Assembly (NCBI RefSeq): GCF_000327485.1
Contig: NC_019943.1
Location: 2,046,001 to 2,110,000 of the forward strand
Direction: 5' to 3'
Source: Methanoregula formicica SMSP
Lineage (GTDB): Archaea; Halobacteriota; Methanomicrobia; Methanomicrobiales; Methanospirillaceae
DNA length: 64,000 bases
Translations under genes and position numbers: made by a program
The notes under the pieces: generated by a model
Told to the model about the DNA's origin: nothing
The model's database searches: none
What the model saw: only the letters and a program-made list of their open reading frames with translations
Shown here: positions 1 to 64,000 of the stretch, piece after piece
Position numbering within the stretch: the stretch's first letter is position 1
How the letters are laid out: each line of letters opens with the position of its first letter

Positions 1-2
1 TT

Positions 3-287
3 TATCTCCGGTCAGAGGATGTTATGGACCAGGTCCAGCAGCTGATCGATTACCGGGTCATCGAGCGCCGGCTGACCCTGAGCCGGTGCTCGCTCTGCAA
101 CACGAAACTCCGGGAAGCAAACACCTGCGAGATCGAACGGACCGGTTACGCCCCCCGCGACTGGAGGAGCACAAGGTTCTACTGGTGCGAGCAGTGCCAC
201 AAGCTGTACTGGAACGGCTCGCACGGAAAGCAGCTGGAAACAAGGATCGGGACAGAAAGAAACGAAGAATCCAATAATCTACCCTGA
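3..287 (+). CDS. Mut7-C RNase-domain protein, C-terminal part (cut by window edge)
   Basis: The reading frame is open from base 3, upstream of the first ATG at 24, so the real start lies outside the window. The visible 95 residues match the end of the Mut7-C (DUF82) family: a YLRSEDV-like segment, then two CxxC pairs (SRCSLCNTKL and FYWCEQCHKLYWNGSH) forming a zinc ribbon. Family members carry a PIN-like nuclease fold upstream of this ribbon, but that part cannot be seen here. It converges with the hydrolase gene on the minus strand, leaving 11 bases between them. Family call is firm; substrate is unknown. Confidence 0.83.
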   Translation, partial: YLRSEDVMDQVQQLIDYRVIERRLTLSRCSLCNTKLREANTCEIERTGYAPRDWRSTRFYWCEQCHKLYWNGSHGKQLETRIGTERNEESNNLP

Positions 288-298
288 ATGCGCAGGCC

Positions 299-1078
299 TC
301 AGATCGCTTCAACCAGCACCTTGTAGAACTTCTCGGAGGCGCCCCGCTCGATCCACGGACGGTGGCCGCACTTCTCCAAAAGGATGAACTCGAAATCCGG
401 AAGAGCCTTTGACAGCGGACCATTCACGCCATCGGCAGGGTGAGGATCCCAGTCGCCGTGAATCGCAACAACCGGGCACCGGATCTCCCGGGACATGTGG
501 AGGATCGCCTGCTTCCTCCGCAGTTCGGCTGCCTCGTCCCAGACACCCCGGAAGACATCGTACTGGCAGTGGAAGCCCTCCTCCGGCACATTGGCCGGGT
601 CGTAGGCGTCGGCACGGGCAAGGAGGGTGCCGAGTTCCGCGAGGAGCGCGTTCTTGCCGGCTTCGGTGGTGCCGTCAAGCCCTTCGATAAGCATATTCAC
701 CCGGTCGCGGTCCGTTTTTTTGAGGCGGGCCATCCGTGTCCGGGTGATGGACGCGGCATGCCCCTCCTCAAACGGGGGGCATCCCACAAGGATCAGTTTC
801 TTCACCTGATCGGGATACCGGGCAGCAAGCATCCACGAGAGGAACGCACCCCACGAGAAGCCGATCAGGGTGACGGGGAGCATGCCATGCTGCGACAGGA
901 CCGACCGGAGCTCCTGCACCTGTCCTTCGAGCGTTGTCTCTGTCTGGAAGGGTTCGAGCACCCCCGTTACCGATGACAGCTCGCGGGCAACCGGTGCCAT
1001 CTCCCCCGGTGCTCCCGGCCCGCCGTGGATCACTGCCACGGTATAGGGCCCGGGCCCCCATTTCCGTACCGGCTTCAT
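299..1078 (-). CDS. alpha/beta hydrolase
   Basis: A 259-residue single-domain alpha/beta hydrolase. It has an HGGPG oxyanion motif near residue 19, as in proline iminopeptidase-like enzymes, the nucleophile elbow GFSWG near residue 74, a late Asp in HGDWDPHP and a C-terminal catalytic His in CGHRPW. No signal peptide is visible, so it is probably cytoplasmic. The motifs support esterase or peptidase chemistry but not a substrate. The start is an ATG at 1078. The gene stands alone between the Mut7-C gene and the hydrogenase-like operon; about 60 bases separate its start from the operon's last stop. Confidence 0.85.
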   Translation of the reverse strand: MKPVRKWGPGPYTVAVIHGGPGAPGEMAPVARELSSVTGVLEPFQTETTLEGQVQELRSVLSQHGMLPVTLIGFSWGAFLSWMLAARYPDQVKKLILVGCPPFEEGHAASITRTRMARLKKTDRDRVNMLIEGLDGTTEAGKNALLAELGTLLARADAYDPANVPEEGFHCQYDVFRGVWDEAAELRRKQAILHMSREIRCPVVAIHGDWDPHPADGVNGPLSKALPDFEFILLEKCGHRPWIERGASEKFYKVLVEAI

Positions 1079-1141
1079 TGCACGTACCGGTTATCGTGCG
1101 GGTGTAATAAAATGTCCTTGGGGATGCAAAAAAGCGGGGGG

Positions 1142-1660
1142 TCAGCGTGTCCTGCCGGCATGTCTCATCAGCGCGAGCAGGCCGGAAAGGATCTCCTTTG
1201 GGGCCGGCGGGTTGCCCGGGATCTTCAGATCGACTGGAACAATCTTCTCTGCCCCGCCGAGCACGGCGTAAGAACCGGCAAAGATCCCGCCGGTGCAGGC
1301 ATCGTCGCCCACGGCCACCACGAACTTCGGCGACGGCATGGCATCGTAGGTCTTTTGTGCCGCTGCCGCCATGTTGTGGGTCACCGCTCCGGTCACCAGG
1401 AGCACGTCCGCATGGCGGGGAGAAGCCACGAACGTGATGCCGAACCGCTCGACATCGTAATACGGATTCGTGAGATTGTTGATCTCGATCTCGGCTGCAT
1501 TGTCGCTCCCCGTATCAAGTTCGCGGATCGCGAGACTCCCGCCAAACACGGCGTCGACCTCGCGCCGGATCTCCCGGCCCAGTGTCTCGATCTCTTCATC
1601 CCGTGCCGGAATGTCAGCTGTTACTTTCCTCTTCAGCAGGCAGGATAGTACGTTCACCAT
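1142..1660 (-). CDS. hydrogenase-like small subunit (HyfI/NuoB family) lacking all Fe-S ligands
   Basis: A 172-residue protein of the NuoB/HycG family, clear from ERFGITFVASPRHADVLLVTG, SGGIF-like TGGIF and KIVPVDLKIPGNPP. In this family four cysteines bind the proximal [4Fe-4S] cluster (GCNGCE, GAC, PGCPP). Here they align with Asp53, Ala56, Asp120 and Asn150; the only nearby cysteine, Cys122, is shifted by two residues. The fold looks conserved, but the cluster should be absent. It is the last gene of the six-gene operon, 12 bases after the large subunit stop, and has a strong GAGGTGA ribosome binding site overlapping that stop. There are no frameshifts, so this does not look like a decaying gene. 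Confidence 0.88.
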   Translation of the reverse strand: MVNVLSCLLKRKVTADIPARDEEIETLGREIRREVDAVFGGSLAIRELDTGSDNAAEIEINNLTNPYYDVERFGITFVASPRHADVLLVTGAVTHNMAAAAQKTYDAMPSPKFVVAVGDDACTGGIFAGSYAVLGGAEKIVPVDLKIPGNPPAPKEILSGLLALMRHAGRTR

Positions 1661-1672
1661 TGTTACGTCACC

Positions 1673-3253
1673 TCACAGGTCTGTCCCCGCGTAGGACAGG
1701 TTCAGGCTCTTGTTGATGAGCGGGAAATCCGGAACAATCTCCCCCTGGACTGCATGTTCGATGGCCAGCCAGTTGCAGTACGAGGCGGTCCGTACCTTGT
1801 AGCGTTCGACAACCCCGTTCCGGATCCAGACCCAGCAGAGGCTCTGGCCCCGTGCAGATTCCACGAGGGTGAGAGCATAACCGTCCTTTGCTTCCCATGC
1901 CACCCGTACCGGCCCTTCCGGCAGGGAGTCAAGCAGCCGCTCGATCAGGTCGAGCGAGTCCAGGATCTCGGATGCCCGGACGGTAAACCGGGAGAGCACG
2001 TCGCCGTCATGCAGCGTCCTGACGGACGGGGGATGGCGGGAGTAGATGCCATAGGGGTGGTCGACCCGGACATCTCCGTTCCCGCCGGAAGCCCGGGCCG
2101 TCGGCCCGGTGATGTTGAGCGGCCGGAGGATCGATCTCCGGACCACTCCTGTCGGCGAGAACCGGTCGATGACAGATGCGGTCGAGAGCACGATCTTCAG
2201 GCCTGTACGGTACCGTTTCCGGACCTGCCGGACAAACTGCCCGAGCGCCTCAAGATCTTCGGTGCGGATATCGCGGGAGATCCCTCCGGGCACAATCATC
2301 CCCCGCAGGAACCGCGAGCCGGTCAGGTGGGCGTTCATCCGGAACACTTCCTCGCGGATCACCGCAAACTGGCTGGCCCCGAGCGGGAAGGCCACGTCCA
2401 CGAGCATGCCGGCCTGGTCCCCGAGGTGCGAACCGATCCGTTCCAGCTCCATGAGGATGGTCCGCAGGGCCCAGGCCCGTTCCGGCACGTGTGTTCCTGC
2501 AATCCTCTCCACGGCGATACAGAAGGCAACGGTGTTTGCCACGGACTCGTCCCCGCTGACCGCTTCGGCAATGCGGACTACGTCCACGGGTAGTCTTCCT
2601 TCCGCCAGCTTCTCGACCCCGCGGTGCTTATAGAACATCCGGACCTCGAGATTGAAGATCTTCTCGCCGATAACGCTGAACCGGAAATGCCCCGGCTCGA
2701 TGATACCGGCATGGACCGGGCCGACCGGAATCTGGTACACGCCATCACCCTGCACGCCACGGAAGGGATACTCCTTGGACGGTTCCACGGAAGGTTTCAT
2801 CATGGGAGGAATGTTCCCGACACTCTTTTTCAAGGGATGGTAATCATCAGGATAGGTCTCGTGGAGAAGGAGCCTTCGTTCATCGAACGACCCCTCAAAT
2901 GCAATGCCAAACCCGTCCCGGCATTCCCGTTCGGGCCAGCAGGCCGAGGGCAGGAGCCGGGCAATGGATGGGGCAGAGTTCTCCGTATCCAGGACAACGA
3001 CAAGGAGGACACCTTTCTTTTCAAAAACATACAGGAGCGAGAACGGTGTGCCGGACGAGAAGTGCTCGGCGCAGAAAAGGCCGATGAGCGCACACTCGCG
3101 GGCAGCAAGGGATGTGACAAGCGGCAGGAACTCCGGTTCGCTCAGCCGGAGATACCATTCGCCATTGCATCCTTCCGTGATCCGTTCTGAAAGCGCACCC
3201 GGTCCCAGCAGTTCGCGTACCGCCTCTTTCCCCCTGCTCTTCTCTGCAACCAT
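1673..3253 (-). CDS. hydrogenase-like large subunit (HyfG/NuoCD fusion) lacking NiFe ligands
   Basis: A 526-residue protein: a NuoC-like 30 kDa domain (about residues 1-150) fused to a NuoD/HyfG-like 49 kDa domain, as in HycE and HyfG. The family core is clear (IPVGPVHAGIIEPGHF, YKHRGVEKLAEGR). NiFe enzymes have an RxCGxC motif after this; here the segment reads AVSGDESVANTVAF, putting Ser233 and Glu236 at the cysteine positions. The C-terminal DPCxxC is NLSYAG (residues 518-523), so Ser520 and Gly523 replace that pair. No NiFe site can form. The ATG at 3253 overlaps the HyfF-like stop by 4 bases. The frame is also open further upstream, but that part is a shadow of the preceding gene. Confidence 0.9.
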   Translation of the reverse strand: MVAEKSRGKEAVRELLGPGALSERITEGCNGEWYLRLSEPEFLPLVTSLAARECALIGLFCAEHFSSGTPFSLLYVFEKKGVLLVVVLDTENSAPSIARLLPSACWPERECRDGFGIAFEGSFDERRLLLHETYPDDYHPLKKSVGNIPPMMKPSVEPSKEYPFRGVQGDGVYQIPVGPVHAGIIEPGHFRFSVIGEKIFNLEVRMFYKHRGVEKLAEGRLPVDVVRIAEAVSGDESVANTVAFCIAVERIAGTHVPERAWALRTILMELERIGSHLGDQAGMLVDVAFPLGASQFAVIREEVFRMNAHLTGSRFLRGMIVPGGISRDIRTEDLEALGQFVRQVRKRYRTGLKIVLSTASVIDRFSPTGVVRRSILRPLNITGPTARASGGNGDVRVDHPYGIYSRHPPSVRTLHDGDVLSRFTVRASEILDSLDLIERLLDSLPEGPVRVAWEAKDGYALTLVESARGQSLCWVWIRNGVVERYKVRTASYCNWLAIEHAVQGEIVPDFPLINKSLNLSYAGTDL

Positions 3254-4734
3254 CAGAACATCAGCTCCGCAACGACCTGATCCAGGAACGCCACCTCTCC
3301 CGACGTGATGACCGTCCCGAGGATAAGGGTCAGGACAAGGAGGACAATGACAGGAAGGTTCATACCGGCGGGGGTCTGGTAACGGACAATCTCTGCGTGT
3401 GCCCCGGGGCCGGATACCTGCGTGAACGTGCGGAGCACGAAGTACCCGAATGCCCCGGCAGCGATGAAGAGCAGGACGAGAAGGATGACCAGGGCAACAG
3501 GTGAGAAGCCCGCCAGCTGCACGAGGAGGAAGAACTTCGAGAGGAAGACCGGGAAGAGCGGCATCCCGGTGATGGCAAGGCCGCCAAGGACGATCCCCCA
3601 TGCCGCAACCGGCTGGAGGGCGAAGACATCCCGCATATCGTCCACCGCATCCGGGGAGAGTGTGCTGTGGTACTGGCGGTGGAGGATACCGGCAGAGAAG
3701 AAGAGGCCGGCTTTCGTGAACGCATGGGCCATCACATGGAAGAGCACCCAGAAGATGGCAAGGGGGGTTGCAACCGCGAGCCCGATGAGAAGGATCCCCA
3801 TGTTCTCGATACTGGAGAACGCGATCAGCTTCTTGAGTTTCTTCTGGGGAAGCATGGACAGGGCCGCGATGAAGACCGTCAGGAGGCCGAAGATCAGGAG
3901 CAGGAGCGAGACCGTGGAGACTGCGGTTGTCTGGTGGACGATGGCAAAGACGCGGATGATGCCATAGATCCCCACATTCAGGAGGACCCCGGATAGGATC
4001 GCACTCACTGCTGACGGCGCCCGTACATGGGCTTCGGGAAGCCAGGTATGGAAGGGGAATATACCCGACTTTGCGGCAAAGCCGATGAAGATGAGGGCGA
4101 ATGCCGCGATCACCATGCCGGGCGGGAAGGATCCGGCCTGCTGCATCAGGACGGTCCAGTTGAGGGTGCCGGTACCCACGACGCTCCGCGAGATCTCGAA
4201 GAGGAATATGAGGCCGACGAACGAGAAGAGCATGGAGACCGACGCGATGAAGATGTACTTGATAGCTGCATCGATGTTGTCCCGTGCGTACAGGATCGCG
4301 ACCAGCATGGCGGAGATGACCGTTGTCAGCTCGGTGAAGATCCAGAAGAGGGCAAGGTTGTCCGAGAAGAACGCAAGGACGATGACCAGCAGGAGGAAGG
4401 CCCAGGAACCATAGAAGAGCTTCAGGCTCCCCCGGGAAAGTTCCCGCGCCTCGATCAGGTTCTCGACATACCCTCTCGCATAGACCGCGGCGAGAAGGAA
4501 GATGACGGTGGCAATGAGCACTTCGTAGATGCCCAGATGGTCGATGAAGAAGAATTCGTTCCCGACCGTAAGCAAGGTCATGGGGATCTGCCCGGAAAGG
4601 ATGAGCCAGGCCGAGATGCAGAGGAAGATGGCGGCTTCTGCGATACAGGCCGAGTTCATCTGCCGGTGGGTCCGGCCCAGTGCAATGGCGGCAAGCGCCG
4701 CTGCCGCGACGAGGACAAAAGCTGCGAGGATCAT
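3253..4734 (-). CDS. proton-conducting membrane subunit, HyfF-like (NuoM/NuoN family)
   Basis: A 493-residue polytopic membrane protein of the Mrp-antiporter-like family, with about 14 hydrophobic helices. The signature segment AKSGIFPFHTWLPEAHV includes the conserved lysine and histidine of the ion path, followed by APSAVSAILSGVLLNVG. A glutamate in IFTELTTVIS lies in the helix that normally carries the TM5 glutamate. Loss of electron-transfer cofactors in the soluble subunits is therefore not matched by loss of the channel residues here. It shares 4-base ATGA overlaps with both the gene before (HyfE-like) and the gene after (large subunit), so tight translational coupling is likely. Confidence 0.9.
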   Translation of the reverse strand: MILAAFVLVAAAALAAIALGRTHRQMNSACIAEAAIFLCISAWLILSGQIPMTLLTVGNEFFFIDHLGIYEVLIATVIFLLAAVYARGYVENLIEARELSRGSLKLFYGSWAFLLLVIVLAFFSDNLALFWIFTELTTVISAMLVAILYARDNIDAAIKYIFIASVSMLFSFVGLIFLFEISRSVVGTGTLNWTVLMQQAGSFPPGMVIAAFALIFIGFAAKSGIFPFHTWLPEAHVRAPSAVSAILSGVLLNVGIYGIIRVFAIVHQTTAVSTVSLLLLIFGLLTVFIAALSMLPQKKLKKLIAFSSIENMGILLIGLAVATPLAIFWVLFHVMAHAFTKAGLFFSAGILHRQYHSTLSPDAVDDMRDVFALQPVAAWGIVLGGLAITGMPLFPVFLSKFFLLVQLAGFSPVALVILLVLLFIAAGAFGYFVLRTFTQVSGPGAHAEIVRYQTPAGMNLPVIVLLVLTLILGTVITSGEVAFLDQVVAELMF

Positions 4735-5423
4735 GGCCCGTCCTCCGTGTCACCCACAAGATGGAAGCGGTGGAGGCGCTGGTGGTACTCTTCGAGCGTG
4801 GAGTCGAGGCCGACGGTTAAGATCGTAGTCAGTATCACGAGGATGATGAGGTCGATGATGATCAGGAACTCGATGATGAACGGGAGCTCGGTGACAAACA
4901 TCCCAAAGAGCAGCACGCCATTCTCCATTGAGAGGTAGCCAAGGACCTTTGTTATAGCCCGTTTCCGCGAGAACGTGACCATCATCCCCATGAGCATCAG
5001 GGAGAGGCCGATGACGGCGCCGAAGAAGAAGAGGCTCTCCCGGGCAGGAGTCCCTTCAAGGATATTTGCCAGCGCTATGTAGATGAAGAGAATCAGGGCC
5101 ATGGAGAGGAGGAGCGAGGTCGTGGGGCTCAGGAAATGGAACTCGATGTCGCGCCGGATCCGGATCCGTTCCTGGATGCTGGCGATGAAGTAGGGGATGA
5201 CGATCACCTTGCTCACGAACGTTACCGCGGCGATGGCAAGGAGGACGGTCGCGCCCTCAAGCGACCAGAGGGCGAGCGCCATAAGGACAAGAGTGAGCGA
5301 CTGGAGGGCGTAGACCGATACCAACGAGATGAGGTTCCTTGTCGAGATGATGTAGGCTGCCGTGACTATGACAACCGCAAAGAGGATCCGGATTACTGAC
5401 TGGATGAGCGCGGGATCGATCAT
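4731..5423 (-). CDS. membrane subunit HyfE-like (NuoK-related)
   Basis: A 230-residue membrane protein with about seven hydrophobic helices, like HyfE of hydrogenase 4: an N-terminal extension plus a NuoK-like C-terminal half. The NuoK-type glutamate is visible in KVLGYLSMENGVLLFG, and a further acidic helix follows (FIIEFLIIIDLIILV). In complex I and group 4 hydrogenases this subunit lies between the antiporter subunits and the NuoH-like subunit and lines the proton path. It has ATGA overlaps on both sides within the operon. Confidence 0.88.
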   Translation of the reverse strand: MIDPALIQSVIRILFAVVIVTAAYIISTRNLISLVSVYALQSLTLVLMALALWSLEGATVLLAIAAVTFVSKVIVIPYFIASIQERIRIRRDIEFHFLSPTTSLLLSMALILFIYIALANILEGTPARESLFFFGAVIGLSLMLMGMMVTFSRKRAITKVLGYLSMENGVLLFGMFVTELPFIIEFLIIIDLIILVILTTILTVGLDSTLEEYHQRLHRFHLVGDTEDGP

Positions 5424-6361
5424 GCGAACACCTCGATGATGATGATGAGCGTGGAGAAGAAGAACGCCATGGCAAAGAGGCTCGGGAGGCGGAAGAACCG
5501 CATCTTCGCCATCGAAGACTCAAAGAGGCCGATGATCGCGGCAAGGACCGTGGCCTTGAGAACAAAGAGGACTGCCGCCACCGCGATCGTGCCGATTGCA
5601 AGCGTCGTGGTGAGACCGAAGGGGACGATGAGGTTGATTAAAAGCGCCATCAGGAGCGTGAGTTTCACGGCTGCCGAGAGTTCCATGAGCGCCAGGTTCT
5701 TGCCGGACTGCTCAAGGATCATCCCCTCGTGGATCATGGTCAGTTCCAGGTGGGTCTCCGGGTTGTCGACCGGGATCCGTGAAGTCTCGACCACGAGGAT
5801 GATGAAGAGCGAGATCCCCAGCAGGATGAGGGTGGGGGTGGCGGGTGCGCCGGCGGCAGCGGATGCGGCAAACATGTCGAAGACATTTAAGGATTTGAAG
5901 ACAAAGACCAGCGCGGCAAAGACGATGATGGTCGTTGGCTCGATGATGGCCGAGATGCTCATCTCCCGTGAGCTGCCCATGCCGCCAAACGAACTGCCTG
6001 CGTCAAGGCCGGCGAGCGCCATGAAGAACCGGGCAAGCGCGAGGAGGTAGAGCAACAGGATGATATTGCCTATCCCCCCAACCGGCTCGGGAACGAAGAC
6101 GAGCGGGACGAAGAGTGCGGCGACCAGTACCGCAGCAATGCTCACATAGGGCGTCAGCCGCATGATCCACGAGGAGTGTGACGAGTACACCGTCTCCTTC
6201 TTCAGCAGTTTTGCAAGGGTGAAGTAGGTCTGGAAGACGGACGGCCCGCTCCTCCCCTGTGCCCGGGCTTTCACTTTTTTGATAAGGCTGACAAACAGCG
6301 GTGCAACGAGCAGCACGGCTGATGTGTTGAGCACCAGGTACAGGCCAAAGGAAAGGTTCAT
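5420..6361 (-). CDS. membrane subunit HyfC-like (NuoH family)
   Basis: A 313-residue NuoH/HyfC-type membrane anchor with about eight helices. Family hallmarks are visible: ARAQGRSGPSVFQTYF near the N terminus and RIPVDNPETHLELTMIHEG, the acidic loop that meets the large and small subunits. These acidic residues are kept although the partner subunits have lost their cofactors. I chose the ATG at 6361 because it forms the same 4-base ATGA overlap with the upstream stop that the other membrane genes show. A GTG nine bases earlier (6370) is the alternative. Confidence 0.88.
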   Translation of the reverse strand: MNLSFGLYLVLNTSAVLLVAPLFVSLIKKVKARAQGRSGPSVFQTYFTLAKLLKKETVYSSHSSWIMRLTPYVSIAAVLVAALFVPLVFVPEPVGGIGNIILLLYLLALARFFMALAGLDAGSSFGGMGSSREMSISAIIEPTTIIVFAALVFVFKSLNVFDMFAASAAAGAPATPTLILLGISLFIILVVETSRIPVDNPETHLELTMIHEGMILEQSGKNLALMELSAAVKLTLLMALLINLIVPFGLTTTLAIGTIAVAAVLFVLKATVLAAIIGLFESSMAKMRFFRLPSLFAMAFFFSTLIIIIEVFA

Positions 6362-8295
6362 GCCAGCCACCCCAGGAAGACGATGACCGCGATCACGGCG
6401 CAGAAGACATAGAGAAGGTACGTGTCAAGGCACCCGCTCTGGAACCGGGAGACCGTCTCCGCGGTCGCATACGAGGCCCGCGCAACGGGCAGGTACAGGT
6501 ATTCCTCGAATACTTTGATGAGCCGGATCCCGGCATTGCCTCCGGCAAAGATGCAGTTCTTCTGGTCAAAGAACATGCGTTCGTTCTTCATCTTTGTCCG
6601 GTACACGGTGGAGAAGATGATGTCGATGGGTTCCGAGAACCCGTGACCGGAGTACTCCATCGCCGGCTGCTGCGAGAGCGTACCGCACCCCCAGGTTCCG
6701 GTAACCCGCACGTCCCGGGATGCTGTAAAGAAGAGGGCCGCAAACGTAAGGACGAGCATGGCGAGCAGGAGCAGGCCGACAAGGAACAGGTCGGGCATCG
6801 GCACGGTGAAACCGGTGAGGAGGAAGATCTGGGCGGCAAAGAGACCAAGGAGGATACAGGCCGATGCAAGCAGCGCAGGGCCAAACAGCATCAGGAAAGG
6901 AACCTCTTCTGCCCTGCCACTCTCCGGAGAGCGGGGGAGCGCTAAAAAGACCGATCCGAACGCCTTGACAAAACAGGCTGCCGAGAGCGCGCTTGTCAGG
7001 GCAAAAAGGCCAAGGCAGAGGAAGAGCAGCACCTTGAAGAGCGGGTCTGCCACCGCAATGGAAGAGAAGAACGAGATGAACAGCAACACTTCGCTCGCAA
7101 ACCCGTTCAGCGGGGGGAGGGCCGCGATGGCAAGCGCACCGACAAAGAACAGCCCGGCAGTGAACGGCATCCGGTGGATGAGTCCGCCCATCTTCTCGAT
7201 GTCCCGGGTATGCGTGGCATGGACAACGGAACCGGCCGTCAGGAAGAGGAGGCTCTTGAACATGGCGTGGTTGAGGGCATGGAAGAGGGCGGAGAGCAGG
7301 CTGATCAGGGCAAGATCAAAAAGCTGGTAACTGGAGAAGATTACATACAGGCCGATACCCATGAAGATGATGCCGGTATTCTCGATGCTGCTGTACGCGA
7401 GCATGGCCTTGATATCGTACTCCTTTAAAGCGTAGATGATCCCGAGGACAGCCGTTGCCGTGCCCATGACAAGGATGAGGAGCCCCCACCAGAGTTCCGG
7501 TGAGAACACATCCAGCAGGAAACGGAGAAGCCCGTACACCGCGATCTTGAGCATCACGCCGGACATGAGGGCCGATATCGGCGTCGGGCTCGCGGGATGG
7601 GCATAGGGAAGCCACTTGTGGAACGGGATGATGCCGGCCTTGATGGAGAAACCGATAAGGAGGGCTACTAAAGCAATGGCCGAAACGGGCGAGACGCCAG
7701 CTGGTGCCAGGGCAAAGGATCCTGTCGAGAGGACGAGGAGGACGATACCCAGCAGGACAAAGAGCGTCGAGAGATGGGTCATCACGAAATAGAAGAGCCC
7801 GGCCTTCCGCGTCGCGGCACGGGAATAGTCGTACATCACGAGAAGGAACGAGCACCCTGCCATGAGTTCCCAGAAGACCAGGAAGGAGAAGGTGTTGGCT
7901 GAAGCCACCACGAGCACCATGGAGAGGATGAACAGGTTCGTGCAGGCAGAGAGGAGATTCCTGCGCAAGCCCCCTTCAAGATGCTCGTTGTATTCTGCCG
8001 CATAGAGGGCAACGCATACCGACACCACGGAAATCAGGAGCAGGAAGAAGGCGGAGAGCCGGTCGATGGCAAACGAGAGGGAAAAGCCGGCAACCGGCTG
8101 GTACGCAGTCCAGGCAATATCGTTGCCGGTAAGGAGGAGGAAGAGCGAGAGGGCCCCGAGGAGAACAGATCCGGCGATGGTGCAGAGCTGCGATCCGGCC
8201 CGGAAGATACGGCGGTCCTGCCATGCGCCGGCAAGGGGCAGGAAGACCCCGACAACAAAGATACCGAGGGAGATGATGAAGAGCCCTGCGATCAT
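6358..8295 (-). CDS. proton-conducting membrane subunit, HyfB-like (NuoL family)
   Basis: The first gene of the operon, a 645-residue polytopic protein of the NuoL/HyfB antiporter family. FWELMAGCSFLLVMYD contains the TM5 glutamate, and FSIKAGIIPFHKWLPYAHPA contains the conserved lysine and the HKWLP motif, so the ion pathway looks complete. The C terminus extends beyond the core with extra helices, as in HyfB. I chose the ATG at 8295 because GGTGATC lies just upstream and the protein then starts directly with its first helix (MIAGLFIISL). A longer frame back to 8352 would add 19 polar residues with no family support. Confidence 0.88.
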   Translation of the reverse strand: MIAGLFIISLGIFVVGVFLPLAGAWQDRRIFRAGSQLCTIAGSVLLGALSLFLLLTGNDIAWTAYQPVAGFSLSFAIDRLSAFFLLLISVVSVCVALYAAEYNEHLEGGLRRNLLSACTNLFILSMVLVVASANTFSFLVFWELMAGCSFLLVMYDYSRAATRKAGLFYFVMTHLSTLFVLLGIVLLVLSTGSFALAPAGVSPVSAIALVALLIGFSIKAGIIPFHKWLPYAHPASPTPISALMSGVMLKIAVYGLLRFLLDVFSPELWWGLLILVMGTATAVLGIIYALKEYDIKAMLAYSSIENTGIIFMGIGLYVIFSSYQLFDLALISLLSALFHALNHAMFKSLLFLTAGSVVHATHTRDIEKMGGLIHRMPFTAGLFFVGALAIAALPPLNGFASEVLLFISFFSSIAVADPLFKVLLFLCLGLFALTSALSAACFVKAFGSVFLALPRSPESGRAEEVPFLMLFGPALLASACILLGLFAAQIFLLTGFTVPMPDLFLVGLLLLAMLVLTFAALFFTASRDVRVTGTWGCGTLSQQPAMEYSGHGFSEPIDIIFSTVYRTKMKNERMFFDQKNCIFAGGNAGIRLIKVFEEYLYLPVARASYATAETVSRFQSGCLDTYLLYVFCAVIAVIVFLGWLA

Positions 8296-8408
8296 GATAC
8301 GATCACCGGGACCCCGGAAGCTGTGGCGTTCCCGCCGTGAACAGCAAGGCACGATCCAGAAAAAACGCCCGACATTTTAAGAAGTTGCTGATACCGATCC
8401 ATTGAGAT

Positions 8409-8472
8409 CATCGCGGATATGACTCATCGCAGATATGAATTTAACACGATTATTGCTTAAACATTAAATAAC
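8409..8472 (-). promoter_or_regulatory. promoter region of the hydrogenase-like operon with a tandem operator-like repeat
   Basis: In the 392-base gap between 8295 and 8688 the minus strand has an AT-rich TATA-like box (TTATTTAATG, about 8462-8471). That would place transcription start near 8438 and give a leader of roughly 140 bases. Two copies of CATCGCNGATATGA (plus-strand reading) lie at 8409-8422 and 8425-8438, 16 bases apart with one mismatch, just downstream of the predicted start. This spacing fits a repressor site, but it is inference. No gene is visible in the rest of the gap. Confidence 0.45.
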
Positions 8473-8687
8473 TGGGGGGTTACCGGGCAGGAAAACCACG
8501 CTGATTTGACAGGGTACGGGAGATCAGGGTAACCGGAAATTACAACAAAAATGAAAGATTGTGCCCCGATTGCGAAAATCTGGGAAAAGTGGAGTTATCT
8601 TACCAGGTGCGCGCCATGGCACCGACGGGATCAGAGCGCGCTATGATGCGAAGCAGCAGAGGAAACTGATGAAAATCCCGGGGATTT

Positions 8688-9035
8688 TCATACCAGCGCT
8701 TTCTCAATCTCCGCCTTTGTCCGGTCAAGGACGATCCGGCCGATCTTGGTTACCCTGCCATTGACCAGGATCATGGGGATGGGCGGGTGCTCGTGCTCGA
8801 TAATTTCCTTGATATAATTTGGAGTTCCCTCATCGAGAAGGGTCAGTTTCGTTTCCACGCGGTCGCCATACGCTGCTTTCAGGGCATTTGTGAGCGCCTG
8901 GAAGGCAGCGACCAGTTTTCCGGAATGGAAGCATTCTTCAAGACCGCAGGTACGGTCATCGTCACAGGGAAAAGGGGAGCACTCCGAGGTCTTCAGGCCG
9001 ACAACTTCGACCGTTACGGTTCCAGCCATGCCCAT
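8688..9035 (-). CDS. small cysteine-rich thioredoxin-fold-like protein
   Basis: I do not recognise a named family. The 115-residue protein starts with a beta strand (TVTVEVVGL), followed by a cysteine-rich segment SECSPFPCDDDRTCGLEEC with four cysteines. Its C-terminal half contains PPIPMILVNGRVTKIGRI, like the cis-proline strand of thioredoxin-fold proteins. A thioredoxin-like redox or metal-binding protein is the best guess. The start is ATG 9035 or 9029; neither has a clear ribosome binding site, and an AT-rich box near 9045-9055 suggests a near-leaderless transcript. It lies beside the FTR-rubredoxin and glutaredoxin genes on the same strand. Confidence 0.7.
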   Translation of the reverse strand: MGMAGTVTVEVVGLKTSECSPFPCDDDRTCGLEECFHSGKLVAAFQALTNALKAAYGDRVETKLTLLDEGTPNYIKEIIEHEHPPIPMILVNGRVTKIGRIVLDRTKAEIEKALV

Positions 9036-9188
9036 GATCTTTGCGGGAAAAGTATAAGAGAATGTTCAAAATGGCATAGTGTATCCTTGCTGGCGCAAAG
9101 GGGGGATTATTACAGGGAATAGGCATTCACCATAACACACAATTGTTCAATCGCCCGAAAAAGAGGGTATCAACAATCCTGAAAAAAA

Positions 9189-9719
9189 TTACAGGAACCG
9201 CTCGAACCGGTCCTTTTTTGCCTTGCAGACCGGGCAGATGCCCGGGGGCTGATCGCGTGCGCAGAGATAGCCGCATACCTTGCAGCGCCAGACCGGGAAC
9301 GGGAGGCTCCCGAAGGTTGCCCCTCCACCGACTGCGACCGTCTGGACAGCACGCTCCTTCATCGTTCCCCGCTGGGAGCGGGGCGGGCGGCGTTCGGGAA
9401 CGGGCGCGACCTTCCGCGTACCGTCTGCGATCGCCTCGCTGACGTACAGGGCGCAGTAACAGGCGCCATGCTCCTCAATGTCCGAATCGCGGTAATCGCA
9501 GGGACAGATGATGTCAAGATCCTCTTCTTTTTTCCCGGAAGCCAGCCGGCAGGGGCAGGCCCGGTACCCGTACCGCTGTTCGTTCTTCAGGAGACCTCGG
9601 ATAAGGTTTTTCACAAACTCTGCATCCGGGTTGAGGAGGTATCCCCCGTCCAGGGCATCCTTCCTGAGAGCATCATATGCCCGGTCAACGTCCTGCTCGC
9701 TGATGCCGGTAAACGTCAT
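9189..9719 (-). CDS. ferredoxin:thioredoxin reductase catalytic domain fused to rubredoxin
   Basis: A 176-residue two-domain protein. Residues 1-100 carry the FTR beta-chain cysteine pattern: RACPCRLA, IICPCDYRD and HGACYC, which hold a [4Fe-4S] cluster next to a redox-active disulfide. After a basic, Pro/Arg-rich linker, the last ~40 residues form a rubredoxin-like domain (WRCKVCGYLC and GICPVC). Such proteins pass single electrons from ferredoxin or rubredoxin-type donors to disulfides. The gene overlaps the upstream glutaredoxin by an ATGA, and that protein is the obvious partner. No separate FTR variable chain is visible in this window. Confidence 0.88.
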   Translation of the reverse strand: MTFTGISEQDVDRAYDALRKDALDGGYLLNPDAEFVKNLIRGLLKNEQRYGYRACPCRLASGKKEEDLDIICPCDYRDSDIEEHGACYCALYVSEAIADGTRKVAPVPERRPPRSQRGTMKERAVQTVAVGGGATFGSLPFPVWRCKVCGYLCARDQPPGICPVCKAKKDRFERFL

Positions 9720-9991
9720 GGTGCTAGGGCCTCCCGGATCTCCTGCTCACGGAACCCGATGATGACCTTGTTATTGTTGATCACAAGCGTGGGGAATGAG
9801 CCGCTGGGATTAAACTTCTCGACCAGCGTAATCGCATCCTCCTGCTCTTTGCCATCCAGAAGATCGACAAAGGTATAATCGAATGCCACTCCGATCTCGC
9901 GGAGGAGATCCTTGGTCTTTGCACACCACCCGCATGTGGAGAGCGCGTACAGCACGACGTTTCCCTTGTCCTTTCCGTCAACGTGTTCCAT
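9716..9991 (-). CDS. glutaredoxin-like protein
   Basis: A 91-residue single-domain glutaredoxin/NrdH-type protein. The active site CGWC is near residues 20-23 after YALSTCGWCAKTKDLL, the cis-proline strand is GSFPTLVINN, and GFREQEIREAL forms the last helix. It is translationally coupled (4-base overlap) to the FTR-rubredoxin fusion, so the pair probably forms a ferredoxin-dependent dithiol reducing system. A TATA box upstream (10039-10046) fits transcription start near 10015. Confidence 0.9.
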   Translation of the reverse strand: MEHVDGKDKGNVVLYALSTCGWCAKTKDLLREIGVAFDYTFVDLLDGKEQEDAITLVEKFNPSGSFPTLVINNNKVIIGFREQEIREALAP

Positions 9992-10038
9992 GAAACCGGG
10001 TCTCCCTCTGTTGTATGATGGGAAGTTGCGGCAGATAG

Positions 10039-10046
10039 TATTTATA
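10039..10046 (-). promoter_or_regulatory. TATA box of the glutaredoxin/FTR operon
   Basis: The minus strand reads TATAAATA, preceded by GGG. Transcription would start about 25 bases downstream (near 10015), leaving a leader of about 24 bases before the glutaredoxin ATG at 9991. Confidence 0.55.
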
Positions 10047-10108
10047 CCCGGGGATAGTGCGCAGAGATATCCGGGAAAAAAGAGTTGTGGATGATTGAGG
10101 TTCTGTCT

Positions 10109-10606
10109 TCACTTCTTCTTCATGATGATCTCGACGTCTTCGAGAAGTGCCTGAAGGTCTTCCTCATGTTCGACTTCCTGCGAGAGGATCGTGAGGAGGA
10201 TATTGTAGGTGACCGGGTCTTTGTCTTTTGTCTTCTTCATCAGGGAATTGTACGTCTTGATGGCGCACTGCTCGCCCTTGATGTTCTGTTCTAAAATCTT
10301 CACGATGAACGGGTCATCCGGGGCATCGTACCCGCAGTTGGTGAACTTGTACCAGTCCTGCGGCTTGGTTATGGGTGTTCCGCCAAGCTGGATGATGCGG
10401 GTCGTCAGCAGTGTCGCGTGGTTCAGTTCTTCGGTTGCATGGAGCGTGAGTTCGCTGATGACCGCTTCCTTGTTGGGACCCTTGACAACCTTGGAGCCGA
10501 TCCAGTACTGGTAGTAGGCGAGCCATTCATCGCAATAGGCCTTGTTGAGCAGGTTCACGATCTCCTTTACGTCGCTTCCGACAATCTTCTGTCCTAGTGT
10601 TCCCAT
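10109..10606 (-). CDS. ferritin-like / DPS-like di-iron protein
   Basis: A 165-residue four-helix ferritin-like protein. Iron-ligand type residues occur in the expected pattern: DEWLAYYQYW on helix A, ELTLHATEELNHA (E..H) on helix B, NIKGEQCAIKTYN on helix C and LSQEVEHEEDL (E..H) on helix D. This fits the bacterioferritin/DPS-like superfamily, which oxidises and stores iron or removes peroxide. A strong ribosome binding site (AGAGGTGA) precedes the ATG at 10606, and a TTTAAA box sits near 10656. Divergent from carA. Together with the neighbouring thiol-redox genes, an oxidative-stress role is likely. Confidence 0.85.
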   Translation of the reverse strand: MGTLGQKIVGSDVKEIVNLLNKAYCDEWLAYYQYWIGSKVVKGPNKEAVISELTLHATEELNHATLLTTRIIQLGGTPITKPQDWYKFTNCGYDAPDDPFIVKILEQNIKGEQCAIKTYNSLMKKTKDKDPVTYNILLTILSQEVEHEEDLQALLEDVEIIMKKK

Positions 10607-10815
10607 ATTCTTTCACCTCTGTTCCTTTGCGGTAACGATCCAATATCGGAAGCCATCCTTTAAATGGGTATCCGAACCGGCATGATACGAGCCCAGAAGC
10701 CGGCTCCTGCCCGGGGGTAACAGGGAAGATATAAGATCCCGGAAACAGCCTGCCACTGCACTATCGTTAATAACCATTCAGGCATATCTACTATGGAAAT
10801 CCTGGTGGGGAAAAC

Positions 10816-11871
10816 ATGAAGGCAGTTCTGGGTCTTGAGGATGGTCAGTTCGTTGTCGGAGATGGATTCGGTGTTGAGGGCGAATGTTCCGGTGAACTCG
10901 TCTTCAACACCCTTATGACGGGATACATGGAGGCGCTCTCCGATCCCAGCTATTTTGGCCAGATCCTGATGTTCACGTTCCCGACAATCGGGAATTACGG
11001 TGTCGATGTGCAGAACATGCAGAGCCAGAGTACGAAGGTCCTTGGGGCTGTCTGCCGGGAGATCTGCGATGTCCCGGATTCACGGCCGACAATCCGCGAA
11101 TACTTTGAACAGAAGAAGCTGCTCGGCATAGCAGGTGTCGATACCCGCAGCCTCACCATCAAGACCCGCGTTCACGGGACAATGCGTGCCGCACTGGTCG
11201 TGGGCAGCGATGATGGCACATATGCTGTGAAACTCGCACAAAAATCCCCCTCCATATCAGATTGTGTTCCGATCCCCGAGGTCTCCTGCAAGGCTCCGTA
11301 CCGCATTCCCGGAAAAGGGAAACGCGTAGCCATTATCGATCTTGGCCTCAAGACCAATATCCTCACCAGCCTTACGCGGAGAAAAGGCGATCTCTATATC
11401 TTCCCCCATGATGCTTCCTACGACGATATCTTCGGGTGCGAGCCGGACTGCCTCTTCATAACAAACGGCCCCGGTGATCCTAAAGTTGCAACCAAGACGA
11501 TTGCCACTGTCAAGAAATGCATCGGGGAACTCCCCATCTTCGGGATCTGCATGGGCAACCAGATCTCTGCGCTCGCCCTTGGCGGCGACACCTACAAGAT
11601 GAAGTTCGGGCACCGCGGGGCCAACCAGCCGGTCCGGTACCATGACGGCAGGATCTTCATCACCACCCAGAACCACGGGTTCGCTGTCGATGCAGACTCG
11701 CTGCCGGAGGGATGTGCAGTCACCTTCGTCAATGCCAACGACGGCTCCGTTGAAGGGTTCGAAAACCAGGACCTGCGGATCAACTGCGTCCAGTTCCATC
11801 CCGAGGCCCATGCCGGTCCCCAGGACACGGAATGTCACTATTTTGACGGGGTCTTCAGGAGGCTCGGATAA
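10816..11871 (+). CDS. carA: carbamoyl-phosphate synthase small subunit
   Basis: A 351-residue glutaminase subunit of carbamoyl-phosphate synthase, which releases ammonia from glutamine and channels it to CarB. It has the CarA-specific N-terminal domain (ECSGELVFNTLMTGYMEAL) and a class I amidotransferase domain with the nucleophile in FGICMGNQ (about residue 245) and the His/Glu pair in QFHPEA near residue 327. The carB ATG overlaps the stop codon of this gene (TAATG), so the two are coupled. A GGTGGGG ribosome binding site precedes the ATG. Confidence 0.97.
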   Translation: MKAVLGLEDGQFVVGDGFGVEGECSGELVFNTLMTGYMEALSDPSYFGQILMFTFPTIGNYGVDVQNMQSQSTKVLGAVCREICDVPDSRPTIREYFEQKKLLGIAGVDTRSLTIKTRVHGTMRAALVVGSDDGTYAVKLAQKSPSISDCVPIPEVSCKAPYRIPGKGKRVAIIDLGLKTNILTSLTRRKGDLYIFPHDASYDDIFGCEPDCLFITNGPGDPKVATKTIATVKKCIGELPIFGICMGNQISALALGGDTYKMKFGHRGANQPVRYHDGRIFITTQNHGFAVDADSLPEGCAVTFVNANDGSVEGFENQDLRINCVQFHPEAHAGPQDTECHYFDGVFRRLG

Positions 11872-14800
11872 TGCCCCGGAAACAGCATATCAAAAAAGTC
11901 CTGATCATCGGGTCGGGCCCCATCCAGATCGGGCAGGCCGCAGAGTTCGACTTTTCGGGGAGCCAGGCCTGCCGGGCAATGAAGGAGGAGGGCGTCAAGG
12001 TCGTCCTCGTCAACTCCAATCCCGCCACTATCCAGACCGACCCGGGGATGGCCGATGCCATCTACATCGAACCGCTCCGCGCCGACATCATTGCAAAGAT
12101 CATCGAGAAGGAGAAGCCGGACGGCATCCTCTCCGGCATGGGCGGGCAGACCGGGCTCAACATGACCGCGGAGCTTGCCGAGAAGGGGGCGCTGAAGGAT
12201 GTCGAAGTTCTGGGGACGCCTCTCGAAGCGATCTACAAAGGCGAGGACCGGGAGAAGTTCCGGTCCCTCATGCAGGAGATCGGCGAGCCGGTGCCAAAAA
12301 GTGTCATCCTTACCGGGCTCAACCAGATCGACGAGGCCATCTCCGCCATCGGCCTTCCGGCAGTTGTCCGGCCGGCTTATACGCTCGGTGGCGCCGGCGG
12401 TGGCATTGCCCATACCCGCGAAGAACTCACGAGGATCGTGGAACTGGGGCTCTCGCGCTCGCGGATCCACCAGGTCCTGATCGAGGAGAGCGTGCTTGGC
12501 TGGAAGGAGATCGAGTTCGAGGTGATGCGGGACTCTGCCGACACGTGTATCATCATCTGCGGCATGGAGAACGTAGACCCGATGGGCATCCACACCGGGG
12601 AGAGCGTTGTCGTTGCCCCCATCCTTACCCTTCGCGACGACGAGTTCCAGATGATGCGCAGTGCGGCGATCAAGATCATCCGGGCGCTCGATGTCCAGGG
12701 CGGCTGCAACATCCAGTTCGCGTTCCGGAACGGGGACTACCGCGTCATCGAAGTGAACCCGAGGGTTTCCCGATCCTCTGCCCTGGCATCCAAGGCAACG
12801 GGCTACCCGATAGCACGGGTTTCGGCAAAGATCGCGATCGGGCTCCGGCTGGACGAGATCACCAACACCGTCACCGGCTGCACACCCGCATCGTTTGAAC
12901 CCGCTATCGATTACATCGTCGTGAAAGTGCCTCGCTGGCCGTTCGACAAGTTCAAGGGCGCCGACAGGACGCTCTCCACCGCAATGAAGAGCACCGGAGA
13001 GGTCATGGCCATCGGGAGGACGATAGAGGAGGCGCTCATGAAGGCGAAGCGCTCGCTCGATACCGATGTCCAGAGCCACACGAGCCCAAGCGAGATCCGG
13101 ATGATCCTCACCCGCCCCACCGATGAGAGGTTCCACTGCCTCTTTGACGCGTTCCGTCAGGGCTTCACGGTCGATGAGATCCTCCAGCTGACCTCCATCA
13201 CCCCATTCTTTCTGGAAAAGATCAAGAATATCGTTGACGTGGAAAAACGCCTTGCGGAAAAGGCCTGCGCAAAGGAGGACATCATCCAAGCCAAGAAGTA
13301 CGGATTCTCCAATACCGAGATCGCCCAGATCTGTGGAAAGTCCCCTGCCGAGATCGATTCCCTTGTTGCCCCCCCGGCCTACAAGATGGTGGACACGTGC
13401 GCTGCCGAATTTCCGGCAAACACGCCCTATTTCTACTCAACGTACGAACCACAGTCCGAGATCATACCAACCGAAGGCAAAAAAGTCCTCATCCTCGGAT
13501 CCGGGCCAATCCGTATCGGCCAGGGAATCGAGTTCGATTACTGCACGGTCCATGCCGTGCAGGCCCTGCGGGAGGAAGAGGGAGTTAGGGTCCATATCGT
13601 CAACAACAACCCGGAGACCGTGTCGACAGACTTCGATACCTCGGACCGGCTCTTCTTCGAACCCATGCAGCTCGAGGACGTGGCAAACATCCTCAAATCC
13701 GACACCTATTATGGCGTCATGGTCCAATTCGGCGGGCAGAATGCCGTCAACCTTGCCGTGCCGATCGAAAACGAAATCCGCAGGCTGGGCCTCTCCACAC
13801 GGATCCTCGGGACGAGCCCGGATGCCATGGATATCGCCGAGGACCGCGACCGGTTCAGCGTGCTCTTAAAGAAACTCAGCATCCCCTGCCCGCCCAATTC
13901 CTCAGCCTATTCTGAGGCGGAGGCAAAAGCAAAAGCAGCGCAGATCGGGTACCCGGTGCTCGTCCGGCCGTCCTATGTCCTCGGGGGCCGGGCAATGGAG
14001 ATTGTCCACGATGAGCGGGAACTCGATACGTACATGAAGGAGGCGGTCCGGGTCAGCCGGAACCACCCGGTCCTCATCGACTCATACCTTCAGAATGCCG
14101 TAGAGCTGGATGTCGACGCTGTCTGCGATGGCGAGGATGTCCTAATCGGCGGTATCATGGAGCACATCGAACAGGCCGGTATCCACTCCGGCGACTCCGC
14201 CTGCGTAATCCCAACCCAGTCACTTCCCCCGGAAGTCATTAACACCGTGAGGGACTACACGAGGAAACTTGCCATCGGCCTTGGGGTCGTGGGGCTTGTC
14301 AACCTCCAGATGGCCGTAAAAGACAATACGGTATACATTCTCGAAGCAAACCCCCGCGCGAGCAGGACCGTCCCGTTCGTGTCAAAAGCAACGGGCATCC
14401 CGATTGCCAAGATTGCCGCAAAAGTCATGATCGGCAGGAAGCTGCGTGACCTCGGGTATAAGGAGAGGGAGATCGGGCATGTGGCAGTGAAAGAGGTACT
14501 GCTCCCCTTCAACAAGCTCAACGGTGTCGACACCATGCTCGGGCCCGAGATGAAGAGCACGGGGGAGGTCATGGGCATCGACTACGATTTCGGCCTCGCG
14601 TTCTACAAGGCCTGCATCTCGGCCGACAACGAGCTGCCGCTCAAGGGGAACATCTTCATCTCGGTCAACATGGAGCAGAAAGACGAGGTTATTCCCATTG
14701 CCCGTAAACTGCAGGAACTCGGCCTTACGTTGTACGGGACCGAGGGCACCGTCGATTACCTGCATGACGCGGGCATTGAGGCACACCTTGTGCGGAAAGT

Positions 14801-15038
14801 CCAGGAAGGGTCACCCAATGTCCTTGACATGATGCGGCACGGGGAGATCCGGCTCATCATCAACACCCCGCAGGACAAGCAGTCGCGCCAGGACCACTAC
14901 CAGATCATGCGGGCGGCAGTGGACTTCCAGATCCCCTATATCACGACCCTCCAGGCAGCGCGGGCAGCAGCCCTTGCCATCGATGCTATCAAGCGCGAGA
15001 AAGTAACGCTTGAACCCATCAGCCATTATCTCAAATAA
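11871..15038 (+). CDS. carB: carbamoyl-phosphate synthase large subunit
   Basis: A 1055-residue protein with two homologous ATP-grasp halves (starting about residues 1 and 535), each opening with LIxGSGPIxIGQ. The first half activates bicarbonate and the second phosphorylates carbamate. NPRVSRSSALASKATG and NPRASRTVPFVSKATG are the paired ATP-grasp signatures. The last ~130 residues form the MGS-like allosteric domain. Its product, carbamoyl phosphate, feeds ArgF (encoded at 19.1-20.0 kb) and the pyrimidine route. Full length for the family and directly coupled to carA. Confidence 0.97.
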   Translation: MPRKQHIKKVLIIGSGPIQIGQAAEFDFSGSQACRAMKEEGVKVVLVNSNPATIQTDPGMADAIYIEPLRADIIAKIIEKEKPDGILSGMGGQTGLNMTAELAEKGALKDVEVLGTPLEAIYKGEDREKFRSLMQEIGEPVPKSVILTGLNQIDEAISAIGLPAVVRPAYTLGGAGGGIAHTREELTRIVELGLSRSRIHQVLIEESVLGWKEIEFEVMRDSADTCIIICGMENVDPMGIHTGESVVVAPILTLRDDEFQMMRSAAIKIIRALDVQGGCNIQFAFRNGDYRVIEVNPRVSRSSALASKATGYPIARVSAKIAIGLRLDEITNTVTGCTPASFEPAIDYIVVKVPRWPFDKFKGADRTLSTAMKSTGEVMAIGRTIEEALMKAKRSLDTDVQSHTSPSEIRMILTRPTDERFHCLFDAFRQGFTVDEILQLTSITPFFLEKIKNIVDVEKRLAEKACAKEDIIQAKKYGFSNTEIAQICGKSPAEIDSLVAPPAYKMVDTCAAEFPANTPYFYSTYEPQSEIIPTEGKKVLILGSGPIRIGQGIEFDYCTVHAVQALREEEGVRVHIVNNNPETVSTDFDTSDRLFFEPMQLEDVANILKSDTYYGVMVQFGGQNAVNLAVPIENEIRRLGLSTRILGTSPDAMDIAEDRDRFSVLLKKLSIPCPPNSSAYSEAEAKAKAAQIGYPVLVRPSYVLGGRAMEIVHDERELDTYMKEAVRVSRNHPVLIDSYLQNAVELDVDAVCDGEDVLIGGIMEHIEQAGIHSGDSACVIPTQSLPPEVINTVRDYTRKLAIGLGVVGLVNLQMAVKDNTVYILEANPRASRTVPFVSKATGIPIAKIAAKVMIGRKLRDLGYKEREIGHVAVKEVLLPFNKLNGVDTMLGPEMKSTGEVMGIDYDFGLAFYKACISADNELPLKGNIFISVNMEQKDEVIPIARKLQELGLTLYGTEGTVDYLHDAGIEAHLVRKVQEGSPNVLDMMRHGEIRLIINTPQDKQSRQDHYQIMRAAVDFQIPYITTLQAARAAALAIDAIKREKVTLEPISHYLK

Positions 15039-15156
15039 TTGGGCCTGAATCGGAAAAATCGTCATTATTTAAAGATTTTACCGATTTCCGGTTCTTTCAC
15101 CTGCCCGGGAGCAGGCTTGCTGTCCTGAAATTTTTCAACCATAAAAATTGAATATC

Positions 15157-15164
15157 CTTATATA
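15157..15164 (+). promoter_or_regulatory. TATA box of the lipoprotein gene
   Basis: CTTATATA lies 23-30 bases upstream of the ATG at 15187, so transcription should start at or just before the start codon. The mRNA is probably leaderless, and no ribosome binding site is seen. Confidence 0.5.
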
Positions 15165-15186
15165 CCGAAATAACAAAAAAAGATGC

Positions 15187-15693
15187 ATGAAGAAATTATT
15201 CGTTGTTCTTGCGATCCTGTTTATCGGGATTCTGCTTGCGGGATGCACATCCCAGCAGGCAGCACCTGCGACCGCCACCCCGACCCCCACGCCCGTCCCC
15301 ACGGTAGTTGCAACTGCAGTCCCGACCGCTGAACCCACCAAGGAAGTCGTTGTTGTCGTTGTCAACAAGACCCCCGAGGCAACCGCGACAGCCACCCCTG
15401 CCCCGGTCCCGACCTACACGATCACATTCACCCAGGACCTGACCATTATCCCCGATGGAACAGCCTATATCAAGGCAGGCACGAAGGTCATCTGGCAGAA
15501 CACCGACCCCTACAAGCCCCACACCATCCAGGCAAATGATGTAATTACCGGCCAGTACTTTGGCAGCACCAACCCCATCGAGATCCCGTACGGCGGCAGC
15601 TACTCGGTAGTCTTCGACAAGGCCGGCTCCTACGACTACACGACCGGACCCTTCCAGCCCCAGACTGAAGCAAAGATCGTAGTCACTGCGTAA
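15187..15693 (+). CDS. surface lipoprotein with cupredoxin-like domain
   Basis: A 168-residue secreted protein. A lipoprotein-type signal (MKKLFVVLAILFIGILLAGC) ends in a lipobox with Cys20. A Thr/Pro-rich tether follows (residues 25-85, repeated TPTP/VPT), then a ~85-residue beta domain like plastocyanin/EfeO-type cupredoxins: DGTAYIKAGTKVIWQNTD, KPHTIQ, GGSYSVVFDKAGSYDYTTG. The His of PHTI is present, but the Cys of the blue-copper C..H..M loop is absent, so copper binding as in plastocyanin is unlikely. The ATG at 15187 gives a proper signal peptide; an in-frame start at 15148 would not. Confidence 0.82.
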   Translation: MKKLFVVLAILFIGILLAGCTSQQAAPATATPTPTPVPTVVATAVPTAEPTKEVVVVVVNKTPEATATATPAPVPTYTITFTQDLTIIPDGTAYIKAGTKVIWQNTDPYKPHTIQANDVITGQYFGSTNPIEIPYGGSYSVVFDKAGSYDYTTGPFQPQTEAKIVVTA

Positions 15694-15724
15694 CCACGAT
15701 ACCCGGGTTCAGGAATTCCAGCCT

Positions 15725-15741
15725 GAACAACTTTTTTGTTC
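15725..15741 (+). terminator. hairpin with T-tract after the lipoprotein gene
   Basis: GAACAA and TTGTTC form a 6-bp stem around CTTTT, about 30 bases after the stop codon, followed by further T-rich sequence (TTCTTT). Hairpins are not required for archaeal termination, but the T-tract fits. Confidence 0.45.
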
Positions 15742-15858
15742 TTCTTTAGGTGATCTCTTTTTATCACACGGCACCCGCATATTCCCGCAGGCCTGCCCCC
15801 TGAACATATATTCTGGTACTTCCAAGTAGTACAGCATCAATGAGAAAACAGGTGTAAA

Positions 15859-17052
15859 ATGGGGAAAGGCACGATTGTCCTTGCATATTCCGGCGGGCTC
15901 GACACCTCGATCTGCATCCCGCTCCTAAAAGAGAAGTATGACTATGACCGCGTGGTCACGGTTGCCGTGAATGTCGGCCAGCGGGACGAGGAGATCGACG
16001 TTGCCACAGAAAAGGGCAAAAAACTCGCCGACCGCCACTATACCATTGATGTCCGGGAAAAGTTCGTTGCCGACCACATCTTCCCGGCAATACGGGCCAA
16101 TGGTTCCTACGAGGGATACCCCATGGGGACGTCCCTTGCACGGCCGCTCATTGCCGAAGAGGTTGTCCGGATCGCAAAGAAAGAGAAGGCAACCGCCATC
16201 GGCCACGGGTGCACCGGGAAGGGCAACGACCAGCTCCGGTTTGACTTCATTATCCGCAGTGCAGGCCTCGAGGTCGTTGCCCCGATCCGGGAGCTCAATC
16301 TTACCCGGGACTGGGAGATCGACTATGCAAAGAAGCATAACATTCCCGTACCGGTGAAGAAAGACAAGCCCTGGAGCATGGACGAGAACTGCTGGAGCAG
16401 GAGTATTGAAGGGGGCCGCCTCGAAGACCCGGCATTCCACCCGCCCGAGGAGATCTACCTCTGGACAGTCTCACCGGAAAAGGCTCCGGCTAAACCAGAG
16501 AAGATCACGCTGAGCTTTAAAAACGGAGTCCCGGTCGCCCTGAACAAGAAGAAACTCTCCGGGTATGACCTGATCCAGAAACTCAACGTTCTCGCCGGAA
16601 AACACGGGATCGGGCGCAATGATATGATTGAGGACCGCATCCTTGGCCTCAAGGCCCGCGAGAATTATGAGCACCCGGCAGCAACGGTCATCCTTACAGC
16701 CCACCGCGATCTCGAAGGCCTGACCCTGACACGCCAGGAGCTCGTCTTCAAGCGGATGGTGGACGACAAGTGGTCGGAGCTCGCCTACAAGGGACTTGTC
16801 TACGAACCCCTGTACCATGCCCTCAATGCGTTCGTAGAGACCACGCAGAAAAGGGTCAACGGAACCGTTGATCTGGAACTGTACAAGGGCAGCGTGAGAA
16901 TCCTCGGGAGGTCGTCACCGGATGCGCTCTACTCAAGCGATATGGTCTCGTTTGACAGCGACTCGATTGACCAGTGCCATGCGATCGGCGTCTCCCAGTA
17001 TTTCGGCATACAGGCCCGGATGGTCAGGCAGATGCAGAACAAAAAGCGATAA
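15859..17052 (+). CDS. argG: argininosuccinate synthase
   Basis: A 397-residue enzyme that joins citrulline and aspartate with ATP to form argininosuccinate, the step after ArgF in arginine synthesis. The N-terminal PP-loop motif AYSGGLDTS is at residues 8-16. [11 protein letters not shown] and the citrulline/aspartate-binding segment [14 protein letters not shown] match the family. Full length. A GGTGTAAA site precedes the ATG, and a TATA-like box (ACATATATTC) lies about 50 bases upstream. Confidence 0.97.
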
Positions 17053-17167
17053 CCCTTTTTTCCGCTATCGGCAACAAACCGTTCCCTCTTTTCAGCTCTC
17101 TCCCGAGGGTGCTTCCCGCATGGAAAAAGCGAAATGTATATGGAGATACAGACAAGAATCGGAGTAT

Positions 17168-18667
17168 ATGAGCGCCGGTTTTTTCTCCCGTTTCACAAGA
17201 CCCAAACCCCACATTGTCGAGAACCCGCCTCCGCCGTCAATCACCCATGGCGCCGGGATGAACGTCCCTGAATACAAGAACAAACCCTACTTCATCGTCG
17301 GCTCCGTGGAGATGGGCAATACCACGACAAAATGTATCCTCACCGGCGTGAGCCTCGATACCGGCATGTCGTACGTGATCAACAAGACTGTCAGCATGAG
17401 CCGGGATATCCGTCCCCCGAAACCCGGTGAGGCGATCTTTGGCGCAACGCTTGACGGCACCGAGCTGACCCGCGAAGCGGTGACGGAACTCGTACGGGAC
17501 ACGCTCCTCAAGTGCCACAGGGACGCACACCTGGATATCAAAAACGAACTGGATTTTGTTGTCAGGAGCACAGGGGTCGTTGCTGAGATGGATTCCCCGG
17601 ACCAGGTCGGGGACTTTGTCATCTCCCTTGCAAACGGCTGCCTTGTTGCCGGCGTCCCGCCCCGAAAGATGACACCCCCGATGTCAAAAGAGAACCAGGC
17701 ACCAAAACTCCAGCCGTACAGTTTTGCCGACAAGGTGGTCTTTGTCGGGGCAGTGGCCGGTGTTATCCCCCCGGTTGGCTCGACCGGTGTCGAGATGGTG
17801 GCAAACGAGATGGAAGGGGAGCTTGCAATGGCGGGGATCAAGGAAGGTGCGAAATGGACCCCGGTCGACTTCCGCAATCCCTGCGTAACGATAGACTTTG
17901 GGACAACCCTGGACGGGAGGATCACAAGCGATGTCGCCCCTGATGCGGAGAATCCCTTTGCCAAGACAGTGGGGAACTTCTGCGGCCTTGCCGGGGCGAT
18001 CCCGGATGCTATCGTCCGGGGTACCGGCCTTGTCCACCAGCGCACGGGCACGGCGCTTGACGTCTTCGGCGAGCACAGCATCACCGGGGGCCTGTTCTCC
18101 CGGAGCAACCGCAGGATCGTGGACGAACTGGTGGACCGCTGCCACGAGCACATCGATATCCGCATCGTGCCACCAGAACGGAACCGTTTCGGGCGTGTGC
18201 CGGTCAATGCACGGGTTGCCTATGAATCGGGAGTTGCCATGATTGGCTGTGACTGCGGGGAGAATTCCAGCGACCTCCCAAAACTGGTTGAGATCGGGGC
18301 CGAGATCCACAAGAATCACTCGCTTGCAACCTTAAACGAGGTGGTGGACCGGGTCTGCACCCGGATGGCCCTGCGCCTGATCGATGTTGCCGTTGAGCAG
18401 GGGCTGGTTTTGAAGAACTCCTCGATCGGGTTTACCGGCCGGGCTGCCATCTCCGGCAGGAAACCGGAATATATCCTTGAAGGGATCACGGAGCGGAACC
18501 TTTTTTATAAACCGAATGACCACGTTGTCTTTGTCGATGACGGTCTTGCCCGGGGCGCGGCCCTCATGGGCAGGTGCATGAACTCACTCGGAAAGCCCAA
18601 AAACCCAATAGGTGGGGTCCGTGGAGGCCCATGTATTATGAGCCGCCGAATCAAAATAGGAAAGTAA
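17168..18667 (+). CDS. methanogenesis marker protein 14-like ASKHA ATPase
   Basis: A 499-residue protein that I match to the methanogenesis marker 14 family (uncharacterised, restricted to methanogens and relatives). The ASKHA-fold phosphate motifs are visible: SVEMGNTTTKC near the N terminus and VTIDFGTTLDGR mid-protein; GLARGAALMGRC lies near the end. This resembles ATP-dependent reductive activators and the acetate/sugar kinase superfamily, but the substrate is unknown. I chose the ATG at 17168 because CGGAGTAT precedes it. The frame extends back into argG, but that part is a shadow. The 82-residue gene follows 12 bases later. Confidence 0.72.
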   Translation: MSAGFFSRFTRPKPHIVENPPPPSITHGAGMNVPEYKNKPYFIVGSVEMGNTTTKCILTGVSLDTGMSYVINKTVSMSRDIRPPKPGEAIFGATLDGTELTREAVTELVRDTLLKCHRDAHLDIKNELDFVVRSTGVVAEMDSPDQVGDFVISLANGCLVAGVPPRKMTPPMSKENQAPKLQPYSFADKVVFVGAVAGVIPPVGSTGVEMVANEMEGELAMAGIKEGAKWTPVDFRNPCVTIDFGTTLDGRITSDVAPDAENPFAKTVGNFCGLAGAIPDAIVRGTGLVHQRTGTALDVFGEHSITGGLFSRSNRRIVDELVDRCHEHIDIRIVPPERNRFGRVPVNARVAYESGVAMIGCDCGENSSDLPKLVEIGAEIHKNHSLATLNEVVDRVCTRMALRLIDVAVEQGLVLKNSSIGFTGRAAISGRKPEYILEGITERNLFYKPNDHVVFVDDGLARGAALMGRCMNSLGKPKNPIGGVRGGPCIMSRRIKIGK

Positions 18668-18679
18668 CACTGGTGCATT

Positions 18680-18928
18680 ATGACTGCCGAGAACGATACC
18701 ACCGAACAACTGTATGATGTCCTCGTACCTCCCGGCGTACCGCAAAAACTTATCATCGAAATTTCGAGAAAGTTTGATGTAAAGGTCGTGGAACGCAAAG
18801 AGAGACTGTCCTTTGCAAACATGGAGGGGGATGAACGCAATCTTCTGGCGTTTCGGGGAAAGCTCGATGTTGTCCAGGAAGTTGAAAAATATATGAAAGA
18901 CCAGCTCATGGCATATATTGAAAAATAA
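18680..18928 (+). CDS. small conserved-looking protein downstream of the marker 14 gene
   Basis: An 82-residue protein that I do not recognise. It is acidic at the start (TAENDTTEQL) and has an alternating beta-alpha pattern: LYDVLVPPGVPQKLIIEISRKF, VKVVERKERLSFANMEG, then a helix LDVVQEVEKYMKDQLM. This suggests a small KH- or ferredoxin-like alpha/beta fold. A GGTG ribosome binding site sits 12 bases after the marker 14 stop, so the two are co-transcribed and a functional link is plausible. No cysteines, no membrane segment. Confidence 0.72.
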   Translation: MTAENDTTEQLYDVLVPPGVPQKLIIEISRKFDVKVVERKERLSFANMEGDERNLLAFRGKLDVVQEVEKYMKDQLMAYIEK

Positions 18929-19107
18929 TTTTCTATTTCTGAAAATTCATTTATCCAGTTAAACAGAACACGCTTATACCTTGTATTTCGATTGTTTTTT
19001 CGGCCTTACTTTTTCAGTCTTAAAGAAGCAGCAGCATTTAAGTGCAGGCACTTGTATCATTAATGGATATCAGGCATTATCGGTATCGCGTATGGTGAAA
19101 GGGCAGG

Positions 19108-20019
19108 TTATTTTTTCAGCAGCCGAACCAGCAGCGCTTTCTGCGCATGGAGGCGGTTTTCCGCCTCATCCCATACCAGGCTCTGGCCACCTTCCATCAC
19201 TTCGTCCGTGATCTCCTCCCCCCGGTGGGCGGGAAGGCAGTGGAGGACGCGGGCATCGGGAGATGCCAGTTTCATCAGGTCGGCGTCGACCGTGTAATCG
19301 CCAAAGAGCTTCAGGCGCTCATCGCGCTCATCCTCGTCACCCATCGAGACCCAGGTATCCGTGACAATGACCTCTGCATCCTTCACGGCCTTCTCCGGCT
19401 CGCGAATGAGTGTCACCTTTCCGCCGAGTTCCTGTGCTTTTTTCACGTATTCCGGAACAGGTTCGTACCCGACCGGAGTCGATACCGTTACCTCGAGGCC
19501 CGTAAGGACCGTTGAGAGGATCAGGGAGTGGCAGACATTGTTCCCGTCGCCCACCCAGGTGACCCGCAGGTCGCGGGTAGAGCCGAAGTGCTCCTGCATG
19601 GTCATGATATCGGCAAGGAGCTGGCATGGGTGTTCCATATCCGAGAGGCCGTTGATGACCGGGATCGTCGCAAACCGTGCGAACTCTTCGATGGTGCTGT
19701 GTTTGTAGGCCCGGATCATCAGGGCGGAAACATAGCGGGAAGCCGCCCGTGCAGTATCGCGGATCTCCTCGCCCCGCCAGATCTGCATGTCGCGGGCATT
19801 TAAAAACAGGGCATGGCCGCCCAGTTCGTTCATCCCGACCTCGAACGAAATATGGGTCCGGGTCGAGGACTTCTCGAAGATCATCGCGAGGGTCTTTCCC
19901 GCAAGAAGGGGGTGGGTGGTGCCGGCCTTCTTCTGGCGCTTGAGCTGGTGTGCTTCAGAGAGCAGCTGCTCAAGCTCGGGCTCGCTGATATCGAGGATGG
20001 ATATGAAGTCCTTGTTCAT
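19108..20019 (-). CDS. argF: ornithine carbamoyltransferase
   Basis: A 303-residue transferase that makes citrulline from ornithine and carbamoyl phosphate. The carbamoyl-phosphate loop [12 protein letters not shown] is near residue 54, and the OTC-specific ornithine-site segment [16 protein letters not shown] is near residue 260. [11 protein letters not shown] and [11 protein letters not shown] are also OTC signatures and separate it from aspartate carbamoyltransferase. Its ATG overlaps the purD stop by 4 bases, so purD and argF form an operon that mixes purine and arginine synthesis. Confidence 0.97.
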
Positions 20020-21302
20020 CGAAGTTCCCTCATGTGGGCAATGCGTTTCTCCAGCAGTTCCTTTGTCCCGATGTCCCTGCGGTGCCGGACTTTACCTTTG
20101 ACACCTGATGCAGCCTGCTCAGCGGCCTGTTCTGCCTGTTCCAGGGTCTCGCCGATGCCGACAAAGGCAAGGGTACGGGAGGTCAGGGTGACGAGCTCGC
20201 CATCCCGCTTCTCGACATTGGCATAATAGAGGAGGGCATTGTCATGGGATTCAAGCGTGATGGCATCCCCGGCTTGGGGAGCCTCGGGATATCCTTCCGG
20301 GACAAGGTACTTGCAGACTGTTGCCTGCCGGTCGAATGTTACGTGCGAGGGGAGAAGGGTGCCATCGGCAATGTGGTGCACGATCTCCGTGAGGTCCGAT
20401 GTCAGGAGGGAGAGGACGTTCATCGCCTCGGGATCGCCAAACCGGGCATTGAACTCGATCACCTTGGGGCCGTCACGGGTGTTCATGAACTGGCCGTACA
20501 GGATCCCCTTGTAGGGCCGGCCCGTGCGTGCCATGGCGGCAACAGCGGATTTCATGATCCCGATGGCCTTCCGGTAGTCCGTGTCCGTGACGAAAGGCAG
20601 CATGTGGCCCGGCATCGAGTACGAACCCATGCCCCCGGTATTCAGGCCGATGTCTCCCTCGAATGCCCGCTTGTGATCCTGCACGAGCGGCATCGGGACG
20701 AGGTGGGTGCCGTCGACAAATGCCTGGAGGGTAAATTCCTCGCCAAGGAGGCGTTCCTCCAGCACGGCCTCGCCATTCAGGGACTTCACGTACCCGATGG
20801 CGCCGTCCCGGTCAACCTGTTCTCCCATGATCCGGACGCCCTTGCCACCGGTCAGCCCGATGGGTTTGACAACGAGATCGCCTTCGAAGGACTGGATGAA
20901 TTCCACGGCTTCATCCGTATTATGGAAAACCCGGTATTTCGGGCACCCGTCGATGGCATTGCGTTCCATCATCTCACGGCAGAAGGCCTTGTCCGTCTCG
21001 ATCCGGGCAGCGGACTTCACCGGCCCCACGCAGGGAATCCCCACCTCTTCGAGAGCGTCCACAATCCCGGCTTCCAGGGGTGCCTCGGGGCCGATGAAGG
21101 CATACTCCAGCCCCTTCTCCCGTGCATAGGAGACGATCCGCCCGACATCGGTCTCCTTTGCAGGGAGGATGTCCTTTGCAATGGCTTCAATGCCGGGATT
21201 GCGTTTTGCCATGACCGAGAAGACTTCGGTGGTCGTGTTGCGGGCAAGGGCAGCAGCTATCGCATGCTCCCTTCCACCCCCGCCTACAACAAGGATCTTC
21301 AT
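20016..21302 (-). CDS. purD: phosphoribosylamine-glycine ligase (GAR synthetase)
   Basis: A 428-residue ATP-grasp enzyme that joins 5-phosphoribosylamine and glycine in purine synthesis. It opens with [14 protein letters not shown], has the ATP-grasp lid [15 protein letters not shown] around residue 140, and the magnesium site [15 protein letters not shown] near residue 285. Full length. GGAAGGT precedes the ATG, and a T-rich box lies near 21330. Coupled to argF downstream by an ATGA overlap. Confidence 0.97.
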
Positions 21303-21345
21303 AGTACCTTCCTAGTTTACGCCCGGAATAAAAATGTCTTCTCTT

Positions 21346-21861
21346 TCATCTGTTCAGGAGTTCGGAGATCCGGACAAGAGGGAGGATTGTTACGCCATGC
21401 GCGGCAAGCAGGGCCCCGGCACCCTGTTCACGGTCAACCACCGTCACCACGCGGTCTGCTCTCGCCCCGGCGGCACGCAGGACGTTGATCCCGTGCAGGG
21501 CAGATCCACCGGAGGTGGTCACATCCTCGACAAGGAGGACGTTCTTATCCTTCACGTCGCCAATGACAAGGCTCTTCTTCCCGTGGTCCTTCTCCGCTGC
21601 ACGGATGATTGCGTAGGGTTTCTTTTTGGCAATGGACGTTGCAACACAGAGCGGGACACCGCCGACCGCCACCCCGGCAACAACATCGAAATCGTATGCA
21701 GATGCGACGGATTCGGCAACCGCAGAGAGGAGTTCTGGCCGGGTGACTGCGGTCTTTACATCAACATAATACGTGCTCTTTGCACCGGACGCGAGGGTAA
21801 AGTCACCGAACTCGATCGCCTTGAACCGGATGAGCATCTCTGCAAGGGCGTTGTTTACCAT
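21346..21861 (-). CDS. pyrE: orotate phosphoribosyltransferase
   Basis: A 171-residue enzyme that makes OMP from orotate and PRPP. The PRPP-binding motif VLLVEDVTTSGGSALHG is near residue 105, and GVPLCVATSIAKKKPYAIIR matches archaeal PyrE. I chose the ATG at 21861; the upstream frame (to 21975) is a shadow of carS, which this gene overlaps by 7 bases. Co-transcribed with the lipid gene carS. Confidence 0.95.
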   Translation of the reverse strand: MVNNALAEMLIRFKAIEFGDFTLASGAKSTYYVDVKTAVTRPELLSAVAESVASAYDFDVVAGVAVGGVPLCVATSIAKKKPYAIIRAAEKDHGKKSLVIGDVKDKNVLLVEDVTTSGGSALHGINVLRAAGARADRVVTVVDREQGAGALLAAHGVTILPLVRISELLNR

Positions 21862-22418
21862 GGAACCTCCTTGACTTTCAGAACATAGCCGATGATATTG
21901 GTGGCACGGTGAAGCAGCGGCGTAAGGATGAGGATGCAGATGAACGAGAGGAGCGTGACCTCGGAAAAGAGCCACGCCGGGCTGAACACCAGGAGGAGCA
22001 GGAATGCACCTGCAACAAGGTCATACTGGTCGGCAATTGGCCACTTCGCTCCCCGCTCCTTCCCGAGCCGGCGCTTGAAGAAACTCTTGGCAAGGTCGCC
22101 GAGCAGGGCACCGACCGAAAGAAGTGCCACTGATAGGAATGTCTGCTGTGGAAGCATGCTGATATCATAGGCCCCAGAAGCCCAGATCTGGAGGACTCCC
22201 ACCGCGACCCCGGCCATGATACCGGCAAACAGCCCCCTCCAGGTCTTCCCATCGCCAAAAAACCGCCTGCCGTCACGGTACTGCCTGCCGGCATCGATGG
22301 GCGCACCTCCCCCGCACAGCGCAGCAACGGGATTCGGGAGGTATGCCGGCAGCATGATCCACAGGGCTGACAGCAATGGTATTATGAAGGAATCAACGCT
22401 AATAATGTAGCACTCCAA
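21855..22418 (-). CDS. carS: CDP-archaeol synthase
   Basis: A membrane enzyme that activates the unsaturated archaeal phospholipid precursor digeranylgeranylglyceryl phosphate with CTP before head-group attachment. It has about five hydrophobic helices, and the motif GGGAPIDAGRQYRDGRRFFGDGKTWRG (residues 36-62) is diagnostic. The start is uncertain because there is no ATG or GTG before the core. TTG at 22418 (187 residues) and TTG at 22376 (173 residues) are candidates. A strong GGAGTG site at 22411-22416 would instead point to ATT at 22403. Divergent from tes and overlapping pyrE by 7 bases. Confidence 0.88.
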   Translation of the reverse strand: MECYIISVDSFIIPLLSALWIMLPAYLPNPVAALCGGGAPIDAGRQYRDGRRFFGDGKTWRGLFAGIMAGVAVGVLQIWASGAYDISMLPQQTFLSVALLSVGALLGDLAKSFFKRRLGKERGAKWPIADQYDLVAGAFLLLLVFSPAWLFSEVTLLSFICILILTPLLHRATNIIGYVLKVKEVPW

Positions 22419-22510
22419 TACCTGTAATAAAGAGCAGATAGAAAGATTAAGGTTACTAAAACCGGAATTCCTTTTCGGAACCTTTCGATAGCATCCTCAG
22501 GTGGAAAATA

Positions 22511-23974
22511 ATGCTGATAAAGAAGACACGGGGTCTCTGTCCCACATGCAGAACTGTTGTGGACGCGGAGATCGTTGAGGAGGAGGGGAAGGTCTGGCTG
22601 AAAAGGACCTGCCCTTCCCACGGGAGTTCCCGGCACCTCTACTGGTCCGATGCACAAATGTATCACCGGTTCCAGGAGTATGATGCTGTTGGAAACGGGA
22701 TAGCAAATCCCCAGAACACTGCACCAGCAGAAAGCTGCCCGACGGCATGCGGACTCTGCAACAACCACCACTCCCAGACACTGCTGGCGAATATCGACCT
22801 CACCAACCGCTGCAACCTGGACTGCGACTTCTGCTTTGCCAATGCCCGGGCATGCGGGTTCGTGTACGAGCCTGGCTTCGATGATGTCGTGAAGATGCTC
22901 CAAGTACTCCGCGACGAGAAACCGGTGCCGGCACCGGCAGTCCAGTTCTCCGGCGGCGAGCCCACGATGCGGGACGACCTCATCGAGATCATCAAAAAAG
23001 CCAAGTCCATGGGCTTCCCGCAGGTCCAGATTGCGACAAACGGTGTCAAGCTGGCAAAAGACCCGACCCTTGCCCAGCAGCTCAAGGACGCCGGGCTGAA
23101 CACGGTCTACCTCCATTTCGACGGTGTCAGCAAGGAGACAAACCCGTTCCTTGCCATCCACGAGAAGGCGCTCGCGAACCTGAAAAAAGTCGGGCTCGGG
23201 ACGGTCCTTGTGCCGACCGTGATCCGCGGGCGGAATGACAAGGAGGTCGGCGACATCATCCGGTTTGCCATCGACAACATCGCCGTGGTCCGCGGGGTCA
23301 ATTTCCAGCCCGTTGCCTTCACGGGTGCGGCAAGCGACGAGGACCTCCAGAAATCGCGGATCACCATTCCCGACCTCCTCAAAGAGATCGAGCAGCAGAT
23401 GGGCGGGATCTTAAAGAAGGACGACTTCTACCCGGTCCCGTGCGTCCTGCCATTCTCGGACCTGGTCGAGGCGTATACCGGCCGCCCGCAGGTCCGGTTC
23501 ACCGCCCACCAGCACTGCGGGGCAGCGACGTATATCTTTGTCCGGCCGGAGGGGATCGTCCCGGTCAACCGCATGGTGGACGTGGACGCATTCTTTGAGT
23601 CTGTCCAGCACATGGCAGAGACGCTGAAAAAAGGCGGCGCGATCAACAAGTACAAGGCGCTCCTTGAAGGCGTGAAGAACATGCACAATTCCGTAAAGAA
23701 GAGCGAGCATTCCAATACCACGGAATTCTGGAAGCTGATCAGCAAGTCCTTAATCGGGCAGAACTTCGATGCACTCCGCGAGTTCCACTGGAATGCCCTC
23801 TTCATCGGGACTATGCATTTCATGGACAATTACAACTACGATATCGAACGGGTCCAGCGGTGCTGTATCCACTATGCCACACCTGACGGAAAACTGATCC
23901 CGTTCTGTACGTACAACAGCGGGCCGGTTTATCGCGAGCAGGTCTGGAAGAAGTACGCGAAACAGCCTGAGTAG
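22511..23974 (+). CDS. tes: radical SAM tetraether lipid synthase (Tes/MJ0619 family)
   Basis: A 487-residue radical SAM enzyme of the family of MJ0619, shown to join archaeol tails into tetraether (GDGT) lipids. The N-terminal cysteine-rich part (CPTCRTV, KRTCPSHG) fits the rubredoxin-like iron site. CPTACGLCNNHHS and the C-terminal cysteines (QRCCIHY, IPFCTYN) fit auxiliary clusters. The radical SAM motif CNLDCDFC is at residues 101-108, followed by the SAM-binding FSGGEPTMRDD. Placement opposite carS strengthens the lipid role. Older annotation as a pterin methyltransferase is the main alternative. AGGTGGA precedes the ATG. Confidence 0.82.
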   Translation: MLIKKTRGLCPTCRTVVDAEIVEEEGKVWLKRTCPSHGSSRHLYWSDAQMYHRFQEYDAVGNGIANPQNTAPAESCPTACGLCNNHHSQTLLANIDLTNRCNLDCDFCFANARACGFVYEPGFDDVVKMLQVLRDEKPVPAPAVQFSGGEPTMRDDLIEIIKKAKSMGFPQVQIATNGVKLAKDPTLAQQLKDAGLNTVYLHFDGVSKETNPFLAIHEKALANLKKVGLGTVLVPTVIRGRNDKEVGDIIRFAIDNIAVVRGVNFQPVAFTGAASDEDLQKSRITIPDLLKEIEQQMGGILKKDDFYPVPCVLPFSDLVEAYTGRPQVRFTAHQHCGAATYIFVRPEGIVPVNRMVDVDAFFESVQHMAETLKKGGAINKYKALLEGVKNMHNSVKKSEHSNTTEFWKLISKSLIGQNFDALREFHWNALFIGTMHFMDNYNYDIERVQRCCIHYATPDGKLIPFCTYNSGPVYREQVWKKYAKQPE

Positions 23975-24072
23975 TAATTCTCTTTTCTCCGGCAGTTTCG
24001 TGATCAGCAGACCACAAAGGACTGCCATTTTTCATCCATACGTTTATCTGGATATCCCCATCACAGGTTTTT

Positions 24073-24450
24073 ATGGGATTCAAAGAACACATTCCGGACT
24101 GCATTCTTATCCTCCTCTCAATCCTCATTGCCCTTCTTGCCGGCTCGCTGCTCCAGGGCATCGGCGGCCACTGGGCGGTTATCATCGCACTCGTGGTCCT
24201 CTTCATCCTGCTCTATTTCGATGCCCGCTTCCGGGGGTGGACCGCCCCGTTCACCCTGCGCGTTGTCAGGTCATCTGCACTGAGTGAACTGTTCTTAAGC
24301 CTGACACTGATTACCGCCGGCCTTGCCCTTTCCTGGTTTTTGGGAGTAGTCGTCAGCAGGACTTATTCTGAGGTGGAAGGTGTTCTTGTCAGCCTCTGCG
24401 CATTCGGTGTCCTGATGCTTGTCGTTTCATCAGGCCGGAACTGGCAGTAA
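24073..24450 (+). CDS. small integral membrane protein, function unknown
   Basis: A 125-residue protein with about four hydrophobic helices (CILILLSILIALLAGSLL, AVIIALVVLFILLYF, ELFLSLTLITAGLALSWFL, GVLVSLCAFGVLMLVVS). I do not recognise a family, and there are no metal-binding or catalytic motifs. It follows tes on the same strand after about 100 bases, so its own promoter or read-through is possible. The composition is like the neighbours', and codon use supports a real gene. Confidence 0.65.
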   Translation: MGFKEHIPDCILILLSILIALLAGSLLQGIGGHWAVIIALVVLFILLYFDARFRGWTAPFTLRVVRSSALSELFLSLTLITAGLALSWFLGVVVSRTYSEVEGVLVSLCAFGVLMLVVSSGRNWQ

Positions 24451-24471
24451 CTTTTCTTGCGAGGCGGGCCC

Positions 24472-24491
24472 CCGCCCGGAAACCCGGGCGG
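24472..24491 (+). terminator. GC-rich hairpin after the membrane protein gene
   Basis: CCGCCCGG and CCGGGCGG form a perfect 8-bp stem around AAAC, about 20 bases after the stop codon. No T-tract follows, so it may be an RNA stability element rather than a terminator. Confidence 0.4.
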
Positions 24492-24627
24492 TGCGGGGTC
24501 TGCTGCATACTCCCCCTCCCCATCCGGGCCCCTGCCCGTTTTGTCATACTCTGACAATCACGACGAAGAATGTTCTCCTGCTGAATGGCAGAGCTTCCAT
24601 ACTGTCACCATACATCCGTTGTCATAG

Positions 24628-24935
24628 GGAGGTGTCAGGTATACCCCCCCGGATGCATGCAGGGGGGTATGATCGATGTGAAACGCGGAGGGGGGAGGGG
24701 GTATGCCGGATACCCCCCTGTCCACTTCCAGGATGTACACACTGCTGCACACAGGATCCTTCACGGTTTTCTATGGAGTCTCCGTCGGGCAACGGTTGCA
24801 CGTATCTACCCAAAAATGATATGGGGGGGTCTGTTCCGGCCAAATGTGGGGAGGGGTATCCCGGACACCTCCCCATCATGGGGCAGGGGGTATACGACAG
24901 ATCCCGTGCATGAAACCAGCCCGTATCCCCCGGGG
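24628..24935. repeat. cluster of ATACCCCC/GGGGGTAT inverted repeats between convergent genes
   Basis: This 495-base gene-free stretch (24451-24945) holds at least seven related motifs in both orientations. ATACCCCCC (24641-24649) faces GGGGGGTAT (24662-24670). GGGGGTAT (24697-24704) faces ATACCCCC (24710-24717) around GCCGG. GGGGAGG (24848-24854) faces CCTCCCC (24868-24874). GGGGGTATACG starts at 24886 and CGTATCCCCC at 24922. GGGAGGTGTC near 24628 recurs inverted near 24866. Open frames across it give low-complexity peptides and look non-coding. Function unknown. Confidence 0.75.
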
Positions 24936-24945
24936 TGCGTACCAT

Positions 24946-25881
24946 TCACGGGAAGGAGAGGTCGATCCGTTTCCCGTGCTGCAGGGCAATCTTTGCAATG
25001 GCAAGATCCTGGATGGCAAGCCCCGTGGAATCGAAGACCGTGACTGCGTTTCTGTCCCTGCGTTTCTTCCTTCCGATTACGACCTCACCGATTGTGCCGG
25101 AAATATCCTGCATGAAAAAGAGCCCGTTCCTGATCGGCACGTTGATCTCCCCGGAATGGACTGCCTGGGCAGGGTCGTCCACGAAGACCTGCGCCCTCAC
25201 TAAGATGGCTGGATCCAACTCCTGTTTGCCGGGAGCATCGGCACCGATCGCGTTGATGTGCATACCCTCATGGACCCATTCGTTTCTGATGAGCGGAGTC
25301 CTCGAAGGTGTTGTGGTAACAAGCACATCGCAGTCACACACCCGTTCGAGGCTCTTGACTGTGCAGTCAAATTCCCTGAACCGTTCCGCGAACCGTTCTG
25401 CATGGGTGGGATCGCGGCTCCAGACCTTTAGCTGCCGGATCTTCAGTTCCCGCGCGGTTGCCAGGACCTGCGCTTCCGCCTGCCTCCCGGTCCCCACAAC
25501 CCCGAGGACAACCTCGGGTTTCGGGAACAGGTATTTTGCGGCCACGGCACCGGCCGAACCGGTGCGCATATCGGTAAGACGCGTTGCATTGAGGATGGCA
25601 ACCGGACGACCGGTATCAATGTCGAGGATGATTGTTAAAGCCATCACGGTCGGGAGGCCATTTTCCGGATTTCCCGGGTGTACGTTCACAATCTTCACGC
25701 CGGCAATCGAAAGCGAGGGAAGATAGGCCGGCATGGTTCGGAAATCGCCTGTGGGAAGGGTCACGTAGACCTTGGGGGGCATCTGAACCTCCCCTCTTCC
25801 ATGGTCCGCAAACGCCGCTTCAACAGCCCGGTTGACGAGCCCGATATCCAGATCCTGATCGGTATCGGTGAGGTACTCCAT
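24946..25881 (-). CDS. ornithine cyclodeaminase/mu-crystallin family dehydrogenase
   Basis: A 311-residue NAD(P)-dependent protein of the OCD/mu-crystallin family, which includes archaeal alanine dehydrogenase and ornithine cyclodeaminase. The Rossmann motif VLGVVGTGRQAEAQ is mid-protein, preceded by ILNATRLTDMRTGSAGAVAAKYL. MPAYLPSLSIAGVKIVNVHPGNP is the substrate/subunit segment, and the late HINAIGADAPGKQEL matches the family. From sequence alone I cannot choose between alanine dehydrogenase, ornithine cyclodeaminase and a ketimine reductase. The start is ATG 25881. Confidence 0.88.
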   Translation of the reverse strand: MEYLTDTDQDLDIGLVNRAVEAAFADHGRGEVQMPPKVYVTLPTGDFRTMPAYLPSLSIAGVKIVNVHPGNPENGLPTVMALTIILDIDTGRPVAILNATRLTDMRTGSAGAVAAKYLFPKPEVVLGVVGTGRQAEAQVLATARELKIRQLKVWSRDPTHAERFAERFREFDCTVKSLERVCDCDVLVTTTPSRTPLIRNEWVHEGMHINAIGADAPGKQELDPAILVRAQVFVDDPAQAVHSGEINVPIRNGLFFMQDISGTIGEVVIGRKKRRDRNAVTVFDSTGLAIQDLAIAKIALQHGKRIDLSFP

Positions 25882-25970
25882 GAACGGAGATGAACTCCGT
25901 AAATACGTTAAGGTTGGGATGCGGAAAGCAGGCTTGTGCGGACCGGGATCAGCACAGTAGAAAAAACAGT

Positions 25971-26252
25971 TTACTGGTAATCGATCTCTTTCAATGCCTT
26001 GTCGGCAAGTTCCTTCATCCGGGCTGAAATGCGGCTGGACGAATTGTAGTCCACGTCCTTCATGGCGTTAGCAATCTCGGTACCGAGCACGAAGATTGCA
26101 TACTTGTGCTCCATCTTGCTCTTGTGCTGCTGGGAGGGCGTTATCTTGAGGGCATTGTACTGGGTGAATTTGAGATCGGGATTGATCTCCTCAAAATATT
26201 GCTTGACCTCTGAGAGCATCTGGTGGAGATGGATCAGTTCCTCTTTGTGCAT
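25971..26252 (-). CDS. UPF0058 family protein
   Basis: A 93-residue, mostly helical and charged protein matching the archaeal UPF0058 family (MHKEELIHLHQMLSEVKQYFE; later HKSKMEHKYAIFVLGTEIA). The function is unknown. No cysteines or membrane segment. GGAGTGGTAGC precedes the ATG. It sits upstream of the OCD-family gene on the same strand and downstream of dnaG, a common archaeal housekeeping context. Confidence 0.88.
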   Translation of the reverse strand: MHKEELIHLHQMLSEVKQYFEEINPDLKFTQYNALKITPSQQHKSKMEHKYAIFVLGTEIANAMKDVDYNSSSRISARMKELADKALKEIDYQ

Positions 26253-26364
26253 GCTACCACTCCAGACACAACAATGGATCTATGCAGGATAAATAAATTT
26301 GTATGAAGCTGGTATGCACCAATTTCCCATTCAAAGGAAAATTACCGCAAATACCTGCTCTAAA

Positions 26365-27594
26365 TCACGCTCCCATCTTCAGGAGCCGGATGGAGATCGG
26401 ACGCTTGATGATCCCCCGGAAGTCCCGCGCAGCCACCCAGGAGAGGCCCTTCCAGACCAGCCGGTCAAGGAGTTTCTGGTCCACAGGACGGTCGAGGACA
26501 AGGCCGGTTGCCGAAGCATCGAGAGTCTCGATCACCTTCTCCACCTCGTCCGACCTTGTCTCGCGGACAACCGAGAGGTCATCACTTAAGAACCGCGCCG
26601 TGTTCTGCCCTTTCACATCTTCGATGTGCTCCCGGAGGCTTAAGGAGCCACTGGAAGCATCACGAGGGCGTTTTGTCGCTGCCGACCCCCGTTTTTTCTC
26701 GGCCCCCTCATCCGTGTCTGGGACCGGGCGGCCAATCCGCAACTCCGGGGGGAGTTCTGCGGAACTCTCAAAGTACTGGTCCCGCACATACTCGACCGGC
26801 ACCTTGTTCCTGAGAGTCTTGATGACCTCTTTTCTGGTCATATCTTCGACGCTCTTTCCCTTGGGGGAGAATGCAACGAAATCAATGTCAGCCACCTGCA
26901 TGAGTTCCCGCAGGATCAGTTCCCCGCCACGGTCGCCATCGAAAAAAGCAGTCGTGGTCTTCTTCGCGCAGAGGTCTACGACACTCCCGGGGATGTTCGT
27001 CCCCTCGACAGCAACCGCGTTCTTGATGCCATAACGCAGGAGGTTCAAGACATCCGCCCGCCCCTCAACGATGATGATGGCGTCCGATTCCAGGACGTTC
27101 GGGCCGGCAGGCACACGTTCTTCGCCAATGGACCCGATCTTCTCCACGCGGAGCGTCTGCCGGACATCGTCCAGCAGTTCATCGGAATCAATGGTCCCGT
27201 CATCGAAACGTTCGATCAGGATCTCCTTTGCCCGTTCAACGATCTTCTTCCGCTTGCTGACGCGGATGTCCTCTATAGTGTCCACCTTCACGCGGGCAAC
27301 GCACGGGCCTACGCGGTCGATGGTCTCAAGGGAAGCGGCAAGGATGGCCGTCTCTGCACGGTCGAGTGAAGAAGATATCAGGATCTCTCCCGAGGTCTCG
27401 CCTTTTTTGCTTGCTATCTGGACGTCGATGCGTCCGACACGCCCTGTCCTCTGGAGATCCCGCAGGTCAAGGTCTTCGCCGAGCAACCCTTCAGTCTGGC
27501 CGAATATGGCACCGACTACGTCAGGTTTCTCGACCACCCCCTCTGCGGTGAGGCTGATGTGAATAAGGTACTTGGTAGTATCCGGTGAATACAA
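26365..27594 (-). CDS. dnaG: archaeal DnaG primase / exosome-associated protein
   Basis: A 409-residue archaeal DnaG. In archaea this protein primes DNA and is also a stable part of the RNA exosome. The Toprim domain is clear: [18 protein letters not shown] near residue 170 and [11 protein letters not shown] near 218. The N terminus [11 protein letters not shown] and [20 protein letters not shown] is family-typical. I chose TTG at 27594 because family members begin just before YSPDTTKYL and GGGGGTG lies 7 bases upstream. A longer frame to 27663 crosses the promoter. The C-terminal third is charged and ends in a conserved-looking helix. Confidence 0.93.
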
Positions 27595-27614
27595 GTAAAC
27601 GCACCCCCATGTAT

Positions 27615-27665
27615 CATGCACTGCATGTAACGCGTGATCATAGGTATAAATTATATATATCACGC
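27615..27665 (-). promoter_or_regulatory. dnaG promoter with two inverted repeats
   Basis: The minus strand holds a long TATA-like stretch (TATATATAATTTATA, about 27643-27660). GCGTGAT (27632-27638) and ATCACGC (27659-27665) form a 7-bp inverted repeat around it. A 13-bp near-perfect palindrome CATGCACTGCATG (27615-27627) lies at the expected transcription start. Both are candidate operator sites. Confidence 0.5.
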
Positions 27666-27786
27666 TTAATTACTTAAAGTTAAGGTTGTACACAAAACCT
27701 GAAATCAGGCCGTTTTTCACCAGGCACCGGTATAGTGCGGTTGAAAAGACACCAGGAATTTACCAGCTATTATGTCATATATCCGG

Positions 27787-28101
27787 TTATCCACTCTTTT
27801 CCAGCAGCGCGAGCGCCTCGTTTACCGATATCCCTTCAACCCGGATCCGTTTCTGGGGCGATGTGGCTCCTGACAAAAGACTGACCGCGGCAACCGGCCG
27901 TTCAAAAGTCCGGGCAACAAGTTCGATCACGGCCTTGTTTGCCCTGCCTTCCAGCGCCGGGGCAGAGACGCGGCACCCGATCATCTTCCGCCATTCGTTA
28001 TAACCGGCAGGAAACGCATCTTTCTTCCCCCCTGCTGTCACCTCAATGGCAATGACAATCCCGTTCTTTTCTAAAGAGAGGGCATCGGTAATCCCCGGCA
28101 T
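27787..28101 (-). CDS. DUF167/YggU family protein (UPF0235)
   Basis: A 104-residue protein of the YggU/DUF167 family, of unknown function. It has the family pattern: a beta strand VIAIEVTAGGKKDAF, then CRVSAPALEGRANKAVIELVART and VSLLSGATSPQKRIRVEG. I chose the ATG at 28101 because AGGTG precedes it and the length fits the family; the ATG at 28140 would add 13 unsupported residues. The 272-base gap upstream to pyrC holds only a possible TTTAAAC box near 28185. Confidence 0.88.
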   Translation of the reverse strand: MPGITDALSLEKNGIVIAIEVTAGGKKDAFPAGYNEWRKMIGCRVSAPALEGRANKAVIELVARTFERPVAAVSLLSGATSPQKRIRVEGISVNEALALLEKSG

Positions 28102-28373
28102 ATCCGTACACCTGTCTTGAGAAGAAATGTTGCCCGGCATTAACGCACGCGGATCACCAGTGGCTGCTGCCGTCCTTCACCGGTGTTTAAACCCATGCCG
28201 GGCTGTTTGCCTGTCGCGCATCCGGGTTGTCCCATGGATCACTTCCAGACGCTTGTCAATCGATCACCCGGGGACCTATGGATGCGCAGGTATCGGCACC
28301 AGTACATCGGCATTGCGGGATAATGAGGGTTTGGGATGAAGACCGGGCGGAGTGGAAAGGAAAGGAGATGGCG

Positions 28374-29672
28374 CTACGGGCAATACCCTTTCCCGGCAAA
28401 CCATTGCGGAGAACCGCAGGTGAACTCACCCTCTTCACAGACTACTTCCCCTCCAAGGATCACCATGCGCGGGAAGACCGCAGGCAGGCCGGAAAAGGGT
28501 GAGAATCCGCACCGGCTGTGAAGGGAATCGGGATCGATCGCGACCGCCTTCTTCGGGTAGAGTGCAACATCCGCCCGGTCGCCCGGATCCAATCCCGCGC
28601 ACGGGATACCGAGGATCTCAGCCGGTGCCTGTGAGGTCTTCCGGATCACATCGGGGAGCGTAACTCTCTTCTCAAGGACAGCGGCCATTAGAAGGGGAAC
28701 CATCGTCTCAACACCCGGGATGCCGGCGGGGGCATCCGGAAAAGCCGCCCGTTTTTCCGCGGGCGTATGGGGTGCATGGTCAGAGGCAATGACCGTGATT
28801 TTATCCCACGCTTCCCACAGGTCATTCTGCTCCTTTCCTGACCGCAGGGGGGGGTTCACCTTTCCCAGCGCATCGGTGTCAGCAAAGCGCTCGCGTGAGA
28901 GGAAAAGATGATGGGGGGTCACCTCAACACTCCCGAGAGCGGAGGCCGCAATCACCGAGTTACGCGTGCTCATATGGCAGAAGTGAAGCCGGCATCCGGC
29001 CGTATTGCACCGGCCCACCTCGCGGACTGCCCTGAGTTCACCTTCCACCGACCGGATCCGGTTATGGGAGGCCAGATCATTGTCATCGCCCGGCCCGACC
29101 TCCTCGGCATGGATAGTCGCGAGCGCGCCGCAGGCAGATATCTCCCGGAGCGCAGACTCAAGATCGCCCGGTGTTATCGCCTCTCCATTGCTTGACGGGG
29201 CAAAGAATGTCTCGCCAAACGCCATCGCCCCGGCATCCCACATCGAACGGATCGGCGTGTCCTGCGTAACCCCGCTGTTGATGGCAAAACTGCAGAGGGA
29301 GTGTGTTTTTGCTTCAAGGACGCGGGCCCTGAGTGCGTCGGGCCTGATGATAGGCGGGATTGTGTTGGGCTGGTCGAGGACAACCGTCACACCCCCCGCG
29401 AGGGCGCTCCTGCTCCCGGTTGCCCAGTCCTCCTTGGCCGACTGGGGACCACCCCGCATGTGGACATGCATATCAACGGCTGCCGGAAGGACATACAGGC
29501 CGGTGCAGTCGATCGTCCTGTCGGCCTTCCCGCCGGCTCCTGCCCCGGCATGCAGGACCTTTCCCTCCTGCATCGTGATATCAGCGGTCCGGCCCCCGGG
29601 AAGCAGGACATTGCGCAGCACAAGCGCAGGAGCAGCCATACAAGAGACTTCATTTTCCGGACATAAAGGCAT
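28374..29672 (-). CDS. pyrC: dihydroorotase
   Basis: A 432-residue amidohydrolase catalysing the third step of pyrimidine synthesis. The metal-binding HVHMRGG follows the first beta domain (VLPAAVDMHVHMRGG). Later metal and catalytic residues occur in ATIHAEEV, RLHFCHMST and VIASDHAPH. The signature ETMVPLLM is present. ATG 29672 has GGTG 8 bases upstream; ATG 29639 (MAAPALVLRN) is an alternative that fits the shorter family N terminus. The window also encodes PyrE and CarAB of this pathway. Confidence 0.93.
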   Translation of the reverse strand: MPLCPENEVSCMAAPALVLRNVLLPGGRTADITMQEGKVLHAGAGAGGKADRTIDCTGLYVLPAAVDMHVHMRGGPQSAKEDWATGSRSALAGGVTVVLDQPNTIPPIIRPDALRARVLEAKTHSLCSFAINSGVTQDTPIRSMWDAGAMAFGETFFAPSSNGEAITPGDLESALREISACGALATIHAEEVGPGDDNDLASHNRIRSVEGELRAVREVGRCNTAGCRLHFCHMSTRNSVIAASALGSVEVTPHHLFLSRERFADTDALGKVNPPLRSGKEQNDLWEAWDKITVIASDHAPHTPAEKRAAFPDAPAGIPGVETMVPLLMAAVLEKRVTLPDVIRKTSQAPAEILGIPCAGLDPGDRADVALYPKKAVAIDPDSLHSRCGFSPFSGLPAVFPRMVILGGEVVCEEGEFTCGSPQWFAGKGYCP

Positions 29673-29840
29673 AGTGATGGCACCAGTCGTGATTGCAGAT
29701 CTCCTTGGGGCGAGAGGGAAATCAGGCAATAAGTATTCAATCAGGATGGATCAATAATCCGTATGATAATCCGGCTGCACGCTGCGGACAGTTCCCATGA
29801 GGTGCCCTGCTGCCCATGTGCACCGGGGATGTGACTGGCT

Positions 29841-30581
29841 ATGGACAGAATTATAAAACTCACGCTCGGCCTTTTTGTTATCCTCCTGGTATCGTTTGTT
29901 GCAGTAACGGCGTACAATGGCTATGTCGGGCAGGCATACCGGTCAACGCTTTCCAGTACGTATTCGTATACCTGCACCCTCTCAACTAATTCCCCGCTCA
30001 CGAACGTGACCCTCTTCCTCCCTGTGCCGGCAGATCCCACCGGCAACTCCCCGGTCATTGAACGCATGAGTGCACAGCAAATCCCCGGTATCCCGGACAC
30101 CTGGAGAACGGAACTGTACGAGACGGGAAAAGGGACATTTGTCAAAGTGACGGCCTCGGAGATCATCCCCCCGGCCGGGACTACAACAAAAGATCCATAT
30201 ACCATTACCCTTTCAGCCGACATCCCATCAAAACGCCTGATTGACACCCGGGACCCGGTTGCCGGAACTCCGTTGTTCCGCCCAGCCCAGGGTCTAAAAC
30301 CGGTTGCATGCCATGACAGGGCAGCGGGGGCAGCAGGCGGACAGTGCTTCACCTACCTGACAACCCTGTACGCGAAGTACGAAACCGATCCGAATGCTGC
30401 AGTAACGTTCAGGTCAGACCTTACCGGGAAGAATTCGTGGACGATCTTCGAGCCCCGGACAAACGAGTACCGCACTTCGGCCTACCTTCTGATGTTCGGG
30501 GAACAGAAAGGATGGACGCCGGTTGCCGGATACCTGGAGCAGGGGATCGGTGCCTATGATGCCCCCGCCCTGGATTCCTGA
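29841..30581 (+). CDS. membrane-anchored exported protein, function unknown
   Basis: A 246-residue protein with an N-terminal helix (IIKLTLGLFVILLVSFVAVTAY), which is a signal anchor, and an extracytoplasmic beta-rich region (STYSYTCTLSTNSPLTNVTLFLPVP). The three cysteines beyond the anchor could form disulfides. I do not recognise a family; similar exported proteins of unknown role are common in Methanomicrobiales (inference). The ATG is preceded by GGGGATGTGA. It stands alone between pyrC (divergent) and the YwbE gene. Confidence 0.7.
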   Translation: MDRIIKLTLGLFVILLVSFVAVTAYNGYVGQAYRSTLSSTYSYTCTLSTNSPLTNVTLFLPVPADPTGNSPVIERMSAQQIPGIPDTWRTELYETGKGTFVKVTASEIIPPAGTTTKDPYTITLSADIPSKRLIDTRDPVAGTPLFRPAQGLKPVACHDRAAGAAGGQCFTYLTTLYAKYETDPNAAVTFRSDLTGKNSWTIFEPRTNEYRTSAYLLMFGEQKGWTPVAGYLEQGIGAYDAPALDS

Positions 30582-30646
30582 CATTCTGTTTTCCTTTTGC
30601 TCCCTTCACTATATTTTCCAAAGCGCTGCACCACAGTTTCCTGATT

Positions 30647-30874
30647 ATGACCACTCTTCAAAACCCCCCTACCAGATCGGCCATACGAGCCGGCCTTCCT
30701 GTCGAGATTATCCAGAAGTGCGACCAGCACACCGGGAAGAGGACGCGGGGCGCAGTACAGGAGATCCTGACGAACTCCGCGTTTCACCCGCATGGCATTA
30801 AAGTCCGTCTCACAGACGGGCGCGTCGGGAGAGTCGTAACAATCCTATCCCCGGATAACCCGCAGCAGGACTAA
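30647..30874 (+). CDS. YwbE family protein (DUF2196)
   Basis: A 75-residue protein matching the YwbE family: RAGLPVEIIQKCDQHTGKRTRG, then VQEILTNSAFHPHGIKVRLTDGRVGRV. It looks like a small SH3-like beta barrel and is probably cytoplasmic. The function is unknown. It begins 66 bases after the upstream exported-protein gene. Confidence 0.88.
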   Translation: MTTLQNPPTRSAIRAGLPVEIIQKCDQHTGKRTRGAVQEILTNSAFHPHGIKVRLTDGRVGRVVTILSPDNPQQD

Positions 30875-31047
30875 CCTGGCAGTATTCCGGCGGGGAGCCG
30901 AACCATGGGACAAAGGTATAAGTCATTGGATTCCCACCATTTCACTATCCGCAAGGATAACCGGGATCAGCACGGGCAATAACGCGGTCCGGCAGGCACA
31001 GGAAAGGCCGTGCACTGATACGGTATCCTCGCAGAGGACTGGTTTCC

Positions 31048-31668
31048 ATGGAGTTTTCCGCCCGGCAGATGGACGCATTAAAGGAGATGGCAAATATCGG
31101 GGCTGCGCACTCCGCAACAACCCTCTCGCAGATGCTCGAAACCCAGATCGGGATGAGCGTGCCCGAGATCAATATCGTGGATATTTCCCGGACAGGGATG
31201 TTTTTAAGTGACGAACTGACGACGATGGTCATCTTCGAGCTCCAGGGGGACATCCCTCATGGAGGTTTTCTGGTCCTGCATTTTCCCCGCGATTCTGCCG
31301 TCAGGACCGCCGGTATCATGCAGGGTTCAGCAGGAGCCGTTCATACCTTCGATGAGATGGACCAGAGCACGATTGTCGAGGTCGGCAACATCATGATCTC
31401 CTCGTTCCTCTCCGCGACCTCCGATCTCCTGGGATTCAACATGCTCCCCTCCCCGCCCGTGCTTATCGTTGACATGGCACACGCGGCAATAACCTCGCTG
31501 ATTGCCCAGATGACGATCGATGTCGATGACGTCATCCTCTTCCGGGTCGAACTAAAATCCGTGGAGCACAATATTGCCGGCAACATCCTCATCTTCCTCG
31601 AAGTCAACACGTTAAAGAGAATCGAGGACCGCCTTGACGAGATGGTCAGGGCCCCCGAGGGCCGGTGA
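31048..31668 (+). CDS. cheC: CheC-type chemotaxis phosphatase
   Basis: A 206-residue CheC-like protein. Two copies of the CheC/FliY active-site signature are visible: LKEMANIGAAHSATTLSQM near the N terminus and STIVEVGNIMISSFLSATSD near residue 115, each with the Glu-x-x-Asn pair that removes phosphate from CheY-P. No other chemotaxis or archaellum gene is in the window, so it is an isolated copy here. No clear ribosome binding site precedes the ATG. Confidence 0.88.
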   Translation: MEFSARQMDALKEMANIGAAHSATTLSQMLETQIGMSVPEINIVDISRTGMFLSDELTTMVIFELQGDIPHGGFLVLHFPRDSAVRTAGIMQGSAGAVHTFDEMDQSTIVEVGNIMISSFLSATSDLLGFNMLPSPPVLIVDMAHAAITSLIAQMTIDVDDVILFRVELKSVEHNIAGNILIFLEVNTLKRIEDRLDEMVRAPEGR

Positions 31669-31739
31669 AGCACGGCACAGTGCGCCCTGCTCTTCGCAAT
31701 ATCCTTATCCTGCGACAATCAGAACATGATCGTGATACC

Positions 31740-32264
31740 ATGAAGGTGCTCATTGCAATATCTCCGGAAAAATATCGCGACGAGGAACTTGCCGAACCGG
31801 TTGCCGCCCTGACAAAAGCAGGAATCGCCTGCGATATCGCATCCACGCGGCGCGGCACCTGCACGGGCATGCTCGGAGCAAAAGCAACCGCAACGCTCTC
31901 GTTCGAGGAAGTCGAACCCAAACCCTATGACGGGCTGATCATTGTCGGCGGGAACGGCACGCCGGCCCATCTCTGGGACGACGAGATCCTGCCGGTACTG
32001 GTGCGGTACTTCCGGGAGTCCGGGAAGGTGGTCGGGGCAATCTGTCTTGCACCGGTCGTCCTTGCACGGGCTGGCATCCTGAAGGGGAGGAAGGCCACAT
32101 ATAATGAAAATCCCCAGGCATTCCGGGAGATGAAAGCGGGTGGCGCGGTTCTCGTCAATCAGCCGGTGGTTGTCGATACAAGGATCGTTACCGCGAACGG
32201 CCCGTCAGCTTCGAAAGCCTTTGCCGAGACATTCATCAAGACGCTGACCGCGGTGGAATGGTAA
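31740..32264 (+). CDS. DJ-1/PfpI family protein
   Basis: A 174-residue single-domain DJ-1/PfpI protein. The nucleophile elbow is GAICLAPVVLA (Cys near residue 103), with YDGLIIVGGNGTPAHLW before it. Members act as deglycases, chaperones or proteases; the sequence does not decide. A frame open from 31665 exists, but MKVLIAISPEKYRDEEL at 31740 matches the family start. It follows cheC by 71 bases. Confidence 0.9.
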   Translation: MKVLIAISPEKYRDEELAEPVAALTKAGIACDIASTRRGTCTGMLGAKATATLSFEEVEPKPYDGLIIVGGNGTPAHLWDDEILPVLVRYFRESGKVVGAICLAPVVLARAGILKGRKATYNENPQAFREMKAGGAVLVNQPVVVDTRIVTANGPSASKAFAETFIKTLTAVEW

Positions 32265-32407
32265 ATCCGCTATTCTCACCCCTGTTTTTTGGAGGGCTGT
32301 TTTTCTCAATAAACTGCCCAATCTACCGACATCGCGTCCTTACCGATACACGACCGAAAAACAGGATCGTTTATGTTTAATACCGATCCGGAAGAACCTT
32401 TTTCCAC

Positions 32408-33415
32408 ATGAAACCGGGATCCTGCATCCTCGCCGTCCTTACCCTGCTGGCACTTCTGCTCATCGTCGCCGGGTGTTCTCAGCCCGCACCCGCAGGCACC
32501 CCGGTTGTCTGGATCGTGTACGGTTCGGAGAAAGGTGATCTCTCCTATACTGACGCCGCATACCAGGGTCTTCTGGCAGCGCAGCAGAAACAGGCCCTTG
32601 TAATCCGCGAGTTCGTGCCGCAGGACTTCGACACGCTTCCGGCATTCCTGAACGCAAGTACGGGAGCGGACAGGCCTGCCCTCATCATCACGGTCGGTTT
32701 CCAGTATGCCGGCTTCACAAAGGGGCTTGCGGACCTCCACAAGGATATCAGGTTCCTTGCCATCGACCAGGCAGGGATCGGATCGGACAACCTCAGGGCA
32801 TACGAGATCACTTCATACGGGGACAGTTACCTTGCCGGAGTGCTTGCAGCATCGGCTTCGCGAACACAGCATGTCGGCATCATCATGGGAACGGAGTCGG
32901 ATGTACTTGACACGTTCCTTGACGGGTATACCGATGGTGCCCGGGCAGTCAATGCAACCCTTGCCGTTGACCATGCTTATGTCCGTCATCATTCAACAGA
33001 GGGGTTCACCAATGCCCCGGCTGCCCAAAAGAGTGCGGAGGCAATGTACCGCAATGGTACCGATGTGATCTTTGCCTGCGCCGGGTACTCCAACACAGGT
33101 GTATTTGGCGCAGCGGAAAACTCCCCGGGCAGGTACGTAATCGGCACGGATTCAGACCAGTCGCCCCTTGGGCCGGAAATCATTCTTGCATCTGCCGTGA
33201 AACGGGTGGACCGGGTCGTTTCTGCTGGCATCAGGGATACCCTTGACGGGGAATTCACCGGAGGAAATGTCACTGCCGGCCTTGGAGAGGGCGTGACGGG
33301 CATTATCTTCAACCCGCGGTTTGAGTCATATAATGAGTCACTCCGTGGATGGGAAACGCAGGCCCTGGCAGAAGAGAGGGAATACCTGAAGTCACGTGCC
33401 CGGCAGAGCCCCTGA
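32408..33415 (+). CDS. BMP-family substrate-binding lipoprotein
   Basis: A 335-residue exported lipoprotein: signal peptide ending LLLIVAGC (Cys23), then a periplasmic-binding-protein fold of the Med/BmpA/PnrA type (SYTDAAYQGLLAAQQ, IITVGFQYAGFTKGLADLH, GDSYLAGVLAASAS, GTDVIFACAGYSNTGVF, VIGTDSDQSPLGPEIILASAVKRVD). In this family the usual ligands are nucleosides or purines taken up by an ABC transporter. No permease or ATPase gene is next to it, so the partner must be elsewhere or it acts as a sensor. A TATA-like stretch near 32370 suggests a short leader. Confidence 0.87.
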   Translation: MKPGSCILAVLTLLALLLIVAGCSQPAPAGTPVVWIVYGSEKGDLSYTDAAYQGLLAAQQKQALVIREFVPQDFDTLPAFLNASTGADRPALIITVGFQYAGFTKGLADLHKDIRFLAIDQAGIGSDNLRAYEITSYGDSYLAGVLAASASRTQHVGIIMGTESDVLDTFLDGYTDGARAVNATLAVDHAYVRHHSTEGFTNAPAAQKSAEAMYRNGTDVIFACAGYSNTGVFGAAENSPGRYVIGTDSDQSPLGPEIILASAVKRVDRVVSAGIRDTLDGEFTGGNVTAGLGEGVTGIIFNPRFESYNESLRGWETQALAEEREYLKSRARQSP

Positions 33416-33439
33416 AACACAGAACCGCACGGGAAAGAA

Positions 33440-33522
33440 TGGGAGGATTGGGATTCGAACCCAAGAACCACTAAGGACCGGATCTTAAGTCCGGCGGAGT
33501 TGGCCAGCTTTCCTATCCTCCC
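33440..33522 (-). tRNA. tRNA-Leu (anticodon UAA)
   Basis: On the minus strand a class II tRNA folds cleanly. The acceptor is GGGAGGA with TCCTCCC. The anticodon loop is CTTAAGA within GGACTTAAGATCC, giving UAA (Leu). A long variable arm follows, and the T arm is GGGTTCGAATCCC. The discriminator base is A (33440), and CCA is not encoded. No intron is seen. A possible TATA box (TTTTATATCC) lies near 33613-33622. Confidence 0.95.
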
Positions 33523-33746
33523 GCAGACGGATATCCTGATTGTCCTGTCGGGATAATGAGCGCGGCGCCACCCGCCATACGGGTGCCGTATGCTCTCCAG
33601 TACTTAGCCCCTGGATATAAAAAAAAGATTCCCTGATTGTTCTGCTATTATGATGGATGATGGCAGTTGCATGAAGGGTGGCAGGAAAAAGCTATGTTTT
33701 ATAGGATTGCCGGGGTACTGAGTGTGAACAACCGCACGTGACTTTC

Positions 33747-34751
33747 ATGAGTACCCTGACGCTGAACGGCTGGATGGAGCGGGACGGCCACCGGCTCAGC
33801 ATTCCCGGGATCGAGAGACTGGTAATAGACCGCCCGGATGAACTGTCGCAGTGCGGAGGGGAATTCTTCCTTTCCTGGGACTCCTGCAGCGCCCGCGACC
33901 TGTACGGGATCATGGAGGGAACCGGCCCGAAAGGCACTATTCTCTGCAACGGGAAAGCCACCGGGACTATCGCTCCCACAGCACCGGAGATGACCCTCGA
34001 AGATGCAATCGTGACTGCCGTTCGCCTCCGCAGCGATGAGGGAGTCGTGGCATTATCGGGAGGGGTGGACTCGGCGCTCGTGGCTGCCCTTGCCCGACGG
34101 GAATGCGTTGCCGTAGGCCTTGAAGGATCGCATGACCTGAAACGGGCGAAAGCTGCCGCGGACTCTCTGGGGCTTGACTGCACCTTCGTGACGATCCATG
34201 AGGAGGAGATCGCTTCAGCTCTTCCGATCGTTGTCAGGGCAATCCCGGAGAAGAATCCGGTGAACGCGGGAATCGCTCTCACCCTGTATTTCGTCGCGCA
34301 CTGGGCCGGGGAGCATGGCTACCAGCGCATCATCACCGGGCAGGGCGCAGACGAACTCTTCGGCGGATATTCACGGTACCTTACCACGGAGACACTGGAA
34401 GAAGATCTCGTGCGGGACTTTACCGGTCTTGAAGCACAGGTGCGGCGTGATCAGGCAGTGGCGGCACTGCACGGGGCGTACTTCTCGATGCCGTATATGG
34501 ACTTCCGTGTTGTGCGCGCCGCCCGGGCCATCCCTGCCGCGGAGAAGGTGCAGGGCGGCCGCCGTAAGATCCCCTTAAGAACGGTCGCAGAACGCCACAT
34601 TCCCCCGGATCTCGCAGGGTACGAGAAGAAAGCCATGCAATACGGGAGCGGTGTCTGGGCAACCCTCCGGAAGCTTGCCCGTAAAAATGGTTATAAAACG
34701 TCCATGCAAGATTACATAGACCACATCAGCAGGGTGGAACATGGTCACTGA
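33747..34751 (+). CDS. asparagine synthetase-like (AsnB C-terminal domain) protein
   Basis: A 334-residue protein with the ATP-pyrophosphatase domain of asparagine synthetase B: the PP-loop VVALSGGVDSALVAALAR near residue 97 and ITGQGADELFGGYSRY near residue 200. The N-terminal glutamine-hydrolysing domain is missing; in its place are about 85 residues of beta-rich sequence without a Cys1 nucleophile. It may use ammonia or act on another carboxylate. I chose the ATG at 33747 (GTGA upstream) over GTG at 33738. It overlaps gatC by 11 bases, so it is the first gene of the gat operon. Confidence 0.85.
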   Translation: MSTLTLNGWMERDGHRLSIPGIERLVIDRPDELSQCGGEFFLSWDSCSARDLYGIMEGTGPKGTILCNGKATGTIAPTAPEMTLEDAIVTAVRLRSDEGVVALSGGVDSALVAALARRECVAVGLEGSHDLKRAKAAADSLGLDCTFVTIHEEEIASALPIVVRAIPEKNPVNAGIALTLYFVAHWAGEHGYQRIITGQGADELFGGYSRYLTTETLEEDLVRDFTGLEAQVRRDQAVAALHGAYFSMPYMDFRVVRAARAIPAAEKVQGGRRKIPLRTVAERHIPPDLAGYEKKAMQYGSGVWATLRKLARKNGYKTSMQDYIDHISRVEHGH

Positions 34752-35010
34752 ACAAGACGTACAACATATCGCGGAACTGGCCGATGTCGGTATCGGCGCC
34801 GGAGAACTGGAGAATTTTACCCACCAGTTCAACGCCATTCTCGAATATTTCGATATCCTCGACCGTGTCGAGGGGCAGGGCGAGGGAGCGCGCGATCACT
34901 ATAATGTCCTGCGCGAGGACGAGGTCGAGCCCTCGCTCCCGCAGGAAGAGGTGCTCCGCAATGCACCGGCACAGGAAGACGGATTCATCAAGGCCCCGAG
35001 GGTGATGTAG
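34741..35010 (+). CDS. gatC: Asp/Glu-tRNA amidotransferase subunit C
   Basis: An 89-residue GatC: TEQDVQHIAELADVGI, then ENFTHQFNAILEYFDILDRV and a C-terminal region ending DGFIKAPRVM. It stabilises GatA within the GatCAB complex, which converts misacylated Asp-tRNA(Asn) and/or Glu-tRNA(Gln). It overlaps the AsnB-like gene and gatA. Confidence 0.95.
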   Translation: MVTEQDVQHIAELADVGIGAGELENFTHQFNAILEYFDILDRVEGQGEGARDHYNVLREDEVEPSLPQEEVLRNAPAQEDGFIKAPRVM

Positions 35011-36311
35011 TGCCGGCACAGACGATCATCTTCGAGCCCGATGACAAATACAATGCATTCCTCAAGGTCTGCAACAAACCGTCGCATACCAACGGGAAGC
35101 TGGCCGGTATCACGGTTGCTGTCAAGGACAATATCTCGACACAGGGCATCGAGACCACCTGTGCCTCGAAAATCCTCAAGGGCTATGTTCCCCCGTACGA
35201 TGCCCACGTTGTCGGGCTCTTAAAGCAGGCAGGCGCTGCCATTGCCGGCAAGACCAACATGGACGAGTTCGGTATGGGGACCACCACCGAAAACTCCGCG
35301 TTCGGCCCCACCCTCAACCCCTGCGACACCGGGCGTGTCCCGGGCGGCTCCAGCGGTGGGAGCGCTGCGGCAGTTGCTGCCGGCATGGTCCGGATGGCCC
35401 TCGGGACGGACACCGGCGGTTCGATCCGGTGTCCCGCAGCATTCTGCGGCATTGTCGGCCTGAAACCCACCTATGGCCGCGTCTCGCGGTACGGCCTCAT
35501 TGCCTACGCCAACTCGCTCGAACAGATCGGGCCGATGGGAAAGACCGTCTCCGATGTCTCCACCCTCATGAGCGTCATCGCAGGCTATGACCGCCATGAC
35601 TCCACCTCGCAGAACAAGCCGTACGACCATATCCCCCGTGCCGACATCAAAGGCCTGAAAATCGGTATACCGGCAGAGTATTTCGGCAAGGGCGTTGACC
35701 CGCAGGTCGCCGCTGTTGTAAAGAAGGCGATTGGCCGGCTGGAGGAACTCGGGGCATCCACGGTCCTGTGCAGCATCCCCTCCATGGAATACGCCCTTGC
35801 AGCATACTACGTGACCTGCACCTGCGAGGCGAGCTCCAACCTGGCCCGGTTCGACGGCGTCCGGTACGGCCCTGCTGCGGACACGAAGAAGTCCTGGCAC
35901 GATGCGTACCAGGAAGTAAGGAGCGCCGCGTTCGGCACCGAGGTCCGGCGCCGGATCATGCTCGGCACGTTTGCCCTCTCAAGCGGGTATTACGGGAAGT
36001 ACTATACCAAGGCGCAGGTCGCCCGCGAGAATGTCCGGAACGATTTCCAGCGGATCTTCAGCGATGTTGACGTGATCGCCGGCCCTACCATGCCGACTAT
36101 CGCATTCAGACTGAAGGAAAAGAGCGACCCGCTCTCGATGTACCTCGCTGACATTTTGACGGTGCCGGCGAACCTTGCCGGTATCCCGGCAATATCCGTC
36201 CCGTGCGGGAAGTCCGAAGGAATGCCGGTCGGTCTCCAGATCATGGGCCGTCACTTCGAAGATGAACGCGTGATCGATGTTGCCTATGCCTACGAGCAGG
36301 CGGTGAACTGA
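35010..36311 (+). CDS. gatA: Asp/Glu-tRNA amidotransferase subunit A
   Basis: A 433-residue amidase that releases ammonia from glutamine for GatB. The Ser-cisSer-Lys triad is visible: Lys in AVKDNIST (about residue 38), GGSSGGSAAAVAAG (about 112-124) and GTDTGGSIRCPA (about 132-143). It starts with GTG at 35010, overlapping the gatC stop. Somewhat short for the family, but all catalytic parts are present. Confidence 0.96.
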   Translation: MPAQTIIFEPDDKYNAFLKVCNKPSHTNGKLAGITVAVKDNISTQGIETTCASKILKGYVPPYDAHVVGLLKQAGAAIAGKTNMDEFGMGTTTENSAFGPTLNPCDTGRVPGGSSGGSAAAVAAGMVRMALGTDTGGSIRCPAAFCGIVGLKPTYGRVSRYGLIAYANSLEQIGPMGKTVSDVSTLMSVIAGYDRHDSTSQNKPYDHIPRADIKGLKIGIPAEYFGKGVDPQVAAVVKKAIGRLEELGASTVLCSIPSMEYALAAYYVTCTCEASSNLARFDGVRYGPAADTKKSWHDAYQEVRSAAFGTEVRRRIMLGTFALSSGYYGKYYTKAQVARENVRNDFQRIFSDVDVIAGPTMPTIAFRLKEKSDPLSMYLADILTVPANLAGIPAISVPCGKSEGMPVGLQIMGRHFEDERVIDVAYAYEQAVN

Positions 36312-36312
36312 T

Positions 36313-37767
36313 ATGGCGGAAGAAGAGACGCAGGTCATTGTCGGTCTTGAAGTACACTGCCAGCTGGACACGAAGAGCAAACTCTTCTGCGGGTGTTCGA
36401 CCGACTACCGCAGCGACGGCCCCAACACCCACCTCTGCCCCATCTGCCTCGGCCTGCCCGGCGCTATGCCGGCGCTGAATAAGCGGGCCATCGAGTATGC
36501 TATGAAGGTGGCAAAAGCCCTCAACTGCGAGATCGTGAACGAGTCCGAGTTCTCGCGGAAGAACTACTTCTACCCTGACCTGGACAAGGCTTACCAGATC
36601 ACCCAGTACGACAAGCCCCTTGCCGAAGGCGGCTATTTGGAGATCGAGAGCGATGCCGGCGGGGAGAAGAAGGTCCGCCTCACCCGCATTCATGTCGAGG
36701 AGGATCCCGGCCGGCTCGTCCACATGGGTAATGTCGAGCGGGGGAAGTACTCGCTTGTTGACTATAACCGTGCCGGCATCCCGCTCATCGAGATCGTCTC
36801 TGAGCCGGACATGCGCTCGCCCAAGGAAGCTCGGAAATTCTTGAACAAGCTCCGCGCCACGCTCGAATACCTGAGTGTATTCGACTCCGAGAAGGAGGGG
36901 TCGCTCCGTGTCGATGCGAACATCTCGATCAAAGGGCACGAGCGCGTTGAAGTCAAGAACATCACGTCCTACAAAGGCGTAGAAAAGGCGCTTACGTTCG
37001 AGGTCACACGCCAGAAGAACCTGATCCGGCGCGGGCTGAGGATCGAGCGCGAGACCCGGCACTTCCTCGAAGGCCGTGGCGTCACCCAGTCCGCCCGCAG
37101 CAAAGAGCAGGAGCACGACTACCGGTACTTCCCCGAGCCTGACCTCCGCCCGCTCCGGGTGAAATCCTGGGTCGACGGGATCGTCCTCCCCGAATTGCCG
37201 GATGCCCGACGCGAACGATTCATGGCGCAGTATGGCTGTTCGCTCAATCATGCCCGGACCCTGACCGGTGACCTGAAACTCGCCAACTTCTTCGAGAAGG
37301 TCGTATCATCCGATCCCAAAGGACTCGCCCCGCTTGCATCAACGTGGATTGCAGACACGCTCATCGGCGAGCTGAATTACCGCGACATGGGACTGGATCC
37401 CGTTGACCCGGAAAGTGTTGCCGCCCTGATATGGCTGCTGAAGGCAGGGACCATCACTGACAAGAGCGGGGTCGAGGTACTCCGGGTGATGCTTGACCAG
37501 CGGCTGAAGAAGGAGAAGACGGAGACGCCCGACGCGATCGTTGCCCGTCTTGGCCTGACCAGGACGACCGGCGACACGGGGGCGATTGCAGCCGCCATCG
37601 AAGAAGCTATCAGCGAGAACCCAAAAGCCCTCGAGGATTACCGGAACGGCGAGGGCAAGGCGCTCAACTTCCTTGTCGGGCAGGTCATGAAGAAGACGCG
37701 GGGCAAAGCCGACCCTGCCGAGCTGAACCGTATGCTCATTGAAGCGCTGAAAAAGAAGGAGGCGTAA
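36313..37767 (+). CDS. gatB: Asp/Glu-tRNA amidotransferase subunit B
   Basis: A 484-residue GatB, the kinase/transamidase subunit. It opens with VGLEVHCQLDTKSKLFCGC. The zinc-type cysteines (FCGC, HLCPICLG) and the phosphorylation-site region with PDLDKAYQITQYDKPL are clear. The C-terminal ~150 residues are the YqeY-like tRNA-binding tail. It starts one base after the gatA stop. Confidence 0.96.
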   Translation: MAEEETQVIVGLEVHCQLDTKSKLFCGCSTDYRSDGPNTHLCPICLGLPGAMPALNKRAIEYAMKVAKALNCEIVNESEFSRKNYFYPDLDKAYQITQYDKPLAEGGYLEIESDAGGEKKVRLTRIHVEEDPGRLVHMGNVERGKYSLVDYNRAGIPLIEIVSEPDMRSPKEARKFLNKLRATLEYLSVFDSEKEGSLRVDANISIKGHERVEVKNITSYKGVEKALTFEVTRQKNLIRRGLRIERETRHFLEGRGVTQSARSKEQEHDYRYFPEPDLRPLRVKSWVDGIVLPELPDARRERFMAQYGCSLNHARTLTGDLKLANFFEKVVSSDPKGLAPLASTWIADTLIGELNYRDMGLDPVDPESVAALIWLLKAGTITDKSGVEVLRVMLDQRLKKEKTETPDAIVARLGLTRTTGDTGAIAAAIEEAISENPKALEDYRNGEGKALNFLVGQVMKKTRGKADPAELNRMLIEALKKKEA

Positions 37768-37772
37768 TACCC

Positions 37773-40601
37773 GTGCACCTGATCGTTGCAGAGAAGAACA
37801 TCTCGGCCCGGCGCATCGCGGAGATCCTTGCCGGGGGAAAAAAGGTTGCCGAGCAGAAGGACGCCGGGGTATCCACGTACCATTTCGGCGACACGATCAC
37901 GGTCGGGCTCCGGGGCCATGTCGTGGAGATCGACTTCGAGCCGGGATACCAGAACTGGCGGAGCGAGACCGCAACCCCAAGAAGCCTCATCGATGCAAAG
38001 ACGATCAAGGTGCCCACAGAAAAGAAGATCGTTTCCCTCCTCCAGAAACTGGCGAAAAAAGCCGATCGCGTCACCATCGCTACGGACTTTGATACCGAGG
38101 GAGAGCTGATCGGCAAGGAAGCGTACGAGCTGGTCAGGGCCGCTAACAAAAAGGTCACGATCGACCGTGCCCGGTTCTCCGCCATCACGGAACAGGAACT
38201 GAAGCACGCGTTTTCCACTACCACCGAGCTTGACTTTGCCCTTGCCGCAGCCGGCGAAGCACGCCAGTCCATCGACCTGATGTGGGGGGCGTCCCTGACA
38301 CGGTTCATCTCGCTTGCCGCACGCCGCGGAGGCCAGAACATCCTCTCGGTAGGCCGGGTCCAGACCCCGACCCTTAGTATGATTGTCGACCGGGAGAAAG
38401 AGATCGTGGCGTTCGTGCCGGAAAAGTACTGGCAGCTTGCTCTCGACTTCGAGAAACGCGGCGAGGTGATCGAGGCCCGGCACACCAATGGCCGGTTCCA
38501 CGAGAAGGCCGCTGCCGAACAGGCCCGCGACCGGACGCAGTCACCCCTTGTCGTGAAGGAGGTCAGGACCGGGACCAAGCAGGACCGGGCCCCGTCACCA
38601 TTCGACACCACGACCTATATCGTGGCGGCAGCACGGCTCGGGCTCTCGGCGGCAAACGCGATGCGGATTGCCGAAGACCTGTACATGAACGGTTTCATCT
38701 CGTACCCGAGGACAGACAACACCGTATATCCCCCGTCTCTCGACATCAGCGGGATCCTGAACACCCTGAAAACCTCGCCATTCAAAAAGGATGTCGAATG
38801 GGTGATCGCCCACCGGCGGCCGGTCCCGACGCGGGGCAAGAAGTCCTCGACCGACCATCCGCCGATCCACCCCACCGGAGCGGCGACACGGGAGATGCTC
38901 GGGGACGATGCATTCCGGGTGTACGAACTCGTGCTCCGCCGCTTCCTCGCCACCCTTGCGCCGGACGCTCAGTGGAAGACCTTAAAGATCCTCTTTGACG
39001 CGAATGGCGAGGAGTATACCACGACAGGCGGCCAGCTCATGGAACAGGGCTGGCATGCGGTGTACCCGTTCTCGGAGGCGCGGGAGACGCTCCTCCCCGA
39101 ATTCGCTACCGGGGAAAAGCTGCCCATCAGGAAGGTAACGCTCGACGAGAAGGAGACACTGCCACCCGCACGGTACACCCAGAGCAAGCTCATCCAGCGG
39201 ATGGAGGAACTGGGCCTTGGGACAAAGAGCACGCGGCACGAGGTCATTGCAAAACTCGTCTCCCGGAAGTACGTGGAGGGTGCACCTCTGCGGCCAACGC
39301 TGGTCGGCAGGGTCGTCACGGAGTCGCTCGAACAGCATGCCGACATCATAACAAAGCCGGATATGACCCGGACGCTCGAATCGCACATGCAGCTGATCAA
39401 GCAGAGCCAGCGGACGCGCGAGGACGTGATCAGGGAGTCCCGCGACATGCTGCACCGTGCCTTCGACCAGCTCGAAGCCAATGAACAGGTGATCGGCGAT
39501 GATATCCGGAACCGGACCGCCGAGGAGATGAACCTCGGGAAATGCCCGGTCTGCGGCGGAACGCTTGCCATCAAGCATCTCCGCGGCAATACGCAGTTCA
39601 TCGGCTGCTCGCGGTACCCGGACTGCAGCTTCAACATCGGCCTGCCAACAGCGCAGTGGGGATTTGCCATCAGGACCGACGAGAAGTGCGAGAAACACGG
39701 CCTGAACTTTGTCCGGCTCGTGCGGAAGGGGGCCCGCCCATGGGACATCGGGTGCCCGCTCTGCCACCAGATCAATTCCAACCGCGAGTCGCTCGAAGAG
39801 ATCCCATCTGCCGACAAGGGGCTGGTCGACCGGATCCAGGCATGCCATATCTACACGGTTGCCGATCTTGCGCACAGCACTCCGGAAGACCTTGCAAAGA
39901 AACTTGGCGTTTCCCTTGAAAAGGCAACGGAACTTACCCGCGATGCTGCTGTCGTGCTGGAGAAACTCCGCCGCCGCTCGGAGTGCCGCAAGTTCATGCG
40001 GGACCGTCTCATCCCCCGCAAAGGACGGAGTTATGCAAAGATCCTTACGGCGCTCAAGGATGCGGGGATTACGGATCTCTCGCGCCTTGCACAGGCAGAT
40101 CCCGCCACCCTGAAAAAATCCGGGGTCACCGACGCGGAGACAGAACAGTTGATCTCCGATGCAAAGATAGTGTACCACAGCCAGGTCTTAAAAGAGATCG
40201 GGATCCCTGCCGTGAGCCTGAAAAAGTACATTGCTGCAGGAATCATCGAGCCGGAAGCATTCTGTGCACAGTCACCCGCCGCGCTCAGCGAAAAGACGGG
40301 CATGTCCTTATCGACCATCCAGAAGCACGTCGACAAGGTCTGCACCTACCTCAAAAAGCCGGTCCCGAAGAAATTCTCGAAACTCCAAATCGAACGCGGA
40401 AAGAAACAATTACTCGCGGTGAGCGGGCTCTCCACCCTTCAGGTGGAAAAACTGTTCAGGGCAGGAATTGTTGATGGTGACGCACTCCTTGCCACCGACC
40501 CGGTCTCCGTTGCTGCCGCTACGGGAATCCCCGAGCAGAAGATCCGCGATTACCAGAAGGTCCTCAAAAGAAAGAAAGACACCGCCATCATTCAGCTGTA
40601 G
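37773..40601 (+). CDS. topA: DNA topoisomerase I (type IA) with zinc fingers and HhH tail
   Basis: A 942-residue type IA topoisomerase that relaxes negative supercoils. The Toprim domain starts HLIVAEKNISARRIAEIL, with acidic residues in ATDFDTEGELIG. The catalytic tyrosine is in GFISYPRTDN (about residue 312). Two zinc motifs follow near residues 590 (CPVCGG, CSRYPDC) and 640-668 (CEKHG, GCPLC). The last ~270 residues contain several helix-hairpin-helix-like units (EDLAKKLGVSLEKATEL, TLKKSGVTDAE, ALSEKTGMSLSTI). The start is GTG at 37773, six bases after gatB. Confidence 0.95.
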   Translation: MHLIVAEKNISARRIAEILAGGKKVAEQKDAGVSTYHFGDTITVGLRGHVVEIDFEPGYQNWRSETATPRSLIDAKTIKVPTEKKIVSLLQKLAKKADRVTIATDFDTEGELIGKEAYELVRAANKKVTIDRARFSAITEQELKHAFSTTTELDFALAAAGEARQSIDLMWGASLTRFISLAARRGGQNILSVGRVQTPTLSMIVDREKEIVAFVPEKYWQLALDFEKRGEVIEARHTNGRFHEKAAAEQARDRTQSPLVVKEVRTGTKQDRAPSPFDTTTYIVAAARLGLSAANAMRIAEDLYMNGFISYPRTDNTVYPPSLDISGILNTLKTSPFKKDVEWVIAHRRPVPTRGKKSSTDHPPIHPTGAATREMLGDDAFRVYELVLRRFLATLAPDAQWKTLKILFDANGEEYTTTGGQLMEQGWHAVYPFSEARETLLPEFATGEKLPIRKVTLDEKETLPPARYTQSKLIQRMEELGLGTKSTRHEVIAKLVSRKYVEGAPLRPTLVGRVVTESLEQHADIITKPDMTRTLESHMQLIKQSQRTREDVIRESRDMLHRAFDQLEANEQVIGDDIRNRTAEEMNLGKCPVCGGTLAIKHLRGNTQFIGCSRYPDCSFNIGLPTAQWGFAIRTDEKCEKHGLNFVRLVRKGARPWDIGCPLCHQINSNRESLEEIPSADKGLVDRIQACHIYTVADLAHSTPEDLAKKLGVSLEKATELTRDAAVVLEKLRRRSECRKFMRDRLIPRKGRSYAKILTALKDAGITDLSRLAQADPATLKKSGVTDAETEQLISDAKIVYHSQVLKEIGIPAVSLKKYIAAGIIEPEAFCAQSPAALSEKTGMSLSTIQKHVDKVCTYLKKPVPKKFSKLQIERGKKQLLAVSGLSTLQVEKLFRAGIVDGDALLATDPVSVAAATGIPEQKIRDYQKVLKRKKDTAIIQL

Positions 40602-40608
40602 GCAAAAT

Positions 40609-40980
40609 TTACTTTTTTTTCAGCGCAAGTTCGATCGCAACCCGCAGGTCATTGTCCTCGAACGGTTTGACAATGAACCCATCCGGCTGCGTAGCCTTCG
40701 CACGGTCAAGGGTCGGACCGTCAGAATGGGACGTGACATAGACAACCGGGATGGAGAATCCCTTCTTGATCATTTTTGCCGTTTCAATCCCGTCCACTTC
40801 TCCCTGAATGTTGATGTCCATGAGGACAAGATCAGGTTTTGTCTTCACCACGAGTTCCATAGTCTCGGCACCGGAGATCGCCCTGCCGGCCACCTCGTAC
40901 CCCAGGTTCTTCAACCGCCAATCCTCAACTTTTGCGATGATATCGTCATCCTCAACAAGGAGAATCTTTTTTGGTGCCAA
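40609..40980 (-). CDS. response regulator, receiver domain only
   Basis: A 123-residue single receiver domain: LLVEDDDIIAKV (acidic pocket), the phospho-acceptor Asp in LVLMDINIQGEVDGI, Thr/Ser in VYVTSHSD and Lys in FIVKPFEDNDL. No output domain. It lies 45 bases downstream of the 945-residue sensor kinase on the same strand and is its likely partner. Convergent with topA, with only 7 bases between the genes. Confidence 0.92.
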   Translation of the reverse strand: MAPKKILLVEDDDIIAKVEDWRLKNLGYEVAGRAISGAETMELVVKTKPDLVLMDINIQGEVDGIETAKMIKKGFSIPVVYVTSHSDGPTLDRAKATQPDGFIVKPFEDNDLRVAIELALKKK

Positions 40981-41025
40981 TGCAGTATCCTCCGCTTTAC
41001 GTTCCCGGTATTGTGCTCCTTATGT

Positions 41026-43863
41026 TTACTCTTTCCTCTCTTTTTTCACGAACCGCCATGTTCCGTTTGGTATGATAAGTTCAAAGCGGGCTCTCTTCCC
41101 GTACACCCCGGTCTCCCGGATCGAGATCCCCGTGATCCGGAGGATCTCGCGGGTCAGGAAAAGCCCCATCCCGGTGTTTCTCCCGACGCCGCGCTCAAAT
41201 ATCCTCGCCTTGGCATTATCGGGGATCCCGACACCGTCATCCTCGCAGATGAGGGTCAGCCCGATATCGGAGATCTGGTAATAGAACCGGATCATCGTAA
41301 GCCGCTCCCCGTACCGGACCGCATTGTCCGCGAGGTTATAGAATACCTTCTCCAGCAGGGGATCGGCAAAGATCTCCGTCTCCTCGAGTTCGATCTCAAT
41401 GGAGACGCCGGGATTGTTGAGGCCGGATATCGCACGGGAGACGATATCCCGTACATTCTGCCAGACCGGGGCATGTACACCTACCCCTTGGTAATCCCTC
41501 GTGAACGTGATCTGCCGCTGGATGAGTCTTCCCTCTTCCTTGATCTGTTCCAGCAGCCGGGCCAGTTCCTCCTTGTTCCCGGACGCCACGGCCATATCGA
41601 TGAGGCCGAAGATCCCAGTGATGGTGTTTAAGATATCGTGTCTCGTAATATCGTTCATGAGGTTCAGTTTCTTGTTTGCCAGGTGAATGGCATCCTCGAT
41701 ACGTTTCCGGTCGGTGATATCGGTTATTGTACCAACGTAGCCGTGGATCTGGCCCTTGCTGTCATAGACCGGGACCGACTGCCCGTAGAGCCATATGACT
41801 GATCCGTCTGGTCGCATGAACCGGGTCTCAGCATCCGGAAGGAGACGCGACTGGAACTTCTTCCACATCTCTTTGGAGATCCGCATGCGGTCCAGGGGTT
41901 CCTGGATCTCTTTCCACGGGCGGCTTCGCATGTCCTGGAAGGTCATGCCGGTCATCTCCTCCCACCGCTCGTTGACGTACGTGAGGGCTCCGCTCGCTTT
42001 GCTCTCGAATACTCCGACAGGTGAGGTCTGGAGGAGGTGTGAGAGGCGCTCCTGGCTCTTCTGGAGCTCCTCCTGCATCTGGAGGCGCACTGTGTTGTCG
42101 ATAAAGGTCTCCAGCAGGCATGAACGCCCATGGAGCATGACCGGAACAACGTGTTTGATGATGGAGATCCTGCTCCCGTCGGATCTCACCAGGATGCGCT
42201 GGGAATTATCCACCTGAATGCCAAGGTCCGTGACCGGACACTTGCCGGCTTCGGCCGGGCAGACAACATCATGGCAGGACCTGCCAATAATCTCGTCCCG
42301 GGTTATCCCGATCATTTCCAGGGCGGCGGGATTGACATCTATGATCGTATGGGTCCCGGCATCGATAACAAGGATCCCGATACTGACGGACATCAGGAGG
42401 GTCTGCAGGTACTCCTGGCTTTCTATTAATGCCTCTTCGAGATTGACTCTCTCCGTCACATCGATAAGAACACCGCGGAACCCGATAACCTGGCCTTCGC
42501 GATGAATTGGTGCGAGAGAAATGATCGCACGCATCAATGTGCCATCGGTTTTACGGAGGGTGTAAATCTCTCCGGTTGACGTTCCACCCGAAAGAACCGC
42601 GTTCAGGCCGCGACGCATCCGCTCGCCCTCTCCCTCGATAAGGAAATCGCCGACCCGGATATCCTTCCTGATCATCTCATCGGAGATCCCGAATAATTCT
42701 GCACCGACCTTGTTGGTGTAGAGGACCCGGCAATCGGCGTCCATCTCAAAAATGGGGAGCGGGAGCAGGTCGGCAAGCTCGTGGAACCGCGCCTCGCTCC
42801 GTATGAGGCCTTTACTTGCCTCGTCAAGGGAGTCCAGCATGCCGTTGATCTCTCGCGCTAGTGCTGCGAACTCATCGTTGCCTTCAAGGTGAACTCTCCG
42901 TGAGGGAAGAGACTTCGTGCTGATGCCCTGAACCTGAGTGCTGAGGGATGTGATCCGCGAAAGTACAAGGCGGTCGAGGAGGAGAAGATACGTGATCCCC
43001 AGCATCAGGCCGGCGGCAAGAACGATGAGGACATACTGGATCGTGGTGGTGGCACCCTGCAGGTAAATTGTGCGGGGTTCACGGACCTCCACGATGAGCC
43101 TGCCCTGCCCGGTGATGTCCCGGATGAGGGCATACCCGGCAATTTCATTGTCGCCTACGAACTCCGTGGTTCGGGCGTTGTTGTCCCCCGCTGCTGCAAG
43201 CAACGCCCGTACAGACGCGGGAATACCGGGATCATCTGCCGGAAGGAGACGGAACTGTTGCTGTACAGACGTTAACGGGACAACGGTTACGGAATGATCC
43301 AGGTACCTGCCCATCACAACACTGCCCGTCGGATTACCCGAGAGATCGGAGTGGAGGATCGGGCAGGACGCCACAATGACCGGCCGGTCATCAAGGATTA
43401 TGATTCCTGACGTGGTTTTGAGCGGTTCTGAAGTCTTAAGGAGCGGACTTCCCGGCACCAGGTATGGAAAAAGGGACTCCGTCACCGGTATCATAGTGTG
43501 GTTCATGGTGTCGTAGGCACCGGCATAGACAACTTCACCGTTCTCATTGGTTATGACAATGAAACTGACCTGCAGGTTCCGGAATATTCCCGGTACAATA
43601 TTGGTGGAAACATACCCCGGGTTCCTGCCATTGACAAACTCATAGGTATCGTCCCACTGCCCCCAGTCAGTGGTTACCGTGGACAGGGCGTTGTACTCGG
43701 CATCCAGACGGCTCAACGCCATGTCAACATCCTGTGTCACATAGCGCTGCTCCAGGGCGCTGTAACTGGTAAGCGAGATGTTTGCAACAAAAAGGACGAT
43801 CAACGCGAGGATGACGATCAGCAGGGTTATCAGAATGACGCTGGTCTTTTCCTGGAGTTTCAT
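41026..43863 (-). CDS. sensor histidine kinase (CHASE4-HAMP-PAS3-HK)
   Basis: A 945-residue membrane sensor. An N-terminal helix (ILITLLIVILALIVLFVANI) is followed by an external CHASE4 domain (VTTDWGQWDDTYEFVNG), a second helix near residue 285 and HAMP. Three PAS domains follow (about 355-480, 490-605, 610-735), then a phosphoacceptor segment TRHDILNTITG and an HATPase domain (NLADNAVRYG, CEDDGVGIPDNA, GRNTGMGLFL). The RHDI-type H-box is common in methanogen kinases. The extracellular ligand is unknown. In an operon with the receiver gene at 40609. Confidence 0.92.
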   Translation of the reverse strand: MKLQEKTSVILITLLIVILALIVLFVANISLTSYSALEQRYVTQDVDMALSRLDAEYNALSTVTTDWGQWDDTYEFVNGRNPGYVSTNIVPGIFRNLQVSFIVITNENGEVVYAGAYDTMNHTMIPVTESLFPYLVPGSPLLKTSEPLKTTSGIIILDDRPVIVASCPILHSDLSGNPTGSVVMGRYLDHSVTVVPLTSVQQQFRLLPADDPGIPASVRALLAAAGDNNARTTEFVGDNEIAGYALIRDITGQGRLIVEVREPRTIYLQGATTTIQYVLIVLAAGLMLGITYLLLLDRLVLSRITSLSTQVQGISTKSLPSRRVHLEGNDEFAALAREINGMLDSLDEASKGLIRSEARFHELADLLPLPIFEMDADCRVLYTNKVGAELFGISDEMIRKDIRVGDFLIEGEGERMRRGLNAVLSGGTSTGEIYTLRKTDGTLMRAIISLAPIHREGQVIGFRGVLIDVTERVNLEEALIESQEYLQTLLMSVSIGILVIDAGTHTIIDVNPAALEMIGITRDEIIGRSCHDVVCPAEAGKCPVTDLGIQVDNSQRILVRSDGSRISIIKHVVPVMLHGRSCLLETFIDNTVRLQMQEELQKSQERLSHLLQTSPVGVFESKASGALTYVNERWEEMTGMTFQDMRSRPWKEIQEPLDRMRISKEMWKKFQSRLLPDAETRFMRPDGSVIWLYGQSVPVYDSKGQIHGYVGTITDITDRKRIEDAIHLANKKLNLMNDITRHDILNTITGIFGLIDMAVASGNKEELARLLEQIKEEGRLIQRQITFTRDYQGVGVHAPVWQNVRDIVSRAISGLNNPGVSIEIELEETEIFADPLLEKVFYNLADNAVRYGERLTMIRFYYQISDIGLTLICEDDGVGIPDNAKARIFERGVGRNTGMGLFLTREILRITGISIRETGVYGKRARFELIIPNGTWRFVKKERKE

Positions 43864-43991
43864 GGTGATCGTCCAATCATTCTCCCGTTTTTATTGGTGG
43901 CATATAAACTGTTCTGTGCCCGGAGGATCTGTTCAGGGATGCAGGGATACCGGTATATGAGGATGGAGCGCCAATACTACACCAGATCATC

Positions 43992-44681
43992 ATGAAATGG
44001 AAAGACTGGGTCCACGTGACAAAACTCGATCCCGACAAGCAGCTGAAAGCCGGCGATATTGAAGCGATCGCCTCCAGCGGCACGGACGCCCTGATGCTCT
44101 CGGGCACCCTCAACGTCACGCAGGAGAACCTTTCCGCACTCTTAAAGGAAGTGAAAGCCTACAACCTCCCGCTCGTCATGGAGCCTGCCGGGCCTGAGGC
44201 TGTCCTGATGCAGGGGATCGATTACGTCTTTGTCCCGAGCGTGATGAACACGACCGAGGTCACCTGGATCGTGGGGAAACACAAGGTTTGGGTGCAGATG
44301 CACAAGGGTAAAATCCCGTGGGAAGACGCTATCGTGCCCGAAGCATATATCGTGCTCAATCCTAATTCATCGGTTGGCAGGGTGACAAAAGCAGTCTGTG
44401 ACCTGAAGCCCGAGGAGGTTGCCGCATATACTTCCGTAGCGGATCATTACTTCCATTTCCCTATTGTCTATATCGAGTACAGCGGCACGTTTGGAGACCC
44501 GGTCGTTGTGAAGGCTGCGTCCGAGGCTGTTGACAGGGCAGTCCTTTACTATGGCGGCGGGATCAACTCCGCGGAAAAGGCAGCACAGATGGGAAAATAC
44601 GCTGACACGATCGTTGTCGGCAATGCTGTCTATGACCAGGGCCCGGCTGTCCTGAAAGCAACGGTGGATGCAGTCCAGTAA
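43992..44681 (+). CDS. geranylgeranylglyceryl phosphate synthase
   Basis: A 229-residue TIM-barrel enzyme (PcrB/GGGPS family) that makes the first ether bond of archaeal lipids from glycerol-1-phosphate and GGPP. Visible motifs are VHVTKLDPDKQL at the N terminus, SSGTDALMLSGT, PLVMEPAGPEAVL, FPIVYIEYSGTFGDP and the phosphate-binding LYYGGGINSAEKA. The archaeal context and length point to GGGPS rather than the bacterial heptaprenyl version. The TrmJ-like gene follows after 8 bases. Confidence 0.94.
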   Translation: MKWKDWVHVTKLDPDKQLKAGDIEAIASSGTDALMLSGTLNVTQENLSALLKEVKAYNLPLVMEPAGPEAVLMQGIDYVFVPSVMNTTEVTWIVGKHKVWVQMHKGKIPWEDAIVPEAYIVLNPNSSVGRVTKAVCDLKPEEVAAYTSVADHYFHFPIVYIEYSGTFGDPVVVKAASEAVDRAVLYYGGGINSAEKAAQMGKYADTIVVGNAVYDQGPAVLKATVDAVQ

Positions 44682-44689
44682 CTCTTTTT

Positions 44690-45457
44690 ATGCCCGAGAT
44701 CGAGATCGTCCTCGTTGCTCCCATCTATGAAGGAAACGTGGGATTTGCCGCCCGCGTAATGAAGAACTTCGGGTTCTCCCGCCTCGTGCTCATCGACCCC
44801 TGCCCGCTCGGAGACGAGGCGAAAGCACGCGCCTCGCATGCGCAGGACGTATTAAGAAACGCCGAGGTCTGCACGATCGAGGACATTTTTGCCCGGAGCA
44901 ACATCGTTATCGCCACCACCGGCACCGTGAGCAAGTCTGTCTGCCACTCGATGCGGATGCCGTTCTATTCCCCCAAGGAGCTCCGTGAACGGATAAAAGA
45001 CATTGAAGGCCGGATCGCCATCCTCTTCGGGCGCGAGAACTGGGGGCTCAACAACGAGGAGGTGAAACGGAGCGACATGATCTGCTCCATCCCTACGAGC
45101 GAGGAGTACCCGATCCTCAACCTCTCGCACGCGGTCGGCGTGGTCTGCTACGAGCTCGCAAACCTCCCCCTCCCCGGCTATGCCCTCTGCCCCCCGCAGG
45201 ACATGGAGTACCTGTACCAGCACATCGACCGGTATCTCGACGGCATCCACCACCCGAAATTCAAACGCGAGAACACGCTCATCCTCATCCGCCGTATTCT
45301 CGGCCGGTGCAATCTCACGGTACGGGAAGCGAGCACGCTCCACGGGTTACTGCGCCGGAGCGAATGGCACATCGACCCGAAACTGCTGGACCGGGACAAA
45401 ACGGGCGCCAGAAACCTCCGTGACCCTGATTCCGACGAGGATGATCATCTGGAGTAA
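44690..45457 (+). CDS. TrmJ-type SPOUT tRNA methyltransferase
   Basis: A 255-residue SPOUT-family 2'-O-methyltransferase: IEIVLVAPIYEGNVGFAARVMKNFGF at the N terminus, ILFGRENWGLNNEEV near residue 110 and IPTSEEYPILNLSHAVGVVCYEL forming the SAM-binding knot. This matches TrmJ (ribose methylation at tRNA position 32). The C-terminal ~80 residues carry a basic helical extension. It is co-transcribed with GGGP synthase, a gene pair with no obvious functional link. Confidence 0.9.
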   Translation: MPEIEIVLVAPIYEGNVGFAARVMKNFGFSRLVLIDPCPLGDEAKARASHAQDVLRNAEVCTIEDIFARSNIVIATTGTVSKSVCHSMRMPFYSPKELRERIKDIEGRIAILFGRENWGLNNEEVKRSDMICSIPTSEEYPILNLSHAVGVVCYELANLPLPGYALCPPQDMEYLYQHIDRYLDGIHHPKFKRENTLILIRRILGRCNLTVREASTLHGLLRRSEWHIDPKLLDRDKTGARNLRDPDSDEDDHLE

Positions 45458-45798
45458 AACCGGTCTCCTTTAACGCTGCACGATCTCTCGTCTCCAATCA
45501 ACACCCATTCTCATCTCATTGCAATGGTTGTCATTGATGGGAAGAACTGTAACCTATCTTACGGTACCAAGGATACAAGCGGTAAGCGCCGGACAACCCG
45601 GTTGATATATGGTAATCCTCCGACACGGTTCATATCGCGCTCAGCATGATTATCGGTCACCGCTTTTTGTTATTGGTCAAGGCAGGCAGGGATCTGATGG
45701 TGTACTATCCGGACATCCGCAAGACGGCTGATCATTGAGAAATTACGTCGGTAAGAACCACACTATGCAATATTCTGATATCCCATCCCATCCGAAGT

Positions 45799-45910
45799 AC
45801 ACCGCCCGACCCCCCCTCACCCCACCCTGCGATCCTACAATTTTTCGGATAATTATCACGGGAGACCGGCTTTCAGCCGGGCATCCGGCCCGTAGGGGGT
45901 CGGGCGGTGT
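45799..45910. repeat. 16-bp perfect inverted repeat flanking a small hairpin, upstream of thrS
   Basis: In the 563-base gap 45458-46020 no convincing gene is seen. ACACCGCCCGACCCCC (45799-45814) is exactly complementary to GGGGGTCGGGCGGTGT (45895-45910). The 80 bases between them hold a further stem, CCGGCT-TTC-AGCCGG (45867-45881). This could be a structured RNA, a small mobile-element relic or a leader element. No transposase is present. Confidence 0.7.
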
Positions 45911-45960
45911 GCTCCTGCATCCCCGGGATCCGCATGTCCTCCCGCGTCCAGTGTTACGCC

Positions 45961-46016
45961 TTTAATATACCAAGAAAACCCATGGTATACGGATGATCTT
46001 ACCGGATCGGAGATGA
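45961..46016 (+). promoter_or_regulatory. thrS promoter and ribosome binding site
   Basis: TTTAATATA at 45961-45969 is a good archaeal TATA box, which would place transcription start near 45992. GGAGATGA (46009-46016) lies just before the ATG at 46021. Confidence 0.6.
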
Positions 46017-46020
46017 ATCA

Positions 46021-47853
46021 ATGCGACTTCTTCTCATTCATTCAGATTACATAGAATACGAAGCAAAAAAGAAGACAAAGATGGCGGAGGAGGCTTCCGT
46101 CCTTGCCGACAAGGAGACCGAGGCGCTCACGGTCTTTTGCGCCGTTGAATCGATCGATGAGGAAGACCTTGAGGGAGTCATCCTCCAGGGAATCGAGGAG
46201 ATCAAGAAGACCGCAGGACAGGTCAACGTAGACAAGATCGTGGTCTACCCGTATGCCCACCTTTCGAGCGACCTCTCTTCCCCGGAGACCGCGGTCGCGG
46301 TGCTCAATGCACTGAAGGCCGGCCTTGAAAAAGAGGGATTCACCGTCAAGCGTGCCCCGTTCGGCTGGTACAAGTCCTTCAAGCTCTCCTGCAAGGGCCA
46401 CCCCCTCTCGGAGCTCTCCAAGACCATTATCCCCGGTGAGACAACAGTCAAGCCGGCAAAGAAAGAAGTTACCCACGACTGGTTCGTGCTCACTCCCGAC
46501 GGCAAGCAACACGACTACAAGGAGTTCCTTGACGACTCCCCGTTCGGTTGCCTCGTGAAGAAGGAACTCGGCATCGCAACCCCGGTCGGCGGCGAGCCGG
46601 CGCACGTGGACCTGATGCGCGGAAAGGAGCTCGTGGACTACGAGCCCGCATCCGATGTCGGCTGCCTCCGCTGGATGCCAAAAGGCAAACTCATCCGCGA
46701 CCTCCTCGCCGATTACGTGCTCCGGATGGTGCTCGAATACGGCGGCACCCCGGTCGAAACCCCGGTCATGTACGACCTTGGCGACAAGGCGATCTTCGAG
46801 CACGCAGACAAGTTTGGCGAGCGGCAGTACCGCTTCAAGTCCAACAACCGGAACATGATGCTCCGGTTCGCTGCATGCTTTGGCATGTTCTCGATCATGC
46901 GGGACATGCACATCTCCCCCAACCACCTCCCGATGAAGATGTACGAGCTCTCCACCTACTCGTTCCGCCACGAGCAGAAAGGCGAGGTCATCGGCTTAAA
47001 GCGCCTCCGCTCCTTCACCATGCCCGACATGCACTCGCTCTGCCTCGACATGCCGCAAGCCCTTAAATGTTTTGAGGAGCAGCTCGCGATGGGGTGGCAG
47101 ACCGGCCGGGACTTTGAGACAAAACTCGTTGCAGCGTTCCGGTGCACGAAGGGATTCTATGCCGAGCACGAGGCATGGGTCAAGAAGATCGTGAAGGAGT
47201 CCGACTGCCCGATGCTCATCGAGATCCTCTCCGACCGCGTCCATTACTGGATAGCAAAGATCGACCTTGCCGCAATCGACGGCCAACTCCGCCCTATCGA
47301 GAACCCGACCGTCCAGATCGATGTCGAGAGCTCGACCCGGTTCAACATCAAGTACCACAAGGAGGACGGCACCCCGGTCCATCCGCCAATCCTCCACTGC
47401 TCGCCCACGGGCAGCGTTGAGCGCGTGATGTGCGCAATCCTGGAGAATGTCTCCACTCAGGCTGTGCCCGCGCTCCCCACCTGGCTCTCGCCCGTGCAGG
47501 TCCGGGTCGTGCCGGTGACCGAGAAGCACCTTGCCTATGCAGAAGAACTGATGGCCCAGATCAACGCAGCGCAGATCCGGTGCGACACGGACGACCGGAA
47601 CGAGACCATGGGCAAGAAGGTCAGGGAGGCTGGTATGGACTGGGTGCCGTACGTGATCGTTGTCGGCGACGATGAAGTTGCCTCAGAGAAACTGACCGTC
47701 ACGATCCGGAAAAAGTCGCAGCCTAACAAGCCGCACAAGGAGCAGCTCACTGCCGATGCGCTGATCGCTGCGGTGAAGTCGGATGTTGAGGGGAAACCGT
47801 TCCGTCCGCTCTATACCCCGAAGAAACTCTCGCAAAAGGCGAGATATATCTAA
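46021..47853 (+). CDS. thrS: threonyl-tRNA synthetase (archaeal type)
   Basis: A 610-residue ThrRS with the archaeal N-terminal editing domain ([21 protein letters not shown]-aminoacyl-tRNA deacylase-like, residues 1-140). The class II catalytic core has [19 protein letters not shown], the motif 2 region [20 protein letters not shown] and motif 3 [14 protein letters not shown]. The C-terminal ~110 residues are the anticodon-binding domain. Full length. The promoter and ribosome binding site are annotated just upstream. Confidence 0.96.
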
Positions 47854-47974
47854 GAATTTTCCAGTTCTTTTTTTACAAACCGTATTCGCGGGATGGCAAC
47901 ATTCCGAAAAAAATGTCCCGTGATCAACAAGCAGGTACAAAAAGACCGGTTTAATCGTCTTTAACATCCGGGCT

Positions 47975-48406
47975 TCAGGATTCTTTCGCCGTGAACCGGT
48001 ACCAGTCACCGTGCTGGATCACCGGAGTTTCGGTAGCCTTTTTGGAAAGGGCGCAATCAACGGCAACCTTCAGATCACGGTCAGAAAAGGGTTTGAGGAC
48101 AAACCCATACGGGGTGCTCTCCTGAGCCCGGGCAATCGTTGCCTCATCACCACAGGATGTAACAAAAACGACCGGAATATGCAACTCATCCCGGATAATC
48201 CTTGCAGCATCAATCCCGTCCATGGTCCCGTGGATATTGATGTCCATCAAAATGACATCCGGTGTATGTTCGCGAGCTTTGGTGATGGCGTCATCCGCGG
48301 TCATGACGGCGCAGACGGGATGATAATGCATAGCCTCAAGGGTCATTACGATATCCCTGCTGATGATCGCCTCATCCTCAACCACAAGAATTGTCGGTTT
48401 GTCCAC
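47975..48406 (-). CDS. response regulator, receiver domain only
   Basis: A receiver-only protein of about 143 residues: TILVVEDEAIISRD, phospho-acceptor Asp in DVILMDINIHGTMDGI, VFVTSCGDEATI and FVLKPFSDRDLK. The C terminus adds about 20 residues beyond the receiver. I chose GTG at 48406 because GGTG lies 8 bases upstream and the receiver starts right after. TTG at 48439 gives an 11-residue longer form. No kinase gene is adjacent. Confidence 0.87.
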   Translation of the reverse strand: MDKPTILVVEDEAIISRDIVMTLEAMHYHPVCAVMTADDAITKAREHTPDVILMDINIHGTMDGIDAARIIRDELHIPVVFVTSCGDEATIARAQESTPYGFVLKPFSDRDLKVAVDCALSKKATETPVIQHGDWYRFTAKES

Positions 48407-48588
48407 AACAGACACCAGCCCGTTCGGAACGGTATTCAATGTGCGGGGTCATCTCCGGAAAACGGATCCTGATAGCACGTGGCAATACCGGGTAATCGTG
48501 TACTAGGGTGAACGCCCCCGGGAACGATAAATTCATTGATTTGGTCGCCGTTTACGCGAAATGACTCAAATATATCATATTTCATCTG

Positions 48589-48622
48589 TTTTCTCATAAG
48601 AAAAGAGGAAATATTTTATATA
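48589..48622 (-). promoter_or_regulatory. TATA box plus inverted repeat upstream of the receiver gene
   Basis: In the AT-rich gap 48440-48856 the minus strand carries TATATAAAATAT (48611-48622). Between it and the predicted start (about 48587) lies TTTTCT-4-AGAAAA (48589-48604), an operator-like palindrome. This is the best promoter for the receiver gene ending at 47975 and gives a leader of about 180 bases. I see no gene in the rest of the gap. Confidence 0.45.
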
Positions 48623-48856
48623 GATCTGATTTTTTTATTCAATCGCATGAGCCCGTACCGTCAGATTATGAACATTCCATACCATTTTTCAGCCCATACA
48701 TAACCGATGGGACGACGGAGATTCTCGGTATCATGTACGGAAACGCGCTCTTCTGCTGGAAAAATATCTTATAGTTTGTTATCTTGCTCCGGCACTGGAA
48801 GAGGCAAAAATACTGAAAAATTCTCGAATTTTGATTGAAATGCTGAAGCCAGTTCA

Positions 48857-49225
48857 CTATAGCGGTAAATGTTTTGCAACCGCCACCTTCAGCTCTTCCA
48901 GCGAGACCGGTTTGTTGAGGACACTGACATGCGGATCACGTATCTGCAGCATCCGTTCCTCGACTTCCGGCGCTGCCGTGAAAAGAACAACCGGAAGCTT
49001 TTCCATGCCCGGAAGTTCCCGCAGGCGTTTCAGGAACGTCCAGCCGTCAATCGGAACCATCATGATATCGAGAAGGATAAGCGCCGGCGGATCGCGCCGA
49101 ATCGTCTCCAGGGCCGCGTTGCCATCGGGCATCAGGACGGGTTCATAGCCGAGTCGGCGGATCAAAAGGTCCATCATCTCGAGAATGGGGCGGTCATCCT
49201 CCACGAGCATGACCTTCTGCGTCAC
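48857..49225 (-). CDS. response regulator, receiver domain only
   Basis: A 122-residue receiver domain: VMLVEDDRPILEMMD, phospho-acceptor Asp in LILLDIMMVPIDGW, VVLFTAAPE and VLNKPVSLEELK. It starts with GTG at 49225, overlapping the kinase stop by 4 bases (GTGA), so kinase and regulator are translated together and probably form a pair. No DNA-binding output domain is present. Confidence 0.92.
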   Translation of the reverse strand: MTQKVMLVEDDRPILEMMDLLIRRLGYEPVLMPDGNAALETIRRDPPALILLDIMMVPIDGWTFLKRLRELPGMEKLPVVLFTAAPEVEERMLQIRDPHVSVLNKPVSLEELKVAVAKHLPL

Positions 49226-51018
49226 GGGACACCACCTTCCGCCGGCCGTTGTTTCGGGATATGGATCGTGAAGGTGCTCCCGACATTCACCACGGAATCA
49301 ACGCTGATGAACCCGCCATGCAGTTGGACATAGCGCTTGGCAATCGAGAGCGAAAGCCCGATCCGCCCGGATTTTTTTCCATTGCCGGCAAGGTCTGCGG
49401 GGTTCTGCGTCCGGAAAATCTCGTCCAGCTGGGTGTTGGTGATCCCGATCCCGTTATCCCGTATCGCCAGCCGGTGCATCGTGTCCTGCGCTGATGAGAT
49501 ATACGCGATCCGGATCTTCCGCGGGGGTTTGGAGTAGTTCACCGCATTGGAGAGCATCGAACCGATGACGGTGGCAATCTTCCCCTGGTCAGCGTCGATG
49601 ACAAGATCCGGGGGGACTTCGATGGCAATCTCCGCCTGCGCACCATAACCCCCACTCTCAATGATGGAGCGGAGGAGCTCCGGCACCGGCACAGAAGAGT
49701 ATTCGATCGGGATCTTCTCTGCTTCGAGAACGGACAACTCCAGCATCTGGTCGATGACCTGACGCTCATGGTCGATACTCTTTGCAACCCGGTCGAGGAT
49801 AGCCTTTGTCTCTTCCGTGACCCCGTACTTTTCCGGGTTCTGTGTTAACATGCTGAGATAACCCGTGATCGGCTGGAGCGGGGAATGGAGCTCGTGGACG
49901 GCTGTGCTGATGATGCCCCGGCGTCGGATGCTCTCGGTCTCGACCGACTCTTTGAGCCGTTCGTACTCGGTGATATCGACAAGGTTGATCAGGAGCGCAG
50001 GGCTGCCCTTCTGGTGGATCCAGGTAAAGAAGAGGGTACCAAGCCGTGTCTCTCCGGTCTTTGTCCGGAACTGCACCTCGGTCAACCCGGGCAGGGGTGT
50101 GCCGGCATCGGGACTCTCCGGTAGAGCGGGGAACGCATCGCGATCGTCCGGGTGGATGAGGTCGCGGAAATCTTTTCCCGCCAGTTCTTCAGCATCATAG
50201 CCGGTGAACGACCGGAACGTCGGGTTGGTATAACTGATCTTTCCCCCGTTCACGACAACGATGCTGGTCGGGGCATGGTCCGTCACCTGCTGGTACTGCT
50301 GCAAGTTCTCATCTGCGGCCTGTTCGGCAAGCTTCCGCTGGTTAATGTCGATGACCGAACAGCTGACCAGGTTCGCGTCGATCCGGCTCCACGAGAGGTT
50401 CACCCAGAATGGGTCCTGGCTTTTTTTCAGGAACTGCGTCTCGAAGTTGACCACGTCCTCGCTCGACCCGAGATACTCGAAGAAGCGGCGTTGCTCTTTT
50501 TGGGCATGGAAAAACAGCGAGAAATTCATTCCCGCCAGTTCTTCGGGACGATAACCGGTCATGGCCGAAAAATGGGAGTTTGCCATCCGAATGGCAAATG
50601 AGTTCTGGTCAAAGAGGACGATCCCCAAAAGCGAGGTCTCAAAGATGCTGCGGTACCGCGTCTCGCTCGTGTTGACTTTCTCGGTGAAATACGCGACAAC
50701 GGCAGCGATACAGATGAAGAGGATTGCCTGCCCGGTCGTGTAAATCAGGCCGGCGGTGTCCGGGAATACGTACATGTAGGCCAGGACTTCGTAGACAACG
50801 GCACAGAACCCGGCAAGGAAGAGACCACGCCGGGGGTAAAAGTACGTGGCGTAGAGGATCGGGAAATAGAAGAGCTGGGAGTAGATCGTCTCGACGTGCT
50901 TGGTGAGCGAGATGGACGTGATGAAGATACACGAGAGGGTGAGCGAGGCAATGACGAAAAGCCGCACGATTTCCGTGTGCGAAATGGTATGCCCCGCTAC
51001 TGAGAGATACCGATCCAT
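49222..51018 (-). CDS. membrane sensor histidine kinase with two PAS domains
   Basis: A 598-residue kinase. The N-terminal ~110 residues hold about four hydrophobic helices without a large external domain (VRLFVIASLTLSCIFITSIS, LFYFPILYATYFY, GLFLAGFCAVVYEVLAYMYV, AILFICIAAVVAYF), so it probably senses within the membrane or cytoplasm. Two PAS domains follow (about 120-235 and 245-365), then the H-box VHELHSPLQPITGYLS and an HATPase domain (GSMLSNAVNYS, AIRDNGIGITN, GRIGLSLSIAKRYV). It is coupled to the receiver at 48857. Confidence 0.92.
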   Translation of the reverse strand: MDRYLSVAGHTISHTEIVRLFVIASLTLSCIFITSISLTKHVETIYSQLFYFPILYATYFYPRRGLFLAGFCAVVYEVLAYMYVFPDTAGLIYTTGQAILFICIAAVVAYFTEKVNTSETRYRSIFETSLLGIVLFDQNSFAIRMANSHFSAMTGYRPEELAGMNFSLFFHAQKEQRRFFEYLGSSEDVVNFETQFLKKSQDPFWVNLSWSRIDANLVSCSVIDINQRKLAEQAADENLQQYQQVTDHAPTSIVVVNGGKISYTNPTFRSFTGYDAEELAGKDFRDLIHPDDRDAFPALPESPDAGTPLPGLTEVQFRTKTGETRLGTLFFTWIHQKGSPALLINLVDITEYERLKESVETESIRRRGIISTAVHELHSPLQPITGYLSMLTQNPEKYGVTEETKAILDRVAKSIDHERQVIDQMLELSVLEAEKIPIEYSSVPVPELLRSIIESGGYGAQAEIAIEVPPDLVIDADQGKIATVIGSMLSNAVNYSKPPRKIRIAYISSAQDTMHRLAIRDNGIGITNTQLDEIFRTQNPADLAGNGKKSGRIGLSLSIAKRYVQLHGGFISVDSVVNVGSTFTIHIPKQRPAEGGVP

Positions 51019-51045
51019 GAGTAGTGTCGTATTATCCGGGAATGG

Positions 51046-51056
51046 TTATAAATATT
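51046..51056 (-). promoter_or_regulatory. TATA box of the kinase-receiver operon
   Basis: The minus strand reads AATATTTATAA. Transcription would start near 51024, only a few bases before the ATG at 51018, so the message may be nearly leaderless. Confidence 0.55.
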
Positions 51057-51134
51057 CTATCCGGCCGACGCCCGCTTCTCCTCATGCAGCGGGGTGCACG
51101 CAAGGCCATTCAACTCAGGGACAGGATCCACGGA

Positions 51135-52475
51135 TCAGGCTGCAAGCGGGGAGAGTTTCTGTATTACCCGCTCCACCTGCTGTACCGCTGTGCCGAGGTA
51201 GGCATCGGGTGTGAGCAGGGCCGCAATCTCATCCTTTGAACAGAAGCGGACAACGTCGGGATCCTGTGCAAGGATATCGGCAAGCGGTTTTCCTTCGGAA
51301 AAGGCCTGCATGCTTGCGACCCGGATCTTCTCGTGGGAGTCCTGCCGGCTCATGCCCTTCTTTGTCAGCTCGATCATCACCGATTCGGCCATGTTGATCC
51401 CGTGCAGGAACGCGAGGTTCCTGCGGATCGCGTCTTTCCTGATAACGAGCCCATCGATGACCACGGCCATGAGCCGGAGGCAGTGGTCGGTGAGAATTGA
51501 GGACTCCGGAAAGAGCACCCGCTCGCACGAGGAGTTGGTCAGGTCACGCTCGTCCCAGAGGGTGTTGTTCTGGAGCGCCGGTTCCACGGCAGAACGGATG
51601 ATCCGGGCAAGTCCGCAGACCTGCTCGCTCTTGATCGGGTTGCGCTTGTGGGGCATCGTGGAGGAGCCGACCTGGTTCTTACCGAACGCTTCCTCGACTT
51701 CGCCGATCTCGGTCCGCTGGAGCGAGCGGATCTCGACGCCGATCTTGTCAAGCGTTGTCGCAACATTCGCGCAGAACATGAAGTACTCCGCGTACCGGTC
51801 GCGGGCAATCACCTGGTTGGAGACGTCCACCGATCCGATCCCCAGGTTTGCCATCATGGTTGCCTGCACGTCCATCCCCTTTGGCCCGAGTGCTGCCTGT
51901 GTCCCGACAGCACCGGTCATCTGGCCGACAACGACACGGGGGCGCATCTGTTCGAGCCGCTCGATGTGCCGGCCAACCTCGCTTGCCCAGATGGCGAAGC
52001 GGAGGCCATAGGTTGTGGGAACTCCGTGCTGGCCATGGGTCCTGCCGATACAGACCAGCGTCTTGTTCTCTTCCGCCCGCTTCAGGAGGACCGCGAGGAG
52101 TTTCCGGAGTTTTGTATCGATCAGGCCGAGCGACTGCCCGAGCTGGAGGCCGGTCGCGGTATCGAGGATATCGTTGCTCGTTGCGCCGTAGTGCACCCAC
52201 CGCCCGGACTCGCCTGTTACTTCCGAGATCGACTTGACGATTGCCATCATGTCGTGGCTGATCTCGAGCTCGATCGCCTTCGCCCGCTCGAGCGACGCGT
52301 TCTTTGCCGTGCTCTCGATCTCTCCTGCTGCCGCTGCAGGGATCATGCCGTGGTAGGCCTCGGCTTTTGCCAGCGCGACCTCGGCCGCCACGATGCAGGC
52401 GAACCGGTTTTTCTCACTCCAGACGGCACGCATCTCCTTTGTGCCGTAGCGCTCCTCGATGGGGTGGACTGCCAT
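51135..52475 (-). CDS. purB: adenylosuccinate lyase
   Basis: A 446-residue fumarase-superfamily lyase acting twice in purine synthesis: on SAICAR and on adenylosuccinate. The superfamily signature GSSTMPHKRNPIKSE is near residue 272. HYGATSNDILDTATGLQLG and CIGRTHGQHGVPTTYG supply catalytic His/Ser residues. Full length. The gene begins about 80 bases from the end of the CRISPR array, on the same strand, so read-through from the array into purB is conceivable. Confidence 0.96.
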   Translation of the reverse strand: MAVHPIEERYGTKEMRAVWSEKNRFACIVAAEVALAKAEAYHGMIPAAAAGEIESTAKNASLERAKAIELEISHDMMAIVKSISEVTGESGRWVHYGATSNDILDTATGLQLGQSLGLIDTKLRKLLAVLLKRAEENKTLVCIGRTHGQHGVPTTYGLRFAIWASEVGRHIERLEQMRPRVVVGQMTGAVGTQAALGPKGMDVQATMMANLGIGSVDVSNQVIARDRYAEYFMFCANVATTLDKIGVEIRSLQRTEIGEVEEAFGKNQVGSSTMPHKRNPIKSEQVCGLARIIRSAVEPALQNNTLWDERDLTNSSCERVLFPESSILTDHCLRLMAVVIDGLVIRKDAIRRNLAFLHGINMAESVMIELTKKGMSRQDSHEKIRVASMQAFSEGKPLADILAQDPDVVRFCSKDEIAALLTPDAYLGTAVQQVERVIQKLSPLAA

Positions 52476-52554
52476 GTGAACAGATCTGTTGTCCGGGAAT
52501 ATAGGGATTGGGGGATTGTTTGGAATGCAAGAATCTTTTTCGCGGAGATTATGT

Positions 52555-52591
52555 AAAATCGTCCTTGTTCTGATGAATGTGCCACTCGAAG
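52555..52591 (-). repeat. degenerate leader-distal CRISPR repeat
   Basis: This unit keeps CCTTGTTCT and CTCGAAG but differs at many other positions (GATGAATGTGCCA in place of CGTGGATGTTTCG). It is separated from the next repeat by a normal 35-base spacer (52592-52626), which shows it is a decayed array end. Confidence 0.85.
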
Positions 52592-55128
52592 ATTACTTAC
52601 ACTTACCAGGGCGCGCAGTACATCATATTTCAATCCTTGTTCTCGTGGATGTTTCGCTCGAAGAAAAAACAGGGGTGGATCAACCTCATGAATCGGGGTT
52701 TCAATCCTTGTTCTCGTGGATGTTTCGCTCGAAGGACATTTACCCAATGGCTGATTGGCAGTTAGCGATGTTTCAATCCTTGTTCTCGTGGATGTTTCGC
52801 TCGAAGTATTTACGGCGTTCTGTTCAATCTTAACCGCCGGATAGGGTTTCAATCCTTGTTCTCGTGGATGTTTCGCTCGAAGGTTACGGGGGAGAAGGGA
52901 CTGCATTGCGGTCTTACATGTTTCAATCCTTGTTCTCGTGGATGTTTCGCTCGAAGACCGAGCAGGGCAAACGCTCGCTGGCGGTTCTTGAGTTTCAATC
53001 CTTGTTCTCGTGGATGTTTCGCTCGAAGCAGGGGTAACTTTGCTGGGTTCAAGCAGGTGTGTCCGAGTTTCAATCCTTGTTCTCGTGGATGTTTCGCTCG
53101 AAGTCCTATAACATCGCACGCAACAGTGGTCTTTCGGGGTTTCAATCCTTGTTCTCGTGGATGTTTCGCTCGAAGCAAGAGGCGGAAAACAAACACCTCA
53201 CGGTTGACGGGTTTCAATCCTTGTTCTCGTGGATGTTTCGCTCGAAGGGAATTATCTTGTATTCAGTCATTCGCACGATGGCTGTTTCAATCCTTGTTCT
53301 CGTGGATGTTTCGCTCGAAGCCTATAGGTAATATAGGTAATTGTCGCCCGGCTTGGTTTCAATCCTTGTTCTCGTGGATGTTTCGCTCGAAGAAACTCTC
53401 ATTTTGGGCTTCTTTTCCAAGTGGTTTGTTTCAATCCTTGTTCTCGTGGATGTTTCGCTCGAAGTGTTTTATCCGAGCGGTGCGCCCGGGTCAAAAGGGT
53501 TTCAATCCTTGTTCTCGTGGATGTTTCGCTCGAAGGGTACTCGAAATCATTGATAGTCGTAGTGTTTGGGTTTCAATCCTTGTTCTCGTGGATGTTTCGC
53601 TCGAAGCAGAATTGAATGAACAGATTGCAGAACTCGAAGCAAAAGTTTCAATCCTTGTTCTCGTGGATGTTTCGCTCGAAGCCAGAATATAGTATTATGC
53701 ATTTGTAGCCGGTGAGTTTCAATCCTTGTTCTCGTGGATGTTTCGCTCGAAGCATCGAGAAGGACGGCGGGTTGCTCGTCAAGGGTGGTTTCAATCCTTG
53801 TTCTCGTGGATGTTTCGCTCGAAGTTTACAGTATTGCGGGTGTATTATTCATCTGCACGATTTGTTTCAATCCTTGTTCTCGTGGATGTTTCGCTCGAAG
53901 AGACGAAATGGAAAAAAAGAAATTGACGCACTGCGGTTTCAATCCTTGTTCTCGTGGATGTTTCGCTCGAAGGTACATATTAATCATCTCAGACCATGTT
54001 CCTTATCAGTTTCAATCCTTGTTCTCGTGGATGTTTCGCTCGAAGTCGTCTGGCTTACGCTCTTTCTTTTCAGCCATCTTTGTTTCAATCCTTGTTCTCG
54101 TGGATGTTTCGCTCGAAGAGGGTATGATACCTTACAACAATCTTTTTGTGAGGTGGTTTCAATCCTTGTTCTCGTGGATGTTTCGCTCGAAGGTCCACCT
54201 GGTAAGCGGTATTTTAGTGGTTTTTGGTTTCAATCCTTGTTCTCGTGGATGTTTCGCTCGAAGTGCGGCAAGGTCTATGTTGAAATGAAATTCGTTGTTG
54301 TTTCAATCCTTGTTCTCGTGGATGTTTCGCTCGAAGGTAATGGTTCCAAATTCCGATCTGGTGTTATCAAGTTTCAATCCTTGTTCTCGTGGATGTTTCG
54401 CTCGAAGGGAAAGCGTCACATCGTCCACTACCGCAGATCCGGCGGTTTCAATCCTTGTTCTCGTGGATGTTTCGCTCGAAGTACGGAAATTCTGCGACAT
54501 TTTCCCACCGTCGGGAGTTTCAATCCTTGTTCTCGTGGATGTTTCGCTCGAAGCGTGTGGGTTGTCGAGGGGTGATACCGTGGTTTTCAGTTTCAATCCT
54601 TGTTCTCGTGGATGTTTCGCTCGAAGGGGGATCAATGGAGACTATACTATACCGGAAATGAGTTTCAATCCTTGTTCTCGTGGATGTTTCGCTCGAAGAT
54701 ACACCGGCTGGTTATGGCACGGGCGCATGGTGGTTTCAATCCTTGTTCTCGTGGATGTTTCGCTCGAAGTTTAATGTCTGTTGAACCAACATCGGAACCA
54801 ACAGGTTTCAATCCTTGTTCTCGTGGATGTTTCGCTCGAAGGGAATGAACACAGAGAGTGTTTCATCAATGTGGAGTTTCAATCCTTGTTCTCGTGGATG
54901 TTTCGCTCGAAGTCTGGCATAACCGCTTGATACTCTTCATAGAGTTGTTTCAATCCTTGTTCTCGTGGATGTTTCGCTCGAAGATGATTGTAGGATCGAA
55001 GGCGAAGAAGAAGATGAATGTTTCAATCCTTGTTCTCGTGGATGTTTCGCTCGAAGTGCTTCTTTTCTTGTGTAGAACACTTTTCCTATGAGTTTCAATC
55101 CTTGTTCTCGTGGATGTTTCGCTCGAAG

Positions 55129-55313
55129 GTGAAACCATGTTAGCACCCGATACAATCAAACGAAGTTTCAATCCTTGTTCTCGTGGATGTTTCGCTCGAA
55201 GCAAGCTTTGCTACAATCTAATGTTGTCTTGGGGTATATTGTTTCAATCCTTGTTCTCGTGGATGTTTCGCTCGAAGGTGAAACCATGTTAGCACCCGAT
55301 ACAATCAAACGAA
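55129..55313 (-). repeat. identical spacer present twice in the array
   Basis: The 36-base spacers at 55129-55164 and 55278-55313 (both starting GTGAAACCATG and ending CAAACGAA) are identical. They are separated by two repeats and one different spacer (55202-55240). All other spacers I compared by eye look distinct. Confidence 0.95.
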
Positions 55314-57812
55314 GTTTCAATCCTTGTTCTCGTGGATGTTTCGCTCGAAGCCGTTCCTGTTCTCTTAAGAGGGGAGGGGAGGGGGGTTTCAATCCTTGTT
55401 CTCGTGGATGTTTCGCTCGAAGTGACAATCGGTTGGGTATATCCATCATTCCTGATGTTTCAATCCTTGTTCTCGTGGATGTTTCGCTCGAAGTGTGGGG
55501 TCCCAATCGGGCCCTTCTTTCGTCCACGGTTTCAATCCTTGTTCTCGTGGATGTTTCGCTCGAAGCCAGCCGGAGGCGATCATGGCTCCGTTGATCGCAC
55601 CAGTTTCAATCCTTGTTCTCGTGGATGTTTCGCTCGAAGAAACGCCCGGAACGGTCAAGGCGCCCGTTAAGAAAAAGTTTCAATCCTTGTTCTCGTGGAT
55701 GTTTCGCTCGAAGCATACTTACCGCGGGGGAACGAGGCACATTCCTGGAGTTTCAATCCTTGTTCTCGTGGATGTTTCGCTCGAAGAAGTAGTTCTCGGA
55801 TCTCCACATCTCGTAAGTTTGTTTCAATCCTTGTTCTCGTGGATGTTTCGCTCGAAGTATTTCTTAATTAATAATATACAATTAGGCTCAAAGTTTCAAT
55901 CCTTGTTCTCGTGGATGTTTCGCTCGAAGTGAATATTTCTTTTCAGGCAGTCTTTACCATTTTGTTTCAATCCTTGTTCTCGTGGATGTTTCGCTCGAAG
56001 GGAACGGGTGTTCCTGTAGTAGTTGGAATAGGTGTGTTTCAATCCTTGTTCTCGTGGATGTTTCGCTCGAAGGTATTGCGGGAAACTGATCACGGCCCGG
56101 GATGAATGTTTCAATCCTTGTTCTCGTGGATGTTTCGCTCGAAGCTCTCTTCCGGAGTACTTGCATAACATAACATAACAGTTTCAATCCTTGTTCTCGT
56201 GGATGTTTCGCTCGAAGCCGGAACTCTTTCATGTACGGCAGATAATCACGGGTTTCAATCCTTGTTCTCGTGGATGTTTCGCTCGAAGAAGTCGAAGAAT
56301 TTAAGATACTGTCACATGATTGGTTTCAATCCTTGTTCTCGTGGATGTTTCGCTCGAAGGCATCTCCTCAAAAATCCTCTACGCGTGGAGAGGGTTTCAA
56401 TCCTTGTTCTCGTGGATGTTTCGCTCGAAGGCAAAGTGCGCGGAATTTTGCATGCGGTTTGTCAAGGGTTTCAATCCTTGTTCTCGTGGATGTTTCGCTC
56501 GAAGGTATTAGGGGATGCATGGCACAACCAGTTTAATCCGCAGTTTCAATCCTTGTTCTCGTGGATGTTTCGCTCGAAGTCATATCAATGTCATATTGGT
56601 ATGCCCGGTGGTGGTTTCAATCCTTGTTCTCGTGGATGTTTCGCTCGAAGTATCAGGTTTTCTGTTGCTTGTGTGGCATGGCCCTGTTTCAATCCTTGTT
56701 CTCGTGGATGTTTCGCTCGAAGTGGACTGGTCACGACACCGCATTCACATTCCAATAGTTTCAATCCTTGTTCTCGTGGATGTTTCGCTCGAAGCCAACA
56801 GGTCAGTTCTACAACCATGCGTTATCATAGGTTTCAATCCTTGTTCTCGTGGATGTTTCGCTCGAAGTTATCCTACCAGTGACCACGGAACCCGAGATAT
56901 GGAGTTTCAATCCTTGTTCTCGTGGATGTTTCGCTCGAAGCAGGTGGTAGTTGAACGACCCTTATACCTGATCGAGTTTCAATCCTTGTTCTCGTGGATG
57001 TTTCGCTCGAAGACTGATCACGGGACGATCTATTACGAGCGGAGAGGTTTCAATCCTTGTTCTCGTGGATGTTTCGCTCGAAGCCAGTACAAAGGATACC
57101 CTGGTGGATACGCTTGGCTGAGTTTCAATCCTTGTTCTCGTGGATGTTTCGCTCGAAGGTACTTCTGCACCGTCACACTGGATCGGGCGCTGGAGTTTCA
57201 ATCCTTGTTCTCGTGGATGTTTCGCTCGAAGGATACCACATTTTAGATCGAACTAATACTTTCTTCGTTTCAATCCTTGTTCTCGTGGATGTTTCGCTCG
57301 AAGTGTTGAGAATCCATCGTCACCGAATGACCAATTGGTTTCAATCCTTGTTCTCGTGGATGTTTCGCTCGAAGTTCGCCCGGGACAACACCGGCAAGCC
57401 TGGTGGATGGTTTCAATCCTTGTTCTCGTGGATGTTTCGCTCGAAGGGTGGAGTATATACCTGGACAGAGATTGGCAGCCCATGTTTCAATCCTTGTTCT
57501 CGTGGATGTTTCGCTCGAAGCCAGACCCAGATATTCGGATCTCCTGATGAGGTATCAGGTTTCAATCCTTGTTCTCGTGGATGTTTCGCTCGAAGTGGAG
57601 CCTACAAGTCCACTTCGCACACCTGAGCAGAGTTTCAATCCTTGTTCTCGTGGATGTTTCGCTCGAAGAAGTCTGCTATTCCATTACCATTGGCAGCATA
57701 TATGTTTCAATCCTTGTTCTCGTGGATGTTTCGCTCGAAGAATAGTCTCTAATGAGAAGTAACTAAAATCAAAGAGTTTCAATCCTTGTTCTCGTGGATG
57801 TTTCGCTCGAAG

Positions 57813-57917
57813 GCCGCGAAATTTTGCGTATTTTCCGCTGAATCGCGACCAAATCACTTAAAATTCCTGCATGAATTTCTTCCTGCGGAATTATCGATTC
57901 CTATTTAAAGATAAGAA
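57813..57917 (-). promoter_or_regulatory. CRISPR leader
   Basis: The 105 bases between the last perfect repeat and the cas4 stop are AT-rich and gene-free. On the minus strand TATA-like CTTTAAATAG (57901-57910) and TTTTAAG (57857-57863) precede the array. An inverted repeat AATTCC (57862-57867)/GGAATT (57887-57892) and a direct repeat TTCCTGC (57864-57870 and 57880-57886) may be sites for integration or transcription. Confidence 0.75.
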
Positions 57918-58511
57918 TCAGGTGCAGATTGTTGCATAACAACAGTCGATGCACTTGTTTTTGTATTTACCCTTGTTCGGATAAAATCCTTTGTCGATGA
58001 TCTCAAGGATCTCCCCGATGATCTCTCGACCCCGCTCGAAATCCGGCCCGGTGAATTCGATAGTTTCAATGTGGTGATTGCTCCGTGTAAAGCAGATGAA
58101 TCCCCGTTTCACATCGCACTGGTAATTCTCCCGGATCATCATGGCGTGAAGGACGAGCTGATACTTGTAGGTCTGGAAGATCGTGTCCTTGAACTCAGCA
58201 AATTTGTATTCGAACGGGGCGGCCGTTCCATCATCAAGGAAGAGGACTTCATCGACAATTCCTTTGATATGATTCTGCTTGGATGCGATGAACACGTTAA
58301 TCTCTTTTTGGACTACCCCGAGTTTCTTCCTCAAGTAATCAGGATTTGTAATCATCTTCTCTTCGTGAACCTCGCGCCCTTTCATCACCTTGAACCGTTT
58401 CTCCTCATGCTGGGGGATATCGAGGCAGTGCATGTGATAAATGAACCGGGGACAGAACAGGTATTCGAGCACATCGGAGATCGTGATGATGGTGTCGCTT
58501 TCGGAAGACAT
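57918..58511 (-). CDS. cas4: CRISPR-associated exonuclease Cas4
   Basis: A 197-residue RecB-like nuclease that trims prespacers with Cas1-Cas2 and sets PAM choice. The N-terminal cysteine is in YLFCPRFIYH and the C-terminal cysteine cluster in NKCIDCCYATIC; together they bind a [4Fe-4S] cluster. Nuclease residues are His in GREVHEEK, Asp in GIVDEVLF and Glu-x-Lys in FEYKFAE. It is the last cas gene, next to the leader and 2 bases after cas2. Its GC content resembles the chromosome rather than cas3. Confidence 0.95.
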   Translation of the reverse strand: MSSESDTIITISDVLEYLFCPRFIYHMHCLDIPQHEEKRFKVMKGREVHEEKMITNPDYLRKKLGVVQKEINVFIASKQNHIKGIVDEVLFLDDGTAAPFEYKFAEFKDTIFQTYKYQLVLHAMMIRENYQCDVKRGFICFTRSNHHIETIEFTGPDFERGREIIGEILEIIDKGFYPNKGKYKNKCIDCCYATICT

Positions 58512-58513
58512 GA

Positions 58514-58807
58514 TCAGAAAAACTTCGTCAGGAGTTCGTCGCTCACCAGTTTCTTGTCGAAAGCCTGGCCGAGCAGTTTTACCTTCTTGAACGAGGCATC
58601 GTCCATAGGGAATACGTATACGGAATCAACTTCCGGATCGATCTCCTGTTCGCATTCCAGCGCGAGGGAGTCGCGTTCATTGGAATTCAGGTTCCCGAGG
58701 AACACGCTCTTCTGGACCCGGTACAGGCCTTTGTTCAGGCAGATGCGGACCACATGGTTCCGCGTTGTCGTTTTCGCGATATCGTACACCACCCAGACCA
58801 TCGTCAT
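58514..58807 (-). CDS. cas2: CRISPR-associated protein Cas2
   Basis: A 97-residue Cas2: WVVYDIAKTTTRNHVVRICLNKGLYRVQKSVFLG is the ferredoxin-like core with the Asp of the first strand, and DSVYVFPMDD forms a later strand. It is the structural partner of Cas1 in spacer integration. The spacing is tight: 10 bases after cas1 and 2 bases before cas4. Confidence 0.95.
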   Translation of the reverse strand: MTMVWVVYDIAKTTTRNHVVRICLNKGLYRVQKSVFLGNLNSNERDSLALECEQEIDPEVDSVYVFPMDDASFKKVKLLGQAFDKKLVSDELLTKFF

Positions 58808-58817
58808 GTGCCGTCAC

Positions 58818-59786
58818 CTATTTGATCAGTTTGTTTGCAATGTGGTGGCACTCCATCTGAATGGTATTCCTCGTCTTGATATTTCGTCCACGGTATTCGA
58901 TCTCCTTGTCGAACATCTCGTTGATCGCGCCGATGAGGGCCGCCTTTCCCTCCCTGTTAAGATACAGGCCGTGGGGAACAGGATCGAAATACCCCTCCGA
59001 GACCTGCCGCTTCATGAAGAGGTTCACGACAGTCCGGTCGATGTTGGCCCGGAATAATTCGATAAGATCGAAAACGAACGACCGCTTGTTGTAGTTATCT
59101 GTGTGCAGGAATCCGACATACGGATCGAGTCCCGCGATGATACAGGAGCGTTCGACCTGCGAGTAAAGAACCCCGTACCCGTAATTCAGCAGGCAGTTGA
59201 ATCCGTCGCGCGCCGGGTCCCGGCTCCGGCCCTTGAACTTCCATTTCTCTGGCATGATACTGCTGATCGCGTCGAAATATGCCTGCGAGGCCATGCCCTC
59301 GATGCCCATGATTGATCCGCGTTTGAAATCAAGCGTTCCTTTCATTTCCTTCAGCGATACGAGCAGGACTTCAAGCCGGGTGATGTACTGTTCGAGCGGT
59401 TCTTTCTGTTCGGGCCGGTTCTTCTTCAGGTCTTTGAGCAGATCGACCTGGTCCTCGATCTTCTTTGCTATCCATTCGCGTGCGAGGTAAAAGCCGGTAT
59501 CCTCGTTCGCCGCTTCAAGCTGGCGGCGGCGGATGAGTGTGGTGCTCCCGAGTTTTGAATGCCACACGCGCCCATACGGATTGCCGTGATAATCGAGAAA
59601 GATGATGTCGATGTTGTGCTCGATGGCGAACTGGATCGCATCGGTGGTGATCGTTGCGGACGTGGTGATGAGGATGCTGTCAACCTTGTCGGCCGAGACC
59701 TCGAAGGTCTTCTCATCGTTCTTCACGAGAAAACAGTTGTTGGATTTCTTCAGGTACGATCCCCGTGTGTTAATGACGAGCTGCAT
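58818..59786 (-). CDS. cas1: CRISPR integrase Cas1
   Basis: A 322-residue Cas1. The metal-binding residues are visible: Glu in IMGIEGMASQ (about 160), His in VGFLHTDNYNKRS (about 227) and Glu in FDLIELFR (about 242). The N-terminal beta domain and the LNYGYGVLYSQVERSCIIAGLDP core are typical of type I-B. The ATG lies inside the end of cas6 (37-base overlap), so translation of the two is coupled. Confidence 0.97.
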   Translation of the reverse strand: MQLVINTRGSYLKKSNNCFLVKNDEKTFEVSADKVDSILITTSATITTDAIQFAIEHNIDIIFLDYHGNPYGRVWHSKLGSTTLIRRRQLEAANEDTGFYLAREWIAKKIEDQVDLLKDLKKNRPEQKEPLEQYITRLEVLLVSLKEMKGTLDFKRGSIMGIEGMASQAYFDAISSIMPEKWKFKGRSRDPARDGFNCLLNYGYGVLYSQVERSCIIAGLDPYVGFLHTDNYNKRSFVFDLIELFRANIDRTVVNLFMKRQVSEGYFDPVPHGLYLNREGKAALIGAINEMFDKEIEYRGRNIKTRNTIQMECHHIANKLIK

Positions 59787-60463
59787 GCGCTGTCGCCTCC
59801 ATACTCTCCTTTCAGTTGCCTCACTGCACCGAACCCGCGCGAGACGGATTTGCCGATGCCAAGCAGGTCCGGGATCAGGAAATTTGCCTGGAATTTCCCG
59901 GTAAAAACCATGACGCTGACATCCTTGAGCCGGTCCTTGCGGAAGTGCACCTGTGCGTCACACTTGATTTGGCCGGGCACATCGTAGTTGAGCGACTTGG
60001 CCATCGAGAGAATATTGCCGGTCAGGATTTTCCGCATGAACTCGTCGCGCTCCGGCTTCCCCTTGAGGGTGTAGAACTTCCGGTAGTTCTCCTGGTTCAG
60101 CGCGAGCCACGGGGTCGCGAACTCATACGAGTGGATTTTATCCGAGATCCCGAACTCCTCGTCCTTCAACGAGATGCCGCGCTCAACGATTTGGTATGTA
60201 TTCTCTCCCAGTCGGATCTCCTGGTATTCATCGAAGATCTGTTTGAGGACTTCCGCGCCCTCGTTGATTCCGATCACGGTCGGGACATTGCCACTCATCT
60301 TGTATTGCACGACCGGGTAGCGGTAAATGAACTTGTCTGCGTTGTGCTGGTGGAGTTCTGCGTATTCGTTGAATTTTGTGGCGAAGAAGCCCCGGAGTTC
60401 GTGGGCGGAGCCGTGGATGGGCCGGGTGGAGCCGAGGGTCAGGGTGAAGGTGTGGAGGATCAT
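59750..60463 (-). CDS. cas6: CRISPR RNA endoribonuclease Cas6 (Cas6b-like)
   Basis: A 237-residue Cas6 that cuts the repeat RNA to leave the ATTGAAAC-type tag. The RAMP-type C terminus has the glycine-rich loop LLGIGKSVSRGFGAVR (about 200-216) after GKFQANFLIP. The N-terminal strand LHTFTLTL starts the first ferredoxin-like fold, and a His in this half (IHGSAHELRGFF) could be catalytic. It overlaps cas1 by 37 bases. It is GC-richer than cas3, whose stop lies 8 bases upstream. The position between cas3 and cas1 is unusual for type I-B. Confidence 0.9.
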   Translation of the reverse strand: MILHTFTLTLGSTRPIHGSAHELRGFFATKFNEYAELHQHNADKFIYRYPVVQYKMSGNVPTVIGINEGAEVLKQIFDEYQEIRLGENTYQIVERGISLKDEEFGISDKIHSYEFATPWLALNQENYRKFYTLKGKPERDEFMRKILTGNILSMAKSLNYDVPGQIKCDAQVHFRKDRLKDVSVMVFTGKFQANFLIPDLLGIGKSVSRGFGAVRQLKGEYGGDSACSSSLTHGDRT

Positions 60464-60471
60464 CGTTATTC

Positions 60472-62910
60472 CTATCCAAAGATCGAAATTACAGGATTAC
60501 CTCTTTTGAATCCTATTTTCATCTCATAATATTTTTCAACGTCAGAATATGGTATCCGACTAATACCATATTGTGTGTCAACAATAGATTTCGCATCTTT
60601 TGATGGAATTGAAATCACATATTCATAAAATTCCTTCTTAATTGTCAGGAATTGCTTTTTCCTCTCGAATGTATCCTGAATCGTTTGAATCTCAAGGTAC
60701 TGATTCCACGTTTTCGATGCAATATTATCAACTTCTATGAACACATCACAATCAGGTAGATCATCATCAATTAATTTAAACTCTGAAATCGGTACTCGTT
60801 TCTCGAAATCAACATCTTCTCTTTTTTCATGATAATTCAATTCAAAAAGGGCGCTCATTATTTTTTCATCAGAAACTACTTTTTCTTGAGATTTGTTAAA
60901 ATACAAATTGATAATTTCAATAAATTGTGTTTCTTCAATAGTTGGATGATCCTTGAAGATTTGATGAACAATATTTAATAAAACTTTGTCATAAATTTTT
61001 GAATATGGGCGGTTTTTAACATCAACAAGATTCAGGATATGGACTTCCCCTTGGGTCACCCGTTTTTTACGGTTACACCTCCCGGCAACCTGAATAATTG
61101 AGTCCAAAGGTCCAATATCTCTATAGACTACATCAACATCGATGTCCACGCCCGCCTCAATTAACTGGGTAGTTACAATAATCTTTTTTTGACCAGAATC
61201 CAATTCACTTTTTATTCTTGATATCCTCTCATGACGTTCTTTTGGAATAATGTTTGTTGATAAATATTCAATGGGATTTTTTGATGGTGATTCATATCCC
61301 AGTTTTTCTGATATTTGTGTAAAGAAATCTATCGAGGATCTGATTGTATTCAGAACAAACAAATATGATTTTTCAGGGGAAATCTTCAATTCTGAGATCA
61401 TATCTTCGATTGTTTTTTGATTCTCATCATATCGAAGTAACACCCGGTTAAGATCCGCATTTGAAAAATATTTTTCATGATTTTTTACTAGCTCTGTGCA
61501 TTCATCTTTCTCAAAAAGCAGTGGTTGAGTAGCCGTAAGGAGGATAATCGTGCAGTCAAAATATTTTGAGAGTGCAGCTAATACACTTCCGATCACTCTC
61601 CAATATTTTATTGGGATATTTTGCACTTCGTCCAGGATAATGATTGATCCCGCAATGTTGTGAAATTTTTTCAGGAATTTGTTCTCGTATCCGATGGTTG
61701 AATAAAAGAACTGAATGAATGTAGTTACAATGATTTCTGAATCCCAGGATTCAATCAAGGCCAGGCTTTCATCAACCGGTTTATTCTCTCCTTCATATCT
61801 ATACTTGAATTCAGCCAGATGATGATGTTTCAATAAATACGGCGATTCATTTGTCTTGAAATCCGGTAATGTTTTCTGCAATACATCTTCCAACACCTTG
61901 AAGTTTTGATCAATGATGCTGGTAAAGGGTAAAGCATAAACAATTCTTTGGGGTGTTGATGAAATGTTTTTCAATTTTAGTGCAGCGGAAAACGAAGTAA
62001 GTGTTTTACCGGTTCCTGTCGGCGCAGTTATTGAAAATATTTTTTTATCCGTGGATTGTTGAATCGTCAGTATAACAGATTCGAATATTTCATTGCGGAT
62101 TCTGTTGATATTACTCGAGTTCGCTTTTTGGAATTCAGGATTTGCCTTATATTTTTCAACAATATCCGATGGCAATGTCGGTCGACGTATCTCCTCAACA
62201 TGACCGGCATGTTTCTTATCGGAATCAATTAGTACCGAGTATAACAGTTGGATGATCAAGAATGGGAGGGGTTCTGCTTGATTTGAACTTTCTTTTTTGA
62301 AGAAGTATGCATCTTTTCGTAGATGTTTGATAACATTGTCCAATATCTCCGGAGATTGACATTCTTTTTCATAATGAGAGAGATTGTTGAAAATTATTTG
62401 AACTTGGATGTCAGTACTGAGAAAAAGAACAGAATATATCTCTTTTATATCAGGATCATTTCTTCGGACATCCGATAGTTGTTCCCGTATATTAGAAAAT
62501 TCCCGTAATAATTGCTCTGAATTTACATCCTTCTCAATCGCATCCAAATTACCGTGATGGTGTTTTACAATGATGTATCCGAAAAATGGGATATATTTAA
62601 AGAGAGCGTGGTTTTCATATTTTCTTATCCGAATAAATTCAGATAATACTTCATAGGTGAATAACGCAGAGATCAAACCGTGATGTGTTAATCCCTCACT
62701 ACGCCGTTTTTTCTCAAGGTATTCCTGAAAAAATGTTGTAAATTTTCCAAAATCATGGGAAATCCCAATCAGATAGGCAACATCAGACAAGAATTGTTTA
62801 TCCAGATTGTTGATGCGTTTTTCGAGCAAAATATTGCGCTCGGTCTCACCAACTGTTTTTAGGTGATCTTTTAAAAGAATATCAGGATGCCGATGTGAAA
62901 AAAAATTCAT
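60472..62910 (-). CDS. cas3: CRISPR helicase-nuclease Cas3
   Basis: An 812-residue Cas3 with an N-terminal HD nuclease domain (ISHDFGKFTTFFQEYL, HHGLISALFTYEV, VKHHHGN) and a superfamily 2 helicase: TAPTGTGKTLTS (about 300), IILDEVQNIP (about 423), LLTATQPLLF and QVAGRCNR (about 608). It degrades target DNA after Cascade binding. The gene is strikingly AT-rich with many AAT/TTT codons, unlike cas6-cas1-cas2-cas4. Its GTGAT ribosome binding site overlaps the end of cas5. Confidence 0.96.
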   Translation of the reverse strand: MNFFSHRHPDILLKDHLKTVGETERNILLEKRINNLDKQFLSDVAYLIGISHDFGKFTTFFQEYLEKKRRSEGLTHHGLISALFTYEVLSEFIRIRKYENHALFKYIPFFGYIIVKHHHGNLDAIEKDVNSEQLLREFSNIREQLSDVRRNDPDIKEIYSVLFLSTDIQVQIIFNNLSHYEKECQSPEILDNVIKHLRKDAYFFKKESSNQAEPLPFLIIQLLYSVLIDSDKKHAGHVEEIRRPTLPSDIVEKYKANPEFQKANSSNINRIRNEIFESVILTIQQSTDKKIFSITAPTGTGKTLTSFSAALKLKNISSTPQRIVYALPFTSIIDQNFKVLEDVLQKTLPDFKTNESPYLLKHHHLAEFKYRYEGENKPVDESLALIESWDSEIIVTTFIQFFYSTIGYENKFLKKFHNIAGSIIILDEVQNIPIKYWRVIGSVLAALSKYFDCTIILLTATQPLLFEKDECTELVKNHEKYFSNADLNRVLLRYDENQKTIEDMISELKISPEKSYLFVLNTIRSSIDFFTQISEKLGYESPSKNPIEYLSTNIIPKERHERISRIKSELDSGQKKIIVTTQLIEAGVDIDVDVVYRDIGPLDSIIQVAGRCNRKKRVTQGEVHILNLVDVKNRPYSKIYDKVLLNIVHQIFKDHPTIEETQFIEIINLYFNKSQEKVVSDEKIMSALFELNYHEKREDVDFEKRVPISEFKLIDDDLPDCDVFIEVDNIASKTWNQYLEIQTIQDTFERKKQFLTIKKEFYEYVISIPSKDAKSIVDTQYGISRIPYSDVEKYYEMKIGFKRGNPVISIFG

Positions 62911-62914
62911 GATA

Positions 62915-63667
62915 TCACATGAACATGATATTTTCAGTTTTTCCCTGATAGGATACCTGGTACGCCGGTTCTTTTAAGGCCGCAACAATAGCTTTCCCAT
63001 TCTTTTCAAAGAGATATTCTTCATACCGGGTAACTTCACGTTTCCCGGAGAAGTCCGCCGGCATTTTTTCTAGGAGATATTGTGCAGTTATATCTTCAAA
63101 TTTTAATCCCCGATCAACGATTGCACTCTTCCGGCATACAGAATTCAGGTTCACGGGTTTATCAAAAGGAATTTCATTAACCGTCCCTTCGGAAATAAAT
63201 TCAATTTCCCCTAAAAATTCTGTAATCCCCAAGTATGCGGGATATACGAACAATTTCTGTTCCAGTCGATTCTTTAATTTCTCGTGAATGGATGCGCACG
63301 ATATATATATTCGGTACGAGATTTCTGAATCGTCAACCGGGCAAATAATCTCTAGCGGAATCTGGGCGGGTTCGATATCTGGATTATCAGATAGTAAATC
63401 CTCAATTGAAAACTTTTTATTCGAATTACGGTAATTCATGGTTTGCATCATTTTTCTTACGGGCGTTTTCAGAGCGAGGGCAATTTTACAATGGGAGTCG
63501 CTCAATTTCTCATAATATGAATCCCGTTCATAACCCAGTAATCCTGCAACCAATCCGGAAATTACTGTCCTGGGGGGGAATGTGTAACTCAATGAAGAAG
63601 AATTTGTAAAATACTTCCGGAAATGTGCCAAGCGACCTTTGAGATCAAAAATGAGAATCTCTTTCAC
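62915..63667 (-). CDS. cas5: CRISPR Cascade subunit Cas5 (type I-B)
   Basis: A 250-residue Cas5 of the I-B type. The N terminus has the typical LIFDLKGRLAHFRKYFTNSSSLSYTFPPRT, followed by VISGLVAGLLGYERDSYYEKL. It binds the 5' tag of the crRNA in Cascade. AT-rich like cas3 and cas7. It lies 9 bases after cas7 and 4 bases before cas3. Confidence 0.93.
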   Translation of the reverse strand: MKEILIFDLKGRLAHFRKYFTNSSSLSYTFPPRTVISGLVAGLLGYERDSYYEKLSDSHCKIALALKTPVRKMMQTMNYRNSNKKFSIEDLLSDNPDIEPAQIPLEIICPVDDSEISYRIYISCASIHEKLKNRLEQKLFVYPAYLGITEFLGEIEFISEGTVNEIPFDKPVNLNSVCRKSAIVDRGLKFEDITAQYLLEKMPADFSGKREVTRYEEYLFEKNGKAIVAALKEPAYQVSYQGKTENIMFM

Positions 63668-63676
63668 GATTCTTCC

Positions 63677-64000
63677 TCAAGCAGGAGATTTCTTTTCGAT
63701 TGGTTTGATTGTTATTTGATGTAATTTCTCCATCCCCAATTTTTCGAACTGCTTGGTGATTTCACCATCTTTTACGTGGAATTCTGGGCTCACCCACCAC
63801 TTTATTGATTTAATCTTGTCTTTGTTATCTTCTAAGAGTGTCTTGAGTTTGGATACGTCAAGTGTGTAATCCGAAACATAACGAATCGGGATTTTTGGAT
63901 CGTGGCTGATCGAGATGTATTTCCTCAAGTCTCCAAGGAAAAACTCCGGTGAGTTATATTCGATACGAAGATAGAGTCGTGGATATTGCCCGATTTTTGT
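63677..64000 (-). CDS. cas7: CRISPR Cascade backbone Cas7 (Csh2-like), C-terminal part cut by window edge
   Basis: The frame is open to base 64000, upstream of the apparent TTG start at 63928, and reads QYPRLYLRIEYNSPEFFLGDLRK, a typical Cas7 (Csh2) segment. So this is the C-terminal ~107 residues of cas7. Family members are about 290-310 residues, so most of the gene and probably cas8b lie outside. Cas7 forms the crRNA-binding filament of Cascade. AT-rich, as are cas5 and cas3. Confidence 0.88.
   Translation of the reverse strand, partial: TKIGQYPRLYLRIEYNSPEFFLGDLRKYISISHDPKIPIRYVSDYTLDVSKLKTLLEDNKDKIKSIKWWVSPEFHVKDGEITKQFEKLGMEKLHQITIKPIEKKSPA

Follow-up and report, generated by a model that had tools for sequence, protein, structure and literature searches.

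Loss of both NiFe and Fe-S cysteine ligands in an Ehr-type operon of Methanoregula formicica

What remains of a hydrogenase-like complex when the cysteines of its catalytic subunit and of its electron-transferring partner have both been replaced? This question is raised by the gene at 1142-1660 of the window, i.e. the whole stretch of 64,000 nucleotides analysed here, which derives from a genome of 2,820,858 bases in a single contig. This gene closes a six-gene operon on the minus strand (1142-8352) with the order NuoL/HyfB, NuoH/HyfC, HyfE, NuoM-N/HyfF, NuoC-D/HycE and NuoB/HycG types.

Ligand positions in the small and large subunits

The open reading frame 1142-1660 on the minus strand is intact and starts with ATG. 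Its product of 172 aa matches the Pfam family Oxidored_q6 (PF01058) with an E-value of 5e-27, and among its phmmer matches are the 20-kDa subunit of complex I, HycG (E 1e-29) and MbhJ. According to the initial annotation, all four Fe-S ligands of this protein are lost, and both the alignment and the DNA codons verify this: residues 53, 56, 120 and 150 are D, A, D and N. In a gap-free alignment with Cys-bearing paralogues of the same order, these columns hold the cysteines of the CxxC, GxC and PGCPP motifs, and the flanking stretches LDTGSDNAAEIE, VGDDACTGG and IPGNPP pair with GSCNGCEIE, GSCGQSGG and PGCPP, respectively. Because the flanking motifs align without gaps, the assignment of the ligand columns is not in doubt. 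The positions concerned are:

1142..1660, minus strand: small subunit of NuoB/HycG (EhrS) type, 172 aa, without Fe-S ligands (PF01058, AlphaFold2 model, ortholog alignment)
1502..1504, minus strand: Asp53 codon GAC, first ex-ligand (Cys of CxxC); D in 61/61 archaeal orthologues, encoded by GAC in 48 and GAT in 13
1493..1495, minus strand: Ala56 codon GCC, second ex-ligand; A in 25, T in 34 and P in 2 of 61 archaeal sequences
1301..1303, minus strand: Asp120 codon GAT, third ex-ligand; D in 56 and E in 5 of 61 archaeal sequences
1211..1213, minus strand: Asn150 codon AAC, fourth ex-ligand (PGCPP); N in 60 and D in 1 of 61 archaeal sequences
1295..1297, minus strand: Cys122 codon, a non-canonical ligand position; C in 61/61 archaeal members

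Among the 61 distinct complete archaeal orthologues the pattern reads D-[A/T/P]-[D/E]-[N/D], with cysteine at none of the four positions. Close relatives with intact cysteines, which would have spoken for a locally decaying copy, were found in 0/61 cases, and the substitutions are conserved among homologues. Since these 61 sequences share the pattern while their D53, D120 and N150 codons vary synonymously, it is due neither to chance nor to a sequencing error. The N2-type tandem-Cys site of complex I and Fpo NuoB is likewise absent from the small subunit in the alignment. Alternative cysteine ligands were also considered and rejected: the whole small subunit contains two cysteines, C7, which is not conserved, and C122, the sole conserved one, and no cysteine of the large subunit is conserved above 86% among the archaeal members. 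Cys122 lies two residues past ex-ligand 120; it is invariant in the 61 archaeal Cys-less members and missing in the Patescibacteria. The NuoB subfamily model NF005012 of NCBIfam scores the Cys-less small subunit over its cut-off, and automatic annotation will therefore name the protein NADH-quinone oxidoreductase subunit B.

The best match of the partner large subunit is HycE from the formate hydrogenlyase of E. coli (E 4e-77), and in the alignment of the two the positions of the NiFe cysteines are taken by S233, E236, S520 and G523, again as had been claimed. VCGIC has become VSGDE, and DPCYSC has become NLSYAG.

1673..3253, minus strand: large subunit, fused NuoC-NuoD / HycE (EhrL) type, 526 aa (PF00329 and PF00346; phmmer match to HycE of formate hydrogenlyase, FHL, 4e-77; model TM 0.83 to HycE)
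2546..2557, minus strand: SGDE (residues 233-236), where CGxC, the first NiFe motif, would be expected; G and D invariant and S in 80/83 members of the archaeal clade, the same in Cys-bearing Ehr
1676..1714, minus strand: C-terminus NKSLNLSYAGTDL in place of DPCxxC, with no C-terminal extension to process; 83/83 archaeal members end here

In the archaeal clade, conserved SGD and NKSxNxSYxG motifs stand in for the NiFe motifs, and the former active-site pocket is among the best-conserved regions of the large subunit. All 83 archaeal large subunits terminate at the TDL position; as the protein ends at the NLSYAG motif, it has no maturation peptide.

The predicted structures show the fold to be kept despite the loss of the ligands, which agrees with the initial annotation. 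The AlphaFold2 model of the small subunit (15 sequences, pLDDT 80) matches MbhJ and the 20-kDa subunits of complex I over residues 36-172 (Z 16-18, 1.8-2 Å) and superposes most closely on MbhJ (Z 17.6, 1.9 Å over 135 residues). The model of the large subunit has a pLDDT of 72 and matches HycE with a TM score of 0.83. The loops of the former ligands are less certain, with pLDDT values of 59-65 in the small subunit and below 50 at the C-terminus of the large subunit. From the ligand positions of both proteins we infer that the pair probably carries no redox cofactor.

Relatives, phylogeny and selection

The small subunit is present in about 45 of 232 Methanomicrobia genomes, within which Cys-less proteins score at least 257 bits and the best Cys-bearing homologue about 150 bits. 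A wider sample of the phylum yielded about 20 further genomes and added Methanosarcina-type genomes and a small-genome group (f16). Furthermore, the gene was found in three Patescibacteria genomes of about 0.7-1.0 Mb, with the ex-ligand residues S-E-G-D (loci L043 and L140) or D-V-D-D (L141). In L140 and L141 the full operon is present in the order small subunit, NuoL, NuoH, HyfE, NuoM/N, large subunit; in L043 the small-subunit gene sits between dnaG/rpoD-type genes and a NuoL-type gene. Both L043 and L140 are located near rpoD/dnaG genes. The Cys-less subgroup hence spans Methanomicrobiales, Methanosarcina-type genomes and Patescibacteria, so that the range implied initially, Methanomicrobiales, was far too narrow.

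The Ehr (energy-converting hydrogenase-related) complexes were reportedly described by Marreiros and coworkers in 2013. They are characterized by a large subunit without the NiFe-binding CxxC motifs (PMC6349859, PMC10284858), and their function is given as unknown (PMC10284858). The M. formicica operon shares with them the subunit types, the relationship to group 4 hydrogenases and the large subunit devoid of NiFe cysteines. Plasmids of Rhizobium, Azospirillum, Cupriavidus, Burkholderia and Methylovirgula carry these six genes in identical order, as do the archaeal families f14, f30 and f36. In these sister operons, too, the NiFe cysteines of the large subunit have been replaced (SGDST..., NKSFNxSYSGHDL), but all four cysteines of the small subunit are present, so that the sampled Cys-bearing Ehr complexes of Proteobacteria and of the three archaeal families differ in this respect from the M. 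formicica subgroup, which has none. One Cys-bearing archaeal operon (L121:303-4397) contains two successive NuoL-type genes instead of one. Since the sister operons keep only the Fe-S cysteines, the two groups share the more widespread loss of the NiFe ligands, to which the Cys-less operons add that of the Fe-S ligands, and because these closest relatives retain four Fe-S cysteines, the Cys-less operons form a distinct, more degenerate Ehr subgroup. The earlier suggestion of a distinct subgroup is therefore upheld by the trees and by the Fe-S ligand loss that defines it; the missing NiFe ligands, being common to Cys-bearing Ehr, do not set it apart.

In the tree of the small subunit, the Cys-less rows, one Patescibacterial row included, make up one side of a branch (99/90). 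A second tree was calculated from the other four subunits (1949 columns), leaving out the small subunit. Here the Cys-less rows of the archaea come together in a single, fully supported clade, and the Patescibacteria are placed beside the Cys-bearing rows. A single Cys-less clade was not rejected by the AU test (p 0.44). The cysteines may have been lost once or, in the Patescibacterial proteins, a second time in an independent event. Both L085 and L117, which we take to be the loci of Methanospirillum hungatei and Methanosarcina acetivorans, belong to the archaeal Cys-less clade. For M. hungatei, Anderson et al. 2009 described the genes Mhun_1817-1822 ('Pmh'), with homologues in M. acetivorans and M. 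mazei, as lacking the NiFe cysteines; they noted this loss in the large subunit only and proposed a role involving ferredoxin (PMC2686161). Pmh is very probably the same operon family as that of M. formicica. Loss of the NiFe ligands had thus already been reported for homologous operons (PMC2686161), and our alignments support the view that loss of the Fe-S ligands alone defines the subgroup. No report of the latter was found in the literature searched, which did not extend to the 2013 work of Marreiros et al.

Pairwise dN/dS of the small subunit is about 0.05-0.19 where dS is usable, and most pairs of the large subunit give similar values. These comparisons show the genes to evolve under purifying selection, so that the dN/dS check proposed at the outset turned out against decay. 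The Cys-bearing paralogues of the same genomes have a dN/dS of about 0.014, compared with about 0.085 for the small subunit; the constraint is accordingly real but several-fold (about six times) weaker. Where the operon is missing from a genome, it is apparently absent as a whole unit. In genome G003 a stop-bearing remnant of the large-subunit gene (L189:6959-7132) lies between a carbonic anhydrase gene and an alpha/beta-hydrolase gene (bgl), which indicates that the operon was lost from that site. Some Cys-bearing homologues of the small subunit contain one in-frame stop within the match (TAA in G157, G158 and G159, TGA in G165).

Membrane arm and gene neighbourhood

The remaining four genes of the operon encode membrane subunits, which resemble HyfB, C, E and F of hydrogenase-4:

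3253..4734, minus strand: antiporter-like subunit of NuoM/NuoN / HyfF type, 493 aa (NF006427, 650 bits vs cut-off 511; E135, K222 and K341 in 34/34)
4731..5423, minus strand: HyfE-type (NuoK-like) membrane subunit, 230 aa (NF008556, E 2e-17; E167 in 34/34)
5420..6370, minus strand: NuoH / HyfC-type membrane anchor, E-channel subunit, 316 aa (PF00146, 2e-35; E195, E209, E215 and E230 in 34/34)
6358..8295, minus strand: antiporter-like subunit of NuoL / HyfB type (NF006418, 898 bits vs cut-off 794; K238, K366 and E421 in 33/33)

The NuoL-type reading frame is open from 8352; the likely ATG is near 8295, and the NF006418 match begins at residue 20 of the 664-aa frame. Virtually all members of both the Cys-less and the Cys-bearing group retain a set of charged residues, namely E162, K238, H362, K366 and E421 of NuoL, E135, K222 and K341 of NuoM/N, R135, E195, R198, D202, H207, E209, E215 and E230 of NuoH and E167 of HyfE. 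With the exception of a few positions, the TM5 Glu, the TM7 Lys and the later Lys/Glu of the antiporter-like subunits as well as the NuoH glutamates are present in 32-34 of 33-34 archaeal members. Variable charged sites are K400 of NuoM/N and E136, E205 and H214 of NuoH. As judged by gene content, the operon contains no electron-input module (NuoEFG, FpoF, NuoI), no electron-donating subunit and no flavin domain. A conserved C..C..C...C ferredoxin motif was not found within the operon at any of 40 loci of about 20 kb each, nor within about 6 kb of it at most of them. As the charged residues of the membrane subunits are kept and the ligands are gone, the pump-like parts are intact and the path for electrons is absent.

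Formate hydrogenlyase and hydrogenase-4 (Hyc/Hyf, group 4a) include the closest solved homologue of the large subunit, HycE, and one of the closest of the small subunit, HycG, but differ from the operon in having NiFe ligands, Fe-S ligands, the ferredoxin subunits HycB, HycF, HyfA and HyfH and a C-terminal maturation peptide. The two CxxC motifs, the proximal [4Fe-4S] ligands and the cleaved C-terminal extension by which group 4 [NiFe] hydrogenases are recognized are all missing. Mbh and Mbs of P. furiosus and complex I share with the operon the NuoB fold, the NuoH anchor, the antiporter-like subunits and the E-channel glutamates, yet they carry an intact Fe-S relay where the M. formicica complex has none.

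The operon is framed by conserved synteny of the Methanoregulaceae, with an alpha/beta-hydrolase gene downstream (299-1078) and a block of FTR-rubredoxin, glutaredoxin, ferritin and carA genes upstream (8688-10606). FTR-rubredoxin, glutaredoxin and ferritin were considered as redox partners and dismissed, as they belong to this synteny and occur without the operon. A beta-carbonic anhydrase (CA) gene is located at most 1.3 kb from the operon in 11/20 Methanoregulaceae, 4/4 Methanospirillum and 2 loci of family f2, and CA at first appeared to be a strong candidate for a functional partner. However, the block carA-ferritin-Grx-FTR-ORF-CA(-bgl) still has CA at its usual position in genomes without the operon. 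In M. formicica, CA is found 200 kb from the operon, together with a GNAT gene and near a transporter gene of the formate/nitrite family (L192, G000:C1:1841000-1853500). In relatives, the same CA and GNAT pair adjoins the operon. Because CA stays where the operon is missing and has left it in M. formicica, their linkage is mostly synteny, and CA is no more than a weak lead.

Proposed mode of action and alternatives

We consider it on balance probable that the operon encodes a member of an Ehr subgroup without NiFe centre or Fe-S cluster which acts as a cofactor-free, conformationally coupled ion translocator or antiporter. With its ligands replaced in a fixed way and its ion-moving membrane parts intact, the complex probably moves ions without electron chemistry. 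The peripheral pair would then serve as a clamp, gate or sensor on the NuoH-type anchor and not as an electron carrier. Its trigger would be protonation or the binding of a ligand at a polar pocket that replaces both metal centres and consists of SGDE/NLS of the large and D53-D120-N150 of the small subunit. The NuoH glutamates would relay the signal to the subunits of NuoL and NuoM type, which may exchange or conduct H+ and another cation without redox chemistry, ion gradients either driving these subunits or being built by them. Gating by protonation or a ligand is preferred because mere loss would not be expected to keep three ex-ligand sites acidic or amide and the ex-NiFe motifs almost without variation. 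In its most far-reaching form, namely that a quinone/hydrogenase module has turned into a cofactor-free, ligand- or proton-gated head coupled to antiporter-like subunits, with the machine fully uncoupled from redox chemistry in methanogens and, possibly through independent loss, in Patescibacteria, the proposal is plausible but put forward tentatively.

The main rival to this gating is a new metal site. The D53-D/E120-N150 triad might bind a hard divalent cation or an Asp-ligated cluster, in which case the cofactor would be changed and not lost. Three of the four ex-ligands are fixed as acidic or amide residues in the 61 archaeal sequences, although drift would be expected if the ligands had merely been lost, position 56 varies freely (A/T/P), and in the predicted model the fold gathers the ex-ligands in one pocket. 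The Patescibacterial members with S-E-G-D or D-V-D-D speak against such a site, and a [4Fe-4S] site without its four cysteines would to our knowledge be exceptional, so that we regard a changed cofactor as rather unlikely.

Given its neighbourhood, the complex could also be a PMF-coupled machine linked to CO2/bicarbonate or formate. DAB2 (DabA2-DabB2), a PMF-driven carbonic anhydrase in which a complex-I-like antiporter subunit drives a beta-CA-like subunit, is a precedent for coupling such an antiporter subunit to non-redox chemistry (PMC13144422); it differs in having two subunits, a beta-CA-like partner and no NuoB, NuoD or NuoH homologues, and the gene content of the operon includes no carbonic anhydrase subunit, of DabA type or other. 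Genes for formate transporters and formate dehydrogenases are repeatedly found near the operon, the nearby CA genes of Methanoregulaceae, Methanospirillum and one f2 genus lie on differing sides of it, and Geobacter Ehr proteins rise on formate (PMC7894505). On the other hand, Methanoregula genomes without the operon keep CA in the same gene block, CA of M. formicica moved away with the GNAT gene while the operon stayed, and at the Methanosarcina-type, f4/f5 and Patescibacterial loci the operon has no CA in its vicinity. A CO2- or formate-linked machine thus appears improbable, and the CA neighbourhood is a weak lead towards formate/CO2 physiology, which has also been suggested for Ehr elsewhere (PMC7894505, PMC6349859).

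Furthermore, redox work could persist if a diffusible two-electron substrate such as F420H2 or methanophenazine occupied the old NiFe pocket, where no Fe-S relay would be needed. Few regions of the large subunit are better conserved than this pocket, and the same pocket became the quinone site in complex I (PMC9474812). A redox partner or diffusible redox substrate might lie outside the operon. However, the operon provides neither an electron-donating subunit nor a flavin domain, and there is no obvious carrier common to Methanomicrobiales, Methanosarcina-type genomes and Patescibacteria, which makes this explanation improbable. That the genes are decaying hydrogenase remnants, as the Methanoregula genomes without the operon and the one stop-bearing remnant might suggest, is hardly tenable and was rejected for the intact loci in view of their wide occurrence in Methanomicrobia and the phylum sample, a dN/dS far below 1, the invariant motifs and the six genes staying together.

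Surveys in which the presence of such operons in Patescibacteria or methanogens is taken as a sign of H2 metabolism will be in error. It has long been asked by what means the redox reactions in the head of complex I bring about the movement of ions tens of angstroms from it. With a natural relative that retains head, coupling subunit and pumps but is devoid of any redox centre, this would become the question of what the head does without electrons.

Follow-up and report, generated by a model that had tools for sequence, protein, structure and literature searches.

A six-gene Ehr operon of Methanoregula formicica that lacks the ligands of both the NiFe and N2 sites, with a possible role in ion translocation

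Operon organization

The question raised by this locus is whether a membrane complex built from hydrogenase parts operates without redox chemistry and, if so, what it might do. The locus lies in a 64,000-nucleotide stretch of Methanoregula formicica SMSP (contig NC_019943.1, positions 2,046,001 to 2,110,000), referred to here as the window, and all coordinates are positions in it. An intact operon of six genes, all open, occupies positions 1142 to 8295 on the minus strand in the order hyfB-C-E-F-G-I-like. It is of the Ehr type (ehrABCDLS, earlier named Pmh), a kind already reported from Methanospirillum hungatei, where it is encoded by Mhun_1817-1822; Ehr is also described in Geobacter, Nitrospira, and AOA (PMC2686161; PMC4704411; PMC10284858). 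The gene set is identical to that of M. hungatei, all six subunits (A, B, C, D, L, and S) are encoded in the one operon and are orthologous over 57 loci, and the NiFe CxxC motifs are lost in both organisms. A literature search for expression of Mhun_1817-1822 returned nothing beyond two genome papers.

Four of the genes, all minus-strand like the rest, code for membrane subunits. EhrA (HyfB-like, 645 aa, 6358..8295) is an antiporter-type protein (PF00361, 4e-54) that scores above the cut-off of the NCBIfam equivalog NF006418 ('hydrogenase membrane subunit') and has HycC of the E. coli formate hydrogenlyase (FHL; 7z0s) as its closest solved relative. EhrB (HyfC-like, related to NuoH, 316 aa, 5420..6370; PF00146, 2e-35; 7z0s_D, 3e-42) retains the acidic loop, EhrC (HyfE-like, 230 aa, 4731..5423) matches the NCBIfam hydrogenase 4 membrane subunit (2e-17), and EhrD (HyfF-like, 493 aa, 3253..4734) is a second antiporter-type subunit (PF00361, 4e-52; NF006427 equivalog, above cut-off). 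The remaining two are the large subunit EhrL (HyfG-like, NuoC plus NuoD, 526 aa, 1673..3253; PF00346 and PF00329) and the small subunit EhrS (HyfI-like, related to NuoB, 172 aa, 1142..1660; PF01058, 5e-27). BLASTP comparison with E. coli Hyf gives 34% identity for HyfB (4e-114), 32% for HyfC (4e-55), 24% for HyfE (1e-16), 32% for HyfF (1e-76), 35% for HyfG (3e-81), and 42% for HyfI (4e-35). The E. coli hyf operon runs A-B-C-D-E-F-G-H-I-J, and A, D, H, and J are therefore counted as missing here. An earlier sequence-only reading had described this order and the lack of HyfH/NuoI and HyfA, and the Pfam and BLASTP results bear it out.

Consecutive reading frames overlap by 13 bp (B/C), 4 bp (C/E and E/F), and 1 bp (F/G); a gap of about 12 bp lies between G and I. 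These overlaps, which had been taken to suggest a fixed stoichiometry, are real and are kept in about 30 genomes, but they are evidence of an operon and not of stoichiometry. A promoter and terminator scan gave no signal exceeding shuffled sequences.

Loss of metal ligands in EhrS and EhrL

All four ligands of the N2 Fe-S cluster are gone from EhrS. The cysteines are replaced by Asp53 (1502..1504; D in 57/57 orthologues), Ala56 (1493..1495; A or T in 56/57), Asp120 (1301..1303; D or E in 57/57), and Asn150 (1211..1213; N in 56/57, with one masked), and the same positions read CCCC in 17 relatives. The four NiFe ligands of EhrL are likewise gone, with Ser233 (2555..2557), Glu236 (2546..2548), Ser520 (1694..1696), and Gly523 (1685..1687) at the CxxC positions in 51/51 orthologues; position 236 is S or T in related Ehr groups. 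These replacements are the same across about 58 species and are near-invariant in the 57 orthologues. Both proteins are nonetheless predicted to keep intact folds, the EhrS model (pLDDT 91.9) having the NuoB/MbhJ fold (TM 0.89 by target versus 6cfw_J) and the EhrL model aligning with HycE (7z0s_E) at TM 0.85.

The N2-less sequences form one clade (SH-aLRT 96) with the Cys-bearing relatives outside, and compared with the Ehr complexes already described, this clade has in addition exchanged the four N2 cysteines for D, A/T, D/E, and N and acquired EhrL Glu236. Retention of the N2 cysteines, as seen in the Pseudomonadota Ehr, is not a criterion stated in the Ehr literature searched, and no mention of their loss was found in that literature, which did not take in Marreiros 2013. 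The loss of these ligands is the decisive fact for a redox-free complex, and the sequence-only reading, which proposed one, was silent on it. The ground that it gave instead, the missing ferredoxin-type subunit, is ordinary for Ehr, since the Cys-bearing Pseudomonadota relatives likewise have B-C-E-F-G-I only; the redox-free proposal itself is well supported by the clade-wide absence of ligands at both metal sites.

Comparison with solved systems points the same way. The E. coli Hyc and Hyf complexes (formate hydrogenlyase and hydrogenase 4) include the closest solved relatives of the B, C, G, and I proteins by sequence, with the same folds, but the operon here is without HycB/HyfA, HyfD, HycF/HyfH, NiFe, and N2; neither the two CxxC motifs of group 4 [NiFe] hydrogenases (HycE alignment included) nor their HycF/HyfH ferredoxin-type subunit is found. 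Complex I has a similar core of NuoH-, NuoL/N-, NuoCD-, and NuoB-like proteins, but the N-module, NuoI, and N2 are absent here, and neither the Tyr nor the His of the quinone site is present at the aligned positions of EhrL (Nqo4 alignment). With its NiFe and N2 sites both gone, the core very probably offers no path for electrons.

This conclusion bears on a conventional electron-transferring Ehr, which would reduce ferredoxin or link to formate dehydrogenase with its redox subunits encoded elsewhere. Ferredoxin reduction has been proposed for M. hungatei ehrABCDLS (Gunsalus 2016; PMC4704411) and FDH-Ehr complexes for Margulisbacteria (PMC6349859), Geobacter Ehr, which is raised during formate growth, has been interpreted as possibly providing a link that produces hydrogen (PMC7894505), and in two lineages the operon has fdhA and fdhB (formate dehydrogenase) on its flanks. 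A donor encoded separately would, however, still find no N2, NiFe, or aligned quinone Tyr/His in the core to take its electrons, and the only invariant Cys column in the orthologue alignments is C122 of EhrS, with none in EhrL. We consider such an electron-transferring complex improbable; the published ferredoxin-reduction proposals for this operon are unlikely because the N2 and NiFe ligands are lost throughout the clade, and a complex without electron transfer, if confirmed, would speak against that role in M. hungatei.

Distribution and selection

The operon is patchily distributed, being syntenic in 35 of the 199 genomes of the order Methanomicrobiales, and is present at 57 GTDB loci spanning methanogens, other archaea, and Chloroflexota. 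According to Anderson 2009, Methanosarcina acetivorans has it too. The six-gene order is intact at 40 of these loci, with the remainder mostly truncated at contig ends, and dN/dS is 0.03 to 0.30 for each of the six genes, indicating purifying selection. It is thus not a chance array, given this synteny, its recurrence at the GTDB loci, and the dN/dS values. The absent catalytic ligands and the patchy distribution are features that a decaying, non-functional relic of an ancestral hydrogenase would have, but selection on all genes contradicts decay, as do the preserved gene order and replacement residues that are invariant over Archaea and Chloroflexota, and we regard a relic as extremely improbable.

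The membrane arm and a putative non-redox head

The channel residues of the membrane subunits are at least 97% conserved across orthologues: E143, K219, K250, H339, and K347 in the HyfB-like protein, E135, K222, and K341 in the HyfF-like protein, E195, D202, E209, and E215 in the acidic loop of EhrB, and E167 and E185 in EhrC. The retention claimed earlier for the HyfB-, HyfC-, and HyfE-like proteins thus extends across the orthologues, and the complex probably translocates ions. We propose that the four membrane subunits form an arm that would translocate H+ (or exchange Na+ and H+) and that the EhrL-EhrS pair may act as a non-redox coupling head; the earlier reading had suggested a cap or a sensor of another ligand for this pair. 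A ligand or ion would bind where remodelling has left polar pockets, at Asp53/Asp120/Asn150 in EhrS and at Ser233/Asp235/Glu236/Ser520 in EhrL, and binding could gate ion flow via the NuoH-like subunit in place of quinone or hydrogen chemistry. A whole hydrogenase/complex I-type machine would then have been retained minus all of its redox centers in both archaea and bacteria, offering a natural test of complex I conformational coupling without electrons.

A simpler arrangement resembles Mrp: an antiporter of cations and protons, or a leak valve, would serve pH or Na+ homeostasis, EhrL and EhrS would be no more than a plug of structural value, and the link to the carbonic anhydrase described below would be incidental. 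The B and F proteins are antiporter-type with all key charged residues and resemble MrpA and MrpD (B resembles both), and the operon is widespread in lineages where no carbonic anhydrase neighbors it. The operon lacks MrpB, E, and G type genes, and its NuoH-like and hydrogenase-like subunits are foreign to Mrp. Against this arrangement, conservation in the pockets of EhrL/S and at many polar residues equals that of the membrane arm, beyond what a plug needs, and the carbonic anhydrase lies near the operon about 100-fold more often than chance. An Mrp-like function is possible but rather unlikely, and we give about even chances to the fuller reading, in which the operon represents a distinct, cofactor-free, ion-translocating Ehr clade that may have a part in balancing CO2/HCO3-/formate or pH.

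Genes neighboring the operon

The earlier suggestion to survey synteny for recurrent partners yields three in Methanomicrobiales, none of them a redox subunit of the complex. Of the 28 Methanomicrobiales genomes that carry the operon, 15 have a beta-carbonic anhydrase gene within 2 kb of it, against 0.14 expected, although these counts are phylogenetically non-independent, and the gene occurs there in four arrangements; in the window genome it is about 200 kb away. Mere presence of a carbonic anhydrase was rejected as a co-occurrence signal, as 175 of the 199 genomes have one, and position alone is informative. A GNAT acetyltransferase gene of the operon type is found in 10/11 operon-bearing versus 0/8 operon-lacking genomes in the one genus tested, and the third partner is the formate dehydrogenase noted above. 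Because these three recur alongside the operon, a CO2/HCO3-/formate or pH context in Methanomicrobiales can be tentatively suggested, and they would, if that is right, be a concrete lead on Ehr function. No carbonic anhydrase was found adjoining the operon in Methanosarcina, Chloroflexota, or other archaeal members, and no partner is common to every lineage, the six genes being unaccompanied beyond Methanomicrobiales. A motif-based carbonic anhydrase candidate in Magasanikbacteria (L127:9240-9830) was dropped, matching neither Pfam nor NCBIfam.

DAB2 (DabA-DabB) provides a precedent for a NuoL-like subunit in proton motive force-coupled, non-redox CO2 hydration (PMC13144422), and it shares with the Ehr operon such a membrane subunit without redox chemistry and a carbonic anhydrase connection. 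DabA is itself a beta-carbonic anhydrase-like subunit (PMC13144422), whereas here the carbonic anhydrase is a separate neighboring gene and the head is hydrogenase derived; no DabA-like gene was seen by visual inspection (rather than profile search) of the operon neighborhoods listed. It is conceivable, though speculative and on balance unlikely, that this Ehr clade is a further route from complex I parts to inorganic-carbon handling, beside DAB and cyanobacterial NDH-1, in which the head taken over from a hydrogenase has pockets for polar groups or metal ions where NiFe and N2 once sat and links ion movement to the exchange of CO2/HCO3- (or of formate/CO2), a separately encoded beta-carbonic anhydrase working alongside it in methanogens.

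A dedicated ferredoxin subunit, whose discovery was said to count against a redox-free complex, is not encoded adjacent to the operon at any of the 57 loci, a synteny result that a separately encoded carrier would escape. Four Fe-S motif matches lie within 6 kb, none of them part of the complex: FdhB in two Methanospirillum, a twin-arginine-type protein of 467 aa, and a small ORF.

Organization of the operon

The operon is a six-gene run, B-C-E-F-G-I, at positions 8295 to 1142 (minus strand) of the window (G000:C1:2046001-2110000; the 2.82-Mb genome is a single contig), and codes for proteins resembling NuoL/HyfB (B, 645 aa), NuoH/HyfC (C, 316 aa), HyfE (E, 230 aa), HyfF (F, 493 aa), NuoC plus NuoD/HyfG (G, the large subunit, 526 aa), and NuoB/HyfI (I, the small subunit, 172 aa). 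The genes overlap at the B/C (13 bp), C/E (4 bp), E/F (4 bp), and F/G (1 bp) junctions with a 12-bp gap between G and I, a pattern shared by about 30 related genomes. Escherichia coli hyf reads A-B-C-D-E-F-G-H-I-J, and the operon, gene order, and absence of HyfA and HyfH described in the sequence-only reading are therefore correct. The nearest kin of the window genes are in Methanoregula, and the window small subunit shares 92% identity with that of Methanoregula sp. PD_MW2_B.

Operons of this kind are already known, as both earlier papers and dedicated NCBIfam models for B and F (each named 'hydrogenase membrane subunit') attest. Mhun_1817-1822 of M. hungatei was described as a putative membrane hydrogenase lacking the NiFe cysteines and perhaps not a hydrogenase, with homologues in M. 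acetivorans and M. mazei (Anderson et al. 2009, PMC2686161); the operon was later named ehrABCDLS, with ferredoxin reduction suggested (Gunsalus et al. 2016, PMC4704411). Energy-converting hydrogenase-related (Ehr) complexes elsewhere are reported to lack CxxC motifs and to be of unknown function (PMC10284858, PMC10432482, PMC6349859). From genus, gene set, and neighbouring fdh genes, we infer that the Methanospirillum loci compared here include the Mhun_1817-1822 operon. We found no description of a fully cofactor-free variant also lacking the N2 cluster in the literature searched, of which coverage was partial, and do not claim a first report. True energy-converting hydrogenases probably coexist with the Ehr-type complex in the window organism, since NiFe-type large-subunit and NuoB-like genes are present at G000:C1:136000-147000 (locus L065).

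Distribution and selection

Orthologues of I are present in 35 of 199 genomes of the order Methanomicrobiales (57-100% identity), with a clear score gap to the ∼40-49% matches to true energy-converting hydrogenases, and the operon is complete at every checked locus that is not truncated by a contig end. Scanning 84,980 species genomes yielded 57 loci that share this signature, many of them in Methanomicrobiales species already counted in the order, and the six genes are all in order in 40 of them, the remainder being mostly truncated as well. Besides Methanoregula, other Methanomicrobiales, and Methanosarcina, the loci include Altiarchaeota, Aenigmatarchaeota, Woesearchaeota, Bathyarchaeota, Thermoplasmatota, and Dehalococcoidia, although single phylum assignments need care because many are metagenome bins. 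Each gene is under purifying selection, with dN/dS of 0.03-0.30 (Nei-Gojobori, seven genome pairs).

Loss of metal-site ligands

The proximal (N2) cluster ligands of E. coli HyfI, C44, C47, C111, and C141, align with D53, A56, D120, and N150 of the window small subunit, and the replacements are near-invariant across 57 orthologues (D in 57/57, A or T in 56/57, D or E in 57/57, and N in all 56 readable). The four NiFe cysteines of HyfG are similarly replaced by S233, E236, S520, and G523 of the large subunit, each in 51/51 aligned sequences. C122 is the sole invariant Cys column of the small subunit, the large subunit has none, and at the Thermus Nqo4 quinone-site His38 and Tyr87 the alignment has Ile and Gly. 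No ferredoxin-type subunit gene, which the sequence-only reading named as evidence against a redox-free complex, adjoins the operon in the 57 loci, and the loss of both ligand sets, which that reading had not used, strengthens its proposal; judged from the alignments, the complex has no redox centre left.

Both soluble subunits are predicted to keep intact folds despite ligand loss, the small subunit (pLDDT 91.9) being nearest to NuoB and MbhJ and the large subunit (pLDDT 83.9) matching HycE of E. coli formate hydrogenlyase with a TM score of 0.85. The charged residues that a functional ion pathway should have are retained in the membrane subunits, as had been claimed for their channel residues.

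In a small-subunit tree, which is quick, lacks bootstraps, and has long deep branches, a single branch (SH-aLRT 96) separates the 58 N2-less rows from all others. The sister group (support 86) comprises Magasanikbacteria, Paceibacterota, Scalindua, and unnamed bacteria (six rows in all), whose N2 positions are degenerate in a different way, mostly T, C, D, and D. Rows with the N2 cysteines (Pseudomonadota and one Aquificota) fall outside the N2-less clade; these relatives likewise lack the NiFe cysteines, and their operons contain no gene for a ferredoxin subunit. N2 ligand loss is thus derived and took place in a lineage already without NiFe. This second degenerate set (GSTNACEQEL...PGDPP), in candidate-phyla bacteria and Scalindua (L126, L127, L136, L137, L140, and L143), where the gene order is I-B-C-E-F-G, is possibly a separate path of loss. 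Many Cys-bearing Pseudomonadota relatives (L131, L132, and L147) have a small XRE-type HTH gene just upstream of B, which in L133 is instead just downstream of I.

Recurrent neighbours

The synteny survey for extra partner genes identified three that recur, a beta-carbonic anhydrase, a GNAT acetyltransferase, and fdhA/fdhB, in Methanomicrobiales only, and no universal partner across the lineages surveyed. A beta-carbonic anhydrase gene (PF00484) is no more than 2 kb from the operon in 15 of the 28 genomes whose flanks are assembled, whereas copy number and genome size predict 0.14; its presence alone is uninformative, as 175/199 genomes of the order have one. It is upstream and divergent in Methanoregula, upstream and either co-directional or divergent in Methanospirillum, and convergent, 17-37 bp downstream, in genus g30. 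Proximity to the operon was probably gained or retained on more than one occasion, because the enzymes are only about 44-49% identical between these groups and bacterial and Methanosarcina rows separate the Methanospirillum and Methanoregula operons on the small-subunit tree. In G109 the carbonic anhydrase gene next to the operon (G109:C1:1493340-1493776) is broken by a stop or frameshift.

In Methanoregula and in genomes of families f4 and f5, the gene immediately upstream of B, and on its strand, codes for the GNAT enzyme; the window genome has the GNAT gene 200 kb from the operon, still paired divergently with the carbonic anhydrase gene. Among tested genomes of the genus, the full-length operon-type GNAT is present in 10/11 with the operon versus 0/8 without. 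In g30 the carbonic anhydrase gene is followed by fdhB and fdhA, and an upstream gene is, by our reading, formate-channel-like; three Methanospirillum loci have fdhB/fdhA about 2.4 kb downstream of the operon. Upstream of the window operon, a block at 8688-10606 (minus strand) codes for a 115-aa Cys-containing protein without Pfam or NCBIfam matches, a ferredoxin-thioredoxin reductase fused to a rubredoxin-like domain, a glutaredoxin-like protein, and a rubrerythrin/ferritin-like protein. The block is syntenic in Methanoregula, and in many species it is separated from the operon by an insertion of the carbonic anhydrase-GNAT pair.

Proposed mechanism

As electron centres are absent, the energy source would be an ion gradient or ligand binding. 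Ion transport is plausible from the protein sequences, and in the likeliest scheme the membrane arm would translocate ions with the NuoH-like subunit, whose acidic loop is intact, as the gate, which the hydrogenase-like head would control through remodelled polar pockets. Asp53, Asp120, and Asn150, which are invariant at the former N2 site, and Glu236, which is specific to the clade at the former NiFe site, suggest that these pockets bind something, such as a metal ion, a proton chain, or a small ligand. DAB2 shows that PMF-coupled CO2 hydration can be served by a NuoL-like subunit in the absence of redox chemistry (PMC13144422). With carbonic anhydrase and formate dehydrogenase genes as neighbours, the leading context is CO2/HCO3-/formate or pH balance, with moderate-to-low confidence because this is drawn from gene position and the arrangement is absent from the window genome and outside Methanomicrobiales.

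An EhrS-like gene in Altiarchaeales IMC4 (L109:10001-10522) is beside PhoU/Pst phosphate genes, with no other Ehr genes found in the 20-kb locus, and an Altiarchaeales bin (L093) has, ∼3.8 kb downstream of its operon (from about 14290), a second HyfB-like gene of the antiporter type. In Scalindua (L140:4282-9564), the gene immediately upstream of the operon codes for a SulP-family transporter (PF00916), and Mrp-like small subunit genes are nearby on the opposite strand.

Follow-up and report, generated by a model that had tools for sequence, protein, structure and literature searches.

The window analysed here is a stretch of 64,000 nucleotides from the genome of Methanoregula formicica SMSP. 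It contains six tightly coupled genes on the minus strand, ehrABCDLS:

6358..8295, minus strand: ehrA, a HyfB-HycC-like antiporter subunit of the NuoL type with a C-terminal ND3-like part (Pfam Proton_antipo_M; NCBIfam NF006418)
5420..6370, minus strand: ehrB, a HyfC-HycD-like NuoH subunit with the E-channel (Pfam NADHdh; HycD 7z0s_D, E = 2.8e-42)
4731..5423, minus strand: ehrC, a HyfE-like membrane subunit (NCBIfam NF008556, hydrogenase 4 membrane subunit, below cut-off; kept in orthologous operons)
3253..4734, minus strand: ehrD, a HyfF-like antiporter subunit (Pfam Proton_antipo_M; NCBIfam NF006427, above cut-off)
1673..3253, minus strand: ehrL, a fused NuoC/NuoD (HycE-like) large subunit of 526 amino acids without NiFe ligands (phmmer, Pfam, VIA-align)
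1142..1660, minus strand: ehrS, a NuoB/HycG-like small subunit of 172 amino acids without [4Fe-4S] ligands (Pfam Oxidored_q6; AF2)

The reading frame of ehrA opens at 8352, and the methionine at 8295 is the likelier start; the NF006418 match is above cut-off and begins at residue 20, and the protein also matches HycC (7z0s_C, E = 6.9e-66). The HyfE-like subunit had no match among solved structures. The same six-gene order was found in the examined orthologous Methanoregula loci, contig ends or a broken gene aside. Two antiporter-like subunits, a NuoH-like and a HyfE-like subunit, and a large and a small subunit make up the set of an energy-converting hydrogenase-related (Ehr) complex, and the large subunit lacks both CxxC motifs, as those of Ehr complexes do. 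The operon encodes neither a ferredoxin-like subunit nor any other with Fe-S, and conserved cysteine clusters were not found in it outside the usual ligand positions. Elsewhere in the window (52698-57812) lies a large CRISPR array whose 37-nt repeat (Rfam RF01320, CRISPR-DR7) is matched 71 times, always on the minus strand.

The large subunit

Two motifs occupy the positions at which a [NiFe] hydrogenase would hold its metal centre:

2543..2557, minus strand: SGDES (residues 233-237) at the N-terminal CxxC position (alignment and codons)
1679..1702, minus strand: NLSYAGTD (residues 518-525) at the C-terminal DPCxxC position (alignment and codons)

Pfam recognizes a NuoC domain (residues 56-144) fused to NuoD in EhrL. 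The protein matches HycE of the E. coli formate hydrogenlyase (FHL; 7z0s_E) with E = 4.2e-77 in phmmer, and its AF2 model superimposes on HycE with Z 49.5 and an rmsd of 2.0 A over 515 residues (VIA-align). In the phmmer alignment the two CxxC pairs of HycE fall on Ser233/Glu236 and Ser520/Gly523, whose codons are AGC, GAG, TCC and GGG. The preliminary description had reported that all four NiFe cysteines are gone from a HycE-like protein whose frame is intact and coupled to its neighbours. Its residue numbers prove exact, the strand, which it left out, is the minus strand, and the coupling is visible in a TGATG overlap between the stop of the HyfF-like gene and the start of ehrL, and in a gap of 12 nt between ehrL and ehrS.

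Neither a relocation of the ligands nor a sequencing error accounts for these substitutions. No cysteine pair takes their place in the pocket and no conserved pair was found elsewhere in the large subunit, in which only Cys245 is near-invariant (98% in the Cys-less clade defined below, 83% in ordinary Ehr). A sequencing error can be rejected because the substitutions are fixed across 21 aligned Methanoregula sequences, and SGDE(S/T) and LSYAG recur in other genera. Conservation of the replacements in the Cys-less clade is 98% for Ser233 and 100% each for Glu236, Ser520 and Gly523. EhrL thus lacks the two NiFe-binding CxxC motifs by which group 4 [NiFe] hydrogenases are recognized. Nor does the complex have the features of complex I or Fpo, as Glu186 stands in the beta1-beta2 loop in place of the NuoD histidine and the small subunit has no N2-type cluster cysteine. 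By our reading of the phmmer alignment, the quinone tyrosine Tyr87 of Nqo4 aligns at Gly234.

The small subunit

The cluster-cysteine positions of EhrS are likewise taken by other residues:

1493..1510, minus strand: GSDNAA (residues 51-56), with Asp53 and Ala56 at the first two cluster-cysteine positions (alignment and codons)
1295..1309, minus strand: GDDAC (residues 118-122), with Asp120 at the third position; Cys122 is not at a ligand position (alignment and codons)
1205..1216, minus strand: GNPP (residues 149-152), with Asn150 at the fourth position (alignment and codons)

The usual motifs GSCNxC, GxC and GCPP therefore read GSDNAA, GDD and GNPP, in a protein whose AF2 model is confident (pLDDT 93.5) and resembles MbhJ (6cfw_J; Z 20.3, VIA). 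Together, the large and small subunits lack all eight cofactor cysteines, four for NiFe and four for [4Fe-4S]. The replacements are close to fixed among 47 Cys-less sequences (Asp53 98%, Asp120 94%, Asn150 98%; position 56 is mostly Ala or Thr), and Cys122 is conserved in 100% of them. All four small-subunit cysteines are retained in 47 other Ehr loci whose large subunit lacks CxxC; this division of 47 against 47 is by construction, and the two classes also part on the tree. EhrS has none of the four [4Fe-4S] cysteines of the ordinary Fe-S Ehr subtype. These cysteines are general in the other Ehr complexes compared, and we found no published criterion that makes them a condition of Ehr membership.

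The two losses differ in novelty. Cysteine loss in the large subunit is the defining feature of Ehr complexes in published work, and Anderson et al. (2009; PMC2686161) described it for Mhun_1817-1822 and the homologues in M. acetivorans and M. mazei. The small-subunit loss, of which we found no report for Ehr in the open-access literature, appears from the sequences to be a new aspect of this known family. With it, the complex is better read as probably carrying out no redox chemistry than as a redox enzyme in modified form.

Ion-translocating residues and selection

Residues of the FHL structure (PMC9474812) were mapped onto the complex. In the large subunit, the equivalents of HycE E193 (E186, 98%), R478 (R468, 100%), E437 (E429, 98%), R395 (R387, 96%) and H284 (H276, 85%) are conserved; one canonical proton-path residue, HycE D529, is lost, its equivalent N518 being Asn in 98%. 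In the NuoH-like subunit, the equivalents of HycD E138, E189, E201, E203 and E206 are E/E/H/E/E (EhrB E144, E195, H207, E209 and E215), each at 100% in the Cys-less clade. The other HycD equivalents are Tyr in 97% (Y102), Glu in 90% (E130), Glu in 86% (E199), and Arg or Lys (R108). The antiporter Glu/Lys residues are invariant in both the HyfB-like (E162, K238, K366) and the HyfF-like subunit (E135, K222, K341), with HyfB E421 at 97%. The ND3-loop cysteine (HycC C537, HyfB C556) is present in 100%. Residue 400 of the HyfF-like subunit, in TM12, is Lys in most Cys-less complexes, although Glu occurs in one Methanoregula subclade; in Cys-containing Ehr, 97% have Glu there.

All six genes are under purifying selection, with dN/dS of 0.03-0.25 in close pairs. 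The ion-translocating and coupling residues are retained and the cofactor ligands are gone, so the ion-translocating and coupling parts have been kept and the electron path has not. The view of ehrL as a working gene of the Ehr type that cannot encode a [NiFe] hydrogenase thus stands, given the intact operon and the selection on it. What changes in that view is that the large-subunit loss was taken as a surprise and the small-subunit loss had gone unseen.

Distribution and phylogeny

Of the 36 genomes in the genus, which was searched first, 24 carry orthologues with at least 60% identity. Across the order, 35 of 199 genomes, in 8 of 38 genera, have close small-subunit matches, and all those whose motifs were read are Cys-less. 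The small-subunit search also matches two further families of the phylum, one of them the Methanosarcinaceae, and a contig scan adds Methanosarcina, one Altiarchaeales MAG and Dehalococcoidia MAGs, plus many ordinary Ehr. The occurrence in Dehalococcoidia MAGs may reflect binning error or transfer. On the Altiarchaeales MAG contig (L070:15820-20858) a second HyfB-C-E-F membrane set follows the complete operon, with no large or small subunit directly after it in the stretch read.

The doubly Cys-less clade thus comprises Methanoregula, Methanospirillum (including M. hungatei JF1), Methanosarcina and some MAGs. The M. hungatei genes Mhun_1817-1822 are of this type (GSDNAAE, GDDACTGG, PGNPPTP), and the loss of ligands speaks against the published annotation of this Ehr as likely ferredoxin-reducing.

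In a tree built from the aligned large and small subunits with the ligand columns removed, the complex falls among Ehr, apart from the NiFe group 4 paralogues of archaea. Within the Ehr part, one branch has the Cys-less sequences on one side, with support 93 (29 rows) and 100 (reduced set). Three CPR Ehr loci (L119, L121, L133) have a small subunit that keeps a single cluster cysteine out of four; its third and fourth positions are Asp, and the first is Asp or Thr. The tree favours two independent small-subunit losses, one in the archaeal clade and one in CPR. We do not claim convergence, as the AU test does not reject a single origin (p = 0.13).

Proposed function

With the binding sites for NiFe and [4Fe-4S] gone and the channel parts intact, the driver or gate should be something other than electron flow. 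On balance, the sequences and models make it probable that ehrABCDLS encodes a six-subunit, complex-I-like translocator without a conventional redox cofactor site, in which cation or proton translocation is not redox-driven and is gated or driven by protonation or ligand binding. The hydrogenase-like arm would have given up its NiFe and proximal [4Fe-4S] ligands and kept its connection to the membrane arm through the inter-arm residues, and no electrons would pass through the complex. The former active-site cavity may serve as a protonatable or ligand-binding switch, with Asp53, Asp120 and Asn150 of the small subunit and Asp235, Glu236, Tyr521 and Arg468 of the large subunit as putative switch residues. 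Such a switch could gate or couple the movement of H+ or Na+ through NuoH and the two antiporter-like subunits, and the role of the complex would then be in ion or pH homeostasis. Points against this reading are the loss of the HycE D529 equivalent and the conservation of the large and small subunits far beyond the apparent need of passive ion transport, so that these two subunits must do something specific.

A natural complex that has the ion-translocating and connecting residues and no redox-cofactor ligands would offer a test bed for the function of the arms without electrons. It could also help to decide between pumping, exchange and gating of ions as the work of Ehr complexes.

Gene neighbourhood and alternative explanations

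We think it unlikely that redox chemistry has been retained, with electrons carried by a cofactor that is not Cys-ligated, by a thiol pair (such as Cys122 of the small and Cys245 of the large subunit) or by an unlinked protein. Redox roles of this sort have been proposed for other Ehr, namely FDH-Ehr and the ferredoxin reduction annotated for M. hungatei. The near-complete conservation of these two cysteines is consistent with such a role, as are published statements that Ehr complexes couple redox reactions to ion transport. Genes for thiol and iron redox also lie just upstream of the operon (window 8688-10606), encoding a Trx-like protein of 115 amino acids with no family match, a fusion of the FTR catalytic beta chain with a rubredoxin-like part, a YruB-type glutaredoxin and a Dps/ferritin-like protein. 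Most Methanoregula loci share this upstream cluster in synteny with ehr, and the genus-level group g111 keeps the Trx-like gene in the stretch read. However, no thiol-redox gene accompanies Ehr in the Methanosarcina or Dehalococcoidia loci, and we reject them as partners because the synteny is confined to Methanoregula and, in part, g111. Cys245 is, moreover, frequent in ordinary Ehr too, and for this fold no route of electron entry is known other than the small subunit, in which no cluster ligand is left.

All neighbouring ORFs were clustered over 14 genus-level groups. Once the operon itself, unassigned ORFs, antisense frames and proteins of the two-component type were discounted, the recurrent neighbours were a GNAT-like ORF in five genera, a beta-carbonic anhydrase (beta-CA) in four, and FdhC with an adjoining ORF in three. 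The GNAT-like acetyltransferase ORF (for example L045:13919-14623 and L207:2654-3358) is co-directional and directly upstream of hyfB, and is absent at the window locus. The beta-CA is canonical (CxDSR/HxxC, Pfam Pro_CA), and its position relative to the operon takes three forms. In a Methanoregula subset and g111 it is upstream and divergent, in five Methanospirillum genomes it lies upstream, and in two genomes of group g118 it lies downstream. The chance of such adjacency is about 1e-5 to 8e-5, a crude, post hoc figure before allowing for the many families examined.

The proximity of beta-CA and FdhC suggests a coupling to CO2, bicarbonate and formate that resembles DAB. DAB2 offers a precedent: it is a PMF-driven complex of a NuoL-like and a beta-CA-like subunit, so that a NuoL-like subunit can serve non-redox chemistry (PMC13144422). 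In such a scheme the complex would act with the beta-CA, and perhaps with formate uptake or oxidation, and the ion gradient would drive or control the interconversion or export of CO2/HCO3-. No beta-CA was matched in the Cys-containing Ehr loci L075-L146, which fits a link to the Cys-less type. The link is suggestive rather than universal, because the beta-CA (1.847 Mb) and fdhC (1.842 Mb) of M. formicica lie about 200 kb from ehr, with no CA-ehr adjacency, and among carriers of the complex seven Methanosarcinaceae gave no beta-CA match, nor did two genomes from a different family. A beta-CA also stands beside fdhC without Ehr in Methanoregula, and no CA domain was found within the complex, so we regard this coupling as rather improbable. 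The sole beta-CA found in the M. formicica genome is about 4 kb from fdhC (G000:C1:1842467-1847593), as it is in several other Methanoregula. A fuller version is likewise improbable. In it, a redox-free member of the complex I superfamily would have its hydrogenase/quinone-reductase module turned into a cofactor-less proton or ligand switch, which works together with formate transport and carbonic anhydrase so that methanogens spend the ion gradient on handling CO2/bicarbonate.

It is quite improbable that the membrane arm recruits, in trans, the redox subunits of Ech or of some other group 4 hydrogenase, leaving the encoded large and small subunits as a structural or inhibitory decoy. The M. 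formicica genome does encode further large subunits of the group 4 type, of which one or more have CxxC, but a homologous operon is reported from M. acetivorans, in which Ech is absent (PMC2686161), and the large and small subunits are co-encoded with the membrane subunits under purifying selection. A decaying, non-functional operon, which the loss of every cofactor ligand might suggest, is strongly disfavoured and the pseudogene reading rejected, given frames and operon intact in many genomes of several genera, dN/dS well below 1 and near-fixed replacement residues.

Comparison with known systems

The complex proposed here as a non-redox translocator is most readily placed beside the known Ehr complexes ('Pmh' of Methanospirillum and Methanosarcina), with which it shares six subunits of the HyfB/C/E/F, NuoCD and NuoB types and the large-subunit motifs SGDx and LSYxG. 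It differs from them in having none of the four small-subunit [4Fe-4S] cysteines, in a fixed Glu236 and in the mostly Lys, not Glu, residue of HyfF TM12. The CPR Ehr complexes have likewise lost small-subunit cluster cysteines, three of the four, but they keep one Cys, have another gene order and branch separately on the tree. The formate hydrogenlyase of E. coli (HycE/HycG/HycD/HycC) has the same fold and subunit types and most of the same E-channel and proton-path residues, whereas the window complex lacks the CxxC motifs, the cluster ligands and HycB-, HycF- or FdhF-like subunits in the operon.

With DAB2 (DabA-DabB) the complex shares a NuoL-like membrane subunit, shown by others to be coupled to non-redox work in DAB2, and in some genera a beta-CA gene nearby. 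Unlike the DAB carbonic-anhydrase complex, the operon has no DabA and encodes NuoH, two antiporter subunits and NuoCD/B. It also differs from the Mrp Na+/H+ antiporters, as no MrpB, MrpE, MrpF or MrpG gene of the MrpA-G set was seen in the operon and NuoH and hydrogenase-like subunits are present, but it has in common with them the MrpA/D-like subunits and their Glu/Lys machinery.

Follow-up and report, generated by a model that had tools for sequence, protein, structure and literature searches.

Most of what is known about dispersed mosaic repeats comes from bacteria. BOX/ERIC-type intergenic repeats consist of modular blocks in a fixed order, as does the family described here; the two are likened by description only, and we know of no sequence common to both. 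PATE elements are archaeal MITEs. The REP sequences and BIMEs, which occur with RAYT transposases, are portrayed in passages of PMC2817692 and PMC3733652 as extragenic, regularly spaced palindromic units with motifs between them that are dispersed and lineage-specific, and a passage of the former puts REP sequences at usually more than 100 copies per genome.

The locus analysed here lies in a 64-kb window (the whole stretch of DNA under study, G000:C1:2046001-2110000) of a genome, G000, of 2,820,858 bases in a single contig. Like REP/BIME sequences as characterised in those passages, the family to which it belongs consists of intergenic mosaics in which palindromic units recur at regular spacing, is dispersed and is lineage-specific. 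Unlike them, its palindromes lack complementary mutations (110 unique pairs, with one weak position), its G-run half-sites carry no GTAG/CGTC tags of the kind those passages describe, it occupies about ten places in G000, and no Y1/RAYT gene is present in G000, G025, G031, G021 or G062. Membership of the REP class was dropped because Y1 transposase is lacking in these five genomes. With the archaeal MITEs treated in part of PMC10969869, the family shares short, noncoding units that contain inverted repeats and are present or absent between relatives. It differs from that partial description in that inverted pairs are found throughout the unit rather than just at its ends (the outermost units of the copies are palindromic pairs, and so are inner ones), that a 4-bp match is all that is seen at one clean junction, and that a Y1_Tnp search identified no transposase in those five genomes. 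Archaeal origin recognition boxes, as outlined in sections of PMC4010727 and PMC3528665, likewise contain arrayed G-strings and G-rich inverted repeats; unlike those boxes, the family lacks the TTCCAnnnGAAA dyad by a profile test and is not tied to cdc6. The cluster is one copy of a dispersed noncoding intergenic repeat family of Methanoregula, and this family is a genus-specific form of a known class, the dispersed mosaic intergenic repeats. No earlier report of it was found among the open-licence papers searched, and Methanoregula is not mentioned in at least the main text of the 2025 REP survey PMC12306157.

Architecture and distribution of the family

An earlier note on this DNA had described a G-run motif occurring at least seven times, in both orientations, within about 310 bases. 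The cluster is real and non-random: exact ATACCCCC/GGGGGTAT occurs five times in the 64-kb window against an expected 1.61 (sd 1.33), a count reached by 2 of 100 shuffles, and all five copies lie within 24641-24893. The figure of seven holds for degenerate forms only, as the exact 8-mer is found five times and the 7-mer GGGGTAT/ATACCCC six times. The perfect hairpin at 24697-24717 (I19 of the inverted-repeat list) is present, as is the repeated element in inverted form (GGGAGGTGTC at 24627-24636 and its reverse complement at 24864-24873, pair I1), and the overlapping ORFs of the cluster are mechanical, in line with the view that no credible protein is encoded. The cluster does sit in the 310 bases first marked out, but the true unit is larger, at 24463-24947, and takes in one more inverted pair, a degenerate one, at 24495-24516.

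This entire inserted unit of 485 bp, delimited to within a few bases by family extent and by comparison with the empty site of G014, has no counterpart between the same gene pair in that genome; its features are all given on the plus strand. HP0, the degenerate outer pair GGGGT-N9-ACTCCCCC (24495-24516), was read directly and agrees in location with HP0 elsewhere in the family. HP1 (24627-24650) is an inverted half-site pair, GGGAGGT-N9-ACCCCCC, recognised from the sequence, the inverted-repeat list and the family alignment, and is followed by SS1 (24660-24688), a single half-site CAGGGGGGTATGATCGATGTGAAACGC whose orientation is constant among aligned copies. HP2 (24690-24719), an inverted pair containing the perfect hairpin, was recovered from the inverted-repeat list, the alignment and a genome-wide pattern search. 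The family alignment further defines a central linker (24720-24822), with a block TACACACTGCTGCAC aligning to TACGCATTATTGCAC of other copies and a TCCGNCGGA-like block, and the single half-site SS2, GGGGGGGTCTGTTCCGGCC (24823-24842). HP3, GGGGAGGGGT-N9-ACCTCCCC (24848-24874), is an inverted pair found in both the inverted-repeat list and the alignment, and SS3, CAGGGGGTATACG (24884-24899), is a single half-site identified from the sequence and the alignment. HP4, expected 3' of SS3, is lost or degenerate; the window copy therefore retains HP1 to SS3 and has degenerate ends. At its left end (24464-24489) the inserted unit also has a GC-rich inverted repeat, distinct from these features, that was not seen by eye in the other copies. 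Elsewhere in the window there is a CRISPR array at 52698-57812, and all 71 Rfam gathering matches in the window are to CRISPR-DR7 on the minus strand.

The order common to the copies, taken from an alignment of 30 that includes one rearranged copy (G0_914) and several cut off at contig ends, is HP0 - linker - HP1 - SS1 - HP2 - linker - SS2 - HP3 - SS3 - HP4. The family unit thus combines, as a mosaic of set order, inverted pairs GGGGGGT-N9-ACCCCCC with single GGGGGGTMTGATC half-sites; one half-site, GGGGGGT, is used both in the inverted pairs, whose centre is 9 bp, and singly, where its orientation is constant. All 17 matches to GGGGGTN{5,13}ACCCCC in the whole of G000 fall inside family loci, 15 of them with N9, one with N8 and one with N7; among inverted GGGGGGT...ACCCCCC pairs with a centre of up to 30 bases in the fetched loci, the centre is exactly 9 in 116 of 183.

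The suggestion that the cluster might belong to a repeat family, to be checked by recurrence in the genome, proved correct. BLAST of 24460-24960 located about ten places in G000 (321k, 795k, 842k, 903k, 914k, 1066k, 1532k, 2070k, which is the window copy, 2186k and 2485k) and, in a search of 60 relatives, about ten or more each in G025 and G031; identity per piece is mostly 66-91%. At E ≤ 10 some match, mostly short and weak, occurs in all 60 genomes, and only places whose sequence was read are counted. A profile of 94 positions built from 29 sequences (R1) matches 17 of 39 genus genomes at E ≤ 0.01. Under E ≤ 0.001 and stricter filters it matches 7 of 150 genomes of the order, all Methanoregula and hence one of 35 genera, with no match in the 34 other genera tested. 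The exact pattern GGGGGGTMTGATCGNTTTGAAA occurs in 13 stretches of an 84,980-species collection, every one from Methanoregula, and is absent from the viral contigs searched; distant BLAST gave no family match in plasmids. On a 29-genome tree of the ornithine cyclodeaminase-family protein encoded alongside, presence of the element takes 4 changes against 9.7-9.9 with shuffled labels, and none of 500 shuffles was as low. The distance of copies from the origin looks uneven by eye in two sister genomes and not in G000.

Filled and empty sites

The element is a discrete unit that some genomes have, and others lack, between one and the same pair of genes. The gene tree groups G014 with G000 at the window locus. 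There, in G014, a 125-aa gene and the ornithine cyclodeaminase-family gene lie only a few tens of bases apart and the element is absent; by the best joint between the two genomes, 24463-24947 is the part of the window that G014 lacks here, and R1 has no match anywhere in this draft of about 810 contigs. A loss from G014 is no less possible than a gain by G000, because G025 (68.6 and 48.1 bits) and G017 (49.9 bits) also have a copy at this site, oriented as in G000, and weak matches occur there in G061 and G019 (24.4 and 26.5 bits). A second such site precedes porG, where G000, G031 and G025 have a copy; a short intergenic region without one is found in G018, G021, G062, G061, G060, G019, G030 and G029, and a longer intergenic region, also without a copy, in G017. 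Target-site comparison at the one clean junction gave the 4-bp match between flanks that have diverged.

Several sites have been occupied since before species split. Two copies of G000 (L012 and L013) are 0.858 identical to each other and L012 is 0.831 identical to its G031 ortholog (L020); as the copies within the genome are the closer pair, copies also exchange or duplicate within a genome. At about 3286-3420 of L012, a short membrane-protein-like ORF enters the element as though truncated by it. Around 3000 of L038 (G025 C4:63.1k), a copy ends abruptly inside HP3 at sequence resembling, by eye, a transposase helix-turn-helix.

A putative protein-binding array and its rivals

We put the probability at roughly 55% that the family is a BIME-like Methanoregula repeat (mosaic, extragenic and palindrome-rich) that acts as a DNA protein-binding array. 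The unit would work as double-stranded DNA, with a putative multimeric protein bound at its half-sites; this protein may either organise the nucleoid or chromosome or once have spread the element. Copies would arise by rare duplication or insertion and would afterwards pass down by vertical descent, with partial homogenisation within each lineage. Taken from sequence comparison, this is the best-supported inference from recurrence, filled and empty sites, N9 geometry, absent covariation, half-site constraint relative to spacers and clustering on the tree. Of the earlier proposal of a nucleoid or replication protein site, what survives is the general form, a putative site for a DNA-binding protein.

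In orthologous copies the half-sites diverge at half the rate of the spacers, with 45 differences in 718 positions against 387 in 2880 (Fisher p 2.7e-8) over 11 alignments, six from five G000/G031 sites and five from G018/G021. Flanks, which include genes, differ at 500 of 7175 positions, and half-sites are not slower than these (0.063 vs 0.070, p 0.54), so the constraint is shown only relative to spacers. One pair, L115/L120, reverses the trend (half-site 0.029 vs spacer 0.019), and gene conversion between copies could mimic such constraint. Pairing of the inverted halves was assessed in 110 unique N9 pairs chosen by GGGT-N9-ACCC, a choice that builds in the 9-bp spacing, for which the genome-wide count of 15 in 17 is the less selected measure. 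The halves pair as expected if independent (position 4, 40 vs 37.9; position 6, 27 vs 45.8), save for a weak excess at inner position 5 (78 vs 69.6, p 0.003), and a first covariation count on 83 pairs agrees in supporting none.

These counts bear directly on a structured noncoding RNA, an option raised in the earlier note together with conserved pairing as a check on it. The many potential stems, and small linker-side stems that are complementary by eye in several copies, would suit such an RNA, but the pairing of inverted halves is not conserved, RNAalifold on 26 copies returned +0.54 as the covariation term, only 1 of 18 pairs being changed on both sides, and Rfam gave no family match at gathering and only two weak matches, far below threshold, at E ≤ 5, making this reading very improbable. 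A G-quadruplex or hairpin bidirectional terminator, also proposed at the outset, would fit the position of the window copy between convergent genes and is judged slightly less probable still. G4 motifs on the G-rich strand are depleted (3 of 26 copies against 11.5 in shuffles; 4 of 26 against 1.5 on the other strand). Of the ten G000 copies, as judged from their ORF lists and Pfam, none but the window copy can be placed between convergent genes: divergent genes flank L011, L012 and L013, same-strand genes flank L009 and L015 and, less surely, L010, L014 and L017, and L016 was left unplaced. This varied gene context disfavours a terminator role. The weakest candidate, and a scarcely credible one, is a cluster of Orc1/Cdc6 origin recognition boxes away from the origin, as a titration or secondary origin site. 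It was prompted by G018, G021 and G062, where an element immediately precedes the second cdc6 gene, and passages of PMC4010727 attribute G-strings and G-rich inverted repeats to haloarchaeal boxes. It was dropped because most genus genomes have cdc6-2, mostly without an element upstream, and because the profile test failed: on a 32-box profile whose lowest box scores 26.2 bits, the best score in 26 elements averages -4.15 (shuffles -7.16). The 32 origin-box-like sites themselves, with a consensus near TTCCACNNGAAAYAAAGGGGT, occur in 12 of 13 loci upstream of cdc6-1 (L198, L186-L197; one for each of 13 Methanoregula genomes, with no box in the G011 stretch), and this upstream region is apparently the main origin of the genus.

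The strongest competitor, possible and still clearly behind the binding array, is a selfish non-autonomous element, MITE- or REP-like and without a host role, whose transposition would depend on an as yet unrecognised transposase acting in trans. The dispersal of the copies and their presence or absence at two sites are consistent with this, as is the sharing of 14-mers, which is greater within than between most genomes (0.088 against at most 0.037 for G034; 0.068 against at most 0.027 for G025); G000 runs counter to that excess, with 0.018 within and 0.022 with its sister G031. Against mobility stand the Y1_Tnp search, in which the transposase was present in 5 of 39 genus genomes and in none of the five named above, the clean junction, at which no target-site duplication extends beyond the 4-bp match, the sites that predate species splits, and the slower change of half-sites than of spacers. 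ORFs between neighbouring units in G018 and G060, inspected by eye for an autonomous element, included no obvious transposase.

Other arrays in the genus and their significance

Three R1-negative genomes (G034, G006 and G011) have intergenic arrays of inverted G/C runs of their own, with other centres and spacers, and G005, G014 and G016 have only one or two pattern matches each. The other centre lengths, as in G034, weaken the case for a single fixed protein geometry. In two cases an array of the G034 or G011 type adjoins the same gene as one of the G000 type, at 45 and 54 bp (G025 L029 and G034 L226) and at 41 and 19 bp (G000 L017 and G011 L235); other pairs lie further from their common gene, for example at 121 and 712 bp or 214 and 1392 bp. 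Comparison of the flanks of all loci gave 65 cross-genome pairs, the geometry not being consistent in all, and about six shared places against about three by a rough chance estimate. As this overlap is only modestly above chance, positional conservation is a lead only. A shared linker motif was sought between G034-type and G000-type arrays and rejected, being no better than shuffles in G000, G025, G031, G018 and G021; it is better than shuffles in G034 and partly in G006, G062 and G011. Two further motifs were noted: a short dispersed G/C-run motif, GGGGGTTGAGACCCCCATACCCCC, recurs in G034, G006 and G014 (e.g., L201 and L217), and a short GC-rich palindrome of the GCCGCCGCCCC...GGGGCGCCCC...GCGGCGG type recurs intergenically, by eye, in several Methanoregula (L199, L217 and others).

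It is conceivable, and in our estimate unlikely, that chromosomal sites across the genus keep their place while the array sequence is repeatedly replaced and homogenised, lineage-specific arrays co-evolving with a fast-evolving DNA-binding protein that may organise or partition the chromosome. The support so far comes from the similarly designed arrays, of different sequence, of the three R1-negative genomes and the two same-gene cases; the modest overlap counts against it, as does the fact that G034-type and G000-type arrays are without demonstrated sequence homology. Such turnover, if true, would resemble that of centromere repeats in eukaryotes.

The family also gives reason for caution, in that a G/C-rich hairpin beside a methanogen gene is not necessarily a terminator or an RNA. 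As a largely vertical methanogen family whose half-sites follow a defined grammar and for which no transposase has been recognised, it may serve as bait for an archaeal sequence-specific nucleoid or mobility protein.
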